This document shows, in pieces, positions 1-59,540 of a stretch of 59,540 nucleotides of DNA. The translations under genes and the position numbers were made by a program. The stretch covers positions 1-59,540 of the forward strand of contig NZ_QMIM01000029.1 of assembly GCF_003287355.1 (NCBI RefSeq), written 5' to 3'. The stretch is from Halorubrum sp. 48-1-W. Lineage in GTDB: Archaea; Halobacteriota; Halobacteria; Halobacteriales; Haloferacaceae. How positions within the stretch are numbered: position 1 is the stretch's first letter; each line of letters begins with the position of its first letter. The notes below the pieces were generated by a model that was not told where the DNA came from, ran no database searches, and saw only the letters and a program-made list of their open reading frames with translations.

Positions 1-1563
1 GACGGCGGCCTCGCCGCCGACCGTCCGGAGCGTGGCAGCGACCCGGCGAGCGCGGTCCCCGCGCAACCGGAGCGTCCGGACGCGGTGGTCGACCCCGTCG
101 CGGGCGCGGTCGACGTCCGCCGGGGGGACGCCGCCGCGTTCGAGCGCCCGTACAGCGTCCTCCGGGCCGTCGACGGACTTCGGCGTCACCGTCCGGTACA
201 GGGACGCGCGCGCCTCCGCGACCGCGAACAGCGAGCCGACGACGAGCACGCAGTCGGCCGGGTCCGCGCGCTCGGTCACGGCCGCGACCGCGTCGGCGAC
301 GTCGTCACCTTCGGTCACGTCGTCGACGCCGCCCGTCCGGAGCGCCGCCGCGAGCACTGCCGGGTCCTCCGCGCGGTCGAGCGCGGGCCGGCAGGCGATC
401 GCGGTCGCGGCGTCCGGGAGCGCGCCGACCGCGCCCGCGTGGTCCTTGTCGTGCATCGCGGCGTACACGAGATGGAGGTCCGCGTACTCGTACTCCGCGA
501 GCGTCTCCGCGAGCGTCGCGCACGCTGCGGGGTTGTGCGCCCCGTCGAGGACGGTCAGCGGCCCCGTGTCGACGACCTCGAACCGGCCGGGCCACGTCGC
601 CCGCGCGAGCCCGTCCGCAAGCGCCCGCTCGAACGTCGCCGAGGGGTCGTCGACCCCCGTCGTCCCGTCGTCACCCACGCCGTCCGTCGCGTCGGGCGCG
701 CCGAGTGCGTCGACGGTCCGCCGCGCCAGTGCGGCCGCGACCGCGGCGTTCGTCGCCTGGTGTTCCCCGACCAGCGGGATCCGATATCGCCCGGCCGACT
801 CGCCGGCGAACGTCACCGCGGCGTCCGTCGCACTCACGCGACCCCCGTAGCTCGCGTCGATCGCCGGGGCGGGACCGTCGCCGTCCCCGCCGCTCCCCGG
901 TCCCGTGACGGTCGTCACCGGCGCGCCGGCCTCCCCCGAGACCTCGCGGACGACCTCAAGCGCCTCGCCGGTACAGGCCGTGACCATCGGCGCGCCCGGC
1001 TGTGCGATCCGGGACTTGGTGCGGGCGATCTCCGCGATCGTGTCGCCGAGGACCGCGGTGTGTTCGAGGGAGACGTTCGTCACCGCGGTGGCGACGGGGT
1101 CGACCGCGCTCGTCGCGTCGTACTCGCCGCCGAGGCCGACCTCGAGGACGACGACGTCGGCGCCGCGGCGCGCGAAGTCGTGGAGCGCCATCGCCGTGAC
1201 GACCTCGAAGAACGTGAGCGGCTCGCCGCCGGCCGCCCGCTCGACGAGCCACGGCTTCACCTCCGCGACGAAGTCGGCGACGGCCGCGTCGGTCATGGGC
1301 CGGCCGTCGACGCGGATCCGTTCGGAGAGCGCGGAGAGGTGCGGCGAGGTGTAGAGGCCGACCGAGAGCCCGGTCTCACGCAGGACCGACTCGAGCATCC
1401 GCGCGGTGCTCCCCTTGCCGTTCGAGCCCGCGACCTGGACGCACGGGACCGCCGTCTCGGGGTTCCCGAGCCGGTCGAGGAGCGCCTCGATGCGCTCCGT
1501 GCCGGGTTTGACCGAGAAGCGACGGAGGTCGAACAGGAAGTTCGCCGCCTCGTGGTAGTGCAT
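1..1563 (-). CDS. folCP: Folylpolyglutamate synthase/dihydropteroate synthase fusion (FolC part, incomplete)
   Basis: Reading leftward from the ATG at 1563, the protein runs off the window edge after about 520 residues. The N-terminal part is a Mur-ligase-type folylpolyglutamate/dihydrofolate synthase, with the P-loop GSNGKGST at residues 46-53, and the FolC domain ends near residue 480. The residues just before the edge (an Arg-rich linker ending GGEAAV) resemble the junction to a C-terminal dihydropteroate synthase, the FolC-FolP fusion known in haloarchaea; that second domain lies outside the window. The enzyme would add glutamates to, and make, the pterin cofactor in the cytoplasm. The divergent ABC gene starts about 200 bases away. 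Confidence 0.85.
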   Translation of the reverse strand, partial: MHYHEAANFLFDLRRFSVKPGTERIEALLDRLGNPETAVPCVQVAGSNGKGSTARMLESVLRETGLSVGLYTSPHLSALSERIRVDGRPMTDAAVADFVAEVKPWLVERAAGGEPLTFFEVVTAMALHDFARRGADVVVLEVGLGGEYDATSAVDPVATAVTNVSLEHTAVLGDTIAEIARTKSRIAQPGAPMVTACTGEALEVVREVSGEAGAPVTTVTGPGSGGDGDGPAPAIDASYGGRVSATDAAVTFAGESAGRYRIPLVGEHQATNAAVAAALARRTVDALGAPDATDGVGDDGTTGVDDPSATFERALADGLARATWPGRFEVVDTGPLTVLDGAHNPAACATLAETLAEYEYADLHLVYAAMHDKDHAGAVGALPDAATAIACRPALDRAEDPAVLAAALRTGGVDDVTEGDDVADAVAAVTERADPADCVLVVGSLFAVAEARASLYRTVTPKSVDGPEDAVRALERGGVPPADVDRARDGVDHRVRTLRLRGDRARRVAATLRTVGGEAAV

Positions 1564-1673
1564 ACGCTGTGGGTCGGCTCCGGGTCGTTTAGACGTACCG
1601 GATGGGATCGGATGCGGAGCGCACCGGGACGATCCGGGACGGGACGACGAACGGCTCGGCCCCGACGATCGAC

Positions 1674-1733
1674 GAACCGATCGCCCTCGACGAGAACCGA
1701 TCGCCCTCGACGAGAACCGATCGCCCTCGAAGA
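1674..1733. repeat. Three tandem 20-bp repeats upstream of the ABC exporter genes
   Basis: The unit GAACCGATCGCCCTCGACGA occurs at 1674-1693 and 1694-1713, and with one change at 1714-1733. It lies in the divergent promoter region between folCP and the ABC ATPase gene, just upstream of a TATA-like stretch near 1738-1744. Copies of a protein-binding site or replication slippage are both possible. Confidence 0.85.
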
Positions 1734-1769
1734 GCAACCCTTAGGCGCGCGGATCCCGGACCCCAACGC

Positions 1770-2843
1770 ATGAACGAGACGACGGCCGCCACGGCCGACG
1801 CCGACACGGCGGGAGGGCACACGGCGGGAGCCGGCGACGCCCCCGTGGTCGTCGGCGAGGGGATCCGGAAGTCGTACGGCGACGTCGTCGCGCTCGACGG
1901 CGTCGACGTCGTCGTCGAGCCGGGCGAGGTGTTCGGCCTGATCGGGCCGAACGGCGCGGGCAAGACGACGCTGGTGCGCGCGCTCACCGGGACGACCGAC
2001 GCGGAGGGGTCGATCCGCGTCCTCGGCGCGTCGCCCGACGCGGTCGACCCCCAGCGGATCGGTCTGCTCCCGCAGTCGTTCGACCCGCCGGAACGGCTCA
2101 CCGCCCGGGAGCTGGTCGGCTACTACGGCGGCCTCTACGACGAGGCCCGCGAGGTCGGGGCGGTCCTCCGCGACGTGGGGATGGCCGACGACGCCGACTC
2201 GTGGTACGAGACGCTCTCGGGCGGGCAGAAGCGCCGGACCTGCGTCGCGACCGCGGTCGTCAACGACCCCGACCTGCTCTTCCTCGACGAGCCGACGACC
2301 GGGATCGACCCCGCCGGCCGGCGGTCGATCCACCGACTGGTCGAACGGCTCGCCGCCGACGGCACCACGGTGTTCCTCACCAGCCACGCGATGGACGAGG
2401 TCGAACGGCTCGCCGACCGCGTGGCGCTGCTCCGCCACGGGGGCGTCGTCGCCGTCGGCACGCCCGCCGACCTGATCGCCGACCACGGCGGCCGCCCCCG
2501 CCTCGAGGTCGACCTGGACGGGTCGCGACCGGACGACGGGGACGTCGACGCCGTCGCCGGCGCGCTCGAGACGGGGGCGGTTGCCGGGACCGAGACGGGG
2601 GCGGCCGTCAACGGACCGGCGGTCGAACCGACCGCCGACGGGTTACGGGTGCTCGGCGTGCGGCCCGAGGGGATCGGCGCGGTCGTCGACGCGCTCGGCA
2701 CGGCCGGCGTCGAGTTCGAGTCGCTGACGTGGGCGGAGCCGTCGCTGGAGGACGTGTACCTCCGGCTGACCGGCGAGCAGTACTCGCCGCGGTCCGGCGG
2801 GGGATCCTCCGGGGACGTCCCCGACGACGGGGGGGACCGATGA
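1770..2843 (+). CDS. ABC transporter ATP-binding protein (drug/daunorubicin-exporter type)
   Basis: The 357-residue protein has the full ABC ATPase set: Walker A GPNGAGKTT at residues 59-67, signature LSGGQ at 149-153 and Walker B LLFLDEP around 169-175, followed by the D-loop and the switch His in TSHAMDEV. The C-terminal extension of about 110 residues is typical of the CcmA/DrrA exporter group. The ATG at 1770 is chosen because conserved sequence starts shortly after it and a TATA-like TTA sits about 27 bases upstream. It would energise export with the permease encoded next, whose ATG overlaps this stop codon (ATGA). The substrate cannot be read from sequence. Confidence 0.92.
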   Translation: MNETTAATADADTAGGHTAGAGDAPVVVGEGIRKSYGDVVALDGVDVVVEPGEVFGLIGPNGAGKTTLVRALTGTTDAEGSIRVLGASPDAVDPQRIGLLPQSFDPPERLTARELVGYYGGLYDEAREVGAVLRDVGMADDADSWYETLSGGQKRRTCVATAVVNDPDLLFLDEPTTGIDPAGRRSIHRLVERLAADGTTVFLTSHAMDEVERLADRVALLRHGGVVAVGTPADLIADHGGRPRLEVDLDGSRPDDGDVDAVAGALETGAVAGTETGAAVNGPAVEPTADGLRVLGVRPEGIGAVVDALGTAGVEFESLTWAEPSLEDVYLRLTGEQYSPRSGGGSSGDVPDDGGDR

Positions 2844-3595
2844 GTCGCGTCTCGCGGGTCCTCACCGAGGCGACCGCGGCCGCCCGGTCGTTCCTCCGGC
2901 GGCGCACCGCCGTCTTCTTCACGTTCTTCTTCCCCGTGATCCTCGTCGTCATCTTCGGCGCGCTGGTCCGGACCCAGCCGACCGGCGGCGGCCTCTTCGC
3001 CGAGCCGGCCGGCTACTACATCCCCGGCTACCTCGCGGTCGTCGTGCTCTTCACGCCGCTCTCGCGGGTCGGGTCGGAGATCGCCCGCCACCGCGACGGC
3101 GGCCGCTTCGAGAAGCTCGCGACCACGCCGCTGACCCGCACGGAGTGGTTGCTCGCACACACGCTCGTCAACGTCGCGATCATCGGCGCAGCGAGCCTCC
3201 TCATCCTGGGGCTCGTGCTCGCGGTGACCGACGCGGAACTCGTCGTCTCGCCCGCGCTTGCGGCCCTACCCGTCTTCGTCGCCGTCGCGGTCGCGCTCTT
3301 CTGCGGACTGGGCGCGGTGCTCGGCGCGCTCGCGGACTCGCAGGACGGCGTGATCGCCGCGAGCAACACGGTCGCGCTCCCGCTTCTGTTCCTCTCCGAG
3401 ACGTTCGTCCCGCCCGCACTGTTGCCCGACTGGTTCCTGCCGGCGGTCGCCGCCTCGCCGCTCACCTACTTCGCCCGCGGGACGCGCGCGATCGTCTACG
3501 AGCCGAGTGCGTGGACCGGCGACCTCGCCGTGCTCGCCGCGCTCGCGGTCGGGTTCCTCGCACTCGGCGCGTACGCGGTCCCACGAACCGACTGA
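2840..3595 (+). CDS. ABC transporter permease (ABC-2 type)
   Basis: This 251-residue protein has about six hydrophobic segments and the layout of ABC-2 exporter permeases: a first membrane segment near residues 28-46 (FFTFFFPVILVVIFG), a soluble loop, then TM segments crowded in the C-terminal half with the family-like stretch ALPLLFLSETFVPP. It overlaps the ATPase gene by four bases, so the two are co-translated and form the exporter. It acts in the cytoplasmic membrane. The exported compound is unknown; drug, lipid or peptide export all fit. Confidence 0.9.
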   Translation: MSRVSRVLTEATAAARSFLRRRTAVFFTFFFPVILVVIFGALVRTQPTGGGLFAEPAGYYIPGYLAVVVLFTPLSRVGSEIARHRDGGRFEKLATTPLTRTEWLLAHTLVNVAIIGAASLLILGLVLAVTDAELVVSPALAALPVFVAVAVALFCGLGAVLGALADSQDGVIAASNTVALPLLFLSETFVPPALLPDWFLPAVAASPLTYFARGTRAIVYEPSAWTGDLAVLAALAVGFLALGAYAVPRTD

Positions 3596-3623
3596 CCGTC
3601 CCTCCGGGGAGTTCGCTCCGAAT

Positions 3624-3773
3624 TCAGAGCACGCTTACGGCGAGGTACGGGAGCACGAAGACCGCGAAAAATATCAGTCCCGTCGCGACCGCGTAGCCGG
3701 CGCCGACCCCCGCGAGCGCCAGCCACCCGTCGTCGATCCCTCCGATCCCGCCGTCGACACCGTCGAGCGCCAT
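3624..3773 (-). CDS. Small one-TM membrane protein (49 aa), hypothetical
   Basis: A 49-residue frame begins at the ATG at 3773 with a glycine/aspartate-rich N terminus (MALDGVDGGIGGIDDG), followed by a continuous hydrophobic stretch that ends at the C terminus (GLIFFAVFVLPYLAVSVL). A TATA-like GTTAAGCC on the minus strand near 3797-3804 lies about 25 bases upstream, matching a leaderless transcript. The gene is convergent with the ABC permease gene, 28 bases away. No function can be assigned. The acidic head plus single helix and the well-placed promoter argue for a real gene. Confidence 0.6.
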   Translation of the reverse strand: MALDGVDGGIGGIDDGWLALAGVGAGYAVATGLIFFAVFVLPYLAVSVL

Positions 3774-3865
3774 ACCCACCGGTACGGCGGTGTCGGCTTA
3801 ACCGTTGCCGTCGGTCCGATCGCGCGCCGCCGCGCTCACGCGTCGTTCGCGTTTCCCACCACTAC

Positions 3866-3960
3866 GGTCACACGTCGCCGGCCCTGGGCGGTCACACGTC
3901 GCCGGCCCTGGGCGGTCACACGTCGCCGACCCTGGGCGGTCACACGTCGCCGGCCATGGC
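3866..3960. repeat. Tandem 24-bp repeats covering and following the DHH gene stop codon
   Basis: The 24-base unit beginning GGTCACACGTCGCCGGCCCT occurs at 3866-3889, 3890-3913 and 3914-3937 (one mismatch), with a diverged fourth copy at 3938-3960 that forms the last coding codons and stop of the leftward DHH gene. The three outer copies are duplications of that gene end, so TGA is repeated every 24 bases downstream. This is a minisatellite, not a CRISPR: there are no spacers. Confidence 0.9.
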
Positions 3961-5115
3961 TCGGAACAGGGCGTCCGCGAGGCCGTCCCGGTCGACCGTC
4001 TCCCGTTCTCCCTCACCCGAGGGGTCCACCTCGGGCGTGATGGTCCCTCCACCCATCCGCGAGTGGCCGCCGCCGCTCCCGTTCGTGACCTCCGACAGCA
4101 CCGACTCGATGGCGTTGCCCATGTGGACCCGGTCGTCACGCGAGCGCCCCGAGAGGTGGATCGTCCCGTCCCGCTCGCCGATGATGACGACGGCGCTCAC
4201 GCCCTCGAGCTGGATCAGCTCGTCGGCTGCCTGCGGGATCGCGTCGACGTTGTTCACGCCACCGACGTCGGCGACCGCGAACGACCCCTCGATCTGCCTG
4301 CCGGCGATGGCGCGAGCTTTCACCTCCAGCACCTCCGCGTCGACGGCGGGGTTGGCGATCCGGTCGAGCTGGTCCTGGTCGACGCCGGGGTAGACGTACG
4401 CCGCCGAGGCGAAGTCCGGCTCGCTCGCGCCGACCGTGAGGTGTTTGGTGTCGGTCAAGATCCCGTAGAGGAGCCCGGTCGCCGCCCGCGTCGACAACAC
4501 GAGATCGCCGCCCGTCTCGCTCGCGTGTTTGTCCGGCGGCACCGGGACCGCCCCCACGTCGTCGAAGTACTCCGCGATCACCGACGCCGTCGCCCCGTAG
4601 TCGGTCCGGACGTCGGTGAACTCCCCGCCCCGTCCGTCCCCCGGATGGTGGTCGACGACGGCGGTCGGCAACACCCCGTCGGCCCCGGCGAACCCGCGCG
4701 CCTCGTTGTGGTCGACGAGGACGACCGTCTCCGCTGCGAGGTCGCTGACGTGGTCGATCCGGTCGAGTTCGAGGTCGAGCACCGTTCGGAACGCCCGGTT
4801 CTCCTGGTGACGTATCTGTCCCGGATACTGGATGGTCGCGTCGACGTCGAGCTGGTCGGCCAGCGACGAGACGCCGATCGCGGCCGCCATCGCGTCCGGG
4901 TCCGGGTTGGGGTGCATCAGCACCGCGATCTCCGATTCGTCCGCCAGCAACCGCCGGAACTCCTCGCCGGCCGGTCGCCGTGCCCGGACGAACACGTACG
5001 TGCTGCCGAGCACGAACGCGACAAAGAAGACCGCGGTGACGACCAGTTCGGGGTTCTCCCGGGCGAACGTCTCCGCCTCCGAGGTCCACCCGGCGAGCGT
5101 CGCTGGAGGCCACAT
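3940..5115 (-). CDS. DHH-family phosphoesterase (NrnA/RecJ-like), membrane anchored
   Basis: The 391-residue protein has one N-terminal membrane helix (about residues 24-42, VVTAVFFVAFVLGSTYVFV) followed by a DHH phosphoesterase domain: NPDPDA at 70-75, VDHN at 134-137 and the signature DHH in VVDHHPG near 155. A DHHA1 domain follows, with the nucleotide-binding GGGHSRMGGG near residue 355. Relatives hydrolyse oligoribonucleotides, cyclic dinucleotides or phosphonucleotides using two metal ions. The helix would tether it to the inner face of the membrane. The start at 5115 is preferred to an upstream ATG at 5133 because the hydrophobic anchor follows directly. Substrate is not determinable. 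Confidence 0.88.
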   Translation of the reverse strand: MWPPATLAGWTSEAETFARENPELVVTAVFFVAFVLGSTYVFVRARRPAGEEFRRLLADESEIAVLMHPNPDPDAMAAAIGVSSLADQLDVDATIQYPGQIRHQENRAFRTVLDLELDRIDHVSDLAAETVVLVDHNEARGFAGADGVLPTAVVDHHPGDGRGGEFTDVRTDYGATASVIAEYFDDVGAVPVPPDKHASETGGDLVLSTRAATGLLYGILTDTKHLTVGASEPDFASAAYVYPGVDQDQLDRIANPAVDAEVLEVKARAIAGRQIEGSFAVADVGGVNNVDAIPQAADELIQLEGVSAVVIIGERDGTIHLSGRSRDDRVHMGNAIESVLSEVTNGSGGGHSRMGGGTITPEVDPSGEGERETVDRDGLADALFRAMAGDV

Positions 5116-5255
5116 ACGTCCCCCCGGAGTCACCGGCGATACAAGAAGCTTCGTGGGGATTCCGTCCCGGTGAAACCGACCGGATCCGCCGGCAACCCCC
5201 TCCCGTGGCCGTCGTCCGCGGAGACGTCATCGTCGCCCTCGCGAGGACCCCGCCG

Positions 5256-6230
5256 TCACCCGCGTGATCGACGGACCCCGTCGATCGCGTCGCGATACCC
5301 CTCCCGGAACGTCGGGTACGCGAACTCGTAGCCGAACGACCGGAGCCGGTCGTTCGAACAGCGCTTGCTCGTCCGGATCCGCCGTTCGGCCGCAGTGGAG
5401 AGGTCACCGGCGGCGATCCGTTCCGCCTTCGAGCGCTTCTCCGGGCGGTCGACGCCGCACTCGTCGGCGAGCCAGTCGGCGAACGCGTGTTTGTCGACCG
5501 GCTCGTCGTCGACGACGACCACCGGCTCCCCGCGGGCGAGGTCGGCCTCGAGGAGGTACCGGATCGCCCCGGCGGCGTCGTCGCGGTGGACCATGTTGAG
5601 GAAGCCCGCGGTCACGGGGCCCTCCAGGTAGCGTTCGAGCCGATACCGGTCCGGGCCGTACAGCCCCGCGAACCGTGCCACCGTGCCGTCGATCCCGACG
5701 TCGGACGCCCCCTCCAACGCGACGCGCTCGGCCTCCGCGAGCACCCGCGTCTTCTCCGTGGTCGGCTCGATCGGGGTCTCCTCGTCGACCCAGTCGCCCC
5801 CGTGGTCGCCGTAGACGCCGGTCGAGGAGGTGTACACCAGCCGCTCCGGCGGTACAGCACGGTCGCCGTACTCTTCGACGACGTTTCCGAGCCCCTCGAC
5901 GTACACCGCCCGCGCCGCCGCCGCACCTCGCCCGCCCGAGCTCGCGGCGAACACGACCGCGTCCGCGTCGGGAAGCGCCGAGAGCGACGCGGGGTCGGTC
6001 GCGTCCGCGCGAACCGCCTCGACGGTACCGGTCCCGTCAGCGTTCCCGTTGCCGTCACCGTCGACGGTACCGGTCCCGTCAGCGTCCCCGTTGCCGTCAC
6101 CGACGACCGCCTCGACGGCGTCGAGCCCCGCCGTCGACCGCCGGACCCCGGTCACCTCGTGGCCCCGTTCGGCGAGATCACGCGCCAGTTCCAGCCCGAC
6201 GTAGCCGCACCCGACGATCGCGACCCTCAT
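5256..6230 (-). CDS. NAD-dependent epimerase/dehydratase (SDR family)
   Basis: The 324-residue protein starts with a Rossmann nucleotide-binding motif (VAIVGCGYVGLELA, residues 3-16) and has the extended-SDR catalytic region around VYTSSTGVYGDHGG. It resembles YeeZ-type sugar-nucleotide epimerase relatives. Residues 44-70 contain two copies of a Gly/Asp/Asn-rich 13-residue unit, caused by a 42-base duplication, inserted in a surface loop after the second strand. The gene is translationally coupled to the preceding gene (ATGA overlap at 6227-6230). It is a cytoplasmic oxidoreductase; the substrate is unknown. Confidence 0.85.
   Translation of the reverse strand: MRVAIVGCGYVGLELARDLAERGHEVTGVRRSTAGLDAVEAVVGDGNGDADGTGTVDGDGNGNADGTGTVEAVRADATDPASLSALPDADAVVFAASSGGRGAAAARAVYVEGLGNVVEEYGDRAVPPERLVYTSSTGVYGDHGGDWVDEETPIEPTTEKTRVLAEAERVALEGASDVGIDGTVARFAGLYGPDRYRLERYLEGPVTAGFLNMVHRDDAAGAIRYLLEADLARGEPVVVVDDEPVDKHAFADWLADECGVDRPEKRSKAERIAAGDLSTAAERRIRTSKRCSNDRLRSFGYEFAYPTFREGYRDAIDGVRRSRG
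6021..6104. repeat. 42-bp tandem duplication inside the SDR gene
   Basis: The segment starting GACGGTACCGGTCCCGTCAG at 6021 repeats at 6063 with a 42-base period and few mismatches. It keeps frame and encodes two DADGTGTV/NADGTGTV-like acidic units, so it is a coding minisatellite likely to vary between strains. Confidence 0.9.
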
Positions 6231-6718
6231 GGCTTCCGCGTCTCGATGACCGCCATGACCTCCGCGAGCTGTTCGATCGTCATCGCGGCGCGTCCCTCGA
6301 GCACCTGTTGGACCTCCTGTCCGGTGAGGTCGGCGTCGATGGTCGCCGCGATCGTGTCGACGTCGAGCACCGCGGTCGCCATTCCCATGAGGAGGTGGTC
6401 GCGGAGCTCGGCGACCATCGCGTCCGCGTCGCGGCCGTCGGCCGCTGCGAGGACCGAGACGCCCTCCTCGACCGTGAGGTCCGCGACGTCGCCACGCGCG
6501 ATCGCCTCGACCGTGGTCGCGTCGAGGCCCGTCTCCGCCGTCACCCGCTCGTTTTCGAGCGACTCGGTCGCCCCGACGAGGAGTCGTTCGAACGCCGTCA
6601 GCAACGTCGCCGGCTCGATCGACTCGCCGTGGGTCGGGTTGCCGATCCCCGCTCCGTCTCCCTCCTCGTCGCCGATCGAGGCGGGACCGGCGGAGCCGTC
6701 GACGACTTCGTGAAACAT
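6227..6718 (-). CDS. Conserved haloarchaeal protein, DUF5791-like
   Basis: This acidic, largely helical 163-residue soluble protein has no membrane segment or signal peptide. Its second half (from about residue 75: VADLTVEEGVSVLAAADG, then a conserved-looking DHLLMGMATAVLDVD) matches my memory of the haloarchaeal DUF5791 family; the first 40 residues are low-complexity. The pattern of short helices (TVEAIARGDVADLTVEEG) resembles a helix-turn-helix-like repeat, but no DNA-binding role is shown. Its stop overlaps the ATG of the SDR gene, so the two are co-expressed. Function unknown. Confidence 0.75.
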   Translation of the reverse strand: MFHEVVDGSAGPASIGDEEGDGAGIGNPTHGESIEPATLLTAFERLLVGATESLENERVTAETGLDATTVEAIARGDVADLTVEEGVSVLAAADGRDADAMVAELRDHLLMGMATAVLDVDTIAATIDADLTGQEVQQVLEGRAAMTIEQLAEVMAVIETRKP

Positions 6719-6808
6719 ACCGACGATCGGCTCCCGCGTCCCAAAACGTCTCCGGTCGACCCCGCGTCCGGCGTCGCGTACTCGCGGTCCACGCGCGTCC
6801 CCGTCGGT

Positions 6809-9800
6809 TCACCAGCCGGGGGAGGTCTCGTCGCGGGTGCCGTCGACGTCGCCGACGCCGGGCGGCCCCGCGGGTACCGCGACGACGACGAGCGTCTCCG
6901 TCTCGAACCGGACGGGCTCCGTCGTCCCCAGCAGCACTCGCTCGCCGCCGACGTCCGCGGTCACGGTCGCCTCCTCCCGAACGTATTCGAATTCCCTCCC
7001 GGGTTCGCCCACGTCGCCGGAGAGCGTGAACCGGGGGTACTCTCCCCGTACCTCCACCTTCCAGGCGTTGACCGTCGCGACCCAGTAGCCCGGAACCGGC
7101 GCGACCGGAAGCCCCGCGCCGACCCCCCGGACGGACTCCGGCGCCCACCGCTCGGAGGCGTTCTCCACGGCCACCTCCGCGCCGGCCTCGACGGCGTCTT
7201 CGAGCTTCCCTCGCGTGCGTTCCCGGACCACCCCCGTCGGCCCGTCGACGAACCTCGCGGGTATCCGGACGTCGTTCCGCGCGGTCGACTCCCGGAGCGC
7301 AACGCGGAGTCGCGCGGCGAGCGCGCTCTCTTCGCCGGGAGAGAGCGACCCCACCCTCGTAGCTTCGGCGGCGGCCCGTTCCGCGTACTCGCCGTCGCCG
7401 ATGGCGACCGCCCTGGCCCCCGGCGAATCGTACGCCGTCGCGGTCGCGTCGATGACCGATCTCCGGTCCTCGCGGGTCAGGTCGGTCCGAGCGCCGAGCA
7501 CAGCGACGAGTTCGCGATCGACGACCTCCCTCGACGACTCCACCCGGGCCGCGAGTTCGTCCCTGTCGGCTCGGAGGTCCGGATCGGGGCGGTCGGCGAG
7601 CGACTCGTCCGTCGCGAGGAGGACGCGGCCCGCGGTGCCGAGCCGCACGGTGTCGCCGGTTCCGAGGACCCGATCCACGATCCCGCTCGAGACGTCGCTG
7701 TACGGGACCGTCACGTAGTTGAGGTTCCGGACGGCGAGCGGTCGGGTCGTCGTCCCGTCGACGGCCGCGACGTTCGATCCGTCGACGGCGGTCCGCGGCA
7801 GGTATCCGGGGGAGGCGTTCGGCGTGAGTTCGACCGCCCCCCCTGGGCCGTCCGCGCCGATCCGGTACGGCTCCGTCTCCCGCGCAGCCTCCCGGCTCCT
7901 GACGACCTCCCCGACTGACGGGCCGCCGAACGCGTCCTCCACGTGCTCGGTGAAGCCGTCGGCCGTGGCCTCTTCGTCGTCCGAGGCGGACTCGAGCTCG
8001 TCGATGACCGCGTCGAGGTAGGCCGTCCGTGCCGTTATCCGCGCTCGATCGACGGCACCGTCGTAGGTCCCCGGTGTGTCGACGAGTTCGGCCCGCCGGT
8101 CCCGGAGCGTCCGCGCCAGCTCACCGTACGGGTCGGCGTCCCCGACCGCCGCCTCCTCCATCGACAGGTCGGTTTCGATCGCGCGCACCTCCTTCCGAAG
8201 GCCGTCGAGGTCGCGCGCGATACGGTCCGTCTCGCCGCTCGGACGCTCCCCGTGGACGACCGTCGATCGGTCGATATCCCCGTCCGTGACCGCCTCCAGC
8301 GCGAGCCGGTCGACGTCGTCGGCGTCGTCGACACCCAGCTCCGATCGGCCAGCCCGTGGCGTCCCGACGAGGTCGCCGCTGCCCGTCCCCGCCCCGAACG
8401 TCTCGATCGGCCGGTCCGGCGCACCGTCCCGCGGTGCGTACTCCCCCGTGACGTCGACGACGACGCGGTACCGATCCGTCGCGCTCGCTCGCGTCGTCTC
8501 CCGCTCGGCGACCACGTCTCGCATCTCGAACACCGGCGGGCTCACCACTTCGCCCGACTCGTTCGTCTCGGCGGGCTCGACGAGGACCTTCCGCTTGACG
8601 GTCCGTTTCCACCGGGCCGTCGCCACCCGTTCGGTCCTGACTTCGCGCGTCTCGGTGCCGAAATCGAGTGATTCGTCCGGACGGACCGTTCCCGACGGCA
8701 CGCCGTCCGGCGCTCCCGTTTCCGGGACGACACGTGTCGTCTCGTCGACGCTCACGCCGACGCGTTCCCACGTCCCCGCACCGGAACTCGGTCGTGGCGG
8801 TCGAGGGCGCCCGCCGTCGACGAATCGGTCCGCGGAGACGTCGAGCGACACCTCCACCCGGTAGCTGTCCCGCACCGTCGACTCGAGGTCGTCGTGGACG
8901 GACACGGCGGCGACGTCCGCGGCGTGACCGACGTCCACCGTCGTCGTCTCGTCCGCGTGCCCCCTCGCCGGCCCGACTCCGTCGTTTCCGGCGTCCGGGC
9001 CCGGCGTCGGCGCGTCGAGGACCGCGTCGCTCCACGACGACTCGTCGAGGTCGGTCGGCGCGAGCAGGTCGGTCACGCCGGTTCTCGCCGTCGCCTTGGC
9101 GACTCCACCCCTGGCGTCCGGATCGCTCGTGCCGAACACGTCCCGTTGGGTCCGGACGATCCCGGCGTTCGTCGACAGCTCCACGTGTCGGTTCGCGATC
9201 ACGTTCTGTATCGGTGCCTTCGCGTACTGGCCGTACCCCCGTGCCCACGCGATCGGGTAGATGCTCGCGGTCAACTGCCTGCCGAGCCCGGGTCCCTCGA
9301 CCGGGCCGCGATTCAACCGCTCCTCGAAGCGTTCGGTCCGTTCGTGGGCTGCGAGCGTCGGAACGGCGACGACGACGGTTCGATCCGCCGTCCGCTCGGC
9401 GACCGTCCGCCCGCCCCGAGTCGCGGTCACCGTCACGTCCTCGAAGACCACGCGGGTCGCCGTCCCGTTCGCGACGGGGCTCACGCGGACCGTCCCGCGG
9501 AGCGTCTCGAGGTCCCCCGGCTCGACCCGTCCGTCGATCCGCCGGAACCCCGCCGTCGCGGTTACGTCCCCGACTTCGGCGTTCACCGCCCGCAGCGCCT
9601 CGTCGCCGGCGAGCGCCAGCCGGATCCGAAACGCGTCCTCGAAGGCGGAGCCAGGCCGGACCGCGTCCGTCGACGTCACGCCCGCGCCGTCGCCGTTCCC
9701 GTCCGTCCCCCTCGCCGGCCGGGTCACCGGCCGTGCGGCCGTCTCGTACGCTGCCTCGCGTGCGGCGTGTCTGAGCGCGGCGGTCGTGTCCGCGTCGACG

Positions 9801-9973
9801 CGCTCGACGGCCCGCTCGACGCTCCGGTCGTCGCTGACGAGCCCCTGATCGACGACGCCGGCGGCGTACGCCGAACTGGTCACGAGGAGCAACACGCCGA
9901 CCAGCGCGAACGGCACGCGAGCCCGTTCGTCGTCGGCCAGCGACACCGTCCGGGCGCGTGTCGTCTCCGTCAT
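6809..9973 (-). CDS. Large membrane-anchored protein of the type IV pilus-like locus (DUF7286-like)
   Basis: This 1,054-residue protein has a short cytoplasmic N terminus, one hydrophobic helix (about residues 20-41, VPFALVGVLLLVTSSAYAAG) and then a very long, acidic, probably extracellular part rich in beta-forming sequence and helices (for example around RIARDLDGLRKEVRAIETD). It is the last gene of the leftward unit encoding pilus-like accessory proteins and matches my memory of haloarchaeal DUF7286 proteins beside secretion ATPases. It starts two bases after the upstream stop codon; the ATG at 9973 is chosen, although a GTG six bases earlier is possible. A role as tip or assembly protein is inference. 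Confidence 0.85.
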   Translation of the reverse strand: MTETTRARTVSLADDERARVPFALVGVLLLVTSSAYAAGVVDQGLVSDDRSVERAVERVDADTTAALRHAAREAAYETAARPVTRPARGTDGNGDGAGVTSTDAVRPGSAFEDAFRIRLALAGDEALRAVNAEVGDVTATAGFRRIDGRVEPGDLETLRGTVRVSPVANGTATRVVFEDVTVTATRGGRTVAERTADRTVVVAVPTLAAHERTERFEERLNRGPVEGPGLGRQLTASIYPIAWARGYGQYAKAPIQNVIANRHVELSTNAGIVRTQRDVFGTSDPDARGGVAKATARTGVTDLLAPTDLDESSWSDAVLDAPTPGPDAGNDGVGPARGHADETTTVDVGHAADVAAVSVHDDLESTVRDSYRVEVSLDVSADRFVDGGRPRPPRPSSGAGTWERVGVSVDETTRVVPETGAPDGVPSGTVRPDESLDFGTETREVRTERVATARWKRTVKRKVLVEPAETNESGEVVSPPVFEMRDVVAERETTRASATDRYRVVVDVTGEYAPRDGAPDRPIETFGAGTGSGDLVGTPRAGRSELGVDDADDVDRLALEAVTDGDIDRSTVVHGERPSGETDRIARDLDGLRKEVRAIETDLSMEEAAVGDADPYGELARTLRDRRAELVDTPGTYDGAVDRARITARTAYLDAVIDELESASDDEEATADGFTEHVEDAFGGPSVGEVVRSREAARETEPYRIGADGPGGAVELTPNASPGYLPRTAVDGSNVAAVDGTTTRPLAVRNLNYVTVPYSDVSSGIVDRVLGTGDTVRLGTAGRVLLATDESLADRPDPDLRADRDELAARVESSREVVDRELVAVLGARTDLTREDRRSVIDATATAYDSPGARAVAIGDGEYAERAAAEATRVGSLSPGEESALAARLRVALRESTARNDVRIPARFVDGPTGVVRERTRGKLEDAVEAGAEVAVENASERWAPESVRGVGAGLPVAPVPGYWVATVNAWKVEVRGEYPRFTLSGDVGEPGREFEYVREEATVTADVGGERVLLGTTEPVRFETETLVVVAVPAGPPGVGDVDGTRDETSPGW

Positions 9974-9975
9974 CG

Positions 9976-10512
9976 TCACCACGTCCTCACGACGATCCGG
10001 AACCGCTCGACTTCGGGAGGGTCGGGTTCGTCGGCTCCGGCCGATCCCGGGTGGGTGACGACGGCGGCGGTGACGTCCGCGCCGGCCGGCGGTTCGGGTC
10101 CGACCGCGACCGTCCACGCGTCCCGTTCGGCTCCCATCCACGGCCCGGCTCCGGCGGCCTCTCCGTCCGCGTCGTAGCGGACGTCGACGCGGGTCCGCCC
10201 ACCCAGCGCGTGTTCCACCGCCTCGAGCGCCTGCGCTCGAAACCGACCGGCTGTCTCCGCTCCGTCGTTCGGTCCTCCCCCGGCGGTCATGACGAGCAGT
10301 TCCACCAGGGTCGCGTGGACCGTCCGCGAATCGTGGGCGCCGTCGACCTCGTACGTCACCGTCGCGGTCTCGGTCGCGAGTCGGTCGGCGACGTCGGCGG
10401 CGGAGTGTTCCTCCGTTCCGTGACCGACCACGTTTCCGGCCGCTCCGAGCACGACGACGCTCGCGGAGACACAGAGCAACATGAGCGTCACGTCGAGGAC
10501 GGTGCTCGTCAT
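9976..10512 (-). CDS. Pseudopilin-like membrane protein of the pilus locus (DUF7284/7285-like)
   Basis: The 178-residue protein begins with a hydrophobic segment directly at the N terminus (STVLDVTLMLLCVSASVVVLGAAGNVVG, residues 3-30), then an acidic soluble domain with beta-strand pattern and a proline-rich end. The N-terminal helix with a short leader resembles the oligomerising helix of pilins and TadE/TadF-type minor pilins. The gene overlaps its upstream neighbour by four bases and sits two bases from the large downstream gene, so it belongs to the same operon. A role as minor pilin is inferred from context and topology only. Confidence 0.8.
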   Translation of the reverse strand: MTSTVLDVTLMLLCVSASVVVLGAAGNVVGHGTEEHSAADVADRLATETATVTYEVDGAHDSRTVHATLVELLVMTAGGGPNDGAETAGRFRAQALEAVEHALGGRTRVDVRYDADGEAAGAGPWMGAERDAWTVAVGPEPPAGADVTAAVVTHPGSAGADEPDPPEVERFRIVVRTW

Positions 10513-10937
10513 CGGTCGATCACCACCCGGAGTACGCCGCGAACGGCTTCGCCCGGACCGACGGCGACCGTCACCGGTCGCTCGGCGACCCGGTCGGACC
10601 GCGGGTCACTCCGACCGGCTGTGGGCGATCCGTCCCCGAGGTCGACCCGCCACGTCCGGCGTTCGGTCGCTACCTCCACGGTCGCTTGGGGCGTCCCTTC
10701 GAGGTGGTACAAGCGGTCCGGACGGACGATCCCGCCGACCGACACGTCGCGTTCGACCCGCTCGAGCGTGGCGTCGGCCGCCCGCGCGTCGGGCTCCGGG
10801 GTCGGCGTCGCCCCGTCGAGCGCCACCGCGTACAGGCCGAGCCCCGCGCCGACCGCGAGCACGGCCACCAGCGCGGCGACCGGCTCCACCGCGGCACGGT
10901 CGGTCGTGTCGAACCGATCAGCCGACCAGGGTAACAC
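10509..10937 (-). CDS. Pseudopilin-like protein of the pilus locus (DUF7285-like)
   Basis: This is a 142-residue protein starting at GTG (10937). Residues 8-32 read DTTDRAAVEPVAALVAVLAV and onward: a charged leader, Arg-Ala, a Glu near the start of the helix, then about 20 hydrophobic residues. This is the arrangement cut by archaeal prepilin peptidase (PibD) in type IV pilins, although the exact cleavage site is uncertain. A small beta-rich domain follows. Its start lies 20 bases inside the end of the preceding gene, so translation is coupled. It is probably a minor pilin or TadE-like subunit. Confidence 0.8.
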   Translation of the reverse strand: MLPWSADRFDTTDRAAVEPVAALVAVLAVGAGLGLYAVALDGATPTPEPDARAADATLERVERDVSVGGIVRPDRLYHLEGTPQATVEVATERRTWRVDLGDGSPTAGRSDPRSDRVAERPVTVAVGPGEAVRGVLRVVIDR

Positions 10938-11394
10938 GGTGACCTCCGTATCGAACCTGTCGCACGGTTAGCCGTTCCGGGGCGCTCCGCCACCCGTGTT
11001 CGCTCGTCCGTGCGCGCTCCGCTGTGGCGGCGAACGCGTCGGGGTCGTCGAACACGGCCTGCGGTGGGACTCCGCTCAGTACCCGCCGAAGACGGGGATC
11101 GGATCGATCGGTGGCGACCGGCGTGATCGGACCCGCTCGAAACGTCGCCCGGGCGGTCCCGCCGTCGCCCGCGAGCTCGATCGTTCGGGGGGTGAGCCGA
11201 ATTCGCTCGGCGGCCAGCCCGTGTTCGGCCGTCGCGACGTACTCGCCGTCCGCCACCGAGTCGACCGTGTGCGCGACGCCGTCCGCGTCGGGCGGCGGTG
11301 CCGTGGGGAGTGCGGCGACCACGCCGACGGCGACGACGCTCACCAGCGCGAGGCCGACCCACGCGTAGGTCGCGTCCACCTGTGTCTCGAACAT
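10918..11394 (-). CDS. Membrane-anchored accessory protein of the pilus locus (DUF7283-like)
   Basis: The 158-residue protein has an N-terminal helix at about residues 10-30 (YAWVGLALVSVVAVGVVAAL) and an extracellular domain with repeated beta segments (RIRLTPRTIEL, ARATFRAGPITPV). It is first in the leftward unit of four accessory genes and has its own strong TATA box 23 bases upstream, so this unit can be transcribed separately from the ATPase/platform pair. It matches remembered haloarchaeal DUF7283 proteins found after TadC-like genes. Role in pilus assembly is inferred from context. Confidence 0.8.
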   Translation of the reverse strand: MFETQVDATYAWVGLALVSVVAVGVVAALPTAPPPDADGVAHTVDSVADGEYVATAEHGLAAERIRLTPRTIELAGDGGTARATFRAGPITPVATDRSDPRLRRVLSGVPPQAVFDDPDAFAATAERARTSEHGWRSAPERLTVRQVRYGGHRVTLVG

Positions 11395-11416
11395 GGGGCG
11401 GCTGGCCCCGGTTTCG

Positions 11417-11424
11417 TATATAAA
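11417..11424 (-). promoter_or_regulatory. TATA box for the pilus accessory operon
   Basis: On the minus strand TTTATATA lies 23 bases before the ATG at 11394, the spacing of a leaderless haloarchaeal promoter. The flank (CGATTTATATA on the minus strand) is the same as the box before the ATPase gene at 15330-15337. Confidence 0.8.
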
Positions 11425-11513
11425 TCGTCGGTCCCGCGGCGGTCGATCGGGTGCGTCGCGGGGCGTCGCGGACGACGGCTCGTCGCCGGGGATGGGGGCC
11501 GGCGGAACCCCGG

Positions 11514-13442
11514 CTACAACAACGCCCCCGCAGCGACGAACGCGACCAGGTACGTCGTCGCCGCCGTCGGCAACGCGATCCCGACCCGATAGGCGACGAG
11601 CGTCGCGTCGAACCCCCGTTCGAGCCCCGTCGCCAGCGCGGTGAGGATGGCAGCGAGCAGGAGCACGTACGTCCCGACGATCCGGCCGAGGACGGGAACC
11701 GGGAGCACGGTACCGGCGTCCCCGTTCCCCTCCGTCGCCGAGGCGGCCCCGGCGGCGTCGCCGGCAGCGATCGGATCCGTCGCGAGCGGGTCGGCTGCGA
11801 GGCCGACCGTCGTGCCGAAGCCGCCCGTCCCGGCCGTCTCGATGCCGGTCGCGAGCGCGATGGTCGCGCCCCCGACCAGCGGAGCGAACAGCGCCGCAGT
11901 GTTCGACAGCGTCCCGGTGACCGTCGCCAGCTGGCGTCGGGCGTCGCGTTCGAGCTCCCGAAGCCGCTCCAGTTGGTCGGCGAGTTCCAACAGCACGTCG
12001 CCGGCGGGCCGTCCTTCCCGTGCGGCGACGGCGAGGAGGGCGACCGCGCCGTGGACTCGCGGCGACGGCACCGTCGCCGCCGGGCCACCGTCGCCCGTGA
12101 ACGCCTCCCGGACGTCGACGCGGAGCGTGTCGCTCCGCCCGGCGGCCAGTTCGAAGAGTTCCCCGGTCGCGCCGTCGAGTTTCCCGCCGGCGTTCGCGGT
12201 CGCCCGTTCGACGGAGACGCCCTCGGCGACGTCGCCGCCGACGATCGTCATCGCGTCCGGGAGCCCGCTCTCGATCGCCGTGACCTCGGCGAGCACCGCA
12301 CGGCGCGGTCGAACCGCCACGACGAGCGCGACGCCGACCCCGACGCCGACGCCGGCGATCGGCACGGCCCAGGGTGCGACGAACCGCCCCGCGACGACGG
12401 CCGCGACGCTCCCGGTTCCGACTCCTGCGAGGACCGCGTGGGCGTGTCCGTCCGGCACGTCCGGGTGATCGCCGTCGATACGCGGCGGCGGGAACGCGAC
12501 CGGCCGTTTCGAGAGGAGCCACGCGGCGGCGGCGAGCAACGCGGTCGGCAGCACGAGGAGATAGGTCCCTGCGACGACGGACGGCGGGATCGCCACGCCG
12601 GAGGCGGCGGCCGCCGGCAACAGGGCGACGAGCGCCAACGGGAGGAGTACCCCGAACGCGTAGAGCGCGGACACCGGCCCTTGGACGTCGCCGACGAACG
12701 CCGCCAGCCGCTCCGTCGTCCCCGAGAGCGTGGTCTCGAGTGCGCGGTCGAGACACCGCCCCCGACGCTCCGGCGGAGCGGACGCCGCCGTCCGAACGAG
12801 CGTCGTCGCGCGTTCGATCGCCGGGAACCACTCGCCCCACTCGCGTGCGAACTCTCGGAGCCCGCTGGTCGGCCCGTTGACACAGCGACGTTCGTGTTGC
12901 GACAGCCCGTCCGCCAACGGCCCCCGACCAGTCCGGGCAGCGAACCGGACGGCACGTTCCGTCGACGGGTCGAGCCGCATCCGCAACACGAGCCGCCCGA
13001 CGAGCCCGGGCGTGGCCCCGAGCGCCCGCGTCCGGCGGAGCGTCGCGAGCCACACCGGCCCCCGATGTACCGCGTGTGTCGCTGTGAGTCCCCCCGCGAC
13101 GCCCGCGAGCAGTCCGGCCGTCGTCCCGGCGGCCAGCGTCCCGACGACGACGAGACAGAGGCCCGCGCCGACGCCGAGACGATACCCCGTCTCGACGACG
13201 CGATCGGCCGTGACGTCCCACTCGAGGAACGCGATCGCCCGACGGAGCTCGTCGGATCCCGTCTCCGAGTCGTTTCCGGCTGTGAGCTCGACGACTCCTC
13301 GTGTCACGCGCTCCAGCGTGGATCCGCCGTCCGCGTCGTCGCCGGGTCGGTTCGAGCCGACGTCGTCCCCGGCGCGTCCCGATCGCTTCCCCCGTTCCGT
13401 CCCGGCTCCGTTCGTGGTCCGGTCCGACCTCGCTCCCGTCAT
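11514..13442 (-). CDS. Type II/IV pilus secretion membrane platform protein (TadC/GspF/PilC family)
   Basis: The 642-residue protein has an acidic N-terminal tail of about 65 residues, then two copies of the GspF-type arrangement: a helical cytoplasmic domain (LRREWGEWFP-like region, residues 180-230) followed by membrane pairs, and a second near residues 390-490 (ELADQLERLRELERDARRQ). It ends with two more hydrophobic helices. It forms the inner-membrane platform on which the ATPase works. The start overlaps the ATPase stop (ATGA). At 642 residues it is in the usual archaeal range for the PilC/TadC-like fused form. Confidence 0.9.
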   Translation of the reverse strand: MTGARSDRTTNGAGTERGKRSGRAGDDVGSNRPGDDADGGSTLERVTRGVVELTAGNDSETGSDELRRAIAFLEWDVTADRVVETGYRLGVGAGLCLVVVGTLAAGTTAGLLAGVAGGLTATHAVHRGPVWLATLRRTRALGATPGLVGRLVLRMRLDPSTERAVRFAARTGRGPLADGLSQHERRCVNGPTSGLREFAREWGEWFPAIERATTLVRTAASAPPERRGRCLDRALETTLSGTTERLAAFVGDVQGPVSALYAFGVLLPLALVALLPAAAASGVAIPPSVVAGTYLLVLPTALLAAAAWLLSKRPVAFPPPRIDGDHPDVPDGHAHAVLAGVGTGSVAAVVAGRFVAPWAVPIAGVGVGVGVALVVAVRPRRAVLAEVTAIESGLPDAMTIVGGDVAEGVSVERATANAGGKLDGATGELFELAAGRSDTLRVDVREAFTGDGGPAATVPSPRVHGAVALLAVAAREGRPAGDVLLELADQLERLRELERDARRQLATVTGTLSNTAALFAPLVGGATIALATGIETAGTGGFGTTVGLAADPLATDPIAAGDAAGAASATEGNGDAGTVLPVPVLGRIVGTYVLLLAAILTALATGLERGFDATLVAYRVGIALPTAATTYLVAFVAAGALL

Positions 13443-15307
13443 CGATCGAACCCCGCATACCGTTCCGGCGTCGTTCGGACGTCGTCTACCGCGGTGCGGA
13501 TCCGCTCTGTCCGCAGTCCGATCGCTGAGCGGACGTCCGCGTACGTCTCCCCGCCTCCGGCCAAGCCAGCGACGAGACGGCTCTCGCCCCGATCGACCCG
13601 CCCGGTCGCCACGAGGCGCTCCCCCTCCCGCTCGAAGAGCGCGTCGAAGGTCACCTCGCCGGCGTGGTCGGTCACCTCGACGACCGTTTCCACGCGGTGA
13701 TCGTTCAGTATCACGAGGAGGTCGGTCGCAGCGAACGACGACGGGGACACGCCGAGGTCGGCGACGACGCGCTCGCGGACCGCGGCCGGGTCCTCGCCGT
13801 GGATCGTCCCGAGGACGGTCTCGCCGGCGGCCCCGACCCGCATCGCCTCGTACAGCGCCGTCGCCTCCTCGCCGCGGACCTCGCCGACGACGAGCGCGCC
13901 ACCCCCGAGCCGGAGGGCCGTCCGGACCGCCTCCCGCGGCGTCGGCTCGGTCCCGTCGCCGACGTTGAGCCGCTGGACGTCCCTGTCGGCGGCTGTGAGC
14001 GCCGTTGCCGGGAGTTCCGGCGTATCCTCGATCAGGACGGTCCGCGAATCGGCGGGGAGTTCCCAGAGCAGGGAGCCGAGGGCGGTCGTCTTGCCCGCCC
14101 CGCGGCCGCCGGCGACGAGTCCCGACACGCCGCGTTCGACGGCGAGGGAGAGGAGTCCCGCGGCAGCCGCCGGGAGCGTCCCGACGGCAACGAGCCGCGC
14201 CAGCGTCCAGGCGTCGGGGTCGCCGCGCCGGAACGTGAACGAGAGCCCGTCGCTCGCCGGTGCGGTCGTCGCCGCTACCCGGACGCTCCCCGACTCCGTC
14301 TCGAGCGTCGCGTCGAGCGTCGGTGTCGCCCGCGAGAACCCCCGCCCGCTCGTTCGACGCAGGCGTGACGCGAGCGTCGCCGCCCCCTCGGGTGGCAGGC
14401 GGACGTTCGTCCGACAGCGTTCCCCGTCGAGGACGACCCGGAGCGGGTTCTCCGAAACCGGCGCGGAGAGCGTCGCGTCGCTCACGCGGTCGTCGGCGAA
14501 GACGTGCTCGAACGCGCCGTAGCCGTGGGTGTGTCGGCGGAGCGTGTCGGTCAGCTCCGGGACCGGGTCGTCGTCGCTCGCCACCGCGCGCACCGCCCGT
14601 CCCGGCGCCCGCTCCCCGCCGACCGGGTCCGAGAGCAACCGCTCCGTCGCGGCTGCGAGGGTCTCGAACGCGTCGTCGTCGAACCGGGCCGACGGCGGGG
14701 TGAGGTGGTACGTCCGGAGGGGTCCCTCGCCCTCGTAGAGCCGGACCGTCGCGTCCGTGTCGAGTTCCCACCGGTCGACCAGCGTCGCCCGCGGCGGCGG
14801 CGTCGACGCGATCCGGGTCGCCGACACGGTGGGGCCGACGTGTGGACGGAGGAGGTCGGCCGTTCGATCGACGTCCGCGACCGTCTCCGCCAGCCCGGTC
14901 TCGGCGGCGATCCGGCTCACGGGACCCGCGCGACCGGTCGCTTCCCGCGCAGTCGCGACCGGATCGCGGGCCGCCCGTTCCGCGAGCCGGGCTTCGTGGA
15001 ACTCGACGCGTTCGCGGAACCGACCGGTTGCGAGTAGACAGGCCGCCGCCCGTCCGGTGTACGCGCGCTCCTTCCCCGCGTGTTCGGTACGGACGACGTC
15101 GGCGTCGCGCTCGGTCAACGCCTCGACGACCGTCGCCAGACAGTCCGGACTGGCGGCGAGGTCGCCACCTCCCGGACACCCGCCCGCGTCGACCTCGAGC
15201 ACGACGCGGTCGTCGACGCCGGTGCCCACGGGTCGCTCGAACGAGACGGCACAGCCGCACCCGTCGTCGCTCCCTTCCCACGGGAACGACGGGAGATCCA
15301 GGCTCAT
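13439..15307 (-). CDS. Type II/IV secretion system ATPase (GspE/PilB/VirB11-like)
   Basis: The 622-residue protein carries the secretion ATPase core: Walker A GGRGAGKTT at residues 400-408, Asp box around IEDTPEL (426-432), Walker B ALVVGEVRGE at 471-480 and His box TVLGTIHG at 497-504. The N-terminal 250 residues are the variable cytoplasmic domain; CGC near residue 17 and nearby cysteines hint at metal binding. It powers assembly of a pilus-like fibre with the overlapping platform gene downstream. The start at 15307 has a TATA box 23 bases upstream. No prepilin peptidase gene is in this window. Confidence 0.93.
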   Translation of the reverse strand: MSLDLPSFPWEGSDDGCGCAVSFERPVGTGVDDRVVLEVDAGGCPGGGDLAASPDCLATVVEALTERDADVVRTEHAGKERAYTGRAAACLLATGRFRERVEFHEARLAERAARDPVATAREATGRAGPVSRIAAETGLAETVADVDRTADLLRPHVGPTVSATRIASTPPPRATLVDRWELDTDATVRLYEGEGPLRTYHLTPPSARFDDDAFETLAAATERLLSDPVGGERAPGRAVRAVASDDDPVPELTDTLRRHTHGYGAFEHVFADDRVSDATLSAPVSENPLRVVLDGERCRTNVRLPPEGAATLASRLRRTSGRGFSRATPTLDATLETESGSVRVAATTAPASDGLSFTFRRGDPDAWTLARLVAVGTLPAAAAGLLSLAVERGVSGLVAGGRGAGKTTALGSLLWELPADSRTVLIEDTPELPATALTAADRDVQRLNVGDGTEPTPREAVRTALRLGGGALVVGEVRGEEATALYEAMRVGAAGETVLGTIHGEDPAAVRERVVADLGVSPSSFAATDLLVILNDHRVETVVEVTDHAGEVTFDALFEREGERLVATGRVDRGESRLVAGLAGGGETYADVRSAIGLRTERIRTAVDDVRTTPERYAGFDR

Positions 15308-15329
15308 GGCGGCCGTGGCCGCGACTCCC

Positions 15330-15337
15330 TATATAAA
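15330..15337 (-). promoter_or_regulatory. TATA box for the secretion ATPase operon
   Basis: TTTATATA on the minus strand lies 23 bases before the ATG at 15307. The sequence and spacing copy those at 11417-11424, so the two pilus units probably respond to the same initiation factors. Confidence 0.8.
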
Positions 15338-15379
15338 TCGTCGGGCGACCCGTCGGCTCGCAGCGGCGCGTTCACCGAC

Positions 15380-15871
15380 TCACCCGACCCGTTCGATCCG
15401 GACGGTCGGTCCACCGCGGTCGACGACCCGGAGTTCGAGGCGCGTCTCCCCGTCGGGTCGTAACTCGATCGGGCCGTCGACGAGGGCGAACTCGGCGGCG
15501 TCGGTCGGCGGCGGGATCGCCACCGCGCGTGTCGAACTGTGCCGGAGTCGGTAGGCGACGACGACGCTCCCGTGAGGGGCCCGGTCGTCGGGGACCGCGT
15601 CGCCGTCCCCCGGCTTCTCGAGCGCGATCCGGTCGACCGGCGCGGCAGCGACCCCGGTCGGCGCGGAGACGATCATCGACCGTCGTCCGGCGAGGTCCGC
15701 GTCGACGACCGCGACGGAGTTCGCCGTCGTCTCCCCGGCGACACGCTCGATCCGGTCCGCCTGCGTTCCGATCCGTTCGACGGTCGTCTCGGCTCGAGCG
15801 TCCTCTATCGCGGGCATCGAGACGGCGAGGAGCGCGACCGCCACGAGCACGGTCGTGACGACGCGGATCAC
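15380..15871 (-). CDS. Exported or one-TM protein upstream of the secretion ATPase (DUF7311-like)
   Basis: This 163-residue protein starts at GTG and has an N-terminal hydrophobic segment (VVTTVLVAVALLAVSMPAI, residues 4-22), then an acidic domain alternating helix and beta. The last part (RTLRLELRVVDRGGPTVRIERVG-type pattern) looks like a beta sandwich. It sits between the coiled-coil gene and the ATPase gene in the same direction, a position I associate with haloarchaeal DUF7311 proteins. A role in the same surface machine is inferred from location; no enzymatic motif is seen. Confidence 0.78.
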   Translation of the reverse strand: MIRVVTTVLVAVALLAVSMPAIEDARAETTVERIGTQADRIERVAGETTANSVAVVDADLAGRRSMIVSAPTGVAAAPVDRIALEKPGDGDAVPDDRAPHGSVVVAYRLRHSSTRAVAIPPPTDAAEFALVDGPIELRPDGETRLELRVVDRGGPTVRIERVG

Positions 15872-15922
15872 GGTGGTCCCCCTCCCCGTCGGTCACGACC
15901 GCCGAAACGGCCGACCCACCGG

Positions 15923-16435
15923 CTAGAATGCCTCTCGGAGCCGTTCAAGCGGGTTTTCCCTCCCCTTCGTGTGTTCGTCCCCTTCGGCCGTGTGCGAGTC
16001 GTCCGGTACGGCCGCGGAGAGCGCGTCGTCGTCCGGTACGGCCGCGGCGGCGGGGCGGTCACTGGAGGCGGTGGTTCCCGCCGTCGCGTCGCTTCCCCCC
16101 GTGGCGTTTCGCACTGTCGTATCGCTTCCCCTCGTGGCGGCGGTCGCTCGTGCGAGCGCGAGGTCGGCCCGCCGTTCGACCTCGCGGTTGACGGCCCGGA
16201 TCGCTCCCGCGTATCCGCGGACGGCCTGTGTCGCCGCCTCCACCTCCTCGACGCGCTCCTCGAGGCTCGCCAGCCGGTCGGCGAGCTCCTCGCGCTCGGC
16301 GTCGGCGTCGGCGGCGTCGGCGACCGCTGTGACCGAGCGGTCGCTTCCGGTGAGCGCGCGCTCGACCGCCTCGAGCCGCTCCTCGAGGCGGTCGCGGTCC
16401 GACAGCGATCCGTTCGCGTTCGTCTCGTTTTCCAT
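15923..16435 (-). CDS. Coiled-coil protein heading the pilus locus (DUF7310-like)
   Basis: The 170-residue protein has strong heptad patterns in residues 12-70 (RLEERLEAVERAL, ELADRLASLEERVEEVEAA), so a two- or three-stranded coiled coil is likely. A low-complexity Ala/Ser/Thr/Asp linker follows and then a conserved-looking tail NPLERLREAF. It has no membrane segment. It begins at the ATG at 16435 with a TATA-like CTTAAAC about 25-30 bases upstream, divergent from the CetZ gene. Remembered haloarchaeal DUF7310 proteins occupy this position beside the secretion ATPase. It may be a cytoplasmic scaffold. Confidence 0.8.
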   Translation of the reverse strand: MENETNANGSLSDRDRLEERLEAVERALTGSDRSVTAVADAADADAEREELADRLASLEERVEEVEAATQAVRGYAGAIRAVNREVERRADLALARATAATRGSDTTVRNATGGSDATAGTTASSDRPAAAAVPDDDALSAAVPDDSHTAEGDEHTKGRENPLERLREAF

Positions 16436-16509
16436 ACGCCGGTTGGCCGCGGTTTCACGTTTAAGCGGTCGGGGAAAGAGTATTACTGGCAGCGACGCAT
16501 CGTGACCGC

Positions 16510-17589
16510 ATGAAGGCCCTCCTCGTCGGCGTCGGACAGGCGGGCGGGAAGCTCGCGACCGCCCTCTCCGAGTTCGATGCGGAGATGGGGTTCGGTTCGG
16601 TCCGCGACGCGCTCGCCGTCAACACCGCCGTGGCCGACCTGAAACCCCTCCCGCTCGATATGGTTCTCATCGGTCAGTCACGCGTGAACGGTCACGGCGT
16701 CGGCGGCGACAACGAACTCGGTGCGGAGCTGATGGACGAGGACTCGATCGAGGTGTTGGACGCGCTCGCCCCGCGGATGACCGCGGAGATCGAGGCGGTC
16801 GTGGTCGTCGCCGGCCTCGGCGGCGGGACCGGATCCGGCGGCGCGCCGGTCCTCGTTCGCGAGCTCTCTCGGGTGTACGACGTGCCGGTGTACGCGCTCG
16901 GCGTGCTCCCCGGCCGCGACGAGGGCGCGCTCTATCAGGTGAACGCCGGTCGGTCGCTGAAGACGCTCGTGCGGGAGGCCGACGCCACGATCCTCCTCGA
17001 CAACGACGCCTGGCGCTCGGCGGGCGAGAGCGTCGAGGGCGGCTACGCCGCGATCAACCGGTCGATGGCGAAACGCGTCGGGTTGCTGCTCGCGGCCGGC
17101 GAGGCCACGGAGGGGGTCGGCGAGTCCGTCGTCGACACCAGCGAGGTCATCAACACGCTCCGGGCCGGCGGGATGGCGGCGGTCGGGTACGCCTCCTCCC
17201 CCGCTGCCGAGGACCCCGGCGAGAACGTCAACACGGTGACGAGTACGGTCCGCAGCGCGGTGATGACCGGACTCTCGTTGCCGAACGCCGCCGACGCCGA
17301 CGCCGGGCTCGTCGCGGTCGTCGGCGATCCGAACCGGATCTCCCGGAAGGGCGCTGAGAAGGCCCGAAAGTGGCTTCAAGAGGAGACGGGATCGATGCAG
17401 GTCCGCGGCGGCGACTTCCCGCTGGACTCCGACCGGCTCGCAGCCGTGGTGTTGCTCGCGGGCGTCGATCGCTCCACGCGGGTCGAGGAGTTCCTCGAGC
17501 GCGCCCGACAGGCCGTCCGCGACGAGCCGGAGGCGACCTCCGACCCCGCGGCTGCGTTCCACACCGACGAGCTCGACGACCTGATGTGA
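16510..17589 (+). CDS. CetZ-type tubulin/FtsZ superfamily GTPase
   Basis: The 359-residue protein has the N-terminal GQAGGK motif (residues 9-14) and the tubulin signature GGGTGSG at 104-110, with the remaining nucleotide-contact loops in order. The length and the lack of a long FtsZ C-terminal tail place it with archaeal CetZ proteins, which assemble with GTP under the membrane and control cell shape and motility rather than division. Which CetZ paralog it is cannot be fixed here; it does not look like the shape-determining CetZ1 start I remember. A TATA-like TATTAC lies about 29 bases before the ATG. It diverges from the pilus locus. Confidence 0.9.
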   Translation: MKALLVGVGQAGGKLATALSEFDAEMGFGSVRDALAVNTAVADLKPLPLDMVLIGQSRVNGHGVGGDNELGAELMDEDSIEVLDALAPRMTAEIEAVVVVAGLGGGTGSGGAPVLVRELSRVYDVPVYALGVLPGRDEGALYQVNAGRSLKTLVREADATILLDNDAWRSAGESVEGGYAAINRSMAKRVGLLLAAGEATEGVGESVVDTSEVINTLRAGGMAAVGYASSPAAEDPGENVNTVTSTVRSAVMTGLSLPNAADADAGLVAVVGDPNRISRKGAEKARKWLQEETGSMQVRGGDFPLDSDRLAAVVLLAGVDRSTRVEEFLERARQAVRDEPEATSDPAAAFHTDELDDLM

Positions 17590-17682
17590 GGTGGGGTGTC
17601 GACGTGCGGCGGCTCGATCGGAGGCGTCCGCCGTCGACGCGCTTCCGCACCTTTTTGGTTCCGCCCGGAAGACAGTCGTCCG

Positions 17683-18381
17683 ATGAGCAACCCGTGGGAC
17701 GACTGGGATCACGTGCTGAAGGTCGATCCCGACAAGGACCTCCGCGACGGGGAGACCTTCGAGGACGTGTGCCGGACCGGAACCGACGCGATCGAGATCG
17801 GCGGGACCCTCGACGTCACCGCCGAGAAGATGACGCGAGTCATCGATGCTGCCGCCGAGTACGACGTTCCCCTCTATCAAGAGCCGTCGAACCCCGGCGT
17901 CGTCATCGACTCGCCGGCGCTCCAGGGGTACCTGATACCGACGGTGTTCAACGCGGGCGGCCCCTTCTGGATCACGGGCGCACACAAGGAGTGGGTCCGC
18001 ATCGACGACCTCGACTGGGACCGAACCCACACCGAGGCGTACATCGTGATGAACCCAGACGCCTCGGTCGCGGAGCTGACGGACGCGAACTGCGACCTCG
18101 ACGCGGACGACGTGGAGGCGTACGCGAAGGTCGCGGAGCGGATGTTCGGCCAAGAGATCGTCTATCTGGAGTATTCGGGCGTCTTCGGCGACCCCGAGAT
18201 CGTCGCCGCTGCGGGCGACGCGCTCGACGACGCCACCCTGTTTTACGGCGGCGGGATCCACGACTACGAGTCGGCGACGGCGATGGCGCGCCACAGCGAC
18301 GTGATCGTCGTCGGCGACCTCCTCCACGACGAAGGGGTCGACGCGGTCCGCGAGACGGTCCGGGGCGCGAAGGACGCCTGA
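17683..18381 (+). CDS. Geranylgeranylglyceryl phosphate synthase (phosphoglycerol geranylgeranyltransferase)
   Basis: The 232-residue TIM-barrel protein of the PcrB/GGGP synthase family joins sn-glycerol-1-phosphate to geranylgeranyl diphosphate, the first ether bond of archaeal lipids. Visible family features include the early EIGGT motif, [11 protein letters not shown] and the phosphate-binding [12 protein letters not shown] near the C terminus. The ATG at 17683 is chosen because family sequence ([13 protein letters not shown]) starts right after it and a T-rich box lies about 30 bases upstream. It is cytoplasmic and metal dependent. A T5 run follows the stop codon. Confidence 0.95.
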
Positions 18382-18385
18382 GTGC

Positions 18386-18390
18386 TTTTT
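18386..18390 (+). terminator. Poly-T terminator after the lipid synthase gene
   Basis: Five Ts begin four bases after the stop codon in otherwise GC-rich sequence, the usual archaeal stop signal. Confidence 0.5.
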
Positions 18391-18576
18391 CGTCGGCTTC
18401 CCTCGCTCATCTCGAGTTCTCGGTACGTGGGTCGGCGAGGTCGAAGGGCGCATACTCGACGGTGCGTTCGTTCGCGTTCCGGAACGCGTCGAAGCGCGTG
18501 CCGACGGGGGGGATCGACCCACCGACTACGTCGATGCTAATCGTGGCGATCGGTCGTTGAGGCCGGACACGGCGAG
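18391..18576. other. Gap with an open minus-strand stretch lacking a start codon
   Basis: Between the convergent genes, the minus strand is open from about 18550 to 18407 and reads like protein (SIDVVGGSIPPVGTRFDAF), but no ATG or GTG in frame starts it. It may be a gene remnant or chance reading in GC-rich DNA. Nothing else is recognisable. Confidence 0.3.
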
Positions 18577-19878
18577 TCAAATCGTGTGTTTCGCCTCCTC
18601 GGCGTCCTCGACGACCTCCAGCCCGCGGTTGTTCACGGCGTAGGGGTCGAGCCCCTGTTCCTGAAGGAACTGCTTGTAGAGCCGCTCGGCGGTCTCGCCG
18701 TCCTTCTGTTTGTCGCTGGCGCGGTCGCACAGCTCGATCAGGTTCTCGGGCACGTCGTTCTCGTGGACGATCCAGTGGTTGATGGTGTCCGAGAGCCGGC
18801 GGATGGGCGAGGTGAAGTGGCCGTAGATGTCGAAGTTGAGCGCGTGGTGGCCGCCGAACGGGTCGTTCATGTACTTCGCACGGGGCATCACCTTGAGGAC
18901 GGCCCGCTGGATCTTGTTGAGCTGGCGGTCGGGCGACTCCTCCAGGGCGGCGTTGACCGCCTTACGCGGGTCGTCGCCCCACGCCGAGCCGGGGATGGAG
19001 ACGCCGTCGAGCTCCTGGATCTCCTGGAGCGCCTTGTTCCACTGGTCGGGCGTCGGTTGCGGGTGGACGCGGTACATCGCCTCGACGCCGCGGTCCCACA
19101 TCAGGGTGTGTGTCACCGCCTTGTTCGCCTTCAGCATCGACTCCTCGATGATGGTGTGTGCGCGGTCGCGACTGGGGTTCAACACGAGCGAGCCGTCCTC
19201 CTTGCGCTGTTCGTGCATCCGGTCGGCCAGCTCGAACGCGAGCGCGTTCTCCTCGCCGAGCGGGAGCGAGGGGTCCTCCAGCCGTTCCTCGCACTCGTTG
19301 TAGGTGAGCCGCTCGTCGGAGTTGATGACGGACTTGTAGATGTCGATGTCCTCGAACGAGAGCGTCTCGTCGTCGATCTCCATCTCGACCGTGTGGGCGA
19401 GCCGGTCCTCGTTGGGGACGAGCGAGCAGACGGTCTCGGCGAGGACCGGCGGGAGCATGTGGATCGTGTAGGCGGGCAGGTAGACGGTGTTCGCGCGCTC
19501 GACCGCCTCCTCCCACATCGCGGTGTCGGGCGTGACGTAGTGGGTCACGTCGGCGATGTGGACCCACAGCCGGTAGGCGTCCTCCTCCCGTTCGATCGAG
19601 ATGGCGTCGTCGAAGTCCTGGGCGTCGATCGGGTCCGTGGTCCAGGTGGTGAGCTCCCGGAGGTCCCGCCGCCCGTCGATCTCGGCTTCGATCTCGTCGT
19701 AGACGCCCTCGGTCCGGGCTTCGGCCTCGCGGAGGACCTCGCTCGGGAACTCGTCGCGGATCCCGAACTCCTCGAACAGGTCCTCGCGCTTGTCGGCGAG
19801 GCGGTCGGCCAACTCCGGCGTGACCGTGACGGGGCCCTGGTCCTCGGCGGAGCCCTGTTTCGGCTCGTCGTCTGACAT
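18577..19878 (-). CDS. rnr: RNase R/II family exoribonuclease, catalytic core only
   Basis: The 433-residue protein consists almost wholly of the RNB catalytic domain. The metal-binding aspartates are in DPIDAQDFDDAI (residues 82-93), and family blocks HIADVTHYV, NTVYLP and HFTSPIRRLSD (near residue 360) are clear. Cold-shock and S1 RNA-binding domains found in bacterial RNase R are absent, as known for the haloarchaeal enzyme, which is reported to be essential in Haloferax. It degrades RNA 3' to 5' in the cytoplasm. It is preceded by a short zinc-ribbon gene in the same orientation. Confidence 0.94.
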   Translation of the reverse strand: MSDDEPKQGSAEDQGPVTVTPELADRLADKREDLFEEFGIRDEFPSEVLREAEARTEGVYDEIEAEIDGRRDLRELTTWTTDPIDAQDFDDAISIEREEDAYRLWVHIADVTHYVTPDTAMWEEAVERANTVYLPAYTIHMLPPVLAETVCSLVPNEDRLAHTVEMEIDDETLSFEDIDIYKSVINSDERLTYNECEERLEDPSLPLGEENALAFELADRMHEQRKEDGSLVLNPSRDRAHTIIEESMLKANKAVTHTLMWDRGVEAMYRVHPQPTPDQWNKALQEIQELDGVSIPGSAWGDDPRKAVNAALEESPDRQLNKIQRAVLKVMPRAKYMNDPFGGHHALNFDIYGHFTSPIRRLSDTINHWIVHENDVPENLIELCDRASDKQKDGETAERLYKQFLQEQGLDPYAVNNRGLEVVEDAEEAKHTI

Positions 19879-19946
19879 ACCGACCTCAACGGGGGTGCGT
19901 TAGAAAGGCCTGTCGGGGCGGATCGCCCCGTCGTCGCGTCCCTCCG

Positions 19947-20243
19947 TCATCCGTCGTCGCGTCGCTTCGCGGAGTCGGCGACGGCGTCGGTGTACCGCTC
20001 GAGGAACTCCTCCTGTGAGAGGCCATCGGACTCGATGGAGAGGACGAGCGACTCGAGGCCGTCGCGGGGCTGGTGACACAGTTCGTCGTCACAGTCGACA
20101 CAGAGGTACTCGAACTCCTTGTCCCGTCGATCCCACCGGTTCCCTTCCTTGTCGTACTCGCGCGCGTCCTCGCGCAACACGGACTCCCCGCACGCGATAC
20201 AGACCACGGTCCGACGGTCCCGACTCCTCGGGGAGCGCCACAT
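19947..20243 (-). CDS. Small zinc-binding protein (DUF7562-like)
   Basis: This 98-residue protein has two CxxC knuckles, CIACGES (about residues 14-20) and CVDCDDELC (about 48-56), which together can hold one zinc ion, and an acidic helical tail. The start at 20243 (MWRSPRSRD) is preferred to a GTG nine bases upstream because the conserved zinc-ribbon follows. It lies 68 bases before the RNase R gene on the same strand and might share its transcript. It may bind nucleic acid or a protein partner; the function is not known. Confidence 0.75.
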   Translation of the reverse strand: MWRSPRSRDRRTVVCIACGESVLREDAREYDKEGNRWDRRDKEFEYLCVDCDDELCHQPRDGLESLVLSIESDGLSQEEFLERYTDAVADSAKRRDDG

Positions 20244-20510
20244 ACACGTCACCTCGGACCCGGTCTACTTAGCGTTTGATGCCATCGGCAGGGTGGGGGG
20301 AGGCGAGGTGGGCGAGACGGGGCCGGTCCGAACCATTAAGCTCAACTGATCTATCGGCACAAAAAAATAAGGTGACGATATCCGGTCGTTCGCGGCGGGT
20401 TTCCGGCGTCGATCCTCAGCTGTCCGACGACTCTCACCCGTTCGACGACTCCCAGCCCGGGACACTGTACGCTGCTCTTAGCAAAGTCCCTTCGCGGACA
20501 GTGAAGAGGC
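20244..20510. promoter_or_regulatory. Divergent promoter region, AT-rich around 20330-20380
   Basis: This 267-base gap separates the leftward zinc-protein gene and the rightward bat-type regulator. It has an A7 run with TAA (near 20360-20370) and TATA-like CTTAG at about 20477-20481, some 30 bases before the regulator ATG. No coding frame or RNA gene is evident. Confidence 0.45.
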
Positions 20511-21179
20511 ATGGAGACCGTCGTCGATGCCACCGTCCCGCTGGATCGGTTCGTGCTCGAAGAAACCATCGAGCGGGTTCCGGACGTCGAGTTGGAGTTC
20601 GTCCAGTCGGCCGTCCACAGTTCGGCGCGTCCCATGCCGTTCCTGTGGGCGTCGACGAGCCGTCCCGACCGGCTCGAAGCCGCGCTGCGGGACGACCCCT
20701 CTACGGAGCGCGTGAACCACCTCTCCAGAGACGACGGCCGGGACCTGTACTCGATAGACTGGACGGCACGCGCGGCCGGCCTCATCGACGGGTTCGCCGA
20801 GGCGGACGGCTCGGTGCTCGACGTCCGCGGCACCGCCGACTGCTGGCTGTTCCGGATCCTGTTCGCCGACCGCGCGATGGCGTCCGAGACGTTCCAGACG
20901 TGGTGTGACGCCGGGACCGACGTCTCACTCTCCCGCGTCGGTAGCCTCTCCTGTCGAGAGCGCGACACGGGGGGACTGTCGGAGACACAACACACCACCA
21001 TCGCGCAGGCGTTTCGGACGGACTACTACGACGTCCCGCGGGGCACGACGCTGGAGGAACTGGCGGCGGAGTTCGGGGTGTCACACCAGGCCGTCTCCGA
21101 ACGCCTCCGGCGGGGTCACTCCCACCTCGTCGAGCGGATGCTTTCGGAATCGACGGTCGGGTCGGAAGGCCGCCCGTGA
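20511..21179 (+). CDS. Bacterio-opsin activator-type HTH regulator (HTH_10)
   Basis: The 222-residue protein has an N-terminal alpha/beta sensor-like region (about residues 1-150) and a C-terminal HTH_10 domain: LSETQHTTIAQAFRTDYYDVPRG followed by TTLEELAAEFGVSHQAVSERLRRG, ending near residue 210. This arrangement is the common haloarchaeal bat-like family, where the last domain binds promoters and the front half senses an unknown signal. It is cytoplasmic. Neighbours give no clear target, although the BrkB-type membrane protein gene starts 35 bases downstream and may be co-transcribed. Confidence 0.9.
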   Translation: METVVDATVPLDRFVLEETIERVPDVELEFVQSAVHSSARPMPFLWASTSRPDRLEAALRDDPSTERVNHLSRDDGRDLYSIDWTARAAGLIDGFAEADGSVLDVRGTADCWLFRILFADRAMASETFQTWCDAGTDVSLSRVGSLSCRERDTGGLSETQHTTIAQAFRTDYYDVPRGTTLEELAAEFGVSHQAVSERLRRGHSHLVERMLSESTVGSEGRP

Positions 21180-21213
21180 CGGTCGTTCCGTGCCCCATCC
21201 GGAGTGGTAGCGC

Positions 21214-22044
21214 GTGAGTTCCCCGTACACGCACTCGACGGAACGCGTCGCCCGGATCGTCCGGGGTATCGTCAGAGAGGCCCGAACGAAAAACGTCCCG
21301 TTCATGGCCGGGAGCATCGCGTACTCGGCGTTCGTCTCGCTGCTACCGCTCGTGTTACTGCTGGTGATCGCGGCGTCCGTGGTCGGCGGCGAACCGCTGG
21401 CGAGCCGCGTCCGGGGCGCCACGGGGAGCTACCTGTCGCCGACCGGCCAGTCCCTGGTGGCCGACAGCATCAGCCAGGCCGGGAGTCAGACGGGGCTTTC
21501 GATCCTCGGGATCGTGGTTCTCTTTTGGGGCGTGTTTCGGGTCCTGCGCGCGCTCGACACGGCCTTCTCGGCGATCTACGACACCCACCAGCGGAACGAC
21601 CTCCCAAACCAGTTCAGAGACGGGGCCGTCGTCCTCGTGGCCCTCGGGGCCGCGTTGCTGGCGATGTTCGCTGCGGCGATGATCCTCCGGTTCGTCCCGG
21701 ATCTCCCGGTTCCGGGGCTGGTCCGGAGCACGTCGTTGGTTCTCGCCCTCTCGATCGTGTTCCTCCCCGTCTTCTACGTGTTCCCCGACGCGGACCTGCC
21801 CCCGCGGATGGTTCTCCCCGGTGCCGTGGTCGCGGCCGTCGGTTGGGCGTTGCTCCACGCGGGCTTCGGCGTCTACGTCGCGTACTCGTCGACGCAGGAC
21901 CTGTACGGCGTCATCGGCGGCGTCATCCTCTTCATCACGTTCCTCTACTTCGGCGCGCTCGTGATCCTGATCGGGGCCACGACGAACGTCGTCGTCATGG
22001 GTCGCCGGGCTCCGGTCTCCGCCGGGACGGGGACGGCTCGATGA
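21214..22044 (+). CDS. YihY/BrkB family membrane protein
   Basis: This 276-residue protein starting at GTG has six hydrophobic helices and the family marks: an early FMAGSIAYSAFVSLLPLVLLL (helix 1, with the Ala-Tyr/Ser-Leu-Leu-Pro pattern), a charged loop RALDTAFSAIYDTHQRND, and a final helix pair YGVIGGVILFITFLYFGALVILIGA. Members were once called ribonuclease BN but are now regarded as integral membrane proteins of unclear, possibly transport, function. It lies in the same direction and 34 bases after the regulator gene. Confidence 0.9.
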   Translation: MSSPYTHSTERVARIVRGIVREARTKNVPFMAGSIAYSAFVSLLPLVLLLVIAASVVGGEPLASRVRGATGSYLSPTGQSLVADSISQAGSQTGLSILGIVVLFWGVFRVLRALDTAFSAIYDTHQRNDLPNQFRDGAVVLVALGAALLAMFAAAMILRFVPDLPVPGLVRSTSLVLALSIVFLPVFYVFPDADLPPRMVLPGAVVAAVGWALLHAGFGVYVAYSSTQDLYGVIGGVILFITFLYFGALVILIGATTNVVVMGRRAPVSAGTGTAR

Positions 22045-22152
22045 GGTCTCGACCGACTGCGGACGATCGAATCGAGACGGTCAGCCATTACGGACATCAT
22101 CCCGGATACGGCGTCCATAACAATTCGCGAGCACCCCGTCGGAGAGTCCGAG

Positions 22153-22260
22153 ATGGAACGAACGAAGACTCTCATCCGAGAGGCGACGGACGGTGTCGAA
22201 GCCGGATCGACAAACGCCGAACGCGCACCGGCGAACGGTGCCCCGGTCGGTGACCGATGA
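22153..22260 (+). CDS. Candidate 35-aa small protein coupled to the aldolase gene
   Basis: A frame of 35 codons begins at the ATG at 22153 (MERTKTLIREATDGVEAGST) and ends in a TGA that overlaps the ATG of the HpcH/HpaI aldolase gene (ATGA at 22257-22260). A CATAACAATT box lies about 35 bases upstream. The peptide is charged and helical at the start, then Ala/Asn-rich; it has no known motif. The overlap suggests a leader peptide whose translation delivers ribosomes to the aldolase start, or a real small protein. Length alone cannot prove coding. Confidence 0.45.
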   Translation: MERTKTLIREATDGVEAGSTNAERAPANGAPVGDR

Positions 22261-23051
22261 CCCCGTCTCAACCCGCGAACGACCTCGTCACGACCCTCGA
22301 CGCCGGGGACGTCGCACTCGGGATGCTCGACAACACGTACAGTCCGACGCTCGTGGAGTTCTACGGCGAGCTCGGCGTCGATTTCGTCTGGTTGGACTTC
22401 GAACACGGCGGGCCGGACCCGTGGGACGCGAGTCGGGTGGAGGGCCTGCTCCGTGCGGGTGAGCGGACGGGCGTCGAGTTGCTCGTGCGGCTTCCCGATA
22501 CGGACCCGACGCTCGTCCGGAAGGCGCTGGACCTCGGCGCGCGAAACGTGTTCCTCCCGCGCGTGGAAACCGCCGAGGAGGTCCGCGACGCGGTTCGATC
22601 CGCTCGGTTTCGTTACGAGGGGGGCCCCGGTGACCGAGGGCTGGCGTCGCCGCGGGCCAGCCGCTGGGGGCTCGCCGACGACTACGTCGCCACCGAAGAC
22701 CGCGAAACCCTCGTCGGCGTGACTATCGAAACCGAGGCGTCCGTCGAGAACCTGGACGAGATCCTCGCCGTCCCGGAGCTGGGATTCGTCTTCATCGGTC
22801 CGTTCGACCTCTCGGTGGCGCTCGGCCACCCGGGCGAAGTCGACCATCCGCGGGTACAGGAGGCTGTCGAGACGGTTCGATCGAAGGCCGTCGACGCGGA
22901 CGTCCCCATCGCCGGACTCGGATTCGGGATGGACGACGTCAACGAGAAGGCGTCGAACGGCTACCAGATGCTGAATCTCGGGAGCACGACCGCGGCGCTC
23001 GAAGGGACCGTCACCGGCTGGCTCGACGCCTACGAGCAAAACGACGCCTGA
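22257..23051 (+). CDS. HpcH/HpaI-type class II aldolase
   Basis: The 264-residue TIM-barrel enzyme of the HpaI/citrate-lyase family shows the catalytic and metal-binding blocks: WLDFEHGG (residues 43-50, with the base in EHG), LVRLPD, NVFLPRVETAEE (pyruvate and metal site), IETEASVENLDEI and FIGPFDLSVALG. Such enzymes cleave or form 2-keto-3-deoxy-type hydroxy acids with pyruvate and a divalent metal. The true substrate cannot be told. The start overlaps the stop of a short upstream frame. The enzyme is cytoplasmic. Confidence 0.9.
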   Translation: MTPSQPANDLVTTLDAGDVALGMLDNTYSPTLVEFYGELGVDFVWLDFEHGGPDPWDASRVEGLLRAGERTGVELLVRLPDTDPTLVRKALDLGARNVFLPRVETAEEVRDAVRSARFRYEGGPGDRGLASPRASRWGLADDYVATEDRETLVGVTIETEASVENLDEILAVPELGFVFIGPFDLSVALGHPGEVDHPRVQEAVETVRSKAVDADVPIAGLGFGMDDVNEKASNGYQMLNLGSTTAALEGTVTGWLDAYEQNDA

Positions 23052-23059
23052 GGGGTCGG

Positions 23060-23520
23060 TCATAGCTCAACTCGGGGCGTTGCTGTCGGCCGTTTATTTT
23101 GATCAGCGATTCTACGGAGGCTACCGCCAAACCTCCAGCCGTACCATTATATACTATCCACCGTGGTCGGTGGCGAACACCTCCAAAGCCCCAGTCGCTC
23201 GGCTGTACGTGACTGGCTCTCGAACAGCGGTGAACACCTCCAAAGCCCCAGTCGCGAGGACTCGCGCGCCTCGTTGCGCGCTTCAGTCGCTCGCGCTGCT
23301 CGCTCCTTCCAGTGCTTCCGTCGGCGTGCTTCGCCCTCGCGACTGCCCCTTTGAGTCCCACCCGTACCGCACAGCACCGCACCTCACGCCTCCCCAGCCT
23401 CGCCGCTCACGCCCTTCGGGCGTTCGCGGCGTCCCTCGCGGACTCCTCGCGGTCGCCGTCGGCGACCGCTCGGAGGCGCGCCACCGCACCGCATCGTTCT
23501 TTATAAATAATCGTCGCCGC
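23060..23520. repeat. Non-coding, hairpin-rich repeat element (possible RNA)
   Basis: A 24-base motif, GAACACCTCCAAAGCCCCAG plus TCGC, occurs twice at 23175-23198 and 23232-23255. Stem-loops follow: 23264-23281 (6-bp arms), 23410-23422 (CGCCC/GGGCG, loop TTC) and 23449-23469 (9-bp arms, loop GTC). Boxes resembling TATA lie at 23146-23155 and 23500-23512; the latter could serve leftward transcription through the element. Open frames here show codon use unlike the genes around and contain GLWRCSP-like repeats, which I judge artefacts. I recall similar CACCTCCAAAGCCCCAG strings elsewhere in haloarchaeal genomes. Confidence 0.6.
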
Positions 23521-23572
23521 CGTTCGCGGGTGTTTCTGTGTCAGATAGGGGATCAGTGCGCGTCGCGTGTCG

Positions 23573-23902
23573 TCAGTCCTCTTCGATCGCGGCCAGCGCC
23601 TCTTTGGGCGCGCCACACTCCGGACACGAGTCCGGCATCCCTCCCTCCAGATCGCCCATCTCGCCGCACTCCGAACAGCGCCACATCAGGTACCCCTCGC
23701 CGAACTCCTGTCCCGGCACGGTCTCCGTGTCGTCCCCGCCGGTCGAGCCGCGTTCCGCGATCGAGACCTCGAACCCGTCGGAGGTGTACCCGCTGACCTG
23801 GCCGAGGTGCCGTCCGTCCTCGTCGTACACCGACTCGCCCGGATCGATAGGCTTCTCGTCGGGGACCGATCCCGACGACGGCTCCGCCGCCTCCTCGCTC
23901 AT
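23573..23902 (-). CDS. Rubredoxin-like zinc-ribbon protein (DUF7130-like)
   Basis: The 109-residue acidic protein has a PRC-barrel-like middle (ESVYDEDGRHLGQVSGYTSDG, residues 22-42) and a C-terminal zinc-ribbon with MWRCSECG and CPECGAPKEAL, the four cysteines of a rubrerythrin/rubredoxin-type knuckle. It may be an electron-transfer or structural metal protein. It starts at the ATG at 23902, and the next minus-strand gene ends 46 bases upstream, so the two may share a transcript. Its role is unknown. Confidence 0.82.
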   Translation of the reverse strand: MSEEAAEPSSGSVPDEKPIDPGESVYDEDGRHLGQVSGYTSDGFEVSIAERGSTGGDDTETVPGQEFGEGYLMWRCSECGEMGDLEGGMPDSCPECGAPKEALAAIEED

Positions 23903-23948
23903 GTTCGACACCTCCGTGGAAGTCGCTCGGCGTGGGACACGGTGCGGG

Positions 23949-24224
23949 TCATCGTTCCGCCACCTGTCCGGCGGGGACCACGCCCTGTTCGAGCAGTTCG
24001 GTCTCCCCGAGACCCGCCCCCCCGTCCCGCCGAATCCGCCGATAGAGTCGGCTGAACACGGAGACGACCACGCCCAACCCCGGCACCCACCTCGACGCGA
24101 GGGCCGCACCGAGCAGGAGGAACCCCGTCCGGGTGTCCCGACGGGCGAACGCTGCGGCGGCGTCTATCAGGGTCGAGACGATTCCCAGTCTCCGTAGCGT
24201 CTTTCCGCCGTGTATCGATCTCAT
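23949..24224 (-). CDS. Small membrane protein, hypothetical
   Basis: This 91-residue protein has a basic N terminus (MRSIHGGKTLRR), two weakly hydrophobic stretches (LGIVSTLIDAAAAFA and TGFLLLGAALASRWVPGLGVVVSVFSRLY, roughly residues 12-55) and a charged tail. A GTG directly before the ATG (24225-24227) is an alternative start. No family is recognised. It may be an integral membrane protein with two helices or a membrane hairpin. Confidence 0.65.
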   Translation of the reverse strand: MRSIHGGKTLRRLGIVSTLIDAAAAFARRDTRTGFLLLGAALASRWVPGLGVVVSVFSRLYRRIRRDGGAGLGETELLEQGVVPAGQVAER

Positions 24225-24327
24225 CACGACGACTTACGGGACCGAAAGGGAACTGGCTCCGGCTTGCGTCCGCAAGGGTTTCTCTTCCCCGCGGAGTTCC
24301 CCCGCGAGGGACACGCGGTCGATCCGC

Positions 24328-24867
24328 TCACTTCGACGAGGGTCGACTACCGACGTACAGGAACGGGCCGACGTTGACGAGGACGCCGGCGACGAGGAGC
24401 CCCCAATTGACGACGGGGTCGTTGTACCAGACGAGGTCGACGCCGATCGACCCGTGATAGAGCGGCCAGAGCGGCTCGATGGAGTCGGCGATGTCCGGCG
24501 CGGAGAGCATGTCCGCGAAGACGTGAGCGAGCCCAGGGATCCAGACGGCGAGGAAGCCGAACCGGACGCTGTGGGCCGCAGTCTCCGGGGACAGCCAGTC
24601 CGTGGTACCGGCGACCGACTCGACGGCCTTCCCGACGACGGGACCGACGACCACTGCGAGGAGCGTCACCGCGAGGACGGTGTGAAACACCCCGTGGTGT
24701 TTGACGGTCGGAACGAGCCCCTCCAAGACGAGGTCGACGTCCGACAACATCCCGAACGGAACGCCGACTGCGACGAACGTCCCCGCCGTTTTCCGACGAT
24801 CGAGGAGGAACCACGCGGGTGCGAGCCAGAGCAGCGCCATCCCCAAGTGGCCGGTCACGTCTACCAT
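24328..24867 (-). CDS. Membrane-bound metal-dependent hydrolase-like protein (YdjM/DUF457 type)
   Basis: The 179-residue protein has about five hydrophobic segments and conserved-looking polar residues in membrane context: GHLGMAL near the start (residues 6-12), MLSDVD, KHHGVFHTVLAV (residues 56-67) and AHVFADML. This His/Asp arrangement is that of the LexA-regulated YdjM/DUF457 membrane hydrolase family, whose substrate is not firmly known. It lies in the cytoplasmic membrane. It starts at the ATG at 24867. Confidence 0.8.
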   Translation of the reverse strand: MVDVTGHLGMALLWLAPAWFLLDRRKTAGTFVAVGVPFGMLSDVDLVLEGLVPTVKHHGVFHTVLAVTLLAVVVGPVVGKAVESVAGTTDWLSPETAAHSVRFGFLAVWIPGLAHVFADMLSAPDIADSIEPLWPLYHGSIGVDLVWYNDPVVNWGLLVAGVLVNVGPFLYVGSRPSSK

Positions 24868-24976
24868 CCGAGCGGTCCCCCGGGCGCGGCCGGCCCGCCT
24901 CCCGCCGAGCGCGACGTGGAACTGACGTCGACGGTCAGCGTCGCGATTCCGCCCCGTTTCGTGGGCCGACGGTCGG

Positions 24977-25372
24977 TCACCGCTCCGCCCCCTCGCCGGC
25001 GCGCCGGACGTCCGGGGTGATCCGGTCCGCGCTCTCGATGGTCCAGACGTCGACCTCGCCGCCGGTGTCGGCGTCGCGCGCGCCGACCACGGCGTCGACG
25101 CTCGCCTTCTCCGTCTCTCGGGCTGCGATGCGGGCCACGGCGTCGATGTCAGGGGTGTCGCTGATCTCCAGTCCGCGGTCCCGTAAGGCGACCTCGAAGG
25201 ACCGGTAGAACTCCTGGACCGCGGCCGATTTTCCCGCGATCCCGATCCCGACGCCGCCGAGGTCGAACACGCGTTGGAACCGGTCCGACGACACCGTCCC
25301 CCCGTCGACGACCCGGGTGTCCCCGACGATGGCCACTCCTGTCGGCGTCTCGATCGCTACGACGGTGCTCAT
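24977..25372 (-). CDS. Short proteasome-like Ntn-hydrolase domain protein
   Basis: This 131-residue protein resembles the N-terminal half of a proteasome beta subunit: STVVAIETPTGVAIVGDTRVV (residues 2-22) aligns with the TTTVGI...GVVLAADKR strand, and later VGIGIAGKSAAVQEF matches the second strand and helix. It is much shorter than a beta subunit (about 200 residues), the position expected for the catalytic lysine seems to be Arg or Gln, and an N-terminal Thr would need removal of two residues. A non-catalytic homolog is likely. Cytoplasmic. Confidence 0.7.
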   Translation of the reverse strand: MSTVVAIETPTGVAIVGDTRVVDGGTVSSDRFQRVFDLGGVGIGIAGKSAAVQEFYRSFEVALRDRGLEISDTPDIDAVARIAARETEKASVDAVVGARDADTGGEVDVWTIESADRITPDVRRAGEGAER

Positions 25373-25505
25373 CGTTGTATACGGACGCCGACCAGTTGGG
25401 TAACGCCGGTGCCTGCGTGTGCGTGGGGAGGTGGAGACCGACGGACTGGCGGGGTCGGCGGGAGAACGGGACCACAGCGGCGGGTCGTCGCCGTGACCGC
25501 GACGG

Positions 25506-26525
25506 TCACTGTCGTAGGGAGAACGGGCCCGCTCCGGCGGTCCGTTGGGCGACCGTCGAGAGCCGTAGCATGTACGAGGTCAACACGAGGAACGGGGCCA
25601 ACGCGATCGTGAACACGGTCGCGACGAAGCTCATGAGCGGCGGCAGGCCGAACACCCACTCATCGGGCAGGAGCTGTGCGTTGATCGCGAGGATGGCCGA
25701 CGCGGTGACGAGGATCGACGGAAGCGAGATGACGAGGAGCGTCCGCGACAGCTGGGACACCTCTTGGGTGTAGTAGAGCGTTTTGAAGTACTCCTTGCCG
25801 GTGGCGAACAGCCGGAACGCTCGAATGAGGTCGTCAAGCCGCTCCTCGAACGCGTCGGAGAGGCTGTCCTCGTAGGAGCTACGAAGCATCCGCGAGCGGT
25901 CCATGTACACCCCGTAGTCCGCCTCCAACCCGAGCCAGAGCACACCGAAATCCGCCCCGGAGGCGGTGTCGCCCTGCTCTCCCAGCGGTTCGACGGTTCG
26001 GATGACCTCGTCGACGTACTCGTGGATGTCTCGGGCCAGCTCCTCGTCGTCTCCCGTGCCGACCGCTTCGAGGGCGGTCGCGCGGTCGTGAATGACCGTC
26101 GCCATCAGGCCGAGAAACGAGGCCGGGTCCGTGGGGCTTTCGCCGCTCTCGGTCAGCCCGCCGATGTCCCGTCGGAACTCCACCACGCCCCGAATGCGGT
26201 TCCCTTGCGCCTCCACGGAGGTGATGTCGTGCGAGAGGACGATCGAGTTGATCGACACCACGACCGACACGAGCAGGATGATGCCGCTCAAGAGCGCGCT
26301 CAGGAGCGTCTGGACCGCGGGCGTCTCCGTGAGAACCTGTTCCATCTCGAAGGGCCAGGTCAACCCGACCGCCATGAGCGCCGAGAACATGAACGTCAAC
26401 AGCGCGCCGGTGACCGCGAGCCGATTGGCCTCCAACAGGACCCATCGGACCACGTGAATGCGACCGTTCCGCCGTGGGACCGGGAACCAGTCGCGGAGGC
26501 TCCAGTAGCGGTCGGCGACGCTCAT
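25506..26525 (-). CDS. Four-TM membrane protein, paralog of the protein at 33516-34493
   Basis: The 339-residue protein has two N-terminal membrane helices (about residues 36-57 and 73-96), a helical cytoplasmic middle of roughly 165 residues, then two C-terminal helices (about 265-285 and 298-320) and a short end GPFSLRQ. Motifs VSINSIVLSH, DPASFLGLMATVIHDRATAL and KTLYYTQEVSQLSRTLL recur, changed, in the protein encoded at 33516-34493. No known transporter or enzyme motif is seen. The ATG at 26525 overlaps the stop of a 23-codon upstream frame, which fixes this start over the longer open frame. Confidence 0.82.
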   Translation of the reverse strand: MSVADRYWSLRDWFPVPRRNGRIHVVRWVLLEANRLAVTGALLTFMFSALMAVGLTWPFEMEQVLTETPAVQTLLSALLSGIILLVSVVVSINSIVLSHDITSVEAQGNRIRGVVEFRRDIGGLTESGESPTDPASFLGLMATVIHDRATALEAVGTGDDEELARDIHEYVDEVIRTVEPLGEQGDTASGADFGVLWLGLEADYGVYMDRSRMLRSSYEDSLSDAFEERLDDLIRAFRLFATGKEYFKTLYYTQEVSQLSRTLLVISLPSILVTASAILAINAQLLPDEWVFGLPPLMSFVATVFTIALAPFLVLTSYMLRLSTVAQRTAGAGPFSLRQ

Positions 26526-26593
26526 GATCGCTCCGCCACGAACCCGGCGACGACCGGACTCACGAGGAACAGTATCGTCTCGACGACTGCCAT
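26522..26593 (-). CDS. Candidate 23-aa membrane microprotein coupled to the 4-TM protein
   Basis: From the ATG at 26593 the frame reads MAVVETILFLVSPVVAGFVA then ERS and stops in TGA that overlaps the next ATG (ATGA at 26522-26525). The peptide is almost entirely one hydrophobic helix. A box resembling TATA (GTTATCC on the minus strand) lies 25-30 bases upstream. It could be a single-helix partner of the membrane protein or a translated leader. Small size keeps this tentative. Confidence 0.5.
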   Translation of the reverse strand: MAVVETILFLVSPVVAGFVAERS

Positions 26594-26669
26594 GGGAGGT
26601 AGGCGGCTCTGAGAGGGATAACGCCGGGGCTTGCGAACGCAACACCCTTTTTTCGTCTCCCTCGCGGTC

Positions 26670-27956
26670 TCAGCTTCGGTCCGCGTTCGGGTTTCGATCG
26701 GCTTCGGGCCCGGTATCGAATTCGAACTCGGCTTCGGGCCCGGGTTCGGATTCGGTCGTCGGCTGGGGGTCGTCGCGTTGGAACTCCTCTTCTCCCGCGT
26801 GGGCGTCCTTCGGGTCCGTCCCGACGTCCTCCGCGACCGTCGCCTCGGGGCGGATCCTCTCCCCGTCGAGCAGTTCGGGGAGGACGATCCGGATCGCTTC
26901 GAGGACGAGCACGAACAGGATCGGCATGAGGAAGATGCCGTACCAACCGAACAGGATCGGCCCGATCAGGTAGGCGAAAAGCAGCAGGATCGGGTCGATC
27001 CGCCGCCCGGAGAGGTACGGCTGGAGGAACGACTGCGGCAGGACGTCCAGGAGGAGCACGTAGGCCACGAGCACGGCCCCGACGAAGACGAGGCTCCCGT
27101 CGCCCCGATCGCCGCTGACGGCCTGGAACCCGAGCGACGCGACGATGGGGACGTAGACGACCTTGCCGACGACGACGGGGATCAGGCTCGCGATCCCGGT
27201 CAGGAACCCGGCCACGAGCACCATCGGCACCTGGAGTCCGGGCGGCGCCACGAGGTTCGTCACTGCGTACGCCACCGTCGCCAGGATCGCCGAGGCGACG
27301 ACGAACAGCAGGTTGCCGAAGAACACCGACTCCAGGTCGGCGTCGACCGCGATCGCGTAGGCGTACGCGGTCGAGTCGCGCCCCCCGATCAGTTCGACCA
27401 GCCCCTCCGAGACGTCGTCGTCGTTGGCGAGCAGGAAGTACGCCAGCGTCGTGGCGAGCCCGAGTAGGAACAGTCCCCCCACGACGCCCTGAAGCGCGGT
27501 CACGACGGTCCCCAGGTTTGCCCAGAGCGATCCGCCGGCGTCGAGGACCGACGTGGGGTTCGACAGCAGCGACACCAACTGCTCGCGTTGCTCCGCGGAG
27601 AGCGCGTCGACGCCGGTGATCCTGGCGATGAGCCTCCCGACGACGTTCCCGTCCCCGAACTGCTCGCTGACGGTCTGAAACAGCCGGAGACCGGCGACGG
27701 CGAAAAGCACCAGGATCGGCACGATGACCGACAGCGCCGTGAGCGTCGCCGCGAGCTGTCGCGAGCCCGTTACCGAGCGGAGGCGGACGCAGATCGGTCG
27801 CGTGGCGTAGTAGCCGAACACCCCCAATACGACCAGCCCCATGAAGGAGCCGACGACGTACGCGACTACCGCGCCGAGGAAGAGGACGAACGCCCACCAG
27901 GCGGTTCGACTCCGGGTCGGCAGTCGGCCTTCGAGTCCGCTCGTGGGTCGGTCCAT
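26670..27956 (-). CDS. AI-2E family transporter (UPF0118/YdiK type)
   Basis: This 428-residue protein has seven to eight hydrophobic helices in the AI-2E pattern: two helices at the start (WWAFVLFLGAVVAYVVGSFM, residues 20-39), a helical middle domain (residues 90-150), then clustered helices with family blocks LVPVVVGKVVYVPI-like (IASLIPVVVGKVVYVPIV) and LQPYLSGRRIDPILLLFAYL. The tail of about 60 residues is highly acidic. Relatives transport autoinducer-2, Na+/H+ or other solutes, so the name does not fix the cargo. A short membrane microprotein gene lies 77 bases downstream. Confidence 0.9.
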   Translation of the reverse strand: MDRPTSGLEGRLPTRSRTAWWAFVLFLGAVVAYVVGSFMGLVVLGVFGYYATRPICVRLRSVTGSRQLAATLTALSVIVPILVLFAVAGLRLFQTVSEQFGDGNVVGRLIARITGVDALSAEQREQLVSLLSNPTSVLDAGGSLWANLGTVVTALQGVVGGLFLLGLATTLAYFLLANDDDVSEGLVELIGGRDSTAYAYAIAVDADLESVFFGNLLFVVASAILATVAYAVTNLVAPPGLQVPMVLVAGFLTGIASLIPVVVGKVVYVPIVASLGFQAVSGDRGDGSLVFVGAVLVAYVLLLDVLPQSFLQPYLSGRRIDPILLLFAYLIGPILFGWYGIFLMPILFVLVLEAIRIVLPELLDGERIRPEATVAEDVGTDPKDAHAGEEEFQRDDPQPTTESEPGPEAEFEFDTGPEADRNPNADRS

Positions 27957-28322
27957 CTCACCGCCCCCGTGACGGGCGTCGTGCCGGTACAGCGGCGGAC
28001 GGGTCCGGTCCGCCCGCCACCCGCGCCGAGGACGGTCCGCTCCCGCGTCGGTCGCCGGTCCGGACGGTCACCCGGTCACGGTCGCCGACCCGACGGACCG
28101 TACCGGATGCTGATACATCACACATATTAAATATTTGGGCACCGATATTCTTGAATCTTGCGAGAAAGCCACTAATAGGGCGTATAGGGGCAGAAAACCG
28201 TCGACATATCAACGGCTTTCAATAGCAAGCAGACCATATATATTATATCTTATATTTTATATATACTCCCCGCAGGGGCAAGCAGAACGGTTAGGATCCG
28301 GAGCACCGTCCGTTCGATCGCT
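27957..28322. promoter_or_regulatory. AT-rich divergent regulatory region
   Basis: The 366-base gap has a GC-rich left part and a markedly AT-rich right part (about 28110-28266, with ATATTAAATATTT, and a TATATATTATATCT region). A CCCC-GCA-GGGG hairpin lies at 28268-28278 and the motif GCAAGCAGA occurs twice (near 28225 and 28278). It separates the leftward transporter from the rightward PRC-barrel gene. Open frames across it have no coding look. Confidence 0.55.
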
Positions 28323-28565
28323 ATGCGAGACGAGGTAACCCTGACTGAGGACGACGAAGGCAAGAACGTAGTGAACGCCGACGGCGACCCCGTCGGTCGC
28401 GTCATGAGCGTAGAACACGGCTCGGCGCACGTCGACCCCGATCCGGGACTGGCGGACACGATCCGATCCAAACTGGGCTGGGGCGACGCCGACGAGGACG
28501 ACTTCCAGCTCGACACCTCCAGCATCGCGGCCGTCTCCGACGACGAGATCCGTCTGAGCAGATAA
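28323..28565 (+). CDS. Small PRC-barrel-like acidic protein
   Basis: This 80-residue, strongly acidic protein reads as a PRC-barrel: EVTLTEDDEGKNVVNADGDPVGRVMSVEHG (residues 4-33), where a Gly-Arg-Val turn follows the predicted strands, then a helical segment GLADTIRSKLGWG and final strand IAAVSDDEIRLS. PRC-barrels of this type bind RNA or protein partners or serve in ribosome or photosystem maturation; here the partner is unknown. It follows the AT-rich region with a TATA-like GTTAGGA about 30 bases upstream. Confidence 0.75.
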   Translation: MRDEVTLTEDDEGKNVVNADGDPVGRVMSVEHGSAHVDPDPGLADTIRSKLGWGDADEDDFQLDTSSIAAVSDDEIRLSR

Positions 28566-28640
28566 CGCTCCCGACTGGACAGCCACCGGACCGCCTTCCG
28601 TCGAACCCCAGTTTTCGGGACGAAGTCACACCGCGTCACT

Positions 28641-29432
28641 ATGGAAACATCAAAAGACAGCAGTTCGAGGGTACCGAGCCACGTGAACGTCCGTCCGATG
28701 GAATCGGACGACCGGGAACGGATCGGCGAGATAACGCGCGACTCGCTGCAGTCGTCCTACTCGCTCAGCCCGGCCCAGATCGAGACGATACTCGAAGAGG
28801 AGTTCGACGACGCGGCGCTGACCGACCTGCTCGACGACCCGGATACGGTCGTGCTCGTCGCCGAGGTGACGGTCGACGAGGTGGAAACGGTTCACGGATT
28901 CGTCACCGTCGAACTCGGAACGAAAGCGACGATCCGGTGGCTCCACGTGGACCCGGCAGTACGGGGCGAGGGGGTCGGCACGGCGTTGCTCGATCGCGTT
29001 CGCGAACGGTTCGACGACGAGCCGATCGCGGCGAGCATCCTCGACGACGCCGTCGAAGGCGGCGAGTTCCTGGAGGGGTTCGGCCTCAAACAGAGCGGTC
29101 ACGACCGGATACGGGTCGGCGGTGAGGAGTTCGCGGTCACCGTGTTCACCGGCGGTCAGTCGACGGCGAACCCGGCCGAACCGACCGTCACGGTTCCGGC
29201 GTCCGTCACCGTCGACGGAGTCGACCGATCCGTCGACCGCGACGACAGCGTCCCCGGCAGCGAGGCCCCGTTCTTCACCGTGTACTGCGCCGACGACGAG
29301 GCGGACGCGTACGGGTACTTCTGTTCGCAGTGCGGCAGTACGAACGTCTCCACAGACGGCCTCGACAGGCTCGAATGCGGGGAGTGCGGCAACACTCACC
29401 TGGCCGACGAGTGGGACGACGCGTACCTCTGA
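28641..29432 (+). CDS. GNAT-family acetyltransferase with C-terminal zinc-ribbon domain
   Basis: The 263-residue protein has an N-terminal GNAT domain (about residues 13-165): the acetyl-CoA-binding signature is LHVDPAVRGEGVGTALLDRV (residues 101-120) and strands on both sides fit. The C-terminal 70 residues hold a CSQCG...CGECG zinc ribbon (residues 231-251) typical of the haloarchaeal DUF5816-type domain. An alternative start is the ATG at 28698. The protein would acetylate an unknown small molecule or protein amine and is cytoplasmic. It is followed 11 bases later by the matrixin-like membrane gene. Confidence 0.85.
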   Translation: METSKDSSSRVPSHVNVRPMESDDRERIGEITRDSLQSSYSLSPAQIETILEEEFDDAALTDLLDDPDTVVLVAEVTVDEVETVHGFVTVELGTKATIRWLHVDPAVRGEGVGTALLDRVRERFDDEPIAASILDDAVEGGEFLEGFGLKQSGHDRIRVGGEEFAVTVFTGGQSTANPAEPTVTVPASVTVDGVDRSVDRDDSVPGSEAPFFTVYCADDEADAYGYFCSQCGSTNVSTDGLDRLECGECGNTHLADEWDDAYL

Positions 29433-29443
29433 GGCGGACCACG

Positions 29444-30811
29444 ATGGACGAGGCTCCGTCGGCGTTCCCGCGGTCGTCCGGCCACGACCGAACTCGCTCC
29501 GGCGGCGACGACCGAACTCGCTCGGGCGGTGTCGAGACCGACGTCGATCCGGACGCCTCCCGCGGGACGGGGGCTACCGGCGACGGGACCGAACGGTCCG
29601 ACTCCTCGACGGCGGACGACCGGCGCGACGGGGCAGACACGCCCCGGATCGACGTCGGGGTTCTCATCGCGCACTCGCCGGGGGCAGCCGTCGAGCCGTT
29701 GCGGTCGTTCGCCCAGCGGACGGCCCGCGACGGCGTCGACGAACTGGCGGCGGCCACGGACGCAGGCTGGCGGGTTCACTGCGCCGAACCCGACCCGCTC
29801 GCGGACGCCGCCCCACGGCGACCGTCCGAGTTCCTCGACGAGGCCGCGCTCCACATGGTGAAGTGCCCCTACGACCTCGTCGTCGTCGTGACCGACGTTC
29901 CCCTGACCACGCGCGAGGAGCGCTCCGTCGAGGGGCTCGCGTCGCCGCTCGCGCGCGTGGTCGTCGTCTCGACGCGGCGACTCCTCCGGCGGCCCGGTCG
30001 AGAGACGGTTCGGGCGCTCGACTCGGCGGCCGTCCGCTGGAACGCTGCGACCCTCCTCGTCCACCTCCTCGGACACGTGTTCGGCGCGGACCACGGCGAC
30101 GGCGGGGTGATGGCACCGTTCTCGTTCGATCCCGATCGTCGGCGCGTCCCGCCGTTCGACGCGGACGTCACGCGCCACCTCCGGACGATCGCCGCCCGCA
30201 TCCCCGAGGCGGACGCGTCGAGGGGGCGGCTTCGCCGGCTCGCGTTTCACGCGTCGAGCCTCGTGCGGAACCCACGGACCGTCGTCTCGACGCTCCTCCA
30301 GAGCCGCGCGCCGTTGCTCCCGTTCTCGCTCCCGCGCCTCTCGACGGCCGCGGTGACGCCGACGCTAATCTTAGTGTTCAGCGCCGAGGCGTGGGACGTC
30401 GGGTTGAACCTCACCAACCGCACCGCCGCGCTGTTCGCCGTCGGGAGCGTCCTCGCTGCCGCGCTGCACCTCCTGTACGTCCAGCGGCTGTCGTTCCCCC
30501 GCGAGCGCAGTCAGGTGATCACGGAGCACATGGTCCTGGTGAACGTGACGGTGTTCTTCATCCTCGTCGCGGCGATGGCCGGGCTCTTCGTCCTCGTCGG
30601 GTCGATCATGCTCCTGATCGAACTCGCTGTCTTCCCGCCGAACCTGATGACGAACTGGCCGAGCCTCGAGGACCCCACCGTCGGACTCGTCGACCTCGTC
30701 CGCGTCGGCGGCTTCATCAGCACGCTGGGCGTGCTGTCCGGCGCGCTCGCGGGCGGGATCGAGAACCGGATGGCGCTCCGCCACCTCGCGCTGTTCCGCG
30801 ACCGGCCGTAG
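29444..30811 (+). CDS. Membrane protein with matrixin-like zinc motif lacking the catalytic Glu
   Basis: The 455-residue protein has a disordered, charged N terminus (two DRTRSGG repeats), a soluble alpha/beta region, then HLLGHVFGADH at residues 207-217 followed by GVMAPF. The three histidines, Gly214 and the Met-Ala-Pro turn match the matrixin/metzincin signature HExxHxxGxxH...M.P, but Leu208 replaces the catalytic glutamate. C-terminally there are about four hydrophobic helices (residues 300-440). A Zn-binding but non-hydrolytic domain is the likeliest reading. It starts 11 bases after the GNAT gene; function unknown. Confidence 0.75.
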   Translation: MDEAPSAFPRSSGHDRTRSGGDDRTRSGGVETDVDPDASRGTGATGDGTERSDSSTADDRRDGADTPRIDVGVLIAHSPGAAVEPLRSFAQRTARDGVDELAAATDAGWRVHCAEPDPLADAAPRRPSEFLDEAALHMVKCPYDLVVVVTDVPLTTREERSVEGLASPLARVVVVSTRRLLRRPGRETVRALDSAAVRWNAATLLVHLLGHVFGADHGDGGVMAPFSFDPDRRRVPPFDADVTRHLRTIAARIPEADASRGRLRRLAFHASSLVRNPRTVVSTLLQSRAPLLPFSLPRLSTAAVTPTLILVFSAEAWDVGLNLTNRTAALFAVGSVLAAALHLLYVQRLSFPRERSQVITEHMVLVNVTVFFILVAAMAGLFVLVGSIMLLIELAVFPPNLMTNWPSLEDPTVGLVDLVRVGGFISTLGVLSGALAGGIENRMALRHLALFRDRP

Positions 30812-30911
30812 TCGACGGCCGACCGACCTCCGGACGCGAGCCACCGGCAGGCCGGTGCCCGGCACGCCGGCTCCCGGCACGCCGACTGCGACGTGATCGC
30901 TCGCCGGTCGC

Positions 30912-31559
30912 TCACAGGTATCGGTGGACGTACTCGTAGCCGGTTCGCACGAGTTCGTCGGCCCGTGAGTTGCGGACCGCCACCTCGATCGTCCCCTCCC
31001 GGATCGCCGTGACCACGGATTCGGGCGTGAAGTCCGGCGCTTCGAACCGGGTCACCGTCCGGCCGACCTCGAATGGGTAGTGGGCGTCGCTCCCGCCGAC
31101 GACCGGGACGTCGAGCGACTCGGCGAGCTTCCGCACGCGGTCGGCGTTTCCGGGGTGTTTCCCGTTTATCTCGACGGCGTCGAACGCCGCGGAGCTCTCG
31201 CGGACACGGCTCCGTCGATACGGATGCGCGACGACCGCGACACACCCGTCGTCGTGCGCCCGCGAGACCACCTCCTCCGGGGTCCGTTCGCCCGGAACCG
31301 TTCGACGCGGCGGATCCGGCCCGATCACGAGGAGGTGACCGGCGGTCGTCGTCACCTCGATTCCCGGGACGAACCGCGGTCCCCCCGTCGCGCCGTCGAA
31401 CGGTCGGTAGTAGTCGTGATTGGTCACCGCGACGCCGTCCAGCCCGGAGCGCCGACCCCACAGCGCCAACAGACGCGCGCCGACCGGGTCGTAGGCGGTC
31501 GGCTCCCCTCGGAAGCCGTGGAAGAACCGCGTGTGGGCGTGGAGGTCTACCGTGAACAT
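30912..31559 (-). CDS. PHP-domain metal-dependent phosphoesterase
   Basis: This 215-residue protein is a compact PHP domain. The metal-binding residues are visible: DLHAHT at residues 5-10, the NHD at about 47-49, the E in GIEVT (about 67-70), HPYRRSR (about 112-118) and GGSDAH near residue 160. PHP enzymes hydrolyse phosphate esters, for example nucleoside 3',5'-bisphosphates (TrpH/YciV type). It acts in the cytoplasm with two or three metal ions. The gene is followed by no obvious partner; the diacylglycerol-kinase-like gene lies 55 bases upstream on the same strand. Confidence 0.9.
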   Translation of the reverse strand: MFTVDLHAHTRFFHGFRGEPTAYDPVGARLLALWGRRSGLDGVAVTNHDYYRPFDGATGGPRFVPGIEVTTTAGHLLVIGPDPPRRTVPGERTPEEVVSRAHDDGCVAVVAHPYRRSRVRESSAAFDAVEINGKHPGNADRVRKLAESLDVPVVGGSDAHYPFEVGRTVTRFEAPDFTPESVVTAIREGTIEVAVRNSRADELVRTGYEYVHRYL

Positions 31560-31614
31560 CGGCCCCTCGGGCGGCGACGCGGCGTGTCCCGGCCGTTCGC
31601 GGGACCGCTCGGGT

Positions 31615-32526
31615 TCATGGACCCATCGGGGCGGGATCGTACCCCTCCCCGACGACGAGCCGAAGCGTTTCCGGTCGGACCTCGAGCGCGAGCTCGCGCC
31701 GTCGGACGACCTCCCCGTCGAGACTGAACCTGACGGGGTCCGGCGAGTCGCTTGTGATCTCCAGCGACGGCGCCTGGAACCGATCGATGTGCGACGAATC
31801 TTGTCCGAACAGGCGCTCGGACACCCTCTCGCTCATCAGGTCGAGCGCAGGCACGTCCTTGACGATCGCGACCTCGAAGAGACCGTCCTCCATGTCGGCC
31901 TGCGTCGTCCCGTCGGGCGCGAACTGACGCCCGTTCCCGACCATCACGACGAGCGCTTCGCCGCTCCAGGTCGGCGTGCTGGCCTCGCTCGTCCCGTCGT
32001 CGACGGTGAGCCGGAGCGGCTCGAACTCGCTCACGGTCCGGAGCGTCGTGAGCACGTACGCCAACCCGCCGATGCGCGATTTCAACGATCCGGACGTCCC
32101 GCTGACCGACTCGGCGGTCAGCCCCGCGACACAGGAGTTCACGAAGGGTCGGTCGGTCGCCATTCCGACGTCGACGGTACGCCTGGGACCGTCTTCGAGG
32201 GCGGTGAACGCGGCCTCGAGATCGGTGATGCCGATCTGCTTCGCGAAGTTGTTGCCCGTCCCCAGCGGGAGGACACCGAACGTCACGTCGTCGAACGCGT
32301 CCGCTCGGTCGATCCCCTGGACGACTTCGTTGACCGTCCCGTCGCCGCCGCCGGCCACGATAGTCGAGTACCCGGACTCGGCGGCCTCCCGCGCCAGCAC
32401 GACCGCTTCGCCGGCCCGTTCTGACCGCTCCACCGCGTACCCGCTCAGGTCCGCTCGGGCCTCGACCTCGTCGGCATGGGAGCCGCTCCCGCTCTGCGGG
32501 TTGTACACGATCATCGTTTCCGCCAT
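31615..32526 (-). CDS. Diacylglycerol kinase-like lipid kinase (YegS/DgkB family)
   Basis: The 303-residue protein has the YegS-type catalytic region: NPQSGSG near residue 9, the ATP loop VAGGGDGTVNEV (residues 58-69) and the LPLGTGNNFAK motif (about 85-95), then the C-terminal beta-sandwich domain ending with FSLDGEV and EVRPETLRLVVGEG. It phosphorylates diacylglycerol, sphingoid or related lipid alcohols on the inner membrane face; the archaeal ether-lipid substrate is not determinable. It starts at the ATG at 32526. Confidence 0.9.
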   Translation of the reverse strand: MAETMIVYNPQSGSGSHADEVEARADLSGYAVERSERAGEAVVLAREAAESGYSTIVAGGGDGTVNEVVQGIDRADAFDDVTFGVLPLGTGNNFAKQIGITDLEAAFTALEDGPRRTVDVGMATDRPFVNSCVAGLTAESVSGTSGSLKSRIGGLAYVLTTLRTVSEFEPLRLTVDDGTSEASTPTWSGEALVVMVGNGRQFAPDGTTQADMEDGLFEVAIVKDVPALDLMSERVSERLFGQDSSHIDRFQAPSLEITSDSPDPVRFSLDGEVVRRRELALEVRPETLRLVVGEGYDPAPMGP

Positions 32527-32984
32527 GTTACACCCCGTCGGACGCGGCGGTGGACCGGGTGGTGATGTCGCTCCCGACGCCTCCGCGTGTAGCGTTCGAT
32601 CGTGGGACTTGACGGTCCTGGACGGCTCCGTTCGGAGCGGTTAGCGGCGTTCGAGACACGACGTACTACTCGCACTGCCGTCGAATCGTTAGGCGGTCGT
32701 TATCGCTCACGCGTCGGCCGTGGTTCATAAATCGAGACGGGACGACTCGCGGTTCGGGCGGTGTGAACGCCCAGACCCCTTTCGGGCGACGCGGGCGACC
32801 CCGCACGACGCGTGCGCTGTTTCCGGCACCGACCGAACTCGCCCGCCGTCGTCGGTCGTCGCCGTCGCCGCGGGGAACGCGCCGACCGGGGCGGATCGCA
32901 CGCCCTCCCGCCGTCGACGTCGACGACTTGACCCGGCAAGTGCCGGCACAGCTGGTAAACGGCTTCCGCGCGGCTTCCGGGACG
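32527..32984. other. Gap of 458 bases, no convincing gene
   Basis: I see no RNA gene or transposon remnant. A 20-codon minus-strand frame from about 32727 (MNHGRRVSDNDRLTI) and an N-terminal extension of the next gene from 32763 are open, but their proline/arginine-rich composition looks like shadow reading. The AT-poor stretch probably carries only promoter elements for the genes on both sides. Confidence 0.4.
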
Positions 32985-33302
32985 ATGACCGACGAGAACG
33001 AGGACAGCCGCAAGCAGGGCGTGGAGTTCGGTCCGCTCGCCGACGAGCTCGAAGACGAGGAGTACCCGATCGACAAGGCGGCGCTACTGGAGCGGTACGG
33101 CGACCGTGAACTGGAGCTGGAAGGCGACACGACGACGATCCGGACGGTGTTGGAAGCCCAAGGCGAAGCCACCTACGAATCCGCCGACGACGTGCGCCGG
33201 TGCGTCATCGGGATGGTCAGCGACGAGGCGATCGGCCGGGATAACTACTCGGACCGCGGCGGTAGCACGGAGAGCGAGGAGGGAACCGAGGAGTCGGTGT
33301 AG
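32985..33302 (+). CDS. Small conserved haloarchaeal protein (DUF5789-like)
   Basis: This 105-residue acidic protein runs GVEFGPLADELEDEEYPIDKAALLERYGDRELEL (residues 11-44) and continues DTTTIRTVLEAQGEATYESADDVRRCVIGMVSDEAIGRDNYSDRG, a pattern I remember for the DUF5789 family that is common in haloarchaea. It is soluble, with mostly helical segments. The ATG at 32985 is chosen because the family sequence begins right after it; an upstream in-frame ATG at 32763 adds an Arg/Pro-rich segment that looks non-coding. Function unknown. Confidence 0.82.
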   Translation: MTDENEDSRKQGVEFGPLADELEDEEYPIDKAALLERYGDRELELEGDTTTIRTVLEAQGEATYESADDVRRCVIGMVSDEAIGRDNYSDRGGSTESEEGTEESV

Positions 33303-33515
33303 GTCGGCGGCCGGAACGCGGGGCCGATTTCACGCCCTTGCGCTCGCATGCCGCCCGACTATGCTCGCCCGGCGCGTCCCTCCGACGAGTCATGTTCGCG
33401 CCTCTCCGCACGCACGACACCGCGTTCGTCCCCGCGTCTCACGCGTCCGACGGCCCTGCCGTCGCGTCCTCGTCGACGAGAGGAGCGGTCTCCCGCTTCG
33501 ACACGGTCGTCCGAC

Positions 33516-34493
33516 ATGGACCCTGAACTCCGAACCGAGCGCTCCGTCTACGAGAAGACCACCCGGGAACGCCTGCGAGCGTGGGCGCTCATCGAGGGGA
33601 GCCGACCCGTCGTCGCGGGCGGTATCACCCTCGGGATCGTCGGGATCGTCGGTGCGCTGATCTGGGGCGGGATCCTGGCTGTGGGGCCCGACAGCTCCGT
33701 CGACTCGCTCTTCTCGAGCGGGCTCACCGCCGGCGTCGTCACGCTCATCACGGTCTCCCTCTCGATAAATCAGCTCGTCATCTCGCGGGTGTTCGGGACG
33801 GTGAACTCGCTGACGGACCGCCTCGACGGCGCTCGCGAACTCCACGAGGACGTCGCGGCCCTCGCCGGACGGCCGTCCAGTCCGAACGACCCGGCCGCGT
33901 TCCTCTCGCTCATCGCCCGGACGCTGTGTGACCGGGCTGACGCCCTCCGCGAGATGGGCGATTCCGGCGAGTGGGACCCGCCGAGCGAGGTGACGGACGC
34001 CGTTCGCGACATCGGGGCGTACGGGGAGAACATCGACTCGCACCTCGAGGACAACGCCCCCGTCAACCACGTTCTCAACGTCCTCCTGGGAACCGAATAC
34101 GCGGTGAACCTCCGTGCCGTCCAACACGTCAGGAACGGATACGCCGAGTCGGCTCCAACGGGCGTTCGGACGGAGATCCGGGCGGTCGAGGAGCTCCTCG
34201 AAGCCATCGCCGTCGTCCGCCAGTTCTACAAGACGATAGCCCTCCAGGAGGACTTCGCGGAGCTCTCGCGGATGATCGCCTACACCGGACTGATCGCGTT
34301 CGTCACGACGATCGCGGTGACGCTCGTCTACCGGGAGGGCGTCGTCACGCTCCCGTCCTCGATGCTTCCCGTTGTCGTCACTCTCGGGCTCGGCGTCGTC
34401 ACCACGCCGCTGACGCTTTTCGTGTCGTACGTCCTCAGGGCGGCGACGGTCGCCCGGCGGACCGTCTCGGTCGGCCCGTTCGTCCCGCCGTGA
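33516..34493 (+). CDS. Four-TM membrane protein, paralog of the protein at 25506-26525
   Basis: The 325-residue protein shares topology and motifs with the protein encoded at 25506-26525: first two helices around residues 30-100, ending in TVSLSINQLVISRVFG (compare VVSINSIVLSH), then NDPAAFLSLIARTLCDRADALREMG, a helical middle, and FYKTIALQEDFAELSRMIAYTG before the last two helices and a GPFVPP end. The start at 33516 (MDPELRTERS) is taken over an upstream Pro/Arg-rich extension. No cofactor motif. It resembles a small helical-bundle channel or sensor. Confidence 0.8.
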   Translation: MDPELRTERSVYEKTTRERLRAWALIEGSRPVVAGGITLGIVGIVGALIWGGILAVGPDSSVDSLFSSGLTAGVVTLITVSLSINQLVISRVFGTVNSLTDRLDGARELHEDVAALAGRPSSPNDPAAFLSLIARTLCDRADALREMGDSGEWDPPSEVTDAVRDIGAYGENIDSHLEDNAPVNHVLNVLLGTEYAVNLRAVQHVRNGYAESAPTGVRTEIRAVEELLEAIAVVRQFYKTIALQEDFAELSRMIAYTGLIAFVTTIAVTLVYREGVVTLPSSMLPVVVTLGLGVVTTPLTLFVSYVLRAATVARRTVSVGPFVPP

Positions 34494-34629
34494 ACCGGCG
34501 GACGTTCGTCGGAGGGGCGGTTCCGGCGAGGCCGTTTCGAAATCGCGTTCGACGCCGACGTCGCTCCCGACGCCGGCGTCCCCGCGTACGGCATACAGGA
34601 CTATTACCGAGGCCGATCGTACACCGGGT

Positions 34630-35109
34630 ATGACGATCACCGAGTCCGACCTCCCGGGGGTCGGAAAGAAGTTCGAGATCGAACTCGCGGACGGCGAGAT
34701 GGTCGTCGTCATCCACAACACGGGCAAACGGGAGCTGTTCTACCGTCCCGAACCGAACGCCGACAGCGAGAAGGTGTTCGAGTTCGGCGACGACCTGGCC
34801 CGCACCATCGGGTCGATAATCGAGGGGGCACACTTCCAGCCGCTCGAGCCGGCGACCCAGGAGACCACGCTGCCGGGCGGGATCCTCCTCGAGTGGTACG
34901 AGCTCCATCCCGGTTCCGGACTGATCGGCGAGACCCTCGAGAGCGCCGAGGTCGGCAATCGGACCGGACTCACGATCGTGGCGATCCAGCGCGACGAGGA
35001 GACCATCGACAGTCCCCCGCCGGACACGACGCTGAAGGAGGGCGACACGGTGATCGGCGTCGGCACCCGAGAGAACTGTGAGGCCTTCGAGGAGCTTCTC
35101 ACCGAATGA
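34630..35109 (+). CDS. Cation:proton antiporter regulatory subunit (KhtT-like)
   Basis: This 159-residue cytoplasmic protein has an N-terminal domain (about residues 1-70) and a C-terminal TrkA-C-like domain from about residue 80 (LEWYELHPGSGLIGETLESAEVGNRTGLTIVAIQRDEET...TLKEGDTVIGVGT) that could bind cyclic di-AMP or another ligand. The size and order match KhtT. The gene ends 58 bases before the GTG start of the antiporter gene, and the two products should work together: KhtT regulates, KhtU transports K+/H+. Conserved binding residues cannot be confirmed here. Confidence 0.88.
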   Translation: MTITESDLPGVGKKFEIELADGEMVVVIHNTGKRELFYRPEPNADSEKVFEFGDDLARTIGSIIEGAHFQPLEPATQETTLPGGILLEWYELHPGSGLIGETLESAEVGNRTGLTIVAIQRDEETIDSPPPDTTLKEGDTVIGVGTRENCEAFEELLTE

Positions 35110-35166
35110 CGGCGCGTTCCCCGCGCTCTCGAGTGATTTTCACGTCTCTCCCGGCGGTGATCCCCC

Positions 35167-36414
35167 GTGGCTGACCTCCTCCTCGAGGTCGGCGTCATGT
35201 TCGCAGCGATCGCCGCTGCCGGGGCCCTCGCGAACCGGCTCGGCCAGTCGGTGATCCCCTTCTACATCGTCTCCGGGATGGTGCTCGGGGAGTTCGTGAT
35301 CGGGCGGGTCGGGCTCCCCGTCCTCGGCGAGGTGTACGTCGCCGAGTCGGAGTTCGTCTCGCTCGGCGCGGAGCTCGGGATCGTCTTCCTGCTCTTCTTT
35401 CTCGGGCTGGAGTTCAACCTCGACCGACTGCTCGCCAGGCGCTCTCAGATCGGAACTGCGGGCACGATCGACCTGGCGAACTTCGGCGTGGGGCTCGTGC
35501 TCGGGTGGCTCGTCTTCGGGACGTTCCTGCCGGCGTTCCTGCTCGCGGGGATCGTCTACATCTCCTCGTCGGCGGTGATCACGAAGTCGCTCATCGACCT
35601 CGGCTGGATCGCCAACGACGAGGCCGAGCCGATGCTCGGCACGCTGGTGTACGAGGACCTGTTCATCGCGGTCTACCTCGCGGTCGCGTCGGCCCTGGTG
35701 CTCGGCGGCGGCGACGTCGCCGCGGCGGCGACGGACGTCGGGATCGCGATCGGTTTCATTCTCGTGTTGTTGGGGCTCGTCCGGTTCGGCGCGCCGGCGT
35801 TCGACCGGCTGGTGGCGACCGACAACAAGGAGTTCGTCGCGCTACGGTCGATCGGGACGGTCGTGTTGATCGCGGGCACGGCGCTCGCGCTCGGCGTCAG
35901 CGAGGCGGTCGCCGCCTTCTTCGTCGGGATGGCCTTCTCGGCGACGAACTACGTCCACGAGATCGAGACGCTCTTAGAACCCGTCCGCGACACCTTCGCC
36001 GCGGTCTTCTTCTTCTGGATCGGGCTCGTCACCGACCCGTTGCTCTTCGGCAGCGTCGCCCCGCTCGTCGCGCTCGCAGTCGTCGTGACTACCCCGACGA
36101 AGCTCGTCACGGGCTACTTCGCCGGGCGTGCGTTCGACCTCGACGTCCGGCGGTCGAGCCGCGTCGCGCTCGGTATGACCACCCGCGGGGAGTTCTCGCT
36201 GATCATCGCCACGGTCGCCGTCGGCGGAGCCACGGCCGGCACGTTCGACCCGGCGGTGGCCGCGACGATCAACGCCTTCGCCGTCGGCTACGTCCTCGTG
36301 ATGGCGATACTCGGGACCACGCTGATGAGCTACTCGGGGCCGTTCGAGCGGGCGGCCGTCTCGTGGCTCGACGGCCCGGATCCGGCCGGACCCGCGCCGG
36401 AGACCGGAGAGTGA
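35167..36414 (+). CDS. Cation:proton antiporter (CPA2/KhtU type)
   Basis: The 415-residue membrane protein starts at GTG and has about 12 hydrophobic helices arranged as in CPA2 antiporters: helix 1 LLLEVGVMFAAIAAAGALANRLGQ, PFYIVSGMVLGEFVIG, GIVFLLFFLGLEFNLDRLL (the family motif FLLFFLGLE) and the acidic EDLFIAVYLAVASAL near helix 5-6. It has no RCK domain of its own, which fits a separate KhtT-like regulator encoded just upstream. It probably exchanges K+ or Na+ for H+. It is convergent with the amidohydrolase gene. Confidence 0.92.
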   Translation: MADLLLEVGVMFAAIAAAGALANRLGQSVIPFYIVSGMVLGEFVIGRVGLPVLGEVYVAESEFVSLGAELGIVFLLFFLGLEFNLDRLLARRSQIGTAGTIDLANFGVGLVLGWLVFGTFLPAFLLAGIVYISSSAVITKSLIDLGWIANDEAEPMLGTLVYEDLFIAVYLAVASALVLGGGDVAAAATDVGIAIGFILVLLGLVRFGAPAFDRLVATDNKEFVALRSIGTVVLIAGTALALGVSEAVAAFFVGMAFSATNYVHEIETLLEPVRDTFAAVFFFWIGLVTDPLLFGSVAPLVALAVVVTTPTKLVTGYFAGRAFDLDVRRSSRVALGMTTRGEFSLIIATVAVGGATAGTFDPAVAATINAFAVGYVLVMAILGTTLMSYSGPFERAAVSWLDGPDPAGPAPETGE

Positions 36415-36429
36415 GCCGCCCCCCGCTCC

Positions 36430-37848
36430 TCACTCGGCGGTCATGTCGAACGGCGGCTCCGCCTCCGGCGGGAGCGGCGTCTCGTACGGCTCGCCGTCGG
36501 TCGCCTCCTCGAACTCCGCCTTCGCTCTCTCGAGCGTTTCCGGGTCGCCCATGAGGTCGTGAGCCGACCCGGCGAGCACCTTCGCAGCGAACAGCATCCC
36601 CTTCTTCCCGAAGTCGCCGTTGGCGGCGACGACCTGCCAGGAGTGGCCCGGCGCGCCGACCGGCCAGGTCGCCGCGTTGAACTGGCCGGTCGGCGCGATG
36701 TAGCTCACGTCGCCGACCTCCGTCGATCCACCCGAGGTCACGTCCTCGTTGAACGGTTCGACCGGCTCCGGGTACAGCGCGTGGGGTTCGACGGTCTCGC
36801 GGAGGTCCTCGGGGAGCTTCTCGAGTCGGGACTCCCGGTTGCTCTCCGAGACCGTCTCGAGGAGGTCGCGGGCGAACTCCCGGTCCGCCTCGTCGTAGTC
36901 GATCGGGCCCACTGCCTCGATGTTCTCCCAGATGACGTCCGTGACGGGACCGTTGGCGAGGTAGTCGTGACACCCCGAGAGGAACCGTTCGCTGACCTCG
37001 GTCTGCGTCATCGTCGCCGCGCCCTGCGCGATGTCCCGCAGCCAGTCGGTGTTGCGCTCGACCTCCTCGCGGGTCGGCGCGCGGACGAAGTACCACACCG
37101 ACGCCTCCGCGGGGACGACGTTCGGGGCGTCGCCGCCGTCCGGGATCGAGTAGTGGAGCCGCGCGTCGTCGGAGACGTGCTCCCGCATGAACTCGACGCC
37201 GACGTTGGTGAGCTCGACGGCGTCGAGCGCGCTCCGCCCGGAGTCCGGCGATCCGCCGGCGTGGGCGGCCTCGCCCTCGAACTCGAAGAGCAGGGAGTTG
37301 AGCGCGTTCGAGCTCCCGACCCGCGGCGTGTTCAGGTCGCCCGGGTGCCACGTCAACGCGGCGTCGAGGTCGTCGAAGACGCCCGCGCGGGCCATGTACG
37401 TCTTCCCGACGAGCGTCTCCTCGGCCGGACAGCCGTAGTACCGGATCGTCCCCTCGAGTTCCCCGGACTCGATCGCCCGCTTCACCGCGACCGCGGCCCC
37501 GAGCGTCGCGGTCCCGAAGAGGTTGTGCCCGCAGCCGTGGCCCGCCCCGCCCCGCTCGATCGGCGACCGTTCGGCTTTCACCTCCTGTGAGAGCCCCGGG
37601 AGCGCGTCGTACTCGCCCAGTATCCCGATCGTCGGGTCGCCCTCGCCGTAGGTCGCGACGAACGCCGTCGGCATCCCGGCGACGTCCATCTCTACGTCGA
37701 ACCCCTCCTCGCGGAGGGTGGTCGCGAGCGCCTCCGAAGATTCGTGTTCGTGGAGGCCCAGCTCGGGGGTCTCCCAGAGCCGCTCTGCGAGGTCGTACAG
37801 CAGCTCCCGTTCCGTCTCGACCGTCTCGTACACCGTTTCGACACTCAT
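36430..37848 (-). CDS. M20-family amidohydrolase (AbgB-like p-aminobenzoyl-glutamate hydrolase)
   Basis: This 472-residue enzyme has the M20/AbgB layout: catalytic half with metal ligands in HGCGHN (around residue 107), CPAEE (about 140-144) and the later HPGD, then the dimerisation domain with AAHAGG and DGGDAPNVVP (near residues 195-240). The C-terminal half closes with GHSWQ. AbgB cleaves p-aminobenzoyl-glutamate to PABA and glutamate, but this clade also holds peptidases and indole-acetyl-aminoacid hydrolases, so the substrate is open. It is divergent from the peptide ABC importer genes, suggesting it hydrolyses imported conjugates. Confidence 0.9.
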   Translation of the reverse strand: MSVETVYETVETERELLYDLAERLWETPELGLHEHESSEALATTLREEGFDVEMDVAGMPTAFVATYGEGDPTIGILGEYDALPGLSQEVKAERSPIERGGAGHGCGHNLFGTATLGAAVAVKRAIESGELEGTIRYYGCPAEETLVGKTYMARAGVFDDLDAALTWHPGDLNTPRVGSSNALNSLLFEFEGEAAHAGGSPDSGRSALDAVELTNVGVEFMREHVSDDARLHYSIPDGGDAPNVVPAEASVWYFVRAPTREEVERNTDWLRDIAQGAATMTQTEVSERFLSGCHDYLANGPVTDVIWENIEAVGPIDYDEADREFARDLLETVSESNRESRLEKLPEDLRETVEPHALYPEPVEPFNEDVTSGGSTEVGDVSYIAPTGQFNAATWPVGAPGHSWQVVAANGDFGKKGMLFAAKVLAGSAHDLMGDPETLERAKAEFEEATDGEPYETPLPPEAEPPFDMTAE

Positions 37849-38114
37849 GTTGGTAGACCTAACAAATACTCGGGATACTATCCACGTTCATAAACATTCG
37901 GGTGGATATATGTATGTATATGTAATGGTCGTCCGGACGTCCTCCCGATCTAAACATTTGATTGATATTCCTTCCAAAATTATTCTGTTTTTGATTGAAT
38001 GTACAGTATATTAGGGTGGTATATGATTATAACTTTACTGTATGCGGTACTATTGGTTGAATGGGTACTAGCCAAACGTATATATGTTCGTTTGTGGGTT
38101 CTTCTGAGGAATTC
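37849..38114. promoter_or_regulatory. AT-rich divergent promoter of amidohydrolase and peptide importer
   Basis: The 266-base gap is far more AT-rich than its surroundings. A TATATATG box lies at 38079-38086, about 30 bases before the substrate-binding-protein ATG. On the minus strand a TATTTGTTAG box lies about 10-20 bases before the amidohydrolase ATG, so its assignment is weaker. The region also holds the strings GTATGTATATG and GTATATTAGGG. Confidence 0.6.
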
Positions 38115-39758
38115 ATGGAACGCGAACACATCGATCGCCGATCCCTGATGAAACGTTTCGGTGCGAGTGCCGGTGTCGGCGTCGCGCTCGCGGGCTGTTC
38201 CGGTGAGACAGACGATGATACTGACGGCTCGGAGTCACTCGACGATGGATCTGAGAGTACGAGCGGCGACACGGATGACGACACGCTCGTCGCCACGGAG
38301 CCGCTGTATCCTACGACCTTCGATCCGCACAATCACGCGTCCACAAACACGTATCAGATGATCAATCAATCATTGTTCGAGCCGCTCCTCTACAACGATG
38401 AGGCGACCGACGACGAGGGAAACTACTTGGTGGACCCGTATCCCGGGCTCGCCACCGACTGGGAGTTCGTCTCCGACGACGAAACCGAACTCCGATTCTA
38501 CCTTCGCGAAGGCGTAACGTTCCACAACGGGGACGAGTTCACGCCCGAAGACGTCGTCTTCACGTTCCAGCGCCAGTTCGACGTCGAGGAAAGCGAGATC
38601 GGTGCTCCCGGGTTGACCGAACTTCCACAGTACGAGGACATGGTCGTCGTCGACGACGAGTTCGCCGTCGACCTGATCTTGTCCAATGCGAGCCCCAAGA
38701 CCATCGATCGGGTCTGTGGCACTCCGGTCATCATGAACGAGGCGTTCGTCGAGGCTAACGATCCGGCCGAGGACCCGATGGGGACGGGTCCGTACCAGAT
38801 CGAAGACCGGACCGAAGGGGAGGAACTCGTCTACACGTATTACGAGGACTACTGGGGCGAAGAGCCGGACTTCTCGACCGTCCGTTGGAAGATAGCACCT
38901 GAAACCCAGACCCAGGTCTCACAGGTACAGGCCGGCGAGACGGATCTCGCCGTGGAGATCAATCCACAAGGATTGGATCAACTCAGCGACTATGACGGCG
39001 CACACACCGCGACGACGCCGACGCCGCGGTCCGTGTTCATGCAGATGCGGAACGTCGGTGACGACACGCCCTTCCAGAGTAAGGAGTTCCGGCAGGCGAT
39101 GTGTCTCGCAATCGATAACGAGGACATCGTCGAGAACGTCGTCGGCGAATACGGCGATCCGACGACGACGCTCGCCCCGGATATCCTGCCTGAAACTCAC
39201 CCGGATCTCGAACCGTATCCGTACGACCCGAAACGAGCCGAAGAACTCGTTTCCGAAAGCGGGTTGGAGGGCACGGAGTTCGAACTTCACACTCCCCAGG
39301 GACGCTATCTCAGGGATTCGGAGGTCGCACAGGCAGTGGTTGAAGACATCGACTCGCTCTCGAACGTCTCCTGTTCGGTCAACATTCGGGACTCGAATTC
39401 GTGGATCAGCGATCTGACCTCCGATGACGCGTCGGATCAGCCCATGGCGTCGATCGTCGGATGGGGCGGTGCGGACTTCCTGGTCAAAACCGCCGTCGTT
39501 CAGTGCTCGCTAGTGGAGGGGTCGTGGGGAGGAAACTGTTACGACGAACTCGAAGACTTGATCGACGAAGCGAACACGATCGAAGAGTACGATCCGTACA
39601 TCGAGGCGAGCCGTGAGATCAGCCGGTGGCTCCACGAGGAGTACGTCAACGTCTGGCTCTACAACTCGTTTAACCTGTACGGGATGAGCGATCGTGTCGA
39701 GTTCGATCCACGGATCGACGAGGGTGTGTATCCCGCCATGGTTCGCCGCAGCGAGTAG
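38115..39758 (+). CDS. Peptide ABC transporter substrate-binding lipoprotein (SBP family 5)
   Basis: The 547-residue protein has a twin-arginine signal: DRRSLMKRFGASAGVGVALAGC (residues 7-28) ending in a lipobox Ala-Gly-Cys, so Tat export and lipid anchoring outside the cell are likely. A Thr/Asp-rich linker follows. The remainder is an SBP_bac_5 fold: LYPTTFDPHNHAS, then YFREGVTFHNGDEF-like (LREGVTFHNGDEFTPEDV), and GTGPYQIEDRTEGEE. It binds di/oligopeptides or similar. The ATG at 38115 is preferred since the Tat motif starts there. It heads a five-gene importer operon. Confidence 0.93.
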   Translation: MEREHIDRRSLMKRFGASAGVGVALAGCSGETDDDTDGSESLDDGSESTSGDTDDDTLVATEPLYPTTFDPHNHASTNTYQMINQSLFEPLLYNDEATDDEGNYLVDPYPGLATDWEFVSDDETELRFYLREGVTFHNGDEFTPEDVVFTFQRQFDVEESEIGAPGLTELPQYEDMVVVDDEFAVDLILSNASPKTIDRVCGTPVIMNEAFVEANDPAEDPMGTGPYQIEDRTEGEELVYTYYEDYWGEEPDFSTVRWKIAPETQTQVSQVQAGETDLAVEINPQGLDQLSDYDGAHTATTPTPRSVFMQMRNVGDDTPFQSKEFRQAMCLAIDNEDIVENVVGEYGDPTTTLAPDILPETHPDLEPYPYDPKRAEELVSESGLEGTEFELHTPQGRYLRDSEVAQAVVEDIDSLSNVSCSVNIRDSNSWISDLTSDDASDQPMASIVGWGGADFLVKTAVVQCSLVEGSWGGNCYDELEDLIDEANTIEEYDPYIEASREISRWLHEEYVNVWLYNSFNLYGMSDRVEFDPRIDEGVYPAMVRRSE

Positions 39759-39784
39759 GCCCAATCAATAAAAAAAGAGAGATC

Positions 39785-40777
39785 ATGATCTCAGCGAAAT
39801 ACCTGTTCAAGCGGTTTACTCACGGCATTCTAGTCGTGTTAGGCGCGATCACACTCATATTCGGTCTCAGACATATCACTCCCGGTAGCCCGGTAAACGT
39901 GATGACTCCACCGACCGCTGGGCCGGAACTACGGGAGCGGGTCGCCCGAGAGCTCGGATTACATCTACCGCTCCACGTCCAGTACATCGACTATGTCAGC
40001 GGTGTCCTGCGGGGTGACCTCGGCGAATCATACGTCCGTGGCACGTCCGTCAGTCAACTCCTCATTGAGCGACTCCCGGCAACGATCGAACTCGCGATCG
40101 TCGCGACGGTGATCGCTCTGGGTATTGCCATACCACTCGGCGTTATCAGCGCGACGAACCGGGATGAACCGCTGGATTACGGCGCGACGTTAGGTTCCCT
40201 TCTCGGGATCAGTACTCCAAACTTCTGGTTGGGTATCATGCTGATCATGGTGGTCTCGGTTCAGGTCGGCTTCCTCCCAACGAGCGGACGTGGAACCGGA
40301 TTCGCTACCGCGATGGCGATGTTGTTCTTCGATGGCGATGTCGGAGGACTGACGACGTGGATCCGACATATCATCCTTCCATCGATCACGCTGGGGACGT
40401 ACTTCATGGCGCTGATAACGCGACTCACCCGGAGCGAAATGCTTGAGGAACTCGGACAGGAGTACGTTCAGGTCTGCCGTGCGAAGGGTCTCCCGGAAAC
40501 GCTAGTTCTGTACAAACACGCATTGAAGAACAGTATGCTCCCAGTCATTACGGTCGTCGGCCTTCAGGTCGGGTACCTGATCGGTGGCTCGATCGTCACC
40601 GAAGTAGTGTTTGCCTGGCCGGGTGTTGGCTCCTTGATCATCGACGCACTGACCAATAGTGATTGGATGATCATTCAAGGATATCTGATCCTTGTCTCGA
40701 TCTCGTGGGTTTCAGTCAATTTCCTCGTTGATATCACGTACACTGCGCTGGACCCGACGGTCGATCTGGAGGGATAA
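39785..40777 (+). CDS. dppB: Peptide ABC transporter permease (DppB-like)
   Basis: This 330-residue protein has six hydrophobic helices in the OppB/DppB layout, starting with KRFTHGILVVLGAITLIFG (residues 6-24). The signature loop is DPPETLV-like: EYVQVCRAKGLPETLVLYKHALKNSMLPV near residue 220-250, which docks the ATPases. It forms the channel with the DppC-like partner. It begins 26 bases after the SBP gene, past a short poly-A stretch. Composition is less GC-rich than the flanking chromosome. Confidence 0.93.
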   Translation: MISAKYLFKRFTHGILVVLGAITLIFGLRHITPGSPVNVMTPPTAGPELRERVARELGLHLPLHVQYIDYVSGVLRGDLGESYVRGTSVSQLLIERLPATIELAIVATVIALGIAIPLGVISATNRDEPLDYGATLGSLLGISTPNFWLGIMLIMVVSVQVGFLPTSGRGTGFATAMAMLFFDGDVGGLTTWIRHIILPSITLGTYFMALITRLTRSEMLEELGQEYVQVCRAKGLPETLVLYKHALKNSMLPVITVVGLQVGYLIGGSIVTEVVFAWPGVGSLIIDALTNSDWMIIQGYLILVSISWVSVNFLVDITYTALDPTVDLEG

Positions 40778-40779
40778 TC

Positions 40780-41796
40780 ATGTTCTCAAAACGAACCCTT
40801 CAGAGCCTACGTGACGTGTTGTACAGGTCCGTACTTCCGAAGATCGGTGTCATGTGTATCTTGCTCATCGTCTTTTCGGGAATCTTCGCTCCGTTGCTCG
40901 CTCCACACGATCCCACCGAACAGCGCTCGGATCTCTCCAATCAGCCTCCGATGTTGGTTTCTCAAGAGGTCACTGAAGAGACCGTCGAATTAGACGGACT
41001 CGAACAAAAAAAGACCACGGAGACGGTGACGAACACGGGTACGCTGGCTCATCCGCTCGGTACCGACGCGTTGGGTCGCGATGTCCTGTCACGAGTGATC
41101 TATGGTGCTCGTATCTCTCTGGTGGTGGGTATCGCCAGCACCCTGTTGGCCTTTCTTGCTGGGACCGCCTTCGGACTTACCTCCGGATATTACGGGGGCT
41201 GGGTTGACGACCTCTTCATGCGATTGATCGAGGTCCGACTCTCGATTCCCGGACTGGTACTGGCGATCGCCATTATCGGGATATTCGGATCGATACCGGT
41301 TTCAGTACCGGATCCGTTCGTTTCGCTCGGACTCGCGGCCGACATGCCGGAGACGACGGTCCTCCCGGGAGCGATCACGCTGGTCATCGCCCTCTTCTCG
41401 TGGGACCATTTCGCCCGTGTCGCCCGGAGTGAGGCTCTTTCGCTTCGAAATCAGAACTACGTTCGGGCGGCAAAAGCGTCGGGTGCCAGTAGCACGGCGA
41501 TCATTCGTCGACACCTGTTCCCGAACGCGTTGACCCCCGTATTGGTTCTCGCCACGATCCGGGTCGCCTCGGCGATCATTCTGGAGAGCGTCCTCTCCTT
41601 CCTGGGATTCTCGGGGGTTACGTTGTCGTGGGGATTCGATATCGCCTTCGGCCGGGAGTACATGGGAACCGCTTGGTGGATCTCGTTCTTCCCGGGGCTC
41701 GCGATCGTGATCGCCGTCATCGGCGTCAATTTGCTAGGGGACTGGCTTCGGGACGCTCTCGACCCTGACATCGATACTGGAGGTGCGATCGAATAA
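40780..41796 (+). CDS. dppC: Peptide ABC transporter permease (DppC-like)
   Basis: The 338-residue protein has a first helix near residues 18-40 (IGVMCILLIVFSGIFAPLLAP) and the typical OppC N-terminal domain HPLGTDALGRDVLSRVIYGAR (about residues 87-107), then five further helices with NYVRAAKASGASSTAIIRRHLFPNALTP (near residue 225) as the ATPase-coupling EAA loop. A Shine-Dalgarno GGAGGG lies at 40768-40773, 7 bases before the ATG, and the gene starts two bases after the DppB-like stop, so it is co-translated. Unlike many leaderless genes here, the internal genes of this operon keep an RBS. Confidence 0.93.
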   Translation: MFSKRTLQSLRDVLYRSVLPKIGVMCILLIVFSGIFAPLLAPHDPTEQRSDLSNQPPMLVSQEVTEETVELDGLEQKKTTETVTNTGTLAHPLGTDALGRDVLSRVIYGARISLVVGIASTLLAFLAGTAFGLTSGYYGGWVDDLFMRLIEVRLSIPGLVLAIAIIGIFGSIPVSVPDPFVSLGLAADMPETTVLPGAITLVIALFSWDHFARVARSEALSLRNQNYVRAAKASGASSTAIIRRHLFPNALTPVLVLATIRVASAIILESVLSFLGFSGVTLSWGFDIAFGREYMGTAWWISFFPGLAIVIAVIGVNLLGDWLRDALDPDIDTGGAIE

Positions 41797-41798
41797 CC

Positions 41799-42959
41799 AT
41801 GAGTGAAAAGAAACTCCTCAAAGCGAGGGATCTGAAGGTTCGATTCTACACCGACGAGGGCCAGATCAACGCGGTAGAGAACGTCGACCTCGACTTGTAC
41901 GAGAACGACGTACTAGGTATCGTCGGGGAGTCCGGCAGTGGAAAAAGTGTGACCGGCCTCTGTATCATGGGGCTGATCGACTCGCCGGGACGCGTCGACG
42001 GCGGATCGATTTGGTACCGGAACCCTTCGTTACTCGACGAGTACGGGGCAGACCCCGCAGTCGAGACGGACGGGCCGTTCATAGACGTACTCACTCTACC
42101 CGATGAAGTTCGTCGTAGCCTTCGCGCACGTTCGTTCAGCATGGTCTTTCAGGATCCGATGGAGAGCTTCGATCCCTCCTATACGGTCGGCGAACAGATC
42201 GCCGAGGCCGTCGAGGTTCAGAGACGGATCGACGCCGATACTGACACCACTAACGAGTACGGATTGCGGGATCTCCTATTGAGTACTGTCTCCGACTCGC
42301 ACCGATACGTTTCGGATCGGAGCCGTGAGCGGGCCGTCGAGCTCCTCGAGATGGTCGGACTCTCGGATCCGGACCAACGAGCCGACGAGTATCCCCACCA
42401 GTATTCCGGCGGTATGCTTCAGCGGGCAATCTTGGCACAGGCGCTGGCGGCCGATCCTGACGTTCTCATCGCGGACGAACCCACTTCAGCGCTTGACGTC
42501 ACTATCCAGGCTCAGATACTGGAGTTGCTGGCTGACATCCAAGACGAGACGGGAATGAGCATCATATTAATCACTCACAACTTGGGAGTCGTTGCTCGGG
42601 CCTGCGAGCACGTCAGCGTAATGTACGCCGGAGAAGTGGTCGAGTACGCTCACATCGAACAGATACTCGATACGCCAGCACATCCGTACACGCGTGGATT
42701 GATACGAAGCGTTCCGGAGATATCGATACACGATCAAGTGCTTGACCCGATAAGCGGGAACGTTCCGAACCTGTTTGACGAAGAAATGGGTGATGAATGT
42801 TATTTCGCGGATCGATGCCCCGAAGCACTGGACGAATGCTTCTCTGCGAACCCTGACGACGTCGATATCGCGCCTGATCACACGGCCAAGTGTGTTCTCG
42901 TCGATTCGGAAGAACGGACTGACCACGAGTCTCTCTCCATCGAAGCGGAGGACGATTGA
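41799..42959 (+). CDS. dppD: Peptide ABC transporter ATP-binding protein (DppD-like)
   Basis: This 386-residue ATPase has Walker A GESGSGKSVTG (about residues 44-54), the signature SGGMLQRA and Walker B LIADEPTSALD, all in the central third, then the oligopeptide-specific C-terminal domain with a CYFADRCPEALDECF cysteine cluster. GGAGGTG at 41779-41785 is the likely RBS. It pairs with the DppF-like ATPase encoded next and overlaps it by one base (TGATG). It energises uptake from the cytoplasm side of the membrane. Confidence 0.94.
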   Translation: MSEKKLLKARDLKVRFYTDEGQINAVENVDLDLYENDVLGIVGESGSGKSVTGLCIMGLIDSPGRVDGGSIWYRNPSLLDEYGADPAVETDGPFIDVLTLPDEVRRSLRARSFSMVFQDPMESFDPSYTVGEQIAEAVEVQRRIDADTDTTNEYGLRDLLLSTVSDSHRYVSDRSRERAVELLEMVGLSDPDQRADEYPHQYSGGMLQRAILAQALAADPDVLIADEPTSALDVTIQAQILELLADIQDETGMSIILITHNLGVVARACEHVSVMYAGEVVEYAHIEQILDTPAHPYTRGLIRSVPEISIHDQVLDPISGNVPNLFDEEMGDECYFADRCPEALDECFSANPDDVDIAPDHTAKCVLVDSEERTDHESLSIEAEDD

Positions 42960-43993
42960 TGACGAAACCGCTACTCACGGTTAAAGAACTGGAGAAGTAC
43001 TACTACACGAACGATACGATCACTGATCGGTTACTGATGGCCGAACGAGAGAGCATCAAAGCGGTTGACGGACTCTCATTCGGTATCAACGAGGGTGAAT
43101 CGTTCGCGATCGTCGGGGAATCCGGCTGTGGAAAATCGACCGCAGCCGAAGCAATCCTGAACCTTCGCACACCGACGAACGGCGAAGTTTCGTTCGATGG
43201 TGACCCGATATATCCAGTTACATCGGAGAACCGGAACGAACGTCATGAGTTCAGACGTCGAACGCAGATCGTGTTTCAGGACCCGAACTCAAGTCTAAAT
43301 CCGCGTATGCCGGTCGGAGACATAATCTCCGAACCGCTCTTGATTCACGACGTTGGAGACGCCGAATACAGACGGAACCGTGCGAAGGAACTGCTCGAAG
43401 AGGTCGGCCTAAGCGCGGAGTACGTCGATCGATATCCACACGAATTCAGCGGCGGACAACAACAACGAATCGCGATCGCACGTGCGCTCGCGATAGAGCC
43501 GAGCCTGATCGTGTTCGACGAACCGGTGAGCGCACTGGACGTCTCTGTCCAAGCACAGATCCTTTCGCTACTCACGGAGCTACAGGACGAGTACGACCTG
43601 ACGTTCTTGATCATCAGTCACAATCTCGCCGTCGTCAGTCACATTGCGGACCGAGTCGGCGTCATGTATCTCGGTGAATTCGTCGAGAAGGGACCGACGG
43701 ATAAGATATTCGCTGACCCCCAACACCCCTACACGGAGGCACTGCTGGAGAGCGTCCCGCGGGTCACGCCCGAAGAACGGCACAAGGACGTTGAGCTCCT
43801 GCCGGGTGACGTGCCGTCACCGAGCGATCCGCCGTCCGGGTGTCGGTTTCATACCCGCTGTCAGTACGCTCGCGACGTCTGCCAGAACCAGCAGCCGATC
43901 CTACAGAAGTTCACGAACCAAACCGACCACCGAAGCGCCTGTTTCCGAGTCGTCCCGGACCACGAGTACTGGGAGAGTGACTCGATACGGTGA
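42959..43993 (+). CDS. dppF: Peptide ABC transporter ATP-binding protein (DppF-like)
   Basis: The 344-residue ATPase carries Walker A GESGCGKST (about residues 53-61), signature FSGGQQQRIAIARAL and Walker B LIVFDEPVSALD. The C-terminal part again ends in a cysteine-bearing segment (GCRFHTRCQYARDVC) typical of DppF/OppF. The start at the ATG at 42959 is preceded by GGAGG at 42947-42951. A TTG codon three bases before is a less likely start. Last gene of the importer; the next gene is leftward. Confidence 0.94.
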   Translation: MTKPLLTVKELEKYYYTNDTITDRLLMAERESIKAVDGLSFGINEGESFAIVGESGCGKSTAAEAILNLRTPTNGEVSFDGDPIYPVTSENRNERHEFRRRTQIVFQDPNSSLNPRMPVGDIISEPLLIHDVGDAEYRRNRAKELLEEVGLSAEYVDRYPHEFSGGQQQRIAIARALAIEPSLIVFDEPVSALDVSVQAQILSLLTELQDEYDLTFLIISHNLAVVSHIADRVGVMYLGEFVEKGPTDKIFADPQHPYTEALLESVPRVTPEERHKDVELLPGDVPSPSDPPSGCRFHTRCQYARDVCQNQQPILQKFTNQTDHRSACFRVVPDHEYWESDSIR

Positions 43994-44047
43994 ATCAGCG
44001 GTTGGCCGACGTTAATCTCTCCAGTAGACCGTCGTCTCCGGACTTAC

Positions 44048-44680
44048 TCAGGCAACCACGACAACGGTGAGTACCATCCCGGCGATCGCGGCCGGCGGGA
44101 TCGTGAGGTTGTCGTCGACGGCGACCCCGCGGACGATCGTGGGGATCCCGTCCGCGACCGTCGCGGCCACTGCGCCGGCGACCGCGACGGCGACGCCCGC
44201 CCCCGTGCCGAACGCGGGGACGACGAACGGGACGGCGACCGCGACGCAGACGACGAACATCGCGGCCCACACGAGCGGGCGTTTCGGTTCCCGCGGGCCG
44301 TTCACGCCGAGCGCGCCGCTCACCGGGTCGCCGATCGAGAGCATCCACATGGCCGGGACCGCGAGCGTCGGGCTCGCGACGGAGGTGGTCGCGAGCAGCG
44401 CGACCACAGCCATGCTGACCTGGTAGAGCGCGTAGCCGCCGACCGCGTCAGCCTCGTACTCCCGGGTCAGTGCCCGGTACACGGCGTGGTCGAGCCCGAC
44501 GACGAGCCGGAGGAACTCCAAGACGGCGACGAGGACGACGCTGGCTGCGAGCAGCACTGCGGTCTCCGTCCACGAGAGCCATCCGAGCAGGTACGGGACC
44601 GGGTACAGCGTCCCGCCGGCGTGGACGAGCCGCCGCTCGAATTCCACGCGTTCGCGCCAGGCTGTCCCCGGGAGCGCCAC
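44048..44680 (-). CDS. Dolichol kinase-like/CTP-dependent lipid kinase membrane protein
   Basis: This 210-residue protein starts at GTG (44680), two bases after the GlyRS stop codon. It has about six hydrophobic helices and the family blocks FERRLVHAGGTLYP (residues 13-26), LTREYEADAVGGYALY, IGDPVSGALGVNG and GAVAATVADGIPTIV. These match the SEC59/dolichol kinase and phytol-kinase-like family, whose catalytic acid pairs sit in the GDP and ADG motifs. The likely role is to phosphorylate a polyprenol or other lipid alcohol in the membrane, perhaps for the glycosylation carrier. The name is inferred from family pattern. Confidence 0.8.
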   Translation of the reverse strand: MALPGTAWRERVEFERRLVHAGGTLYPVPYLLGWLSWTETAVLLAASVVLVAVLEFLRLVVGLDHAVYRALTREYEADAVGGYALYQVSMAVVALLATTSVASPTLAVPAMWMLSIGDPVSGALGVNGPREPKRPLVWAAMFVVCVAVAVPFVVPAFGTGAGVAVAVAGAVAATVADGIPTIVRGVAVDDNLTIPPAAIAGMVLTVVVVA

Positions 44681-44682
44681 GG

Positions 44683-46497
44683 TCAGCTCTCTGCCGCCGT
44701 CTCGACGTCGGTCTCGACGACGCCGTAGCGGTCGATCAGGGTTGCGAACGTCCCGCCGGCACGGAGCGCGGTCAGTTCCTCGGCGAGGTCCGGGACCGGG
44801 ACCCGCACTTGGGCTGCCGAGTCGCGCTCGCGGACGGTGACGGTCTCCGGGCCGTCGCCCTCGACCCCGTCGCGGTCGACGGTCACACAGAAGGGGGTGC
44901 CGACCTCGTCCTGTCGGCGATAGCGCCGCCCGATGGAGCCGGAGTCGTCGTACGCGACCGCCAGCCCCGCCGTGCGGAGGTCGGCAGCGACGCGCTCGGC
45001 GAGGTCGGTGAGCCGATCGTCGTTCGTCACGAGCGGGAACACCGCGGCGTCCCGCGGCGCGATCTCGGGGGCCAGAGAGAGGTACGTCCGCTCCTCGCCG
45101 TCGACCTCGTCGGTCTCGTAAGCGTGGGCTAAAAGCGTCTGGACGGTCCGGCCGACGCCGAAGGACGGCTCGACCACGTGCGGCGTGATGTGCTCGCCGT
45201 TCTCGGTGACCGTCTCCACCGAGAAGTTCGCCACCTCCGCGTCGACCTCGACCTCGCGAGTCCCGTCGTCGTTCCCACCGTCGCCGACCGCGACGGTCAC
45301 GGTCTCGCCCTCGAACGCGTCGGGGTCGCGGCCGGCGAGCCTCTCCAGCGCCTCGGCGACCGCGGCGGCGTCGCCGCCGAACTCGGGGCCCAGCACGGAC
45401 ATGTCGGGGTCGACGGTCGCGCGCTCGACCGTTCTCGGCTCGTCGTAGCGTTTGAACACGGTGAACGAGTCGTCGCCGTAGGCGTCGTGTTTCGAGAGGT
45501 CGTAGTCGCCGCGGTACGCGAAGCCGGCGATCTCGATCCAGTCGCCGTCGACCTCGCTCTCCGCGTCCCAGCAGTCGGCGGCGTAGTGGGCGCGCTCGCC
45601 CGAGAGGTGCTGGCGGAACCGGAACCGGTTCATGTCGACGCCGACCCGCTCGTACCACTCCTGGGCGACGCCGAGGTAGTAGCCGACCCACGCCGAGCCG
45701 ACGACCCCGTCCGCGACCGCCTCGCCGACCGTGGTGTCGAGGTACTCGCCGTCCTCTTTCCCCTGTTCGGTCGCCGGGTAGAGCCGGACCTCGACGTCCT
45801 CGACGCGCTCGAGCGGCGGCTCGTCGGCCTCGGGTTCGATGAACTGTTCGAGCTCGGCCTGGGTGAACTCGCGGAGCCGGAGCAGGCCGCCCCGCGGGGA
45901 GATCTCGTTGCGGTAGGCGGGGCCGATCTGCGTGATCCCGAACGGGAGGCTCCCGCGGGCGTACTCCTTCAGCCGGGGGAACTCGACGAAGATCCCCTGG
46001 GCGGTCTCCGGGCGGAGGTAGCCGGGCTGGCCGTCGCCCGGGCCGATCGCCGTCGCGAACATGAGGTTGAAGTCCTCGACGTCCCGGCCCGCGAGCGGCG
46101 AGCCGCACGAGGGGCAGGCGACGTCGTGGTCGCGGATCAGCTCCTCGACCTCCTCGACCGGGAGCGCCTCGGCGTCCTCGATCCCGGTGGCGTCCTCCAC
46201 GAGGTGGTCCGCGCGGTGGGACTCGCCGCACTCGCCGCACTCGACGAGCATGTCGTCGAACCCCTCGAGGTGGCCCGACGCCTCGAAGACCGCCTCGGGC
46301 ATCACGGTCGGGGCCTCGATCTCGCGGTTCCCCTCCTGGAGCGTGAATCGGTCGCGCCAGGCCTCCTCGAGGTTGCGTTTGAGCGCCGCGCCCTGCGGAC
46401 CGAAGGTGTAGAACCCCGCGGTGCCCCCGTACGCGCCGTTCGCGCCGAAGAAGAACCCGCGCCGCTTCGCGAGCTCGACGAGGTCCGCGCCGGCCAT
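44683..46497 (-). CDS. glyS: Glycine--tRNA ligase
   Basis: The 604-residue class II synthetase of the archaeal/eukaryotic dimeric type charges tRNA-Gly. The order is FGANGAYGGTAGFYTFGPQGAALKRN (motif 1 region, residues 14-39), a zinc-binding insert with CGECG and CPSCGSP (about residues 88-136), PETAQGIFVEFPR, motif 2 FRNEISPR-type (YRNEISPRGGLLRLREFTQAELEQF, near residue 196) and motif 3 EPSFGVGRT near residue 440, followed by an anticodon-binding domain. Start overlaps the CBS gene stop (TGATG). Essential cytoplasmic enzyme. Confidence 0.97.
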   Translation of the reverse strand: MAGADLVELAKRRGFFFGANGAYGGTAGFYTFGPQGAALKRNLEEAWRDRFTLQEGNREIEAPTVMPEAVFEASGHLEGFDDMLVECGECGESHRADHLVEDATGIEDAEALPVEEVEELIRDHDVACPSCGSPLAGRDVEDFNLMFATAIGPGDGQPGYLRPETAQGIFVEFPRLKEYARGSLPFGITQIGPAYRNEISPRGGLLRLREFTQAELEQFIEPEADEPPLERVEDVEVRLYPATEQGKEDGEYLDTTVGEAVADGVVGSAWVGYYLGVAQEWYERVGVDMNRFRFRQHLSGERAHYAADCWDAESEVDGDWIEIAGFAYRGDYDLSKHDAYGDDSFTVFKRYDEPRTVERATVDPDMSVLGPEFGGDAAAVAEALERLAGRDPDAFEGETVTVAVGDGGNDDGTREVEVDAEVANFSVETVTENGEHITPHVVEPSFGVGRTVQTLLAHAYETDEVDGEERTYLSLAPEIAPRDAAVFPLVTNDDRLTDLAERVAADLRTAGLAVAYDDSGSIGRRYRRQDEVGTPFCVTVDRDGVEGDGPETVTVRERDSAAQVRVPVPDLAEELTALRAGGTFATLIDRYGVVETDVETAAES

Positions 46498-47345
46498 CAG
46501 ATACCCTCCAGGAGGTCGATATCCAGGACGACCCCCGACAGCTCCGTCCCGTTCACGAGCGGGACCTGTTCGATGTCGTTGGAGATCAGTTCCTTGGCGA
46601 CCTCCCTCGCGGTCCGCGTGCCGGCGACGGTGACGAGGTCCTCGGTCATGAAGTGGCGCGTCGCGCCCGCGGGGATCTCGACGTTACGGGTCGGGAGGTA
46701 GCGCGCGCCCGTCGCCTTGATCCCCTCCCAGGACCACTCGGAGTCCTGCTCGGCGATCGAATCGCCCGTGCTCGCCTCGCCCTCGACGACGCGGGCCACC
46801 TCGAGCACGTCGACCTCCGTGAGGATCCCCGCCATGTCCGCGTCGTCGTCGAGGACGATCGCGTACGGGACGCCGGCGAGCCCGATCTCCCGTTCCGCGA
46901 CCGGTAGCGGCGTCTCGACGTGGGTGGCGTTGACCTGGGGGGTTGCGAGTCCGCCGACCGGCTCGTCGCCGTCGACCTCGCCGCGGGCGATCGCCCGCAC
47001 CACGTCGGTGACGGTGAGGATCCCGACGAGGTCGTCGCCGTCGACGACCGGGAGCCGCCGGGAACGCTCGGCGACCATCGTCGCAGCCGCCTCCTCGATC
47101 GTCGCGCCCGCGGTCGTCGTCGGCACCTCGCGCATCAACAGCGCGAGCTGGTCCTCGTCCGGCTGGTCGATGAGGTCGTCCCGGGAGACGAGGCCACGGT
47201 ACACCTCCTCGCCGTCGACGTCCTTGACGACGGGGACCGAGGAGAAGCCGTACTCCTGGAGGTACTCCAACACGTCGTTCCGGCTCCCGGGGATCTCGAC
47301 GACGACGAGGTCGGCCCGCGGCGTCATGGCGTCTGCTACGTTCAT
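46497..47345 (-). CDS. Four-CBS-domain protein
   Basis: This 282-residue protein is made of four CBS modules in two Bateman pairs: residues 1-60 (MTPRADLVVVEIPGSRNDVLEYLQEYGFSSVPVV), 65-125, 135-190 and 215-280, each with the SRRLPVV, GVPYAIV or EQVPLV-like core strand. No enzyme domain is attached. CBS pairs bind adenine nucleotides such as AMP, ATP or S-adenosylmethionine and regulate a partner. It overlaps glyS by one base, so it is co-translated with glycyl-tRNA synthetase and may respond to energy state. The ATG at 47345 (MNVADAMTP) is the conserved start. Confidence 0.9.
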   Translation of the reverse strand: MNVADAMTPRADLVVVEIPGSRNDVLEYLQEYGFSSVPVVKDVDGEEVYRGLVSRDDLIDQPDEDQLALLMREVPTTTAGATIEEAAATMVAERSRRLPVVDGDDLVGILTVTDVVRAIARGEVDGDEPVGGLATPQVNATHVETPLPVAEREIGLAGVPYAIVLDDDADMAGILTEVDVLEVARVVEGEASTGDSIAEQDSEWSWEGIKATGARYLPTRNVEIPAGATRHFMTEDLVTVAGTRTAREVAKELISNDIEQVPLVNGTELSGVVLDIDLLEGI

Positions 47346-47653
47346 GCCCCGTCTTTCAGCGTCGCTCCTCTTGTATCCCCCGAAGGGCGACCGAGGCGCG
47401 CTACCGGATCGATGCCGGCGTCTCGTCCACCGTCTCCGTCGGAGACGGCCGGCGTCTCCGGTTCGTCGTTCGGCCGACGGTCGGCGTCTCCGGTTCGTCG
47501 TTCGGCCGACGGTCGCCGTTTCCCTCCACGAGCGCCGGATCGACGGGGATCGCTCGCCCGTGTCATCGCTCCCGGCACGAATAGCCGCGTTTTCCGGCGG
47601 GTCCCGATCCGTGGTTCGCAACCCTTTTGACTGACTGTGAACTAATGACAACC
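47346..47653. promoter_or_regulatory. Divergent non-coding region with promoters
   Basis: The gap of 308 bases separates the leftward CBS gene from a rightward small gene. It has the 32-bp duplication and, near 47618-47630, the string ACCCTTTTGACTG, a TATA-like box 25-30 bases before the ATG at 47654. Reading frames through it are Arg-rich and look non-coding. Confidence 0.5.
47451..47514. repeat. 32-bp tandem duplication
   Basis: The unit starting GGCGTCTCCGGTTCGTCGTT is present at 47451-47482 and again at 47483-47514 (exact). It lies in the non-coding stretch between the CBS gene and the 47654 gene. Cause unknown: slippage or binding-site duplication. Confidence 0.9.
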
Positions 47654-47875
47654 ATGTCACGGAGTTCCACTCCCTGGGACGACCCGGACCCCGACCGTCG
47701 GCCGACGCGCCTGCCGACGGACGCGGAGGCGACGACCCCCACCTCGACCGACGTGATGGCGTCGATCGATTCCTCCTCGTCGCGACCGGAACTCGTCATC
47801 GCCGACGTCTCCCGCGAGAACGCGTGGCTCTCCGTCGACGAGCGGAACGCCACCGTCCTCGAGGAGTGGTGCTGA
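47654..47875 (+). CDS. Small acidic protein (DUF7556-like)
   Basis: The 73-residue acidic protein (MSRSSTPWDDPDP...VMASIDSSSS) has a short conserved-looking C-terminal block PELVIADVSRENAWLSVDERNATVLEEWC, which I associate with small haloarchaeal DUF7556-like proteins. It has no membrane segment; the last residue is Cys. An in-frame ATG at 47645 is an alternative start, and the context TAATGACAACCATG leaves it open. Convergent with the ketopantoate-reductase-like gene 32 bases downstream. Confidence 0.65.
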   Translation: MSRSSTPWDDPDPDRRPTRLPTDAEATTPTSTDVMASIDSSSSRPELVIADVSRENAWLSVDERNATVLEEWC

Positions 47876-47907
47876 CTGCTGTGGTCCGCTGACCGTCCGT
47901 TCTCGGG

Positions 47908-48816
47908 CTACTCCTCCTCCTCCCCGAGGTCCCGCCCCGCCTCCCACGCCCGGATCACTGACGCTAGCGTCCGACACGTGGGCACCGACGCGCCCCGTCG
48001 GTCGGCGCGGTCGACGACGGCCCCGTAGATCGCGTCGACCTCGGTCCGCCGGCCGGCCGCGACGTCCTCGGACATCGACGAGCGGTTCGTCGCCGTGTCG
48101 CGGGCGACCCGCTCGAGCGCGTCGACCGCCGCCGACTCCGTCAGGTCCACCCGCTCGGCCCGGGCGACGCGGGCGACCTCGCGTGCCGCCTCGCGGGCGA
48201 TCCCGCCCGCCGGCCCCTCGACCGTCTCCCCGTTCGTGACCCGGGCGAGCGCCGACGGGCCGTTGATCCCCGCGTTGACCGCGAGCTTCTCGTACCGCCG
48301 TCGGGGCATGTCGGCAGTGGCGACCGCCTCGATCCCGGCGTCGACGAACGCCCGGGCGATCCGCCCCGCGAGCGCGCTCTCCCCGCCGGCCAGCGCCCCG
48401 ACGACGACCTCGCCGACGCCCGTACACCGCACGCGTCCGGGCTCGAGCAGTCGCGCGCCGTAGCTCGCCGTCCCCGCGAGGACCGGCGCGTCGAGCGCCG
48501 CGACGAGCCGCTCCTCCGTGAGCCCGTTCTGAAGCGAGCAGACCGCGCCGTGCTCCCCGGTCCCGATCGCCCGGGCGGCCTCGTCCGTGTCGTACGCCTT
48601 CGTGGTCACGAGCGCGAGGTCGGACGAGCGGTGGTACCCGTCCGTCACCGCGCGCGGTCGGACGCACGCCTCGATCGCCCCGTCGATCCGTAATCCCTCC
48701 TCGCGGACCCGCCGCATGTGCGTGTTCCGGCCGACGAGCGTCACCTCGTGTGCGCGCGCGAGCAGCCCGCCGACGAGGCTGCCCAGCGCGCCGGCACCGT
48801 ACACGAGCACCTCCAT
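47908..48816 (-). CDS. panE: 2-dehydropantoate 2-reductase-like protein (KPR)
   Basis: This 302-residue protein has the N-terminal Rossmann fold with GAGALGSLVGG (residues 7-17), the NGLTEERL loop (about residue 95-105) and the conserved AGINGPSALARVTNGE block (residues 180-195) where the catalytic Lys (RRRYEKLAVNAGIN) lies. It reduces ketopantoate to pantoate with NADPH in coenzyme A synthesis, though haloarchaeal ApbA/PanE homologs may act on other 2-keto acids. Start at ATG 48816; it is 63 bases from the next gene, also leftward. Confidence 0.88.
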   Translation of the reverse strand: MEVLVYGAGALGSLVGGLLARAHEVTLVGRNTHMRRVREEGLRIDGAIEACVRPRAVTDGYHRSSDLALVTTKAYDTDEAARAIGTGEHGAVCSLQNGLTEERLVAALDAPVLAGTASYGARLLEPGRVRCTGVGEVVVGALAGGESALAGRIARAFVDAGIEAVATADMPRRRYEKLAVNAGINGPSALARVTNGETVEGPAGGIAREAAREVARVARAERVDLTESAAVDALERVARDTATNRSSMSEDVAAGRRTEVDAIYGAVVDRADRRGASVPTCRTLASVIRAWEAGRDLGEEEE

Positions 48817-48879
48817 GCGCGGCCGAACGATCCCTCGGGGAAAAGCGGTGTCGGTGGCGGGGGCGTCGTTCCCGGGCCG

Positions 48880-50028
48880 TCAGCCCTTCAGTCCGCTTCC
48901 GGTCAGCGGGACGACGACGTCCTCGTCCGCGTCGATGGCCCCGCGGTCGCGGAGGTCGCGGAGGGCGGCCGGCGCGACCGCACACGTCGGCTCGGTGTAA
49001 AAGCCCGCGGCGTGGAGCCGGTCGAGCTCCCGCTCGCCGGCCGCTCCGGTGACCGCGACCGCGTCGCCGCCGGTCGCGCGTACCGCCTCGAGGATCCCGT
49101 CCCGTCGAACCGGCTCGGCGATCCGGATCCCGTCCGCCGAATCGTTGCGTTTCCCGTCGGGATCGGCAGTCTCGGGGCCGTGAAGCTCACGGACGATCGG
49201 CGCGGTCCCGGCCGCCTGCGCGCCGTAGAGCCGCGGGACCGACTCGATCCAGCCCGCCCTGCGGAGTCGCTCGAACCCCCAGTACGCGCCGAGAAAGAGG
49301 GTGCCGTGTCCGAGGGGAGTCACGACCACGTCGGGCGCCTCCCAGTCACGCTGGTACGCGATCTCGTAGGCGACGGTGGCGGTCCCCTCGAAGAAGGCGG
49401 GGTTCCAGGCGTGGCTCGCGTACCAGGCGTCCGTGCCGGCGCCGTCGTTACTGCCCTCGACGGCCGCGACGCACGCGTCGGTCACGTCCGCCCGCGAGCC
49501 GTCCACCCGAACCGGCGTCGCGCCGGCCCGCCGGATCGCCCGGAGCTTCGCCTCCTTCACGTCGGCCGGGACGTACACCTCGGCGTCGATCCCCGCGCGG
49601 GCGGCGTACGTCGCGATCGCGGCCCCGGCGTTGCCCGAGGAGTCCTCGACGACCCGCTCGACGCCCAGTTCGTGGGCGCGCGTGAGCGTCGTCGTCGCGC
49701 CGCGGTCCTTGAACGAGCCGGTCGGGAAGACGTACTCGAGTTTGAACTCGGCGTTCCAGCGGTCGGCGTCGACGAGCGGCGTCGACCCCTCGCCGAGGGT
49801 CACCCGGTCGGCCGGGTCGTCGCCGACCGCGACGAACTCCTCGAAGGCCCACAGGCCGGACCGCGCGTCGAACGCGTCGGGGTCCGGCGGCCCGCCCGGC
49901 GGAAGCGGCCGATCCGCGAACTCGAGCGGGGAGCCGCACGTACAGCGCCAGCGGTCCGGGAACGTGGTTCCGCAGTCGGGACACACGAGTGGTCGGGGCG
50001 CGTCGTCGGCGTGGTCGGGTCCGGTCAT
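48880..50028 (-). CDS. PLP-dependent threonine synthase-like enzyme
   Basis: The 382-residue fold-type II PLP enzyme has an N-terminal zinc-ribbon (CPDCGTTFPDRWRCTCGSPL, residues 17-36) and the PLP-lysine motif PTGSFKDRGA (around residue 109), then SSGNAGAAIATYAARAG and the phosphate loop at the C-terminal TGSGLKG. This makes threonine synthase most likely (phosphohomoserine to threonine), but serine/threonine dehydratase-like relatives are close. The start overlaps the upstream aspartoacylase-family gene (TGATG), so they are co-translated. Confidence 0.88.
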   Translation of the reverse strand: MTGPDHADDAPRPLVCPDCGTTFPDRWRCTCGSPLEFADRPLPPGGPPDPDAFDARSGLWAFEEFVAVGDDPADRVTLGEGSTPLVDADRWNAEFKLEYVFPTGSFKDRGATTTLTRAHELGVERVVEDSSGNAGAAIATYAARAGIDAEVYVPADVKEAKLRAIRRAGATPVRVDGSRADVTDACVAAVEGSNDGAGTDAWYASHAWNPAFFEGTATVAYEIAYQRDWEAPDVVVTPLGHGTLFLGAYWGFERLRRAGWIESVPRLYGAQAAGTAPIVRELHGPETADPDGKRNDSADGIRIAEPVRRDGILEAVRATGGDAVAVTGAAGERELDRLHAAGFYTEPTCAVAPAALRDLRDRGAIDADEDVVVPLTGSGLKG

Positions 50029-50984
50029 CAGTATCGGTCGACGTTGGTCCCGACCGAGCAGACGTACTCGCCGGCGGCGACCTGCGGGAGCCGTCGGGTC
50101 CGCCAGAACACCCCGTCGGCGTCGGCGGTCACCCGACCCTTTCGCCCGCCGAACACGTCGGTGACCTCGAAGAGCGTCTCGCCCGCGGACACCCGATCGC
50201 CGAGGTCGGCCTCGAACCGGACGAGCCCGCCCGCCGGAGACCCGTACTGGTCGAACCCGCGGGCCCGGACCTGCCGTTCGACCTCGACATTCCCGTCGAG
50301 GAAGCCGTAGTGGCGGAGCACGTTGAACGTCCCCTCGACGCCGTATCGGATCGACTCCTCGTCCCAGCCGACGCAGCCGCCGAGTTCTGGGTCGATCGTC
50401 GGGACCCCCTGGTCGGGGGCGGCCCGCGCGAGCTGGCCGTCCGGCCCCTTGATATCGAGGACGTATCCACACCCGAACACCTTCGCGAGCTCGAGACAGT
50501 CCCCGTGGAGGTGGTGTCTGATCCCGCAGCGGACCCGCGTCTCGTTTATCATGCGGCTCGTCGACCCCTGGTGGAGGTCGACGATCAGGTCGGCGCGTTT
50601 CGCCTCCTCGAAGGTCGCGTGCGCGATCCGTTCGCTCGTCGTGCCCTCGGCGTCGCCGGGGTAGCCGCGGTTCATCTTCCGGTCGTCGATCGGGTTCCGG
50701 TGTTCGGCCACCTGGTACGCAAAGTAGTTGACTATCCCGACGACGAGGACGACGCCCGACAGCTCCGTCGGGTCGATCCGTGGAACGAGCCGGTTCACGA
50801 CGCCCAGCCCGTTGAGCTCGTCGCCGTCGCTGACCGCCTGTACGTAGAGGGTTCGCCCCTCCTCGGATCCGTTGATGACGGCGACGGGGAGCCGGACCGG
50901 GCTCCCGTCCCGCGTCTCGCCCACCTCGAGACGGCCGGTGTCCGTCTCGCCCGGGGACGCTCGCGCCGTACCCAGCGTGATCAT
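50028..50984 (-). CDS. Succinylglutamate desuccinylase/aspartoacylase-family protein
   Basis: This 318-residue Zn carboxypeptidase-like enzyme (AstE/AspA family) has the motif HRNPIDDRKMNRGYPGD (near residue 98) containing a metal or substrate Arg/Asp and DLHQGS (about 135-140) with metal-binding His. A C-terminal beta-rich module follows. Haloarchaeal members of this family hydrolyse N-acyl amino acids or related amides. The start at the ATG at 50984 is chosen; upstream codons read Arg/Gly-rich. It is co-translated with the PLP enzyme and 197 bases from the divergent CHAT gene. Confidence 0.85.
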   Translation of the reverse strand: MITLGTARASPGETDTGRLEVGETRDGSPVRLPVAVINGSEEGRTLYVQAVSDGDELNGLGVVNRLVPRIDPTELSGVVLVVGIVNYFAYQVAEHRNPIDDRKMNRGYPGDAEGTTSERIAHATFEEAKRADLIVDLHQGSTSRMINETRVRCGIRHHLHGDCLELAKVFGCGYVLDIKGPDGQLARAAPDQGVPTIDPELGGCVGWDEESIRYGVEGTFNVLRHYGFLDGNVEVERQVRARGFDQYGSPAGGLVRFEADLGDRVSAGETLFEVTDVFGGRKGRVTADADGVFWRTRRLPQVAAGEYVCSVGTNVDRY

Positions 50985-51181
50985 TACGCGGACGTGGGTC
51001 GGCGACCCCTTTATCCGTTCGGTCGGCGGCGGTTTCCGCCCGCCCGCTCGACCGATGACGAGCGGTCCGGAGCGTCCCCGCCGAGCGGTGTCGACCGCTC
51101 CGCGACACAAGGTTTACACTCGCTTCGGTCGAACGGGCGGTAGTCACCGCTGTCCCGGCGGCCGATCGCAGACCACCGCAC

Positions 51182-53338
51182 ATGAGTATCGACATCGACC
51201 CGCTGTGTGACGCGCCCGGTCTCACGGTCACGGACCACATCGAGAACACGCAGTTCGAACTCTACACCGACCGACGGGTCACGCCGCGGCCGTCGCCGGT
51301 CGAGGAGCACTACTTCCCGGTCGACGCCAGCGTGACCGTCGAAGCCGGCTCGATCGAGATCCCGCGGATCGCGGTGGTCGAGGCCCGCTCCAGCGACGGA
51401 ACCCTGCTCGCCCGCGGGGACGACCTCTCGATGCCAACCGGGGAGTACCACCTCGGGATCGACCCCGCCCCGACGAAGCTCTACTCGTTCTTCGAGTCCG
51501 GATTCTCCGTCACCACGACGGACCGAACCACCCGGATCGACCTCGAGGCGGTCGCCGACGTGACCCTCGGGTTCAGGTCGCTCCACCAGCGACCGGCAGG
51601 GACGATCACGACGCCGACGGACCCCGAGTCGTTGCTGGACGCGGTCTCGTGTCTGGGGTCGGCGCTCGGGACGACGAGCCCGGAGCGCTCCTTCCCGACG
51701 CTCCGCGGCCACCCGCCGCTCATCGAGCCGGGCGAAACGTTCCACGTGCCGGACCGGATCGAGCGGCCCGAAAGCGGCGTGCGGATCGTGGTTCCGCCCG
51801 CCTACCGGGACCTCTACCCCGTCGTTCCGCTCGCGTACTACTTCGCAGCCGAGGTGGTTCCGGGGTCCGTCGCGCGGATCGAGGGGGACGGCTGGGAGCA
51901 CCCGCTCGAACCGGACGTCGAGCGGCGGGCTGCGGAGGTCCTCCGACAGTCGTTCCACTTCGACTGCATCACCCGGACGGAGGGGTTCTACCCGGTCGAC
52001 CTCCACGAGCGGGCGACGACCGTCGCCGACCTCGACTGGGCCGCGCTGTACGAGGCCCCCCTCGCCGAACGGCTCGGGGCGTACCTCGACGTGCCGTTCG
52101 AGCGGATCGAACCGGAGCTCCCGCAATGGACGCTCACGACGGATATCCGGCCGGACCCCGACAACGTCGAGTCGCTCCCGTTCGTGGCCGGGGAGCTCTC
52201 CATCGTCCGGTCGCCGGGGACGGTCACGCCGGCCGAGACCGGTCCCGGCGGCGGGATCGGCTTCCTCCGAGCGCCGGACCCGGGGCCCGCCGAGTTCGTC
52301 CGCGGCGGGGCGGGCGTCGACGACGGTTCCGACCTCGGCGACGGTCCCGACCTCGGCGACGATCCGGTCCGTCGCGGGGTGGGACCGCGCGGGGCCGACG
52401 CCCCGGGCGACCGCGGGGCAGTGCTCGGGTCCGCCGAGTTCGTCCGTCCCGAGCCGGTCGAGACGGTCGAACACGCGTGGGTCGGCGACGGGGTTCCCCT
52501 CGACGCGAACAAGGCCACGCTCGACGCCTACCGCCGACGGCTGGAGACGGACACGGTCGAGCAGTCGCGCATCTCGGTGCTCGTCGTCTGTAACGACGAG
52601 CAGATGCGCGAGGAGGGGAAGGTGTCGGAGCTCTACGGGCTCCGGGACATGGTCCAGTTCGACATCGAGGTGCGCCACGACCTCACTCGCGCGGAGATGC
52701 GGGAGGTGCTCGCCTCGGACGTCGACTTCCTCCACTACGTCGGCCACGTCGACGACCGGGGCATGCAGTGTACCGACGCCTACCTCGATCTCACGCGCGA
52801 GGACCTCCGGGTCAGCGTCAGCGCGTTCCTCCTCAACGCCTGTCAGTCCTACGAGCAGGGGGAGGCGCTGATCCATCGCGGGAGCCGCGGCGGGATCGTG
52901 ACGCTCAGCGACGTCGCGAACTCGCCGGCGACGAAGCTCGGCCGGATCGTCGCCCGGCTGATGAACAGCGGGTTCAACCTCCGGACCGCACTACACGTCG
53001 CGAAACGGGAACTGCTCACCGGCCACCAGTACATCGTCGTCGGCGACGGCGCGACCACGATCTGTCAGAGCCGGAGCGGGATCGCGATCGTCGTCGACAT
53101 CGAACCGGCGGGCTCGACGTGGGACTTCACGATGTCGGCGTACCCGAACGGGCCGTACGGCGTGGGGAGCATGTACAGCCCGACGATCGACGGGGTCTCC
53201 GAGAACTATGCCGTTCCGACCGACGCGAGAATAGCCGGGCTCAGTTCCGAGCGGTTGACTGGTCTGCTTCAGCTCGAAACGCTACCCGTCTTCTTCGAGG
53301 ACGAACTCCACTGGAGCGACGAACTGTTGCCGCTTTGA
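51182..53338 (+). CDS. CHAT-domain caspase-like protease
   Basis: The 718-residue protein has a large N-terminal region of unknown fold (about residues 1-430, beta-rich), a low-complexity Gly/Asp linker (375-415), and a C-terminal CHAT-like cysteine protease region. The catalytic pair is visible: His in FLHYVGHVDD (H518/H522, about residues 516-524) and Cys in LLNACQSYEQG (C554), with the GGIVTLSDV strand afterwards. No transmembrane segment or signal peptide. CHAT proteases cut specific partners when triggered. The 43-aa secreted-type peptide gene is convergent and ends 14 bases away. Confidence 0.82.
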   Translation: MSIDIDPLCDAPGLTVTDHIENTQFELYTDRRVTPRPSPVEEHYFPVDASVTVEAGSIEIPRIAVVEARSSDGTLLARGDDLSMPTGEYHLGIDPAPTKLYSFFESGFSVTTTDRTTRIDLEAVADVTLGFRSLHQRPAGTITTPTDPESLLDAVSCLGSALGTTSPERSFPTLRGHPPLIEPGETFHVPDRIERPESGVRIVVPPAYRDLYPVVPLAYYFAAEVVPGSVARIEGDGWEHPLEPDVERRAAEVLRQSFHFDCITRTEGFYPVDLHERATTVADLDWAALYEAPLAERLGAYLDVPFERIEPELPQWTLTTDIRPDPDNVESLPFVAGELSIVRSPGTVTPAETGPGGGIGFLRAPDPGPAEFVRGGAGVDDGSDLGDGPDLGDDPVRRGVGPRGADAPGDRGAVLGSAEFVRPEPVETVEHAWVGDGVPLDANKATLDAYRRRLETDTVEQSRISVLVVCNDEQMREEGKVSELYGLRDMVQFDIEVRHDLTRAEMREVLASDVDFLHYVGHVDDRGMQCTDAYLDLTREDLRVSVSAFLLNACQSYEQGEALIHRGSRGGIVTLSDVANSPATKLGRIVARLMNSGFNLRTALHVAKRELLTGHQYIVVGDGATTICQSRSGIAIVVDIEPAGSTWDFTMSAYPNGPYGVGSMYSPTIDGVSENYAVPTDARIAGLSSERLTGLLQLETLPVFFEDELHWSDELLPL

Positions 53339-53351
53339 TCCGTATCTCGTC

Positions 53352-53483
53352 TTACGGGCCGGGCGTCGCCTGAGCCGCGTTCGCTGCCGCGGGGGCCGCC
53401 TGCGTCAACAACAGCAGGGCGGTGAACAGGACGCCGGTCATCTTCGGGTGCTCTGCCAGGTATGCCGCAACACTTTCGGGCAT
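53352..53483 (-). CDS. Small secreted peptide precursor (43 aa, DUF7503-like)
   Basis: This 43-residue frame starts at the ATG at 53483: a short polar head MPESVAAYLAEHPKMTG, then a hydrophobic core VLFTALLLLTQAAPA and an Ala-rich end AANAAQATPGP. This fits a signal-peptide-like precursor with AxA cleavage sites, releasing a peptide of about 8 residues, or an anchored mini-protein. It matches my memory of haloarchaeal DUF7503, often near CHAT genes. A TATA-like CTTAAT on the minus strand near 53504-53508 lies about 22-25 bases upstream. The gene was too short for typical gene callers. Confidence 0.7.
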   Translation of the reverse strand: MPESVAAYLAEHPKMTGVLFTALLLLTQAAPAAANAAQATPGP

Positions 53484-53732
53484 ATTACACCAGAACGCGC
53501 GTGAGATTAAGTTCTAGTCTTATACGAAGTGGTACGTTCTAGATGTTTGAATCTACATCTAAGAGAAACAAATTTGTTCGGCCGTTAACACGGTTCACGT
53601 CACTGCGGAACTCGGTCCCCACGGTCGCGAGGGCGCGTTCCCCGTCGGATACGGATCCCCGTCGATAGCGTCCGTGGCGGCGTCCTCCGACGACACGATT
53701 ATCACCCGGGTGTTCGTATCCCGTGAGAGACG
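53484..53732. promoter_or_regulatory. AT-rich divergent promoter between peptide and wHTH regulator
   Basis: It contains a palindrome at 53540-53561 (TAGATGT, 8-base spacer, ACATCTA), two copies of GTTCTAG (about 53510 and 53535) and TATA-like AAATTTG (about 53570). The regulator starts at 53733. These are candidate operator sites for the regulator or other factors. Confidence 0.6.
53540..53561. repeat. 7-8-7 inverted repeat, candidate operator
   Basis: TAGATGT at 53540-53546 pairs with ACATCTA at 53555-53561 across an 8-base spacer. It lies about 57 bases before the peptide ATG and 170 bases before the regulator ATG. Confidence 0.7.
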
Positions 53733-54545
53733 ATGGCGTCCGACAGCGGACACGACGACGCAAGATACCTCGCCGGGTCGCCGATACGGGTCGCGATCCT
53801 CCGGGCGCTCGACCGGAACCCGCGGCGACCGGCGTCCCTCACCGACGCGGTCGACGCGACGCGAACCACCGTCCAGCGGATCCTGTCGGGGTTCCGCGAG
53901 CGGCGGTGGGTCGTCAAACGCGACGGTGCCTACCACGTGACGCCCACGGGCGAGCGCGTCCACGACACCTACGAGGCGTTGCTCTCGGAGATCGACCGCG
54001 CCGACCGCTACGGACGGTTCGCTGCCGACCTGGAGCGGGCCGGTGCGGGGTTCCCCGCGGACGGGCTCGAGACGGGCGAACTCACCGCCGCGACCGACCG
54101 CGACCCGCTCGCCGCGCTCGACCGCGTGGTCGAACTGATCCGGGACTCCGGCGGATCGGCGGTCCGGTCCGTCTCGCCGATCGTCACCGCCCAGTACAAC
54201 GAGGCGGCCGCCACGGCGCTCGATCGCGGCGCGACGATGGAGCTCGTGATCGACGGGGAGGTACTGGAGACGTCGATCGGGGCGTTCGGTCCCGCGACCG
54301 ACCGTGCGATCACGGACGACGACGCGGCGGTGTACGTCGCGCCCGACCCGATCGGCTACGGGATCCTCCGGTACGACGACCTCGCCTGCGTGGTCGCCTA
54401 CGACGAGCACAACAACCCGCGCTGTGTGTTCGAGTCCGGAAACGAGACGGTCCGCGAGTGGGCCGACGAGCGGTTCGAGGCGCTCGCGAGGGAGGCCACG
54501 CCGCTCTCGACGGTGATCGGAGAGTCGTCCCCGACACACGAGTGA
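53733..54545 (+). CDS. Winged-helix transcriptional regulator (FilR1/HTH-20-type)
   Basis: The 270-residue protein begins with a winged helix: GSPIRVAILRALDRNPRRPASLTDAVDATRTTVQRILSGFRERRWVVKR (residues 15-63), followed by DGAYHVTPTGERVHDTYEALL, and a C-terminal effector part (residues 100-255) with ARGATMELVIDGE, VAPDPIGYGILRYDD and EHNNPRCVFES. This is the typical haloarchaeal FilR1-like arrangement, with a ligand-binding domain following the DNA-binding domain. It probably controls the peptide and CHAT genes, given the palindrome in the shared region, but this is inference. Confidence 0.82.
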   Translation: MASDSGHDDARYLAGSPIRVAILRALDRNPRRPASLTDAVDATRTTVQRILSGFRERRWVVKRDGAYHVTPTGERVHDTYEALLSEIDRADRYGRFAADLERAGAGFPADGLETGELTAATDRDPLAALDRVVELIRDSGGSAVRSVSPIVTAQYNEAAATALDRGATMELVIDGEVLETSIGAFGPATDRAITDDDAAVYVAPDPIGYGILRYDDLACVVAYDEHNNPRCVFESGNETVREWADERFEALAREATPLSTVIGESSPTHE

Positions 54546-54604
54546 ACTACCGTCCCGTTTCGAAGGAGGTGACTGGAGCCACCCGTCGTCTCCGCGACGA
54601 GGAA

Positions 54605-54727
54605 CTACTCGGACCCCTCGGCACCGTCCGACTCGCGATCGTCCGTCCGGTCGCGTCGCTCCGGGTCGAAGTTGACCGGCACGACCGTCGGGTGATCCAT
54701 GCCGAACGACGTGGTGGTTGCCGTCAT
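54605..54727 (-). CDS. Small acidic protein (40 aa), hypothetical
   Basis: A 40-residue frame from the ATG at 54727 reads MTATTTSFGMDHPTVVPVNF followed by a charged Arg/Asp/Glu tail to a TAG. A TATA-like CCTAAAAATT region (minus TTTTTAGGGA near 54756-54765) is about 30-35 bases upstream. I remember haloarchaeal small proteins with a HPTVVPTNFE-like core, which supports a real gene. It is convergent with the regulator and 60 bases from it. Function unknown. Confidence 0.6.
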   Translation of the reverse strand: MTATTTSFGMDHPTVVPVNFDPERRDRTDDRESDGAEGSE

Positions 54728-54863
54728 GGTTCTACCGGACAGTAGCAGTTCCACTCCCTAAAAATTACCCATACGCATAACGCATCGGAAAAGACGGGAA
54801 CCATACGCGCCGGTTATCGCTCGGGGGCCGCCACCGCCTCGCTTCGGGAGCCGATAGCCGCAG

Positions 54864-55400
54864 TCAGGCTCCGAACTCCTCGTCGTAGAGGTCCCGGGCG
54901 TGTTCGATGGCCTCCTTCGCCGTCGCCTTGTCCTCCCAGCCCAGCGTCTCGACTTCCTTTCCTTCCTCCAGGTTCTTGTACGTCGAGAAGAACTCGTCTA
55001 TCTCGTCGCGGATCTGCTGGGGGATGTCCTCGAGGTCTTCGACGTGGTCGAACCGCGGGTCCTCCGTCGGGACCGCGATCACCTTGTCGTCCTGCTCGCC
55101 GTCGTCGTCCATCTTCATCAGCGCGACGGGGCGGGCCTCGATGATACAGCCGGGGAACGTCCGGTCCTCGACGAGCACCATCACGTCGAAGGGGTCCCCG
55201 TCGTCGTAGTACGACTGCGGGATGAACCCGTAGTCGTACGGGTAGTGGACGTTCGAGTGGAGCACCCGATCGAGGACGACGCCCGGAACGTCCTTGTCGT
55301 ACTCGTACTTGTTGCGCTCGCCTTTGAGACACTCCACGACCGCGTAGATCTCGCTGGGGGCGTCCGGCCCCGTCTCGAGGTCCTCCCAGAGGTTTACCAT
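54864..55400 (-). CDS. ppa: Inorganic pyrophosphatase (family I)
   Basis: The 178-residue enzyme carries the family I motifs: KYEYDKDVPGVVLDRVL (residues 31-47), YPYDYGFIPQSYYDDGDPFDVMVLVE (residues 53-78, with the DGDPFDVM active loop), and MKMDDDGEQDDKVIAVP. It hydrolyses PPi to two phosphates with Mg2+, in the cytoplasm, driving biosynthetic reactions. Length matches archaeal soluble PPase. Start ATG at 55400 is supported by a TATA-like AAAGCATTTT on the minus strand around 55428-55438. Confidence 0.96.
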   Translation of the reverse strand: MVNLWEDLETGPDAPSEIYAVVECLKGERNKYEYDKDVPGVVLDRVLHSNVHYPYDYGFIPQSYYDDGDPFDVMVLVEDRTFPGCIIEARPVALMKMDDDGEQDDKVIAVPTEDPRFDHVEDLEDIPQQIRDEIDEFFSTYKNLEEGKEVETLGWEDKATAKEAIEHARDLYDEEFGA

Positions 55401-55467
55401 GTATCGAGTACTGCGACGAACGCGTGGAAAATGCTTTCGGCACGACTCGAACCGTTCGCGCTATTCG

Positions 55468-55495
55468 CTCGAGAGGCGTTCGATATTCTCTCGAG
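55468..55495. repeat. 8-12-8 inverted repeat
   Basis: CTCGAGAG at 55468-55475 and CTCTCGAG at 55488-55495 are perfect complements. It may be a regulator site for ppa or a hairpin in an upstream RNA. Confidence 0.6.
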
Positions 55496-55708
55496 AAGGT
55501 CCTGGCGGATCGGAACCGACAGCCGATCGTGGATCCGTCACCGAAAAACCGGTTTCACCGTCCACAGTATATGTATGCCCGACTGACGCCGACGGATCGT
55601 TTCTCCCCCGTTATCGGTTCATCACACGGAAACGCCGGATCGATCGGCCGAAACGCCCGTTCGTCGAGATAGGCCTCGTCGAGAGGTCGTAAATTCGATA
55701 AACGTTGA

Positions 55709-55735
55709 GAAAGGTTATATGTTAGGGAACCTTTC
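55709..55735. promoter_or_regulatory. Operator overlapping the PadR gene TATA box
   Basis: GAAAGGTT (55709-55716) and AACCTTTC (55728-55735) form a perfect inverted repeat with an 11-base spacer, and the spacer holds the TATA-like ATATGTTA 20-28 bases before the PadR-gene ATG. Such an arrangement suggests repression of its own promoter. Confidence 0.75.
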
Positions 55736-55743
55736 TATCCAGC

Positions 55744-56097
55744 ATGTCAGAGGCACGATCGGTTCCGGAGGCGACGACGACTGCGCACGACTTGACCGCG
55801 TTCCAACAGAACATTCTAACGATCCTCGCCGAGGAGCCGATGTACGGGCTCGCGGTCAAACGGGAGCTGGAGGCGTACTACGGTTCGGAAGTGAACCACG
55901 GGCGCCTCTACCCCAACCTCGACGATCTCGTCGAGGACGGCTTCATCGAGAAGAGCGAGCTCGACAAGCGCACCAACCAGTACGCGCTCACCGACGCCGG
56001 TCACGACGTCGTCCTCGGCCAGCTCGAGTGGGTACTCGACCGCTTCGTAACCGACGACACCCGCGCAGCCGAAGTACGGGCGCTCATCGAGACGTAG
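55744..56097 (+). CDS. PadR-family winged-helix transcriptional regulator
   Basis: This 117-residue protein has the PadR wing-helix layout: LTAFQQNILTILAEEPMYGLAVKRELEAYYGSEVNHGRLYPNLDDLVEDGFIEKS (residues 17-71), then YALTDAGHDVVLGQLEWVLDRFV, the dimerisation helix. Close to haloarchaeal RosR-type regulators (PadR proteins reported to respond to reactive oxygen), but this link is from memory. The start is right after an operator-like inverted repeat over its TATA box, so it likely autoregulates. A T6 run near 56127-56132 may terminate it. Confidence 0.88.
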   Translation: MSEARSVPEATTTAHDLTAFQQNILTILAEEPMYGLAVKRELEAYYGSEVNHGRLYPNLDDLVEDGFIEKSELDKRTNQYALTDAGHDVVLGQLEWVLDRFVTDDTRAAEVRALIET

Positions 56098-56126
56098 GCC
56101 TTTTCCGGCAGGCAGGGCCGGACCCG

Positions 56127-56132
56127 TTTTTT
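56127..56132 (+). terminator. Poly-T terminator after the PadR gene
   Basis: T6 occurs about 30 bases after the stop, preceded by GGCAGGCAGGGCCGGACCCG, in otherwise GC-rich DNA. Typical archaeal termination signal. Confidence 0.5.
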
Positions 56133-56206
56133 CCACCCCGCGAGCCACGGCCTCGTCAGTTCGGCTCGTCTCACAGGCGACGGTTTCGGGCGTGACCGCG
56201 GTTCCG

Positions 56207-56902
56207 CTACGGCGCCGGCTCGTCGAGCGCGGCCGCGACGCGCTCTATCGTCTCGAGCGACTCCTCGAGGGCTGTCCGTTGCTCGTCGGTCGGCCAGGCG
56301 TTCCGCGGGAAGAACTCCTCGCGGAACTCCGCGCGCATCTCCGGCGTCGCGTCGTCGACCGCGCGCACGTAGTGGTTGCTCATGAACGCCGCGAAGCTCC
56401 GGGCGGTCTCGGCGTGGACACCGCCTGCCCGCTCGGCGACCGCGTCGACGACTGCGTCGTTGTAGGCGGCGACCTCGCGGTAGCGGTCGGCGTCGCCCGG
56501 CCCCGAGAGCGACACCTCCACGGCCCGGTCCGTGTCCTCGACCCGATCGAGTTGGACCGTCCCCGACTCCATCCACTCCTCGGGGTACAACACGAGCGTG
56601 TCGTCCTCCTCGCGGAGCCGCGGCGTGTACTCGTGGTCGGTCACCAGCTCGTCCCGACGGTCGCGGTACCCCTCCGTAGCCGCGGGGTCGACCGCGTCGC
56701 GCGCGAGCCGGGTGAGCCGTTCGGCCTCCTCGACGACCTCCCGTGGAACGTCGGGAACCCGCCCCGTTCCCTCCTCGTCCGGCGTGTCGGCCCCGATTTC
56801 GCGGTCTTCGACCGACTCGCCGACCCCCTCGTCCTCGGTCGCCATCAGCTCCCGGGCCCGTTCTCTCGCCCACTCCGGTGGTTCGTCGTCAGTTCGCGTC
56901 AT
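56207..56902 (-). CDS. Conserved haloarchaeal protein encoded with RNase HI (DUF7108-like)
   Basis: This 231-residue acidic protein has three regions: a low-complexity acidic N terminus (residues 1-45), a helical part VPREVVEEAERLTRLARDAVDPAATEGYRDRRDELVTDHEYTPRLREEDDTLVLYPEEWMESG, and a C-terminal helical part FAAFMSNHYVRAVDDATPEMRAEF then EEFFPRNAWPTDEQR. It overlaps the rnhA stop codon (about 14 bases), so they are co-translated; the pairing is what I remember as the rnhA-operon protein family. No catalytic motif seen. Confidence 0.8.
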   Translation of the reverse strand: MTRTDDEPPEWARERARELMATEDEGVGESVEDREIGADTPDEEGTGRVPDVPREVVEEAERLTRLARDAVDPAATEGYRDRRDELVTDHEYTPRLREEDDTLVLYPEEWMESGTVQLDRVEDTDRAVEVSLSGPGDADRYREVAAYNDAVVDAVAERAGGVHAETARSFAAFMSNHYVRAVDDATPEMRAEFREEFFPRNAWPTDEQRTALEESLETIERVAAALDEPAP

Positions 56903-57485
56903 CGAGTGCCTCGTTCGCCAGATCGTCGGCGCGCGCGTTTATTTCCCGCGGAACGTGCGCGAGCGACCAGCGGTCGAAGCGGGCCAACAGCTCGCGGGCC
57001 CGGACGCGCTTCTCGCGTAACGTCGGGTCGTTCGCGTTCCACTCACCGCGCACCTGTTTCACGATCAGTTCGGAGTCCCCCCGGACGTCGACCTCGTCGA
57101 AGCCGTACTCGTCCGCCGCCTCCAGCGCGCGGATCAGCGCGGCGTACTCCGCCTGGTTGTTGGTGACGCGGCCGATCCGCTCGCTCCCCTCGGCGACGAC
57201 GCCGTCGGCGGTGACGAGACACCAGCCGACCGCGCCGGGGCCGGGGTTCCCCCTCGACGCGCCGTCGAAGTAGACGTGTGCGCGCCCGCCGCCCGCCGAG
57301 AGGAGGTTCGTCAGTCGGGTCGGGTCGCTCCCCTGGACGACCACCTTGTCGTCGTAGGCGACGGCGACCGCCCCGTCGCGCTCGGCGCGCCATCGCTCGT
57401 GGGCGGTGTTCCCGGCGTCGATCCGGACGTCGGCGTCCTCCAGTCGAGCCCGCGCGTCGGCCGGATCGCAGTCGATCGTCGGCAT
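56889..57485 (-). CDS. rnhA: Ribonuclease HI
   Basis: The 198-residue protein has an N-terminal extension (residues 1-60, with conserved VQGSDPTRLTNLL) and the RNase H domain with its acidic residues: YFDGASRGNPGPGAVG (D at residue 72), NNQAEYAALIRAL (E at about 110), DVRGDSELIVKQVRGEWN (D at about 132) and ADDLANEAL (final D near residue 190). It cuts RNA in RNA-DNA hybrids, removing primers and R-loops. Start at ATG 57485; overlaps the following gene. Confidence 0.95.
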   Translation of the reverse strand: MPTIDCDPADARARLEDADVRIDAGNTAHERWRAERDGAVAVAYDDKVVVQGSDPTRLTNLLSAGGGRAHVYFDGASRGNPGPGAVGWCLVTADGVVAEGSERIGRVTNNQAEYAALIRALEAADEYGFDEVDVRGDSELIVKQVRGEWNANDPTLREKRVRARELLARFDRWSLAHVPREINARADDLANEALDDAN

Positions 57486-57592
57486 CCCTCGCGGATCGGT
57501 GCCGGCGAGCAAAAGCGTTGTCCGTCCGTCCGTCGGTTCGCCGTGTCGCCATGTGAGCTACTCTGACCAAGGGCACTCCCCGCCCCGTTCCC

Positions 57593-59125
57593 TCACCAGT
57601 CCGGGTACTCGCTCCCGTCCATCGGATCGATGGGGTACTTCGGATGCCGGATGTGTTGATGGTCGAACTGCCGTGGATCCATCGCGGCCAATCCCGGGGA
57701 GTTCACGGGGATCACATGGCTGGCACGGGGCTCGTAATCCGCCCGGTAGTGGTTCGTACTTTTCACGACGAGGATCGACAGTCGTTCGGGCTGAATGCCG
57801 ACGTGACGCCAGATCTCGGTATCCGCGGGCTGTACTCGGTTTTCGGTAACGATGACCTCGATCTCGTCGTCGACTCCGCACTGTAGCCGCACTGTACGAC
57901 CGAGGTGATTCCTCGTGTTGGTGCCCTTCGGTCCGTAGTTCAGAAACTCCCCGTCAGTGATACCCTTCACGTATCCGTCCAGACCTTCGATCGGCTCTCC
58001 ATGGCGATCGTCGGTTTTCCCGCCGAGCGTGACGGAAACTCGTCGCCCGACTCCCGTTCGAACACACGTCTCGACGACCTCCGGATCTCTGATGATCGCC
58101 ATCCCTGCGTTCGTCGCCCGTTGCTCGATGAGTTCCCGTAGCACCGTCGTTCCGTCGGCAGCGCCGCCGCCGCCGGGATTGTCCCCGACGTCCGCGAGAA
58201 CGACGGGGCCGTCGTCTTCGTCGAGCTCGGAAGCGAGTTCGATCGATCTCGAGACCGCCTCTTTCGGTTCCGGGAAGTCACCGACGAACTCGTCACGCAT
58301 CTCCCAGACTTTCGCTGCGAGGTCTCTCGAAGCTACCTTCGCTGCATCCGGGTCGTCGTCGGCCACGACCGGGATCGAGAACCCCATCGACGGGACGTCA
58401 CTTCGACTGAATCCGGGGAAGACGTTGACTTTGATGATCGAATCCCGTTCTTCGAGTCTGCGTGCGTGTTCCATCACTTCGGCCATCGGCCCCTCACGAG
58501 TGTTCTGTGTCGGCGTGACGGGACTCAGTGGCGGCCGCTCGATGTGCATTACTGGGGAGCGATTCCCCCGAATCATCCCCAACAACACGTCGAGCCCGCG
58601 TCTTCCCGTCGTAGCCATGTCCACGTGCGGGTACGTTTCGTAGGCGATGACCGCATCGGATTCCCGTATGAGTTCGTCGGTTACGTTCCCGTGTAAGTCG
58701 AGTGTGACCGTAATCGGCAGTTCGTCGCCGCCGACGTCACGAATACTGGACACTAGCGGGCCTTCGCCGTCATGCGACCCTTCGACGACCATCGCCCCAT
58801 GTAGCGGTAAGACGATGCCGTCCAGGTCGTCTCGGTGCTCTCGAACGTCAGCGAGCAGTCGATCTCGATAGTACTCGTACGTGTCCCGCTCGACCGTCGC
58901 TCCGGGTGTCGCGCTCGCGACGACCGACGGTATCAGGGTCACGTTCTCCTCGGCTGCGAGCTCGATGACCCCGCCGACACCGGTGTTCGTTCCAGCGAGT
59001 TCCGCACGCACCTCCTCACCGAACCGTTCCCGGCGTTTCTGGAAATCCTCACGCGTCGTCAGACCGTCGGCAAACGTGTTCGTTTCATGTGAAATACTCC
59101 CTACGAGTACGGTCTCCGCTGGCAT
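57593..59125 (-). CDS. M81-family metallopeptidase (MlrC-like)
   Basis: The 510-residue protein has MlrC family blocks: VGSISHETNTFADG (residues 7-20), HGAMVVEG and ITVTLDLHGNVTDELI (about 150-190), and VLADVGDNPGGGGAADGT (about 310-330) with the expected metal-binding His/Asp. MlrC is a linearised microcystin peptidase in bacteria, but homologs handle other peptides. The start at ATG 59125 (MPAETVLVG) is preferred. A TATA-like AAATATACC lies on the minus strand at about 59148-59156. It is less GC-rich than the surrounding genes. Confidence 0.9.
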   Translation of the reverse strand: MPAETVLVGSISHETNTFADGLTTREDFQKRRERFGEEVRAELAGTNTGVGGVIELAAEENVTLIPSVVASATPGATVERDTYEYYRDRLLADVREHRDDLDGIVLPLHGAMVVEGSHDGEGPLVSSIRDVGGDELPITVTLDLHGNVTDELIRESDAVIAYETYPHVDMATTGRRGLDVLLGMIRGNRSPVMHIERPPLSPVTPTQNTREGPMAEVMEHARRLEERDSIIKVNVFPGFSRSDVPSMGFSIPVVADDDPDAAKVASRDLAAKVWEMRDEFVGDFPEPKEAVSRSIELASELDEDDGPVVLADVGDNPGGGGAADGTTVLRELIEQRATNAGMAIIRDPEVVETCVRTGVGRRVSVTLGGKTDDRHGEPIEGLDGYVKGITDGEFLNYGPKGTNTRNHLGRTVRLQCGVDDEIEVIVTENRVQPADTEIWRHVGIQPERLSILVVKSTNHYRADYEPRASHVIPVNSPGLAAMDPRQFDHQHIRHPKYPIDPMDGSEYPDW

Positions 59126-59207
59126 ACGCCTGAAACGTGTTTCTGGTGGTATATTTCCACGGGAAACGGCGGTCCTCGTCGTCGGGTTCCTCCGATCGCT
59201 CACGAAA

Positions 59208-59213
59208 TTTTAA
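59208..59213 (+). promoter_or_regulatory. Candidate TATA box for the TFB gene
   Basis: TTTTAA lies 31 bases before the ATG at 59244. A second TATA-like box (TATATAAAT, 59232-59240) lies only three bases before the ATG, so it either serves the opposite strand or starts transcription inside the frame. Confidence 0.4.
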
Positions 59214-59243
59214 GGCAGTCGGTCGGCTTAGTATATAAATGCG

Positions 59244-59540
59244 ATGACACGGCCAACCCGGCAACGGGATCACGACCGGCAGCGCGTGCGGGACGAGGAC
59301 GCGGAGGGATCGGAACCCGGCGAGGTGGACGTCGAGGAGGCCGATCCCGACGATCTGGACGTCGAGGAGGTCGATCCCGACGAGCTGGACCCCGACGACC
59401 TCGACCCGGCGGAGCTCACCCGGACGGCCGACGGCGAACTGATACACGAGGAGACCGGACTCATCATCGAGGAGGAACAGATAGACCCCGGCCCGGAGTG
59501 GCGGGCGTTCAACCACTCCGAGCGCCAGTCGAAGTCCCGC
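59244..59540 (+). CDS. Transcription factor B (TFB) paralog without zinc-ribbon cysteines, partial
   Basis: The first 99 residues of a rightward gene are in the window. The N terminus begins MTRPTRQRDHDRQRV, then an acidic repeat (EEADPDDL, EEVDPDEL, DPDDLDPAEL) and GELIHEETGLIIEEEQIDPGPEWRAFNHSERQSKSR, which is the TFB zinc-ribbon tail and B-reader start (Trp-Arg-Ala-Phe, Ser-Glu-Arg). The usual zinc-binding CxxC pairs are absent: LIHEETG stands where LVCEDCG is found in ordinary TFB. No cysteine occurs in this part. It should recruit RNA polymerase to promoters as a TFB; the cyclin folds are beyond the edge. Confidence 0.85.
   Translation, partial: MTRPTRQRDHDRQRVRDEDAEGSEPGEVDVEEADPDDLDVEEVDPDELDPDDLDPAELTRTADGELIHEETGLIIEEEQIDPGPEWRAFNHSERQSKSR

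Follow-up and report, generated by a model that had tools for sequence, protein, structure and literature searches.

The window that we analyzed, a stretch of 59,540 nucleotides from Halorubrum sp. 48-1-W, contains some 460 bases (23060-23520) that a preliminary description, made from the letters alone, had picked out as hairpin-rich and non-coding. On one side lies a gene for an HpcH/HpaI aldolase (22257-23051) and on the other, on the minus strand, a gene (23573-23902) for a 109-amino-acid DUF7130 protein with a rubredoxin-like zinc ribbon. The aldolase flank was found in seven relatives of the same genus, where the zinc-ribbon neighbor was not found beside it, and the window site itself is for that reason undatable. 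The open reading frames listed across the stretch are not credible, in agreement with the earlier judgment that it holds no plausible gene. A search for intrinsic terminators (a stem and then a run of T) gave none between 22900 and 23700, and no sigma-70 promoter was found with a model that is not archaeal.

What occupies the gap is one copy of a repeated element, which extends on the minus strand over 23172-23505. We placed its limits there because the matches found by DNA search elsewhere in the same genome mostly start at 23172 and end near 23502. Its anatomy comes from an alignment of 30 copies, in which, read leftward, an upstream part that varies is followed by domain A, whose two hairpins surround GAGGGA, and then by the motif GAGGCTGGGGAGGYGTGAGG, domain B, and tandem units. 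In the window (all features on the minus strand), the leftward TATA-like box that had been reported is present as TTTATAAA at 23500-23507, upstream of domain A. Domain A runs from GCGGTGGCG to GTGAGG (23382-23487), as judged from 83 Halorubrum segments delimited by these anchors, of which a few are short or rearranged. Its hairpin 1 (23443-23475) is the inverted repeat I5, with arms at 23443-23458 and 23460-23475, and its hairpin 2 (23402-23430) is a hypervariable stem recognized by covariation among the Halorubrum segments. The alignment places a conserved, single-stranded-looking motif, GAGGCTGGGGAGGCGTGAGG, between domains A and B at 23382-23401. Domain B, which spans GGTGGGACTCAAAGGGGC to GGGGCTTTGGAGGTGTTC in the 30 aligned copies, is a predicted imperfect hairpin of 131 nt (23232-23362) that scores 150.6 bits with our covariance model of the domain (R1) and holds 31 covarying pairs. 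It contains a GGG/GGG internal loop, whose 5' side is at 23346-23348 (alignment columns 15-17, each conserved in 41 or 42 of 42 copies) and whose 3' side is at 23246-23248 (columns 118-120).

The duplicated 24-mer that had drawn attention to the region is exact: its copies, at 23175-23198 and 23232-23255, lie 57 bases apart, and none was expected from 100 dinucleotide shuffles of the window. The sequence, the alignment, and the shuffles identify the copy at 23232-23255 with the 3' arm of domain B, and a core search and a comparison of units assign the other to a tandem 57-nt unit (23175-23231, minus strand). A repeat search found a degenerate third unit of 67% identity at 23116-23142 on the same strand, and in other copies of the element GAGCGRCTGGGGCTTTGGAGGTGTTC is repeated in additional units, 51 or 57 nt long. 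The duplicated 24-mers are, on this comparison, the predicted 3' arm of domain B plus its extra tandem copies. A plain array of binding sites, which had been offered as one explanation, accounts poorly for them, the 24-mer being the 3' arm of a long conserved hairpin. We also observed that TTTATAA recurs within the tandem 3' units and that blocks of about 50 nt, each a pair of hairpins placed back to back, interrupt the element at a few positions that recur, in domain B of own-genome copies L086, L092, L035, L089, L025, L029, and L041 and in domain A of L019, L021, and L147. By description, these blocks may be similar to the 52-bp terminal-only PATEs (PMC3119063).

The core had also been thought to recur elsewhere, and searches showed that the element is multi-copy both in its own genome and in other haloarchaea. 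A 481-base query gave 51 matches in the own genome by DNA search, and a 20-nt core, with up to 2 mismatches allowed, gave 73 sites (40 forward and 33 reverse) against 0 for the reversed control. Model R1 found at least 38 matches in the draft; since several copies sit at the ends of contigs C5, C9, C12, C19, C29, C32, and C40, the repeat probably breaks the assembly, and 38 may be an undercount. The same model gave at least 150 matches in one sister genome (G129, 150 of 150 scored candidates), 139 and 130 in two others (G139 and G349), and 5 to 106 in each of ten genomes of other genera. All 22 other genomes drawn from the genus carry the element, with at least 18 to 26 matches each (best 18 candidates per genome scored). 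Across the order Halobacteriales the domain B model matched at least 293 of 392 genomes, in 76 of 95 genera (E ≤ 0.001). A phylum-wide draw of 294 genomes gave 43 with a match, every one of which is the own genome or belongs to its genus, family, or order, with no match seen outside the order in that draw; in the order-wide and phylum-wide counts the best 8 or 11 candidates per genome were scored. Named relatives among the 80 stretches listed, of at least 119 that matched, include Halorubrum, Natrinema, Haloterrigena, Halostagnicola, Natronococcus, Haloarcula, Halosimplex, Halorussus, Halobaculum, and Haloparvum. In other genera the core takes the form GGGTGGGACTGAAAGGGGC...GGGGGCTTTC and occurs singly or as divergent pairs, and domain A is optional outside Halorubrum.

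We aligned 42 copies of domain B from the own genome and from relatives and named 31 base pairs, which covary across these copies. (Six of 48 domain-B sequences were omitted from this alignment, A1, before modeling, for their register or unusual ends, and the 48 never included copies with large inserts.) The pairs are formed in 98.1% of 1295 cells, as against 86.0% in shuffled alignments and 28.8-42.7% when the positions are slid. In 21 of the 31 pairs both sides are altered among the copies, and none of 500 shuffles was as high as the observed alignment on any of five measures. Variation is almost absent from three tandem G-A pairs and from the GGG/GGG internal loop. The imperfect pairs comprise 41 G-T, 5 A-C, and 20 others. 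When the pairs were re-counted on 113 model matches, 65 of them from two other genera, pairing was kept with different bases, in an alignment that was fitted to the model and is thus biased towards the structure; the outermost pair, C-G in Halorubrum, is for the most part G-C in G047 and G372. The copies of domain B are 128-133 nt long, and most differ by single bases, so that no reading frame is kept; we accordingly rejected a protein-coding relic, the copies differing by single-base indels. The pairing tests on domain A, in which both registers were allowed, showed that hairpin 2 pairs fully over 5 bp in 54 of 64 distinct segments (after shuffling, 12.7 on average and 23 at most) and that the 4 pairs of hairpin 1 beside its tandem G-A average 3.50 formed over 46 segments, compared with 2.89 when shuffled (largest, 3.17).

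Which strand folds is indicated by the imperfect pairs. The ratio of G-T to A-C is 36:2 in Halorubrum, 19:1 in G047, and 17:8 in G372, and because each G-T here would read as A-C on the opposite strand, the surplus of G-T identifies the leftward strand as the one that folds. Energy alone does not choose, because both strands give similar values: the leftward strand folds at -170.5 kcal/mol with a z score of -3.2, and the plus strand has a z score of -3.6. The stem-loops seen in the preliminary description are real, hairpin 1 of domain A being an example. The sequence is clearly neither unique in its genome nor unstructured, two of the outcomes that were to refute that description. We find, then, a fold kept by covariation on one strand, as is asked of a structured RNA: these alignments show that one strand, here the minus strand, carries a predicted conserved fold with two hairpins in domain A and, in domain B, a long hairpin with tandem G-A pairs and the GGG/GGG loop. 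This finding bears on the idea that the element is a double-stranded DNA site, used by a nucleoid protein or in organizing the chromosome, whose palindromes are protein-binding sites. Such a site would fit the chromosome-wide spread of the copies, their mixed orientation, and their apparent exclusion from a plasmid (see below), but the stems vary freely while pairing is kept, which is the opposite of what a sequence-specific site would do, and with G-T far above A-C the strands are not equivalent. We consider it very improbable.

Of the three possibilities raised at the outset (a mobile-element relic, a structured RNA, or a binding-site array), a putative structured RNA is the best fit to the strand-specific covariation. 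An RNA is supported by the strand-specific compensatory change together with the presence of a TATA-like box in part of the Halorubrum copies. Of 108 Halorubrum upstream regions, about 21 have a comparable box 10-20 nt ahead of domain A (our own count, with a few regions mis-anchored), and the AT content is 0.45-0.48 at that distance, compared with 0.32-0.39 further upstream. In about ten Halorubrum copies (L237, L241, L235, L132, L243, and L131 among them) the TTATAAA box is preceded, about 31 nt further upstream, by a second AT box, TATTTAAA. The case for RNA is weakened by the fact that most of the Halorubrum copies counted are without a box and that none was seen in the centers, roughly 30 bp long, of the divergent pairs read in G372. 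It is weakened further by the loops of hairpin A1, 50 of 66 of which are triloops, and by the share of G-T pairs, which is 3.2% in the element and 6.9% in 16 tRNAs from the same loci. Triloops are more usual in DNA than in RNA.

Both of these last features would suit a mobile DNA of the REP or PATE sort, in which the strand folds as single-stranded DNA, is moved by an HUH (Y1/IS200-type) or other transposase, and owes its fold to selection for mobility rather than for a host function. High copy number, inverted pairs, MITE-like ends, and presence/absence differences between related sites would suit it as well. In G372 the divergent pairs sit between recurring outer ends, and among 20 loci adjacent direct repeats of 8-11 bp were found in L275, L277, L280, L282, and L283, the other 15 having none or non-adjacent ones. 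In the own genome, copies L411, L414, and L415 (503, 538, and 464 bp) are flanked by ends that resemble GGCTCTGTTGAAATCCT; direct repeats match by eye at 7 of 8 bases in L414 and L415, and L411 and L412 have none. Similar ends bound a 1463-bp unit that carries an IS5-family transposase (NF033579) and a second ORF (L410:71-1533, contig C17), and the same ends enclose the adjoining L410:1637-4404, which has a TnpB-family gene. Of the copies, only the MITE-borne L411, L414, and L415 of the own genome were found to share TIRs with an IS. The MITEs that carry the predicted folded module thus have ends of at least two kinds. No MITE-like ends were found at the window copy, whose contig (C15) is absent from the own-genome TIR list, and most Halorubrum copies seen are likewise without recognizable MITE ends. 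Hence the suggestion of a mobile-element relic holds in that some copies lie inside MITE-like units and fails for the window copy, and "relic" would be the wrong word for a family that appears to be under selection.

The TIRs and candidate TSDs that were found point instead to DDE-type mobilization of the MITE-borne copies. Nor do the best-scoring copies listed, which are spread along three chromosomes, show a strand bias or strand runs (36/35, 22/26, and 14/17). A collection of plasmids gave five records with partial matches. The Halorubrum plasmid pHAR01 (247,617 bases), which carries several IS and TnpB genes and on which about ten or more copies would be expected at the density of the sister chromosomes, had no intact copy, its matches being two weak ones (E 6.7e-5 and 1.5e-4) and one at 0.42. 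Where tested, copies are chromosomal and not plasmid-borne. Spread by viruses was rejected: no viral contig had an exact core, and there was no credible phage match, two Burkholderia phage matches (E 6e-4) lying in a holin gene. A further argument against mobile single-stranded DNA is that the structure is kept at orthologous sites, where a copy that does not move should decay. We regard that explanation as rather unlikely, and we consider it more likely, though not strongly so, that the element would act as RNA than as single-stranded DNA.

The orthologous sites came from a comparison of the flanks of 390 element occurrences in the loci compared, from which flank matches of more than 98.5% identity, of less than 250 bp, or with gaps of more than 2500 bp were dropped. 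There remained 44 copy pairs in the same orientation and 5 inverted pairs, with both flanks matching at a mean identity of 72-95%. In the same-orientation set 1046 helix pairs were unchanged, 180 had changed on both sides with pairing kept, 47 had changed on one side with pairing kept (G-T-type), and 63 were broken; the inverted set gave 107 unchanged, 36 both-side, 5 one-side, and 3 broken. Many loci enter several site pairs, so these events are not independent, and gene conversion between copies, which are themselves not independent, could also spread stems that are already compensated. In one inverted case a Halorubrum site is paired with one from another genus (L061 and L282), and the inversions may be explained by loss of different arms of an ancestral divergent pair. 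Another 22 site pairs were without the element by regular expression; some were missed by the pattern, and a few have a gap short enough for an empty site. Taken with the alignments, the counts show that compensatory change maintains the predicted fold, whether copies are compared within a genome, across genera, or at orthologous sites.

These counts also weigh on the view that the copies are inert passengers, a structured module that MITEs of several IS families copied by chance from old and recent master copies, with no selection at the sites. That view would accommodate the presence of copies within IS5-type ends in the own genome and different ends in G372, as well as a copy number that varies widely, 99 of the 392 genomes of the order being without a match under strict filters. 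It sits badly with the excess of compensatory changes over broken pairs at orthologous sites (180 versus 63), with covariation that spans genera, and with the many Halorubrum copies that have no recognizable MITE ends. We think it improbable.

The explanation that we lean toward, with somewhat more confidence than doubt, is that the element represents an ancient dispersed non-coding family of the order Halobacteriales, with a conserved one-strand fold that would work as RNA, mobilized by IS as a passenger of MITEs and kept because it is useful to the host. In Halorubrum, transcription would begin from the TATA-like box 10-20 nt upstream and yield a leftward RNA of about 300 nt. As repeats of the 3' arm of domain B, the tandem 3' units might compete for the 5' arm and so give alternative folds. 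The family would spread mainly in IS-mobilized MITEs, and copies would then persist for long periods at a given intergenic site, the folded product being of use to the host. This explanation is weakened by the mixed orientation of the copies relative to neighboring genes, in which no cis-regulatory logic is visible, and by the five orthologous site pairs that carry the element inverted. The copies are intergenic (5 loci have an apparent gene overlap according to our own rough gene caller) and have no fixed orientation. Among Halorubrum single copies with both neighbors called, the arrangements were ++ 7, +- 11, -+ 7, and -- 10; with no orientation rule, a cis-regulatory element tied to its neighbors was rejected. 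More tentatively, and with some doubt, we propose that the family could be a haloarchaea-wide, multi-copy structured RNA of about 130-300 nt with up to at least 150 copies per chromosome, which stays for long periods at fixed intergenic sites, is largely excluded from plasmids, serves a function in the host, and has tandem 3' arms that form a switch-like tail.

Repeats of comparable design are known. Bacterial REP and BIME sequences consist of hundreds of intergenic palindromic units, often in inverted pairs, and have a RAYT partner; the element shares with them its intergenic palindromic units and inverted pairs, but REPs are about 20-40 nt long, compared with 131 nt for the unit of the element or about 300 nt with domain A. 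The BOX elements of Streptococcus pneumoniae are modular dispersed repeats whose internal units vary in number and whose transcript is structured. The likeness of BOX to the element, in being a modular dispersed repeat with variable internal units, is one of description only; the BOX host is unrelated, whereas the covariation of the element spans a whole archaeal order. BOX elements are mentioned in PMC10969869. The MITEs, PATEs, and SMRs of Haloquadratum walsbyi, as described in PMC3119063, are transposase-free, multi-copy, intergenic repeats, as is the element, some copies of which have IS-like ends. SMR-A is about 110 bp, and PATEs have near-terminal palindromes related to IS605 ends, with no ITR and no duplication (PMC3119063). 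The same paper describes "SwitchRepeats," in which one repeat occupies one position in opposite orientations and to which we liken our five inverted site pairs. Unlike the element, the Haloquadratum repeats are not defined there by a conserved fold ("covari" and "secondary structure" have no occurrence in the main text of PMC3119063), and the element is set apart from the HqIRS types by description only. The repeats of halovirus HF2, according to PMC8707807, are 56-58 bp long and have motifs that differ from those of the element.

Rfam 15 gave no family at its gathering threshold, the window region reaching only 11-12 bits, far below, and ten loci of other genera likewise gave none; the structured-RNA classes in Rfam 15 resemble the element in their compensatory evolution, conserved internal loops, and tolerance of G-T. 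The element is unannotated wherever annotation was checked. Literature searches, which included the core strings and had a scope outside supplementary files and most subscription papers and preprints, found no description of it, so that one may exist elsewhere; none was found in the available parts of PMC10927574 and PMC2864571. By these comparisons the element was previously unlisted, is of a known kind (a dispersed structured repeat), and is set apart by its order-wide covariation.

At about 130-150 copies of some 300 bp each, the family would account for roughly 1-1.5% of some Halorubrum chromosomes of about 3 Mb. Its copies provide a natural experiment in compensatory evolution and can be used to test how a structured module that moves comes to settle durably in a genome. 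Were the family RNA, it would rank with the most numerous structured RNA families in any archaeon. Finally, we note a weak match to model R1 elsewhere in the window, on the minus strand at 3734-3831 (19.8 bits, E 0.04), which may be a decayed copy or a chance match.
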